NCBI GenBank assembly: GCA_002224055.1
Contig: AZLU01000361.1
Location: 1-25,701 of the forward strand
DNA length: 25,701 nt
Origin: Pezizomycotina sp. ARF18
Lineage: Eukaryota; Ascomycota
Reading direction: 5' to 3'
In this document: piece by piece, positions 1 through 25,701 of the stretch
How the letters are laid out: the number at the start of each line of letters is the position of its first letter
How positions within the stretch are numbered: position 1 is the stretch's first letter
Program-made: the position numbers and the translations under genes
Notes under the pieces: generated by a model
What the model was told of the DNA's origin: nothing
Seen by the model: the letters and a program-made list of their open reading frames with translations, nothing else
The model's database searches: none

Positions 1-2790
1 ATGTTCCGGCGTCTCAAATGTTTCTTCTTTACCTTTTTACTTACGACTAAGTCCTTTAAATATTGATTCTCTCATTTTATCTTCTCAAAGTATTTTTCTT
101 TTGTTTCTCTTGCCAATTTCCTTATTATATCAAAATGAATAGATGTATGGGGTTACAAAAAAAAAAAAACAATGATATAATGTCATATGGTTTTCTTCTT
201 CTGATGGGCATCTCATTTCTTTCTCTCTTTCTTTTATATATTTCGATGTTGGATTCATTTCACGTACCTCCCATACGCATGTTACTATATACATATATAT
301 ATACACAACACCGATCGTGTTCGATCCTTTGTACGCCCTCTCAAGATCTCTCCCTGCCTGATCCTGTTTATGTCAGGCATGATCCTAGTGCTACTCTCAT
401 CATGTACATTTTTTCTCTCTCTAATTATTTTCTTTGTAATATTATGTCGAGTAGGAAGTATATATTTTATTTTCATTTCACATAGTATCTTCATACGCCG
501 CTCAAAACTTGAGGTACGAGTTGCTTCAGACATTGTAATTAAGTAAGAATAGCTCCTGAAAAGAACGGAGAATGGTAGCAGGAGAGTCTTTTGTACGATA
601 AATACTTGAATATTTTTATCGGCATTATATAATAGTAATCAAGAATAACTTGTCACCACTCAAGATCCTTCGATACTTGATATCAAAATTATCTGGATCG
701 GTTTTTTCAATATCATATCTTCGTGGTAAAGATCGACGAAAGCTTTGATTGGTATGCACGATTGAACACGTTCCCGTTGCTAGGTTCGGCGGCACCTGGT
801 CCTTACAGGCTCTCAGCTGCTGCGTCTCACAAGGGCTATGGAAAGAAAGGCTGCCAGTGTGTTATCTAAACGCATGTCCTTCGCAATTCCTTCCGACTTG
901 CTGCCAATAAAGCAATTCTTTGCCCTTTCGCACGTCGATCGCCAGACCTGACATCAATATATGTAATGTGGGGCTGAGGAACAAAAAGGATGAGAATTCC
1001 CCTAGAGTTTCTCGCTCATTACATCGTCAATTTTCATTTTATATACTCCGTAGCTTGCGAGAGGACAGATATTGCATTCTACGTCGGCGTTCTGCGCAGT
1101 CAAGGTGCCGAAATATTCTCACCGTCTGGAAGACCGGTGTATGTACCGGTTACGCCGTGTCTACCTCAGAATCAACTCGGAATCTTTTCTCTCCACGAAA
1201 GGTATCGATGTCACGGTTAAAATGAAAATCGATGAAGCAGATGGTCTCTCGACCAGGACTTCCTTTTTTTTTTTTTTTTTTTTTTCAATAACATTAAAAA
1301 GGCCGTTTAATTGAAAACAGAAATTAAAATAGCCTTAGGGAAATAATAATTTACACTGGCGTCAAATAATACAACAGCTAATAGGTATTTTAGCTGGGGT
1401 TATGACCGAAAAAAATTCGCGCCCCTCGCGCGCTACTTTTATTATAAGGTAAGACACAAACGACATAATATCGCACTGAAAACAGAGACAATACGACATC
1501 ATCGCGCATCCACCACAAAAACAAAAAAAGCCAACCCTTTTCTTTCTTTCAGGCGTACCTACGTTAGATCATTTAGCTTGAGCCTGTTTCACTTTCTTCT
1601 TTTCATTCCAACATGCAATTGGTTCAGCCGAAGTATTCCCAAAGGAAAGAAAAAAGAAAAAAAACTACAGCGACACGAAGTAAGGCGCTTTTAGCTTACA
1701 CGTGCTGCGCGCCCCGTTAAAGGAAGGTGCCGTTTTTACGACTTCTCTCTTCTCTTCTCTTTTGATGTACGGGTTCGCCAGCATTTTTGGATTTGGTGGA
1801 GCTAATGCAAGATTAAATTAGAACAGAGGGGACAGGACATGTGCAGTTCGCCATCGGATCCAATTCGTCACCAACCTGGCGGATCTCGCACTACCGATGG
1901 TCCACCATCACTTGCCCCCCCCGGGAGGTCCGCTTTTTTTTTTTTTTGGTTTTAGTATTTGGGTATTAAGTTCGAATCAGTGAAAGAGAAATTCCCCCAT
2001 TCTGAATCCTGTCCTCAGGCTACTGTTTTTATTTTATTTTATTTCTTGTTCTTTATCCACCGGTCTGCTAGCAAAGTCATGTTGTCAATTGTTAAAGCTA
2101 ACGATAAGCAAGACAGCCTAGAGCTCCACAGAAAGGCAGGCAAGCACGAAGCAAAAGCAAGGCAAGCAGGCAGAGGCCGATGGTGCCTGGATAAATTACC
2201 GCTAGCCACCCCCAGACGAGTGGATAACAATTAAACGACTTGGGAATTACGACAAATAAAAAAAAAAAAAAAAAAAAAAAAAACTTCGAGGAACTCTCCT
2301 TGGACATTTTTTTCTTTACACTGCGGTTCTGCGGTTCCTCCTTGTCGGGCTCCACATTTTATTTTTTAATGCCAAATCTCAACGGAAGAGGGAAAAGAAC
2401 GCCGAGATAGGCACTTGGGCACTATAGGCTACACCGACATGGAGGGGAAGGCAAAAAGAAATACTTATGGTTTAAGAAGAAAAAAAAAAATAGAAGGGCC
2501 GGGGAATAGAGATAAAGCAAAAAGGTACACGTCTAAAGTCCAGAATTGAACAGCTCTCGGCCTCTGCGCCTTGTTTCGAAGATGGCGTGCTTTAGGAATT
2601 TTATAGGTAAACGCATCGTATTTGCGCGCTGATTTCTTCTTCCTAAAGTTCTTTCCTTCTTTTTTCTCTTTCGCCACCACCGCCCAATGAGCACCATCGC
2701 GATATGCGATCGAAGGATCTAATCCTGTTACAGCCGCTTGCATGATGCACGCGTGCATCGTTTCCTTCTTGCTTCTTGCTTTTTCTTTTT

Positions 2791-2792
<2 letters not shown>

Positions 2793-2831
<39 letters not shown>
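2793..2831. repeat. T39 mononucleotide tract
   Basis: An uninterrupted run of 39 T, the longest homopolymer in the window, preceded by a pyrimidine-rich stretch from about 2761. No gene edge lies nearby. Runs of this size are known to be unstable and to exclude nucleosomes; here it may also be the tail of an old retroposed copy, but I see no flanking duplication that proves this. Confidence 0.9.
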
Positions 2832-5800
2832 CTAATGGATTAGAGTTCAAGGACAACTTTTGTGAATTATTACTTAGTATTTTTTAAAACGATCCAAAGC
2901 GAAGGGAAAACAGGTGGTTTACGATCGGTTGAAGCACTGAGATATCCGAAAAACGCCTTCGAACACGACAGGACTAACCTCCACCGGGAAGGAACGAAAA
3001 GAATCCCAGGTGCACTTTCTCAAGTGAAGAACCATAAGTCCTCAGGTTCTCCCCGGCGGAACTAAAACTAATTGATTTGTCTAAGGTACGAGGAGAACAG
3101 GCTAGTTCTACTTGAAACAATCACATCTGGAGAAACTGCGGAGGTTTTGGTCTTCAAAGGATATTCATGCAGTGCAAGTTTTGAATCGATAAGACACTTG
3201 CGCTGAGAGCTATTTTATTCTCTGCTCTTGTTGGACTATCCTTTTCATTCGAAGTGTTTGTTCGACGCCGCCGAGAAGGCAAAGGGTAAATGAAGCACGC
3301 CCCTCATCATCCAGCCCGATTCAAGAAGGGCAACGACCGTCAGGTACGATAAAGTTCTTAATTTTCATTTTCCTTTTTGTTTTTGATAGGTCCCGTTTAT
3401 AGGTCCTCCTCGGCGATTTTGCTGGCGGTTCTTTTCTCTCTCCAAAATAATAATAATAATGATAATAATAATAGTTCCGTCTATCTAACTGTTTTATCTT
3501 TATTTTTTCCCTCATTCCTATCATGAGAGGTAAATAGCGCAAAGTAATATGCTCTGCAGCGTACATGAGCGTTGGGAAATAATAATAAGAATTATTTTGA
3601 AGGGAAAGGAAAATATTCTGGAGTTTGAAACTCAACCGAATACCCGCTGTATAGCCTGCTCTGCCCGCGCCCCCAGAAACGGTCCGATTAGCATTATTCG
3701 CCGTTTGGGCTTTGGGGGCGGCCAGGGAGAACAAGGAACATCCTTGCAAGAAATTGTTCAAATGTTTAAGCTGGTAAAGTAAAGATCTACGTTTTTACCT
3801 TTATTTTCGGGAAAGGAAGAGGACGGCGTTGAGTATGAGTGGAGAATACTGAAATCTAGAATTTCGGGCGGTATTGACGGGTTGCAGAAGCAATTTGTCT
3901 CCCCTCCTTTCTTGTCCGTGTCACGACTTGCTCAATCGCCGATTTTGACGATCAAACGATTTGAATAGGTGCAACGTATAATCCCTTTGTGGCTTTTTTC
4001 CCTTTGCAATAATTGAGTGAATAATCTTGGGCTTTCAGCTGTCGTTGTGAAAAGTCGAAACGCATTCCCCGAGAGCAGCGACTTTTTCAAACATAAGCTG
4101 GAGAATAATAAGTATAGTCTTGTATTATACACCACATCCGGTACGTATCGTACGATTATTCCTCCTACTAAACACTATACTTCTTCTAATATACAACCTC
4201 CCACGACTAATTTAGGGCGTATCATCGTCGGGTGATATAACGTGCTAGCTATTCTTGAAACTTCATAAAAAAAAATTGCATTAATAGCTTAGGCTCTCCT
4301 CAGACTTTCTTCTTGAATGATCATTACGATAATGTGATCACGATTTGGAATTGCAAATAGTTTACTATTTCGTATTAGGTCGGGGAATACGGACTTCTTC
4401 TCTTATATCAGTGCCCAAGTCACGCTTCCTTGACTATTCGATACTGACCCTTACCTTTTTCTTACCTCAAGAGTATTTTATCCGCTCTGGAAATATATAT
4501 TCTCCATAGTAATATAGTAGAAATGAAGACCACTAACGCATGGACAGCAATCACTCCAAGGGGTTTCTCATATTAAACCTTATCTAGGATACGAGAACGC
4601 CTCATGTGCTCTTCTTTTAAAGTGCTTACATTCATATGCAGGGATTCTAACAAGATCAGATTAAGAAGACGAAAACCTGAACAGACCGGATTGTGGAGTA
4701 ATACTTTCCTTTATGTTGATAAACCCGTCGCTCTCTATCCGTTTCCCAAAGTATATTGCCGTTTGCGGTTTAGCTCCTGTTTTATCTTGACCTGCCAGGT
4801 ACAAGCTCAAGTTTCCTTTTGTCATCTGGCTAACTCGGCAATCTTTTCTTCTAAACACGCTACCTACAGTGCGCTATGAGGGTTTCGGTTTTATATCCTT
4901 CTAGAAAGATGAACAAAGGGAGGGCTTTTAAGTTTTGATCGCCTTCAGAAACCCTTTTTCTGGCGACGGACAGGGGTGTTTTCCTAGTAAAATAAGGTAC
5001 ATTCTATAGTTTTCTTTTTCTCACACTTCCTCTTTGTTTATTTAACACGAGGCATCTCATTATCGGAGATAGACAGATTCCAGATGAAAAAGTTTTTTTT
5101 TTTTTTTTACTACTGCTTTGATCGTGCAGAAACATTTGCGAAGAAATGTGGGGCTCCATGATTCGTATTACATACATGCATTGATCTTTACTTACGCCCA
5201 TTTGCAAGAAACAACAAAAAATATAATCAAAAAGGAATCCAACAGAAGAGCAAAATACTTAGGAAGTGGATATAGGATGAAAATCATCCTTTTTCCAAAG
5301 CTTCTAGAAAAGGGAAAACATGACGTTATTTTGCGTTGAAGATCTCAAGCCCGTTTTTTTAATAGCTTTTCCTCAATGATGTCTGCGATCGAAAGGGACG
5401 AAATAAGGATTCCACCAATTATACCTCTATTTCCCCGTCCGCAGGACTGCAATGTGCCTTAATTATTTCGGTTAAGCAGGAAGTGCAGTTAACAATAAAT
5501 CATTATGATATCAGGCATGATTATTATTGCTTTGTTACAAGATGAAGGCAAGAAAGCGTAAGTAAAGGGTTCAAAGAAAAGTAGAAGAGCTATCAGCATC
5601 GCTATACCAAAACGAGTAACAAATAACAAAAAAAAAAAATATAGGTATTAACAAATTAACTCATTCATGATCATGAGAGATATCTCTCCCTTTTTTTTGA
5701 TGTACTTAATTAAGGGGAGAAAAAAAAATATAAGAAACAATACTAATAAAATGTCGAAGGATGATATTTTTGTTGCTTTTGTCAGCTTTTGTATATTTAT

Positions 5801-6027
5801 CACGTTTAGGAAATTATTTCCAAGGATTCGTCGTTTCTGAGGCTGAAAGGCGTATAGTGGAGAATACAGTGGCGTCCCGCTTTTCAAGTAAGAAGCAGAG
5901 GTACCAGATTGCACCGTTACCCGAAGTCTCGCCGATCACTGCATGTAAGATCCGATTGCCGACATATATTAGCCCCAGAACAAGGGAAAGGAAAAAAAGA
6001 AAAAGGAAGGAGCTATATTTGTTTTGA

Positions 6028-6044
6028 CGGGGTTCTAGACCCCG
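6028..6044. repeat. Small perfect hairpin in 3' flank of RGS-LOV gene
   Basis: CGGGGT and ACCCCG form 6-bp perfect arms around a 5-base loop TCTAG. It lies about 120 bp beyond the stop codon of the minus-strand RGS-LOV gene, so it may fall in that gene's 3' untranslated region. Function is not known. Confidence 0.4.
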
Positions 6045-6160
6045 ATCACGATTGCCGTTACTGTGGCTTACAAGAATCACACACACAGGATAGATAGAGA
6101 GACATTTTTGAGGTACTTTGTTTTGGGCTTTTGTTTTACTTGGCTTCTCTGTTGTCTAAC

Positions 6161-9100
6161 TTACATGGCACGCAGTAGATCAAGCTGTCTTCTTCCTCGG
6201 CGAGCAGCGACAGCGTTGCTATAAAGTGATCCCCCTGCGAAAGGAAGCCCGGATCCGCTCGATGTGGGACCTTGAGTTGCGGCAAAAGCTCTGGATCCTC
6301 GTGAGAAAATCGATGCCGTGTAGCTTTTAGTCCTCGGCGCGGACGTTGGTGGAGACGTGCGATACGTAAACCTAGTGCTACCTTTGCTCCCGTCGCTGAT
6401 CATGAGGAAGAACTGTCGCAACGAAGCAATGGCTTATATTAGCTTTTCTAGTTTTTCTTATTGTACCGAAATGCGTGGAGCGAAACCGAAAGAGAAGCGA
6501 GGGATACTTTAATTTACCTTGCTAAATCGGTCCTTAAGATATCTGACGGTGTCAGCCATCATAGCGAACGTACGTTCTTGTTCCGCATGGTGCGAGTGCT
6601 GAAGAGAGCTCCTCTTGTTACTTTCGCTGTCGATTCTGGAAGATTTGTGCGTTCTTCCACGCTTTGGCTCCTGCGCGATTTTTTGTCTGGTTCTCTCCAC
6701 ACATCGGAGATCGCCTCGAGCTCCCGCTTGCTGCGTTTTGCCTTCCGCGGTGCCAAAGTCTTGCATGAGCTGCTTCTGGCAGACAGTAAATAGAAAATTG
6801 GTCAGGTCAAAGTGCGCGCCGAGCCAGTACCGAGGAGTGGTCCCGTTAACGCCGCGCCGGCCGTCAAAAATTGGGTAGAGGAGCATGAAGTTGTAGAACG
6901 GCGTCGTGTTCTTCTTGCAGTTGACCAAGAGCTCTGCAACCGGTTCGTTGTTATCGATGGCGTTGTTCAGGCGGACAAGGCGGTCTATGGGTGAATGCGT
7001 GCCGTCTCCTTGGAACGTGCGAGTGTGTTTCCCGGTGAGCTCGTCTGCAGAGTAGCCTGTAAGTGACAGGAACCCTTCGGAGGAATACCGAATTTCCTGC
7101 TTTGCGTTTGTAATACAAAAGGAATGTGTCCATGGCAGCAATGCCATGCCGTGCGTGTTTTCTTCGAAGGCTTGTTTGACCGTAGCGAGGTCAATATTTT
7201 TCGGTTCTGGCGGGTTAAAATCTTCAAGTATTGCTGCTTCGAAGTCCTCGTTGAGCTCCGCATGCGAGATTATCTGTTGCACGTAACGAGGGAATGCATC
7301 GTTGTTTAGCTTCTCGAAAGCGTCCAGTTCAATCTTGATAATGTCCGAATTGAGCTCTGCCGTCGGGTGATCCTTGGTAAGGGCAGTCTCGAGCTCTCTT
7401 GCGAGAACCTGCGCGGTTATCTGCGTGTTCGCAAGTACCCAGTTGCGAAGGGCTGTCCGCGGATCTTCCTTTAACTGGACGACGTCACAAATTGTGGACG
7501 TGCGCAGCCTCCTTCGTCCTGCCTTTCTGATAGAAGTGTCGTTCTCGTCGTGGATGCTGTCGCAAAAATTTTGCAAATTTGGTCCGCATTATCTCATCAT
7601 CAAGTATAGCCCGTAGTCCCGGCTCGTCCATGAGCGCACCGCACGGGTGCTGTCTTAATAATGCAGTAATGGAGCCGCTGATAGGGGATTCAACATTCGC
7701 ATTCGTGTTAAACCTAATTTCTAGAAAATTGCTAGTGTCGATGCTCGACATGAAGGATACCACGCGAGAATTGTTCATTTCTGGATGCACGGAGAGATGG
7801 GGAGGAAATCTCTTTATCCCTGAAGGCCTTTCGGAGCTCAAGTCCTCGACAGAATCGTTTCTCGAGAAATGTATGGTATCCGCGTCGGATACGGTCGATA
7901 CGTCGTCATCTCTAATTGTATTTTGATCGGTAGGCACAGAAGACTGCCGATTTATAGGTGGTTTACACCTATCATCGGGTGAGTTGCTGGTATCAGAATC
8001 AGAGAAGAAAGACATGACACGACCGTTTGCGTATGAGAGACGCAGGAAAGCGTTATTTGTTCGTCGATCACATTCTTCGGAATTTTGTTAGCCTTATCAG
8101 TATTCATATTCAAGGTCGTGCTCCCTTAAATCTACCTTCCCCACTGTCGGAAGTAAAAGAGAATGGACGGCTGTTGCGTGATCTTTGGTCGGCTGAGAGA
8201 CATAGAACCGACTTATCGCTGTGGAATCGTTGGATAGACCTCCGTACCGCGTTTCCATTGCTGAGTATAGTTTCCGGAAGGCTCTGGGTATCCAGGTTGG
8301 ATCCGAAAGATACAACCCGACTGCCTCCTCCTACTGGGTCAAGCAAAAGCATTGAAAGTGAAGCGTCATCGGAGCTGGTCGCTCTGATACCCCTAGCAGC
8401 ATGTGCAAAAACCATTCGTGATGAACTTCTGTGGAATTTGCAAAGAGCCAAGCGCTCGGATTCTCTTTAAGATACTTATCCACCATCTTCTCCAGCACTT
8501 CTATATCGAGCTCTGCTAGCTCTTCGCTGGAAAGGTTGGAGCGGACGTGGTGAGCAGCTCGGATGCGGTCGAGGAGGTAGCCCTCATAATCGGAGCCTTT
8601 CCGACCCCGTAAATCTATCGATGGTCTAGACTCCTGGGCATCGTCCTTTTCCGTCTCCGCGCCTTGCTCAACCCTTGTTTCCTTCTCTCCCGGAATAAGC
8701 TATTTAGATCTTGCGGGCTAAAGGACAATTGCCAAGACTCCGGTAACTTCGATCGAGGGGAAATTTGTGGTAATGGCTTCCCTAAATTCTCATTGTCGTC
8801 TTTACCTTGTGCTGGAATGGGCCAAGCTTTTCCTCCGGTTCGATGGCGGAGACGGAGTACGGATACAGGATACCTGGCCTTGTCCCCGCTTTGACCAAAA
8901 ACTCCAAACTCGGCCATCGTCGGTGTGGAACAGGGTGTGTTCATGTCGGAGTACGGGAAAGCCTTGAACTCCTCGCTATCATCAACTTTAGGTAATAGAT
9001 TTACCGTCGAAGCTGAAGCGGAAAGCGAGGGTGAAGCCTGCTTTGATTCGAAAATCTTCGTGCTGTTCCTTTGGCCCCTTCGCTCGTTAGCTTTAGCCTG

Positions 9101-9764
9101 ATGTTTTGTGCGGTGGTCTTGATACGGTTCTCCTGGACTGGTGGTAGTTCCTGCTCCGTAACTAAAGTGGACATGGCTGCAGAAAGCTTCCGCTCGATGA
9201 GAGGAGTCTCCGGCCATGGAAGGTCTAGCTGCTCCGTCGGGCTTGTCGTCATATGCACGTGCACCGGTGACGGCAGCATGTTCTGGATGAACGGCGATCT
9301 TATCGGGGTACAGACCACGCCGCTAAGAGGCTGGTCAACATTAAGACCTTGTACGAAGAGCCAGGAAGATATTTGTTAGTATATGACGACAAAGATAAAT
9401 GTTAATACGAAAATGACAAATTCAGACACAGAGTCCTACCGTGGACATCCGTCGGTAACGAAATCTCCAGCATCTTCAGGTTCCTATTCTTCTTGCTCTT
9501 ATTAGAGCCGTTGCCGTATCCAGCGCCCTTGGCCAGCTTTTTAGCCCTCGTCAGTGCCCTTTTGATGCTGACGGAACGCTTCATGAGGCCGCTTTTGCTG
9601 CTAGGGTTGTCGTTCTGATGCTGTCCCTCATGCTGCGGTTCCGGCGGAGGTTTCGGTGGAGTAAGGACCTGGCTGATGCTGTGTGCATGCCTACGCTGTT
9701 CCCTATGTACAATATCAACGTCGACGCGTATCGATGGCCATGCGCTGCGGTGTTTTGGATCCAT
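6161..9764 (-). CDS. RGS domain plus PAS/LOV-like domain signalling protein, frameshifted
   Basis: Four exons on the minus strand: 9764-9440, 9347-8136, 8074-6518 and 6412-6161, stop TAA at 6163-6161. Introns are 92 bp (branch TACTAACA), 61 bp (CTAAC), and 105 bp (CTAAT), all GT..AG with matching phases. ATG 9764 is the first in-frame ATG after a stop. Predicted length is about 1115 residues once frames are reconciled. Residues 1-650 are Ser/Pro/charged and probably disordered, with a basic cluster near residue 65-100. An RGS fold follows (7661 to about 7270, ending in AFPRYV), then a PAS/LOV domain (7135-6797) with GFLSLTGYSADEL. RGS domains accelerate G-alpha GTP hydrolysis; RGS-LOV proteins are known from fungi as blue-light sensors. 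Frame changes occur near 9060-9100, 8689-8691, 8442-8444 and 7564-7568. The 5' half could be a separate gene, but exon phases favour one. Confidence 0.78.
6797..7135 (-). other. PAS/LOV-like domain lacking adduct Cys
   Basis: The order of elements is that of a LOV-type PAS domain: FCITN, then IRYSSEGFLSLTGYSADELTG, then the flavin loop, then LLVNCKKNTTPFYNF, then YWLGAHFDLT. The canonical flavin loop is GxNCRFLQ. Here it reads GKHTRTFQ, with Thr (codon 7024-7022) in place of the photo-adduct Cys and His in place of Asn. The terminal strand normally reads VQLDVT; here it is AHFDLT, so the Gln that relays the light signal is His. No neighbouring frame offers a Cys at the site, so this is not explained by a nearby indel. 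The Asn of FYN is kept. Confidence 0.8.
7270..7661 (-). other. RGS domain region of the RGS-LOV gene
   Basis: The segment opens with LLRQHP and GLRAILDDE, which resemble the first RGS helices, and closes with LDAFEKLNNDAFPRYV, which resembles the conserved RGS end (FD..Q..I..LM..D.FPRF). In the middle, SIHDEN sits where RGS domains carry S.EN.LFW. The expected FW after it is not visible, possibly because the frame changes at 7564-7568 and perhaps again just downstream. Whether the domain can act on a G-alpha subunit cannot be judged until the frame here is settled. Confidence 0.65.
7734..8322 (-). repeat. Three spaced copies of an RV(V/M)SF..S..DT motif
   Basis: Within the disordered region just before the RGS domain, three 12-residue segments match: SRVVSFGSNLDT (8322-8287), GRVMSFFSDSDT (8024-7989) and SRVVSFMSSIDT (7769-7734). 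Spacing in the spliced protein is about 79 and 85 residues. Copies one and three differ mainly at synonymous third positions, which supports this reading frame and the 8135-8075 intron. The pattern resembles a repeated short binding or phosphorylation motif; the RVVSF copies fit the general [RK]x[VI]x[FW] form of protein phosphatase 1 docking sites. Confidence 0.7.
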
Positions 9765-11066
9765 GTGTTTTTCGTCTCTCGTCCACAGCCGGCGTGTACC
9801 TTGCCCACACCTTCGGAATGCGATGGAATAAGATGATGCTTTCTAGCGCTGGACTTACTATATAACTACTTAGATTATTAAATCAATATATATTAATGTT
9901 ACAAACAGGAAATAGGGCGGGCGGGCACCGAAGCTTTGTCGACTTCTTTTTTTCTCGCTGAGCTCCTAAACAAAACGAACTTGTAGGCTTTTCTTATTGT
10001 CTCAACTAGCAAGGCAGGACAGCAAATTAGATGTTATAAAACATTCAAAGATACGGGTCTAGGACTAAAGAGTGGCCTTTTCAAGAAGAAGAAAAGGCGA
10101 GAGGGAGAAGAGGGAGAATTGCCATCCAAAGTTTAACTAAAAGCTAAGGATTTCTCGAAATCGAACAAAAAAAAAAAAAAAAAAAAAAAAAAGCCGCAAC
10201 ACCAACACATGTACACGATGTACCTGACTAGCTTGTAGAATCGGTTTATATTAGTCGTGAGATTGTGCATAGTATTGGCGGCATAATTTGAAGAGCGTTA
10301 CAAGGATGGCGCCTGACCCTCTGTGAAAGAAACTCGAAATTAACTTTTACACACGATACTTGATCATGTAGCTCATTGGACTTAACCGCGCGTTGGGAAC
10401 CATTACCCATCGTTAGCTATTCCTGGAGTTGCAATCTCTCGATCTGATTTTTTGCTTCTAGTGCTTCTCTAGCTCGCTTATGCAATGTCACAACTATCGA
10501 ATCCTTTGACAATTAAGGCCAAGCACAGTGCAAAGGACAAATAGCTCTACTGTTATTGTGGCAGTCCTGAACCTTGGATATTATATGCAGGTGAATTCCC
10601 TCCCCCCCCCCCCCTTTTTTTTTTTTTTTGTTTTTTTTGGTTCGTGGACAGGGAGGCATTATGAAGAGTTTCAACAGGGGTAATTCATTCCCCTCGACGC
10701 GATGTTCATCTCAAAATCTCATGATATAATTGTGGTGCTAGGTTTATATCCTTTGTTCGTTTAAAAGAAGGCACCCTTTGTCCTATAATTAGCGACACAT
10801 CCCGTGTTTATCAGTGCCCGCGAGTGCAAAAACAGGCACAGTTGTTATATACATTGCTTAGCGTCACTTAAGTTCTCATTCTCAAATAGCGCTAATGCAG
10901 GTACGTACAGAAAGCCCAGCAAATGATATAGATGTACGATTTTTTCTTTGTTTACAATCTCTACGCAGCCATGGCCCGAAAAAAAGAGAGAGAAAAAAAA
11001 AAAGGGGGGGGGGTAGTATTCCCCAGTTAGCTGAGAATCCAACAAACGAGATCGTTGTTTCTCTCC
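9765..11066. other. Intergenic: RGS-LOV upstream region and homopolymers
   Basis: This 1.3-kb gap separates the start of the RGS-LOV gene from the stop of the dehydrogenase gene; both run on the minus strand. It contains A26 at 10167-10192, C13 followed directly by T15 at 10602-10629, and A11 followed by G10 at 10993-11013. The last two tracts lie in the probable 3' flank of the dehydrogenase. No further gene or clear promoter element is visible. Confidence 0.7.
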
Positions 11067-12800
11067 CTATTCCTTATTCTCAATGATTACCTTGACGCTC
11101 TGGGTCTGAGGATCTACTACTGTCTGAAACGCCTTTTCGGCCTCCTCCAAGGGAAACCTATGGGTCACGAGCTTTCGAACGTCGCCCAGTATTCCGCTCC
11201 GTACTAGCTTTATGGCTTTCGGCCAAGTGTTTGCGTACCTGCTCGGAATAATAAAGGGGAGAAAGGGGAGGAAAGGGAAAGAAAATTGTAGTTAATAAAC
11301 CATATATCCAGGTTTTCAAAGTCCGAGAGGAACTCTCCGGATGGAAATTCCGTTTCCTCCCTCTTTATCATCGTAGGAGGAATAAGATGGATAACAATAC
11401 CTATACTGGAACCTCAAATCTACTTCCTTGACACTACAAGCCATAAATGGCATTTCGATCGTGGGCTTTCCTACTCCTATAACGAAGACGGTGCCTCCGA
11501 AGCAGACACTATGTACCGCGGTTGCGATGCTCGATCCAACTCCTGTGCACTCGACTGCCCTGTCCGGACTTTCGCCGCTAAAGTACTTCTCATTCAGCGA
11601 TGCCGCTACAATTTCCGGTTGAGACCCCGCTCCCGACGTAGGCACCAGGAAAGTCTCAACGGAAGGGACGAGCTCCTTGGCAAACTTTAGCCGCGAAGCG
11701 TCGATGTCCGTAATCACTATCGGCGTTGCGCCGGACGCTCGAGCACATAGGAGCACCGCCAAACCGATAGGACCTTGGGTTCATTGTTAAGCTTCAAAAA
11801 TGGCACTATATAAATTGGTATAATAATATATTTAATCTTAAATAAAACTTCGCACAGTTCGCCTTACCTGCTCCGCCGATCAGGAGACTGTCACCAAGCT
11901 TCAAACCCGAGCGTTCGAGGCCGGCAAGGGCAACACTGAGGGGCTCCAAGATGGCGCCTTCTTCGGGTGATAGACCATCAATTTTGTGGCACCACTGCGT
12001 CAAAGGGGAAAAAATTAATGAAAGTGTGTCAAGTCACGGACATTTACACAGGCTCTGGCAGCTGTATCTTAAGAAAATAACCGGCAAGAAGAAGAATTCT
12101 GGGGAGCTCACCATCGCGGGATGCTCAATATACCTTCTGAGCAGTCCAGGAACCGGGTATGTGGACGCAAAATTGTCCGGGAACTCGCAGCCGTTGTACC
12201 TGCCATTAAGGCACGGTTTGCACTTTAGGCAGGGCAGCGACGGCTCTATAGCTACTAAGTCTCCAGGCTTTAAACCTTTGACAGATGGGTGAACCTTGTC
12301 AAAAAAAAAAAAAAAAAATTACGGATGGTTGCACGGAAGCGAAGTTAGCGCATGTCTAGCTCCTACGAAGACCACGCAATGATAGTGCAACAGCATTCCT
12401 ATTCGCGATCTCCCCTTCTTCCCCACCGCTAAAGAGAAAATGATCTTGGTATGTGGGATTCATTACTTTAATGATTTCGCCGGACGATTCATGCCCAAGT
12501 ATCTGAGGCCCTTTGACAATTAACTGGCCAATCGCTCCTGATTTCCAAAGTGTACGTCGGAACTTTATTATGATTCTCAGGTTATTAATTGTTGAGCAAC
12601 GCCTCAAACAAAGAAAAAAAAAAAAAAAAAAAAGTCGGGAGGTCTCCTTACCCGCATATTCCAGTTGCTCGCATGCGTATTAAGACATGCCCTTCCTTGA
12701 CCTCACCTGCCTCTACATCCTCCGACTTTGGTACGGCTTCAGACACGTATAGCTTGTGCTCTGGATCTGTGTAGACCCCAATGTTTGGTTTCAACGGCAT
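11067..12800 (-). CDS. lad1: L-arabinitol 4-dehydrogenase (zinc-dependent MDR family)
   Basis: Catalyses NAD-dependent oxidation of L-arabinitol to L-xylulose in fungal L-arabinose catabolism, in the cytosol. Six exons: 12800-12652, 12562-12467, 12294-12112, 11994-11868, 11773-11401 and 11238-11067 (stop TAG). Introns are 89, 172, 117, 94 and 162 bp. The predicted 366-residue protein fits the family. Visible are ATGICGSD (Cys49), GHESSGE (His74, Glu75), structural zinc Cys 104/107/110/118, the subfamily signature [26 protein letters not shown] (Glu160), Rossmann GAGPIG at 184-189 followed by ITDID, and C-terminal [23 protein letters not shown] and WCHKI favour arabinitol over xylitol or sorbitol dehydrogenase. 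The six exons sum to 1100 nt, one short of a full frame: the T3 run at 12549-12547 must be T4 to read VHFWK. Substrate choice is inferred from sequence. Confidence 0.93.
12295..12651 (-). other. Dehydrogenase introns 1 and 2 with long T tracts
   Basis: Intron 1 (12651-12563) starts GTAAGG, carries T20 at 12633-12614 close to the donor, and has a TTAATAAC-like branch point. Intron 2 (12466-12295) starts GTAATG, has a GCTAAC branch point and then T18 (12318-12301) six bases before the CAAG acceptor, an extreme polypyrimidine tract. The short exon 2 (12562-12467, 96 nt) lies between them. Confidence 0.85.
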
Positions 12801-13217
12801 TGCTAGCCTCCCTGCAAGATCAAGGATCAGCTAAAGTGAAAGCGATAATGGTACGTCTGAAGAAAGTACCAAGGCCGTTGCTTGCCTCTGCTTTGCTTCT
12901 GCTTGGGAGCCCACGTCAGGAAGAATGAAAGCCTTAGTCGATCGCGATATCTTTGTCTAGATTCCGAAATTTATTGCAAAAAAAAAAAAAAAAAAAAAAA
13001 CCGTTGATCACGGAATTGAGCGCTTTTCCGTTGTGAGTACTAGTCAGTTACGTTCCCGATCGCAGGACCTTGCTGATTTTGTAACACACAAATAGCGGGG
13101 GCGTAGAAGAAACGTTGCAATGCATAAAAAAGTCACTGAATAAAGACGTCAAAAGAATGAGGGGAAAAGAAGCAAAAAAAAAAAAAAAAAAAAAATGAGG
13201 GGTAACGTAGTAACCCA

Positions 13218-13238
13218 CCCCACAGAGACGTAGTGGAG
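13218..13238. promoter_or_regulatory. Possible paired CreA-type sites upstream of dehydrogenase
   Basis: CCCCAC (13218-13223, GTGGGG on the other strand) and GTGGAG (13233-13238) both fit SYGGRG, the binding consensus of the carbon catabolite repressor CreA. They lie 10 bp apart in opposite orientation, about 420 bp upstream of the dehydrogenase ATG. Pentose catabolic genes are commonly under CreA control. The motif is short and frequent by chance, so this is a weak call. Confidence 0.3.
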
Positions 13239-13408
13239 GCAAAACAGGGATAAAAGCTTTTATTATTGATGTTAACGTTTATGTCTGTCTAATTTATCCC
13301 TCCGCGCTTATTTTATATAGCTATCCCTTTGTCTACCTCCAGCCTCAAGAGATGGTGCCGTGTAGCGTGTAACAAAGGCGGGTAGGATCAAGGGACTTCC
13401 AGCGTTGG

Positions 13409-13431
13409 GATCTACGTACGCGTACGAGATC
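13409..13431. repeat. Near-perfect 23-bp palindrome with CGTACGCGTACG core
   Basis: The 12-bp core at 13415-13426 is a perfect palindrome. GATCT and AGATC flank it as matching arms, offset by one base. It lies about 610 bp upstream of the dehydrogenase start. A dimeric transcription factor site is possible; no specific factor is recognised. Confidence 0.6.
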
Positions 13432-14187
13432 TTAAGGATGCAGGCAAACAAGTTGAAGTGTCGTTGGCATCAGGAATACCAATAGAACATACCACCACTG
13501 TGTTCTTCAAAGCATTCCCTTAAAGATTGAGAGTGAGTCAAAGATGCGTTGGGACTTGGATAATCTAGCAATATAGTTTTTTTTTTTTTTTTTTTTTTTT
13601 TTCTCTAAAGGAAATAATAATGATAAATACAAGGATCTTCCTGATTATACTAAAAGCTTTCTATCAAGCATGTATACTCTAAAATGCGAATAAAGAAGTG
13701 AATATATATAAATGAACATGAACATGGCAATTGATGTCGGCAGGGTGTCTTTGTTTCGATGGGAAAAAAGAGGAAGGAAAATGAAAACGGGGCAAGTTCC
13801 GCCGGCATTGTCATCGGCGACAAAGACCAGCAACAAAGGAATTAACATCGATATCAGAGCTATTCGTTGAATCTCCTAAATTTACCACAATGATCGAACC
13901 CATGCTTTAAATTCATTGTCTCCTGAAGTGATATGAGCGATCGGTATTCCTTTGAAGAACTATTTCCAATGCGGAGGATGACCGCCATTGGAAGCCAGTG
14001 CGGTGGGACGTGTGCGCGGACAAAGGGCCAGAGTATACTATTTTTACTCCCTCCTGTCCACCATTCTCCTCTTTATTCCAGCTCAGGGTTCGAGATGTAC
14101 GCTGCACCTAGTTTTGGCGGACGTTAAATCCTAGCACCAGGGGCTCATTATACTTCAAGTGGCTATCTAAAGCCCGAGTTAACACTA

Positions 14188-14211
14188 ATTAACCGGCGGT
14201 CGCCGGTTAAT
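14188..14211. repeat. Perfect 11-bp inverted repeat, ATTAACCGGCG arms
   Basis: ATTAACCGGCG and its exact reverse complement are separated by two bases (GT). The arms pair fully over 22 of 24 positions. The GC-rich core stands out from the AT-rich surroundings. It lies about 250 bp upstream of the TATAAATA at 14459-14466. It could be a dimeric protein binding site or a hairpin; no known site is recognised. Confidence 0.7.
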
Positions 14212-15319
14212 GATGATCGGTTTGAACCCATGGCTTCCTTGAACACGTCCTGCGCCCGATATGATCACTGTCAATTTTTGTAGAAATTTTACTCATACTA
14301 GCTTTACGTAGTGGAAAAAGCGCAAAAAAGTCTTTCATGATTAGGGGAATATCGCCCTGAGGGTCGAGAAGATTCGGAACCGCTCAATCATTCGAAATCT
14401 ATTAGTTATATATGTATAGAGGAGGAAAAAGGAGAGACGACAACCTACAGCGTACTTGTATAAATACCACCGTCTTCAGGCCTTCCTCTTGCAGCTCCAC
14501 AGTCGTTGGCTCTCTCTCATATTCACACTTACATATAACAATACGCGCGTATACGCTTCTAATACTTAATTCTGTACTACCCAGGCCGTTCTGACAAGCT
14601 ATACTTAATATTTAATTCCAGAAAAACGATTATATATATTATTGTTAATTCTACTCGCCTTGTACCCTTGTACCCTTGTGGTTCTACCTATCGAGCTTGC
14701 GAAGAGTGTTTTCTAATATATATTTTCCTAAAAAAAGAAAAGAAAAAGAGAAAACTGTTTTCAAACTGCTCCTGTGGCTGTTGTTCTTCGTCATATTGTT
14801 ATATCTAACTGCCCATTAACTTGGATCGTTTGAGTCAAGCCCAGTCGTTAATATTTCGGGTTGCTTCGGTTTATTAATCGAATTCTTATTAATCCGCACG
14901 GGCTTCTCGAGCTGAGTCTTGTAATCGTCGACATTCGTGTCATTTAGCCTTGGGTTGCGATATCGTACTGAACGCTTTTGTGCAACTGTATTCGCCTATT
15001 CCTCCTGTTTTAGTTAACTATTATTGACTACTATATTCCTTATTTGTGCTACCCTCCGAAGCCCAACCGCCATTCCAAACCCATTCGTTTTCCACCTTGA
15101 TCGAATCCTTTTATTTCTGGCTTCCGCCTCCCGAACTTACCCTAGCCTAGACCTCCAGAAAGTTTCAAAAAGAGTGAGATAGTTGGATCGGCCCCCCTGT
15201 GTACCCCTTTCCAACCGTCACTGTCGTTAGCGAGCTATCAGCTTTTCAAGGCCAAGCTCTTTCAAGCTCCTTATCACCCCTTATGTAGCCTTTGACTCGC
15301 TATTGATCCCAAGTTTCCT

Positions 15320-16297
15320 GTGTTGCGAATCTTTTACCATCCTATAAAGCCTGAAAACTCATTTTTACTCGAAGGCAGAGTTCTCAAAAACAATTATCCT
15401 GTAGCTGGGGTACTGGTATCGACGTCAACAGGAGCAGCTAAAGACCATTCCATATCGCCACAACGGCCAAACATCCCATTTAAAGGCGGCCCGTTGCCTG
15501 GATTAGCCCATAGTCCTCGCCCTTCCTCTAGTAAACTCTTGATAAAACAGGCGAGACGTTACGTCAACTAAGGGTTTCCTTTTTTTGCCCTTCTAAGCGG
15601 CATTCCTCAAGCTACGACGCCCGAAGCAATAGCGTCAGTTCAACGAAGACGAAAAAGAAACAAGGAGGAAAGTCCTTAAATAACCTTTTTGGGCGGAGGT
15701 ACTCTGGGGGCGTTCATGCTATCGGTTTATGGCCGTGCAGCAAAAAAAGAAAAGAAACGAGCCGAAAGCCTCGAGAACACGCTCCGAGTAGCTAAACAGC
15801 AACGAAAAGGTCGTCAAGCCTAACAGCAAGAAAAGAACTCCTAGGCGCTCGACCGGCGATAGCGATGAAGAAGAGGAAGGAACGGAGGCCGATGTGGCGC
15901 CTGAAGCCGGCAGCAGGGTGCGAGCGGCTTGATAGATACGGACGCGGATAATGAAAACGAGGCGCCGGAAGAAAGTCTGAGATGTGTCAAGGAAAAATTA
16001 GAAGAGGCAAACTGCCCGCCACGTGATTTGGAAGGAACCTGGATGCGGTGCGACCCAGTGTCCCGGAAGCACAAGGAATCGATTCAACACGAGATCCACA
16101 GAGCTAAAGCCACTGAGGGAATGCATAGAGATTTAAAGGAGCGCCGAACTGTGGCTTCGTCCCTCATCATCAAAGCCACCACGAACCATTGGTTTAGCAC
16201 GCAAGCGTGTCGCGCTCAAAGACGTATGCTGCGAGAGCTCCCTGCTTCAAAGGCAACCCCGAAACTTGAATATCCAAAACTGCTCTACGTGGGCTAA
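15320..16297 (+). pseudogene. Unrecognised broken coding-like region
   Basis: Successive plus-strand frames look protein-like but do not connect. 15320-15571 encodes 83 residues from the first ATG. Near 15705-15820 a glycine-rich hydrophobic stretch (GGGTLGAFML) leads into a Lys/Glu helix (KKEKKRAESLENTLRVAK). From about 15790 the frame shifts to a basic segment SKKRTPRRS followed by an acidic run DSDEEEEGTE. From about 15920 it shifts to a 125-residue charged segment containing EEANCPPRDLEGTWMRCDP and ending at TAA 16295-16297. The shift near 15928 is repaired by one extra G in a GG run, the same error type as in the known genes. I recognise no domain. It may be a nuclear or coiled-coil protein, or the gag-like part of a decayed element. 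Confidence 0.35.
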
Positions 16298-19200
16298 TTT
16301 GAGAATAAGGCTGCTTCTAGGAGCTCAATTGAAGGGAGAAACATGCTCATTACCATTTTTTTGGCGAACATCGGCGTAGCATGGTGCCATTGTGACTACA
16401 CCTTTGATAAATCGCAGGGGCGTATCTCTTTCAAAGGGCTTTTAAATGGAGCAGCAATGTCATGTTCAGTTTTCGAGGTTACCGAATACTATCGCTTCGT
16501 GGGTTTCTTATGTATGCTAGAGATAAGAGGATAATTGGTCTTCCAGTTAGTTCATCGTTCTGATCAGATTTTTAGTAATAGGTGCGAAATGCAAGTTAAT
16601 TGAAACAGATGAGATAGCCACCATTTCGAATCTCTTCAAGTGTGCGCAGTGAGCAGATAAATTCTGTCTCGCCAGGACAAGAAGGGAAAGAATCTTTTGT
16701 TGAACAAAGCAAAGATTCGGTATCGATATATCAACCGTCTCCACTAGTAGTATAACTACGGTCGCTCGCCAAAAAAGAATCAAGTTCAAATATGGATGGA
16801 TACCTAACAAGACGTCCGGTTTGCGAGCTCCTCCCTTTATAATCACCGTGATCGTAGATTGAGCTTGCATATCCTATATTTCTATCGTCGTGTGGAAAAC
16901 CTGTTTGGAAATTTTTTTTTGGGTCCGATGCCGGAAATACGGCTAGTTAACAGCAAAGACGGATGCAACGGGGCAAAGTTTCGGCACCTCGCAGCGCCGA
17001 AGCTCACAAGCAGGCGCCCGACCGTAAACGCTCTAAAACACGATTTATAAATAGTAGTATTAATACCGATAGAGTAATAGTAAACGAAGGATCTAGAGGC
17101 TAAGAATACTACTACTGACTTGCATTCTGTGTTGCATTTTAAAACGTCTAAAACAAATTTTCCGATATGCGTGTCATTGCTACATGCATGTCTAGCCTTG
17201 CATTTGGAAAGCTGCAGACTTTCGCAGCCAGCGATATTAAAATTTAATACCGCAACGTAATTGATCGATCGTGAGGCCTGTGCGAATCACTTGTGAGAGA
17301 GCTTTACATACGCATTTTTGCTCCCATCATAGCTAACATTAGCTGTAGTAAATATAAATAAGTAGTAATGAATATTTGAGAAGGGCATGATTATATGACG
17401 CAACTACACGAAGACAGCTTAAGACGTCAGACAACGTCGTGAATACAATGCAGTGCTACATACGCTAGCAAACCTAATGAAATATTCCTGGAACTTATTC
17501 GCTGGGCCCTCTAGATGATATAATATTGCACCAAATCTCCCCTAGAGTGCTAAACTCCTGACTCAAGCATAGGTCGCTTACGCATACTTACTAAGAAAAA
17601 TTTTTTTTCTTCTTTCTTCTTTTGTGATATCGCTTACATTATACATATCAAAGGCGTCGGCGATTGAAGGCCAATGAATATCACTGAATTAGTATCAGCC
17701 AAAGAAGGACGAGAAAAAGGAAAAAAGAGACATGTCAAGGACGGTTCGGGTGAGCGGCGATTCCGAGACAAATAAGTTAATAGATATTAATAATATATAT
17801 AGAATATTATGAGGGCTTCGATGAACTTGGCTCTGCTGGACGTTGCGTCTATTAATGGTGTAGTCTAGTCCGAGCGCGACAGCTGAACGTCAAGAATGTT
17901 TCGCGGTCTAGCTTCGCAGTAAGATGAACCAGGATAGCAGGCAGAACATCATGTCAGATCTCATTAGACTGTTTGAGTAATCAAGTAAAACATAGCCACG
18001 AGAGTTTAAGTGGAAGATAAAACCCCTTTCAACTAGCGAATGCAAAATTTTGCATAAAACCCCCATGTGCCAGCATGTTTCCCCTCACGGATACCTTCCA
18101 CCTTACGGAAAGGTGCTTGGTTGCACTTAGATGATCTGTATAAGGCTTCCCGGAGATAATTTGCCATCTAGAAGCTTTAACTGTAACCTTCACAACACGT
18201 ATGTTCTAGATTCTCAAGCTCACAATTGCTCTTCAGAGTAGCTGCTATAGAATACAGGCAAGCAGCAGCTTGGAAAAGCCTTTAATATGTACTTTGATAT
18301 TTGCGACTGCTTTATGATGTGGGCCAGGGTATTTGTACGTGTATAGACTACTACTTAGCGATATAAATAGTGTAAGTCACCACAGAGTCAAGGGCACGGT
18401 GAAAGCGCCGTAAGTACACGGCGGAAATAAATGCGACAGGACAACACTTGATGCGATCTGCTATATATTTATATTTGAATCAACGCCAGCGTAAGTCAAC
18501 CCTTTTTTTTCCGGCGGTCGTACGGTTATACGTGTCTTATATACGTTTTAATCCCTTGCTACATATACCTCTCCATTATTACTTCCGCTAGCTCCCTTTC
18601 TTCCGAGATTTGCAATATTACTTCCGAAAGTGCGCAAGAATGCCAGGCGCACACGTTGTGTCTCGAATCGACAGTGGATTCTAGAGCTGGCAAAACTGTC
18701 TCACGGAACTAGCACTGAGAGCGAGCGAACGAGCGAGAGCATAGGCGAAGTGCTCAAATTGGGACTCCAGAATCTGCGGAACATTTGGGGCATCTTCCAC
18801 ATGGCACTTTTATCTGTGGAGCTAGCTGAACTCCAGACTTCCTCACGGCAATTGGTATTTTTCTAGACGGTTCCTCATATCTCACAAAATTGCAAGAAGT
18901 CCAAGGGTTTCGCTTGGCAAGCATCTACTTGTTCTGCTTCAAAGCATGTTTTTCTGTGACGATATTGGAACCCAGCTAATAAACCGTGTCCTATGGTTAT
19001 TGAAGTCCTCAAGGATATTCTGTAACTGGAGCCTTCCCAAGAGCACCAGCACTTAATACGTGCATTTCTCGTGCTTCGTAAACAAGGAAGTGCTAGTCAA
19101 CGCATCATAGATGCTCTTAGCGAGTTTCTCCTACCAAGCATAAGCAGCTTATTTTTACAACACTCTTCGCAAAATTTGATCTGCGAAAAGAGTAAGAAAG

Positions 19201-20164
19201 AAGAAGAAGGATTAAAAAAAAAAATGCTGCCGATGTCACCGTCTGTGCGGCCCAACGACACTAAAACAACCCACTAAATGCTCAACGAGAAAAAAAAAAT
19301 GGAAAGAAAGAAGAAAAGGAAAAGAAGGAATGAATATCTGGCTTCCAGGCTATTGGTCTAGGGGATAATCATCTTCGTTTCTCGTTGATATCTCGCACTT
19401 GTCATTCTCAAGGATGAAATGCCTTTTCCCCCAAATGGCTTTTAAAATTGCAGGGAAAGATTTTTTTGTTTCTTTGCCCGGTTATCTTCCGCTGTCTCAA
19501 TTAGCTTCGAGCCCATCTATATATATTCACTACATGGGACATCAATGCTCAGAGAAGGGAATGCCTATAGCCAAGTCCCTATATAGGCATCTTTCATCTC
19601 AGGACAGTGGAGAAGATACTGGAATTGCGAAGACGAAGAAACAAGTAATTACTTGAGAAGATTAAGGTAATTAGAAGTTCTTTTTCAAGACTTCTTTCAT
19701 TTATTCTCCAGTTGGAAGCTTTCTATCTTATATAGATTTCAGCAGAAACAAATTGAATGGGGATGATCCATCATGCATTCAAGTTTCAACGTATAATATG
19801 AAATCCAGTACAATGCTTAGCACATAAATTGACAAGCTTCCGTTATCTTTCTCATACAAGACATATCCTGAACATCTTTCCAACAATTCTCATCCGTTTC
19901 ATTTTATCTATCCACTTCAATCGATTACATAGCAGTTATTTGTCTATTAATCATCTCATAAACTTAACGTCTGTTCTTCCAATTTTTTCCGATATCATAT
20001 TATATGCCTTTTTTTTATATATTTCAAATAGTATATGTTTTTCCCAAGGACCATTTCCTTTTTGATATATTTGAAACAAACACATACTGACACATGCAAG
20101 CATTCCCCACCAAATACTACAACACCCGCCGCACCAAGTCCCACACACGGTACTGTTATTTGAT
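16298..20164. other. Long intergenic stretch, no supportable gene
   Basis: Open frames are short, and those at 16547-16870 (-), 18630-18866 (+) and 19399-19656 (+) show no domain and no partner exon. Base composition is AT-rich with few long homopolymers, unlike the flanks. I see no tRNA, no terminal repeats and no CRISPR-like array. Confidence 0.55.
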
Positions 20165-20180
20165 ACGTCAATCAACGTCA
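20165..20180. promoter_or_regulatory. Two ACGTCA half-sites one helical turn apart
   Basis: ACGTCA occurs at 20165-20170 and 20175-20180, with starts exactly 10 bp apart in the same orientation. ACGTCA (TGACGT on the other strand) is the core recognised by bZIP factors of the ATF/CREB type. The pair lies about 150 bp upstream of a TATA-like element and about 630 bp upstream of the P450 ATG. Confidence 0.35.
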
Positions 20181-20216
20181 AATAACAAGGCAGTTCCAGC
20201 ATAAAGGGCCAAAAAG

Positions 20217-20281
20217 AGCACGTAGCATACAAGCTTGCGAGTAAAGGCGAGTATAGCACGTGGCACGCAAGCTCGCGTAAG
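20217..20281. repeat. Degenerate tandem direct repeat upstream of P450
   Basis: AGCACGTAGCATACAAGCTT.. (20217-20244) recurs as AGCACGTGGCACGCAAGCTC.. (20255-20281), a 38-bp period with about 80 percent identity. The second copy contains CACGTG, a palindromic E-box core. Together with the ACGTCA pair it suggests a regulatory region for the P450. Confidence 0.5.
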
Positions 20282-20326
20282 TGAATTCGAGCTCCATCCG
20301 TCTACCTAGCTCCTTGTAACTCCAGA

Positions 20327-20335
20327 TATATAAGG
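20327..20335 (+). promoter_or_regulatory. TATA-like element TATATAAGG
   Basis: TATATAAGG lies about 50 bp downstream of the direct repeats and about 470 bp upstream of the P450 start codon. If it sets the transcript start, the 5' untranslated region would be over 400 bases and pyrimidine-rich, possibly containing an intron. Position and sequence are suggestive only. Confidence 0.35.
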
Positions 20336-20800
20336 ATGCGCAAACTGGCCTCATCTCATAACCGTCTACTTGTATAGCACAATTCCATATCTCAGATATC
20401 TGTATTTCACATTTCTATATATATATACCTTAGTAAGCAAGTAACCTGGCTGATATATATATTCCATCCTCTTCTTCTAGAAACTGCGAACAATCAATTT
20501 CTCCGCCCATCCTCACTCAAACATTCATTTTTCTGTTCTATTCTTTAATTTATCTATCCAATCACTTAACCAACTTATCAATTATCATACTGCCTTATAT
20601 TTTATTTGTTTATCAGTGTTATTCTTTTAAGTTTCTGGAGGGAGACGGCGAAGAAATAGCATCCAAGCTGGAATTGGATTGTTATTACTTGGATGATATT
20701 CAATCAAAAGGCTCACTCTACCCATTCTAACAACAGCAGTACCTCGGCCGATTCCCGTACTATAGATAAGTTCAATTTTCTCTATATTCCTTAACATAGC

Positions 20801-22977
20801 ATGATGCCGGTCATGCTGCTACAGGCTTGCTGTATCTATTTAGCTGGGAAGCTCTTGTCGCCTCACTGTGATCTTCTTTATCTATAAGGAGGCCAGGTTC
20901 AAGTCGAGGATTGTAAGTTCACTCCAAAAATTTTGAATGTCGCAATTGGCAATTGGTTTTCAGATTTGCTAACATCTAGTGTTCTACCGGTAGGCAAACG
21001 TCCCCGTCGTCGGAGTTCCGTTCCCCGGCTATATTGGGTCATGGATTGGTGCATTCTATTTCATTTTCTGCGGCCATAGGGTAAGAAGCACCCACACATA
21101 TATACGTGATAGTCCAACAGATTTCTCTTAAGTATATAAACTTACTCTGAACAATGAATCAATAGGTTATTCGTCGTGCTTACGCGGCAGCACAAAGCCT
21201 TTCAAGCTCCTATGCTTGAACGCATGCTGGTTTTTGTCTCTTCTCCCGAGGTCATTGATGAGCTCTGCCACGCGGACCCGACGGAACTTTCCTTCCTGGA
21301 AGGAGCCGACGATGTAAGGACCTGAAAAATTATTTTTATACATACCGTAGGCTGTTTGGAGTGTTTGCTGACAATTTCTGCTTGTACGCGTCTTCATCCA
21401 GGACTTTCAAATCCAGTACACCATCTCAATTCCCGTGAAGGAAGATCCATGGCATGTCCCTATCATCAGCGACAAGCTCACGAAGAGGCTCATGTCGTCT
21501 CCAGAGGTCATGCGCGACGAGATTCAAACGCCTTCGACGAGGTTCTCAAAATGAGGGGAGGAGACGGTAATGATTTATCTCAAAGGGTTCTCTTTTTTAG
21601 CATGAATACTAACATTGCTTCTTTTTTTCTTAGGTTGGACGATTTCGAAGCCCACCACTCCGCCATGTATATCTTCGCCCGTCTCGCGAACCGGTTTTTC
21701 GTTGGGTCTGGCTTGTGCCGCAACGAAGAATTTATTCAGACGTGCGTTGATTACTCTAACGATATTGCTCTCGGTGGTTTCAAGATTCGCATCTTCCCGA
21801 AATGGATGAAACCGTAAGTATCCCAAATGAATTGATTTCAACTTGAGTGTCCGTCCACGCTGACAAGTTTTGTTATCAGTCTCGTTGCAAAGTTCGTTAC
21901 TCAGATCCCAAGCTTCGCGCGATCGCGATGCGATATGTCGAGCCGATTATCAGCCAGCGCCGCGACAAAATGGAGGTCTTTGGTGGAAGGTGACCGAACG
22001 CCCGGACGATTTCTGCAGTGGCTCATGGACGGAGAAATCGAGCGAACGGGGAATTGCAACGACACGATGGACATTTGCTGCGACTTCTTTTCTTGAACTT
22101 CGCCGGAATTCACACTAGCGCCAAATGTTCTGCGTTGCACTTTACCCAGCTCCTTTCACGCCCGGAATACATGAACCCCTTCGCGAAGAGGCCGTCCAAA
22201 TGATCGCTAAATACGGTTATACGACTGCCGCATTCAGCAAGATGAGCAAGCTGGATTCTTTCGTTAGGGAGTGCAGTCGTTTCGTCTCCTCGGATCAAGT
22301 ATGTCGACGCCTTTGGCCCCTTTCCAAGACCGTAGAGTACTTTTCAAAATAGCTAATCTCCTGAGTTTTACTGTTACAGTTATTACCACTCGCAAGGTGC
22401 TGGTTCCTTACACTTTCAGCGATGGTACCTTTGTCCCTAGCCCAACTACGTCTGCACCCCGCATCATTCAATCCACAGGGACAGTCGTCACTACGACAGC
22501 GCCGACAAGTTCGATGGCTTCCGTTTCCACAGGATGCGTGAGGAGTTGAAGCGCCGTAGACCCCACGAAAACCACGACAAAGTCGCCCTGTGGACGGCAC
22601 GGCTAACAATCAGCTTTTCTTCGGATACGGCAAGCATGCTTGGTATGTTCCTCCTCTAATTTTTTTTATTACTATTACTAGTCTAACTATTGCCACCGCC
22701 TATTAGCCCCGGCCGCTTTTTCGCTTCCATACAAAGCAAAATGATCTTCCACCATCTTTTGACGACTTTCGACATGAAGTTCACCGATCCCAACCACAAC
22801 CCTTCGCCGATCAAAATCCAGACCATGTACATTCCGAACCCATGGACTCGAGTCTCCTTCCGTTATCGCCAGCAGTACGACTCCGACACCAGCTCCGATA
22901 GTGACGAAGAGGAGGTCCGGGAGGTCAGCATCAATCAGAGAAAACGACGTGCGATTCATCTTCCCGGAACTCACTAG
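20801..22977 (+). CDS. Membrane-anchored cytochrome P450, heavily frameshifted
   Basis: A microsomal haem mono-oxygenase. Eight exons: 20801-20912, 20994-21080, 21166-21313, 21402-21566, 21634-21813, 21880-22298, 22380-22642 and 22707-22977. All introns are GT..AG with matching phases; intron 4 has a perfect TACTAAC. With 14 single missing bases allowed for, the reading is 552 residues. The N-terminus (start ATG 20801 or 20804) is a hydrophobic anchor followed by YKEARFKSR. Hallmarks are the I-helix AGIHTS (309-314), ExxR as ECSR (365-368), FTFSDGTFVP-type YTFSDGTFVP, FDGFRF, and haem motif FGYGKHACPG with Cys463. NFAGIHTS, KLDSFVRE and TFSDGTFVP resemble the fungal ent-kaurene oxidase-like and related P450 families. 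Substrate is unknown. Either a gene with sequencing errors or a young pseudogene. Confidence 0.9.
22620..22715 (+). other. Haem-binding motif split by an intron inside the Cys codon
   Basis: Exon 7 ends ..GGYGKHA plus TG (FGYGKHA then the first two bases of Cys). The intron 22643-22706 (GTATGT..CTAAC..TAG) follows, and exon 8 opens with C then CCCGGCCGC. Splicing creates TGC, the axial haem ligand Cys463, followed by PGRFF. Without splicing at these exact bases no haem ligand is encoded. Confidence 0.9.
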
Positions 22978-23078
22978 TGGCGGGTTCAAGGGAGGGAGTC
23001 CGTCATTACGACTACCTAAAGGTCTGGCAGATTAGCTGCTGATTGGAGAGGGGAACTACTTGCGTGCTTAGAGTCCAA

Positions 23079-23079
<1 letters not shown>

Positions 23080-23114
<35 letters not shown>
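23080..23114. repeat. A35 tract about 100 bp after the P450 stop
   Basis: An uninterrupted run of 35 A begins 103 bp beyond the P450 stop codon, on the coding strand. Its place is where a messenger's poly(A) tail would begin, but the gene keeps its introns, so it is not a processed copy. It is followed by the small palindrome CTTTTAAAAG. Confidence 0.85.
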
Positions 23115-23116
<2 letters not shown>

Positions 23117-23989
23117 TTTAAAAGGTTCATGACCACTTTGCAATTATCCCACAATATCCACAACAAAAACGTATTTATTTACTATTTTACTATCTTAGCT
23201 CGAATTACGAGTAACTAAATCAGGGAAACAAAATGTTTATGGCTCAAAATTTCTTTCCTTTCTTTCCTTTCTCTTTTCTTAAGCATGGGTACATAAAAGC
23301 AAGGAGTTCCGGATGTCCTTCGAGTTTGATTTTCGTTTTTCCTTCTTGTTTTTCTTTTGCCCCCTAAAAGTTCTTGTTACGCGATCATGTTATTTTCCTG
23401 CCTATTTATTACCCCTACCTAATACCAGAGTAAAGGACAGCATTAAATCAGTAATCTTTTTTTTTTTTTTTGTTTAAAAAAAAAAAAAAAATAGAGGCTT
23501 TCTTTGTGGAGGGAGAAAGACACGATGATGAATCACTAATCCACTCCAACTGGCAAGAAGATGATACGGTCTCTTACCATTAAATATCCAATTCAATCTT
23601 TGAATTACCTATACTCCCTCAATCTAGTTGATGTGCTGAGGCTTTTCTTCTTCATCTGACGTTCTCAAGATCCCTAGGTTGATCTGCTGTTTCCTAGATT
23701 TCACAAATATTTACTACGTATACGCTGTTTTGTGGTCCCTTGCTGCTTCACGTTTGCGTATTCTTCGGTCTCTTCCGTCAATTTGCTATTTATCGATTTT
23801 GATATAGGTTGCGATATGTTAAGATTATTATACGAAATTATTTTTTTCCTTTTGGTGTTCTTCCAAGATCTCAATATCTTTGCTTTTGCTGTTCATGATC
23901 CCTTCTTTTGGTGGAAGCCTCTCTTTTTGTTTTTCATTCTTTTTTTTTCTCTTGGCCGGCGATTAGAGAGAGAGCATGAGTTTTTTTTC

Positions 23990-24056
23990 GAATTGGGGTC
24001 GAACGTCGACAGTTGCGGCTCCGCCCCGTTAGTAATTCCAATTCCGACCCCAATTC
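23990..24056. repeat. 67-bp inverted repeat with perfect 12-bp arms
   Basis: GAATTGGGGTCG (23990-24001) is repeated as its exact reverse complement (24045-24056), enclosing 43 bases. The interior is GC-rich (GCGGCTCCGCCCC) in an AT-rich setting. It could be a tiny non-autonomous transposon remnant or a hairpin. No clear target site duplication is seen at the outer ends. Confidence 0.7.
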
Positions 24057-25701
24057 AGCCTAGATTTCAATCCGGACTGTGACAAAAGGACACGCATTTG
24101 CACGGTAAATCTTGCACAGAAAAAAAAAAAAAAAAAAAAAAGCTTATATTGTCAATAAAAGGGAAAGAAAAAAAAAAAAAAAAAAAAAAGTAAATAGAGT
24201 AAGATCTAGAAAGAAACGTTAAATAGTATTATATTTAATAATGCTTAATCATCTAAAATATTTCGTCCTAGTTTGTAAACCAAAAAAAAAGGAGTAGTGC
24301 TCTTTACTATTCTCCCACTTTCTGAAAAGTTATGAACCCCCCCTTTTTTTTTTTTTTCCTGCTCGGAGGATCATCAGTTCCAAGTAGCTCGACCATCGAT
24401 CGGTTTAAACAATTACAACCTCATGATATTGATACGCAGGATCGGAACTTCCTATGAATAAAAAGTGGAACGTACTTATGAGCTTGAGTATCTCGAGCGG
24501 ATATATTTATCGAAACATATTGGAAATTCCAAAAACGGAGATCTACTTTGGTAGCTATTCTTGTGCGCGTAAAGCCATTACGATACCGTCGCGAATAATT
24601 GTTTGATACGGAGAGGCTAAAGGCTCGATTACAGATAAGATATCTTGAGGATCTCTACTCGATTTATCGACTAAAACCGAAGGACTCGAATCAAAAAAAA
24701 AATAAAAAATAAAAAAAAATTAAGCGTCCTGATTCTATCTGTCGTGTCTCGCATTGAGATTAGCGTATACCGTTCTTGGAAAGGGAGGGGGAGGAACACG
24801 ACACCACAGGATAACTGAAACTCATGCAAACAAGAAAGTTTAAAAAAGATAGATCTCCAGATCTATAAATCAAAAAAACCAAGTAGGAAAAGAAAAAGAA
24901 AGGAGCAAGGTCCAGGTTTACTATATGTGTCTTGCCTTCTGAAACACCGACCGGTCGACCCAAGCATTGAATTCCATTTCTCCGGGAGAATTAATTGGTA
25001 TTTCTGGGATCCCCGTTTTATCCTCTCTATAGCTATAATTCCAGCTCACAGCAGCCTCGTATACCGTTTAAGCTGTAGCTTCTACTCTTGGAAGGTAGTA
25101 GGTAGCGTGAGGCGCATAATAAATGTTGCTATCCCGATTGCGTAACGTGGTTTTAGTCGATGTTTTGTTTCCGAGATTCCCGGGAGGCCAGCCAAGGCCC
25201 ACACCAATGTGAACAACATGGTCTTCCTAAAAAGTACGCCTACAAAGCTTAAGCTGAGCCTTTCTCTCCATCCTCACCTTTGGTTCTCTACAAAATAATA
25301 TTTGCTCCAGTTTGGCAGGACTGTTCACGCGTTTATCAACCGAAAAAAAAAAAAACAAAAAAAATCTCCAGATATTTAAGAGATCATTCGAAAATATATA
25401 ACTGACTGAGTAATTGAGAACTTTGGGAATGGAAAGTGAGGACGACGACGCATGCCCAGGAGAAGCTCACCAGATCCTGGGAATAAGCGAGAGTCGTACG
25501 GCGTGCGTGCATCTTATGATTTAAAAATAATATTTATTTATATCCTGGCTACAATCACGACCAAAATGTTAAAGAAGTACGCGACCCACGTCCTTTCCCA
25601 CCGGAAAAATTATTGCGCGGCGTTTATTAAAAAAAAAAAAAAAAACGAATTTTTATCTGTCCGCATTAACTAGTAGTAGCTCTCAACTACGTACTTACTT
25701 A

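Follow-up and report, generated by a model that had tools for sequence, protein, structure and literature searches.

Single-base losses in a fungal cytochrome P450 gene and in housekeeping genes of the same assembly are best explained by consensus error

Background

Long-read errors are mainly short insertions and deletions at homopolymers, in runs of two to eight bases, and in one long-read draft most indels were false deletions of a kind that pseudogenises genes (PMC12007338). In the mitochondria of Physarum, insertional RNA editing is described (PMC4758236). In the literature collection searched for nuclear and fungal insertional RNA editing, the papers found concern Physarum.

We describe here a cytochrome P450 gene that runs through several reading frames in a fungal assembly, and compare it with other genes of that assembly. 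The window, which is the whole stretch of DNA analysed, is one whole contig of 25,701 bases; the assembly comprises 46.36 Mb in 408 contigs.

Methods

The P450 exons were joined and segmented into reading frames by codon usage only. This usage was trained on the assembly's own housekeeping genes, and switches in both directions carried an equal cost. In the profile and structure searches, the pieces of the P450 gene were searched one by one and not joined. Housekeeping genes were analysed at nine loci on nine contigs (actin, beta-tubulin, EF-1alpha, HSP90, GAPDH and four HSP70-like genes), by a frameshift-aware alignment of protein to DNA in which gains and losses were penalised equally. Four rDNA units were compared with one another over parts of about 3.1 kb each, some of whose bases read N.

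Results

An eight-exon gene with P450 motifs in order

The gene and its exons are arranged as follows.

20801..22977, + strand: cytochrome P450 gene, eight exons, in several reading frames in the assembly (from motif order, exon/intron borders, three-frame view and segmentation)
20801..20912, + strand: exon 1, one lost-base switch called at cost 5, where the sequence-only reading needs two
20994..21080, + strand: exon 2, a single open frame with zero switches at costs 5-7
21166..21313, + strand: exon 3, where the frame shifts overall as two losses or one added base would shift it
21402..21566, + strand: exon 4, a single switch in the lost-base direction (three-frame view and segmentation)
21634..21813, + strand: exon 5, likewise a single lost-base-direction switch (three-frame view and segmentation)
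21880..22298, + strand: exon 6, the most broken of all exons, bearing the I-helix-like and ExxR motifs
22380..22642, + strand: exon 7, reaching the heme-binding loop, one piece being a weak Pfam p450 match
22707..22977, + strand: exon 8, finishing the heme Cys codon that intron 7 splits

All seven introns are GT-AG and 64-88 bases long, which confirms the eight exons with intact splice sites described by the sequence-only reading. That reading also described the catalytic motifs as intact; the heme loop and ExxR are kept, the heme loop being read in unaltered sequence. In the three-frame view the motifs follow in order as I-helix-like AGIHT, ECSR, FDGFRF and the heme loop. ECSR, in one frame of exon 6, is the ExxR motif, and the heme loop reads FFGYGKHA, then the split Cys codon, then PG. 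FxxGxxxCxG is the pattern of the P450 heme loop, and ExxR marks the K helix.

Searches with the separate pieces gave little. One of six P450 pieces matched Pfam p450, weakly (E 0.037, 13.2 bits against a cut-off of 22.8), and three pieces in another Pfam search gave no p450 match. In the PDB search the last piece retrieved two P450 chains (E 0.11 and 0.37) and, at 1.5, a ribosomal protein; two other pieces found no chain. A p450 profile search of the assembly returned 66 matches, none of them on the contig bearing 20801-22977, as expected for a gene cut into short frames. Judged by its motifs, the predicted gene at this locus is an ordinary fungal P450 gene.

It is very unlikely that the P450 is a real pseudogene decaying by single-base mutation, whether or not assembly errors add to the damage. 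Against decay, the gene has kept its heme loop, its ExxR motif, all seven GT-AG introns and an open frame through its last exon. The absence of a near-identical second copy would suit decay: no second copy of 20801-22977 was found in the assembly, apart from matches of 30 to 38 bases, and the same was true of window positions 12900-20000 and 1-6400.

Elsewhere in the window, a PAS domain (PAS_9, E 7e-11) was found at 6509-9842 on the - strand, with open stretches in several overlapping frames, and this region is probably also broken. Tracts of A or T of about 20 to 40 bases lie between genes (2258-2283, 2793-2831, 10167-10192, 13577-13602 and elsewhere). No tRNAs or Rfam families were found within the window.

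Frame switches in the P450 gene are biased towards lost bases

Viewed in three frames, conserved-looking stretches of the P450 gene move repeatedly from one frame to another. Segmentation called 17 switches in the lost-base direction versus 5 in the other at cost 4, 14 versus 2 at cost 5, and 11 versus 2 at costs 6 and 7. At cost 5 the other-direction calls fell in exons 7 and 8, whereas costs 6 and 7 placed them in exons 3 and 8; in exon 8 one frame is open until the end stop, and segmentation still calls such a switch near the tail.

Simulated intact genes of 553 codons gave about 0 to 0.5 switches at most. Simulated genes with 14 deletions gave 11.4-11.7 lost-base and 1.3-1.5 other-direction switches, to which the P450 is similar, and those with 7 deletions and 7 insertions gave about 6 of each. 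When the nine housekeeping genes were segmented as a leave-one-out control at cost 6, 86 lost-base and 24 other-direction switches were called where alignment gave 93 and 10, so that segmentation overcalls switches in the other direction.

The P450 exons sum to 1645 bases, and 14 added bases bring this to 1659, or 553 codons. The sequence-only reading had counted 14 losses and no insertions, and both this sum and the loss bias agree with it; the exact 14 and the zero insertions are not provable from frames, because modulo 3 two close losses equal one insertion. What is well supported is a strong loss bias and a number near 14.

Two further arguments of that reading carry less weight than it gave them. 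The eight short runs that it named occur where it placed them and at the lengths it gave, yet the nearness of losses to runs is a weak argument when runs of at least three are so frequent that about 75% of exonic positions have one within 10 bases. The absence of stops is weak as well, as 14 random substitutions would yield only about 0.45 stop codons (3.2% each). Error draws its strength as an explanation from the comparison with other genes, rather than from stops or nearby runs.

Losses occur in all housekeeping genes examined

Lesions caused by error would have to strike essential genes as well. All nine housekeeping loci were hit, with 84 one-base and 9 two-base losses (93 deletion events) against 5 one-base and 5 two-base gains (10 insertion events), each two-base gain being equal to one loss modulo 3. 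With events treated as independent, the excess of losses over gains has a two-sided binomial P of 5e-18. This supports the deletion-biased sequence error that the sequence-only reading had taken as its main explanation. Losses numbered 3 to 21 per protein. There were no in-frame stops in the 4607 aligned codons of the nine loci, where about 3 would be expected if substitutions equalled losses (3.2% each), and this absence is modest evidence.

The aligner itself has no bias to losses: in eight simulated genes, each given 5 insertions and 5 deletions (40 of either kind in all), it called 32 gains and 28 losses. Single events are less certain at three of the four HSP70 loci, where identity to the reference is only 49-64%, and three of the five one-base gains are in GAPDH, some of them possibly alignment effects. 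Beta-tubulin is identical to a filamentous-fungus reference sequence at 428 of 440 residues, which suggests a filamentous ascomycete.

Essential genes cannot all be pseudogenes, and the lesions are not special to the P450. The same result weighs against insertional RNA editing, the much less likely alternative of the sequence-only reading, by which the missing bases would be supplied in transcripts. The frames do close if bases are added, and such editing is known in Physarum mitochondria, which is all that recommends it; here it would have to act on each of the nine housekeeping loci. We consider it so improbable as to deserve almost no weight.

Density of losses and their lean to runs

Loss rates were taken over a ten-gene set made up of the nine housekeeping loci and the following gene of the same contig as the P450.

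11070-12807, - strand: L-arabinitol 4-dehydrogenase gene, five introns, sharing 220 of 356 aligned residues with Neurospora PDB 3m6i

The ten-gene rate is one loss per 162 bases. Housekeeping densities range from one loss per 443 bases to one per 87, with beta-tubulin (3 losses in 1329 bases) and one HSP70 (21 in 1824) at the extremes, and the P450, at one per 118, falls inside. Among the eleven genes it stands second, below the densest HSP70 (one per 87) and above the next one (one per 120). By the ten-gene mean, 10.3 losses would be expected in its 1659 bases, and the Poisson probability of 14 or more is 0.15. A pseudogene confined to the P450 was accordingly rejected, as the housekeeping genes show the same lesions at densities that bracket its own.

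The L-arabinitol 4-dehydrogenase gene, about 8 kb from the P450, has one loss in 1074 bases, and its one gain, at the gene start, was judged an alignment effect. The rate thus varies sharply within one contig. That the P450 is denser in losses than this neighbour could be read as a sign of real decay; the HSP70, HSP90 and GAPDH loci, at one loss per 87 to 123 bases, are similarly dense or denser, yet such genes must work. Rates between genes are over-dispersed (chi-square 23.7, 9 degrees of freedom), a spread that differences in local read depth may well produce, and because of this over-dispersion the P450 could still hold a small local excess of real lesions.

A run could explain 51 of 65 restorable losses, compared with 62.7% for random losses, and 19 of the 84 one-base losses were not restorable; the lean to runs is only moderate. 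Programmed ribosomal frameshifting at each site could appeal to this lean to short runs, but every housekeeping protein analysed would then require between 3 and 21 shifts. To our knowledge, no fungus has such repeated frameshifting, and we rate this explanation lower still than editing.

Other genes and rDNA of the assembly

Frame changes between adjacent HMM matches were in the lost-base direction in 6 of 8 pairs from other P450s and in 8 of 12 pairs from CCT chaperonins. Combined, 14 of 20 pairs, with gaps under 40 bases, changed in the lost-base direction and 6 of 20 in the other; the pairs were hand-picked as adjacent-looking, from 15 of 66 p450 rows and 20 of 33 CCT rows.

The rDNA units showed no substitutions in the 1568-2430 readable bases compared per pair. 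With a two-base end offset set aside, they differ at three sites only, by one base of run length each, in the group I intron and two internal spacers. Such differences in run length only are what error would give, and they speak against insertional editing. Real variation between the units is another possibility, and some reads may be common to several units. Nearly clean rDNA beside broken single-copy genes fits errors limited by read depth, but is not proof of it. The two rDNA units that were searched match the 18S, 5.8S and 28S models, and the fourth unit has a weak 5.8S score because of bases that read N. The group I intron lies near the 3' end of the 18S rRNA gene, at 825-1104 in both units searched (L083, L085), and the 5.8S starts lie about 10.87 kb, or double that distance, apart.

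An RVT_1 search gave five matches, of which three lie on contig C50, which is taken to be mitochondrial. At 231,088 bases, this contig appears to be an unusually large mitochondrial genome that carries many tRNAs as well as nad genes and reverse transcriptase frames. Some mitochondrial nad matches have stops or lie in two frames; introns and the genetic code make these frames uninterpretable, and the matches do not show high-copy DNA to be clean.

Discussion

The missing bases of the P450 gene are almost certainly errors in the consensus sequence of this assembly. Losses at every one of the nine housekeeping loci, few gains, zero stops and a P450 density within their range lead to this reading. 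The errors would most likely have been left by incompletely corrected long-read data, and the true P450 would very probably be an ordinary eight-exon fungal gene with one open frame. We infer that such error holds genome-wide, that it stems from long-read technology and that the fungus itself carries an unbroken P450.

Were the losses true biology, they would amount to a new kind of gene expression; the tests point to error instead. Even with either mechanism allowed, the proposition that nuclear genes truly lack bases throughout, and that expression is restored by genome-wide insertional editing of mRNAs or by repeated frameshifting, is extremely improbable. Across the ten aligned genes, roughly one in every 160 coding bases appears to have been dropped. 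Gene losses, pseudogenes, the number of P450s and any "recoding" that this assembly may suggest are thus unreliable.

Comparison with known systems

The locus resembles fungal P450 genes in having ExxR, the FDGFRF region and FxxGxxxCxG in order and in its short GT-AG introns, and differs from them in its disrupted frames and in the weak matches of its separate pieces to Pfam p450. With the Physarum mitochondrial system it shares a genomic sequence that lacks single bases needed for the frame; unlike that system, it lies on a nuclear-type fungal contig in an assembly where all housekeeping genes examined are affected, and error explains it. It is also like under-corrected long-read assemblies, in which single-base losses dominate, lean to runs and frameshift unrelated genes (PMC12007338). 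In the bacterial draft covered there, errors made up under 0.05% of the assembly, whereas here they are far denser, at one per 162 bases. The breakage of the P450 gene is almost certainly an artefact of an assembly of this under-corrected kind.
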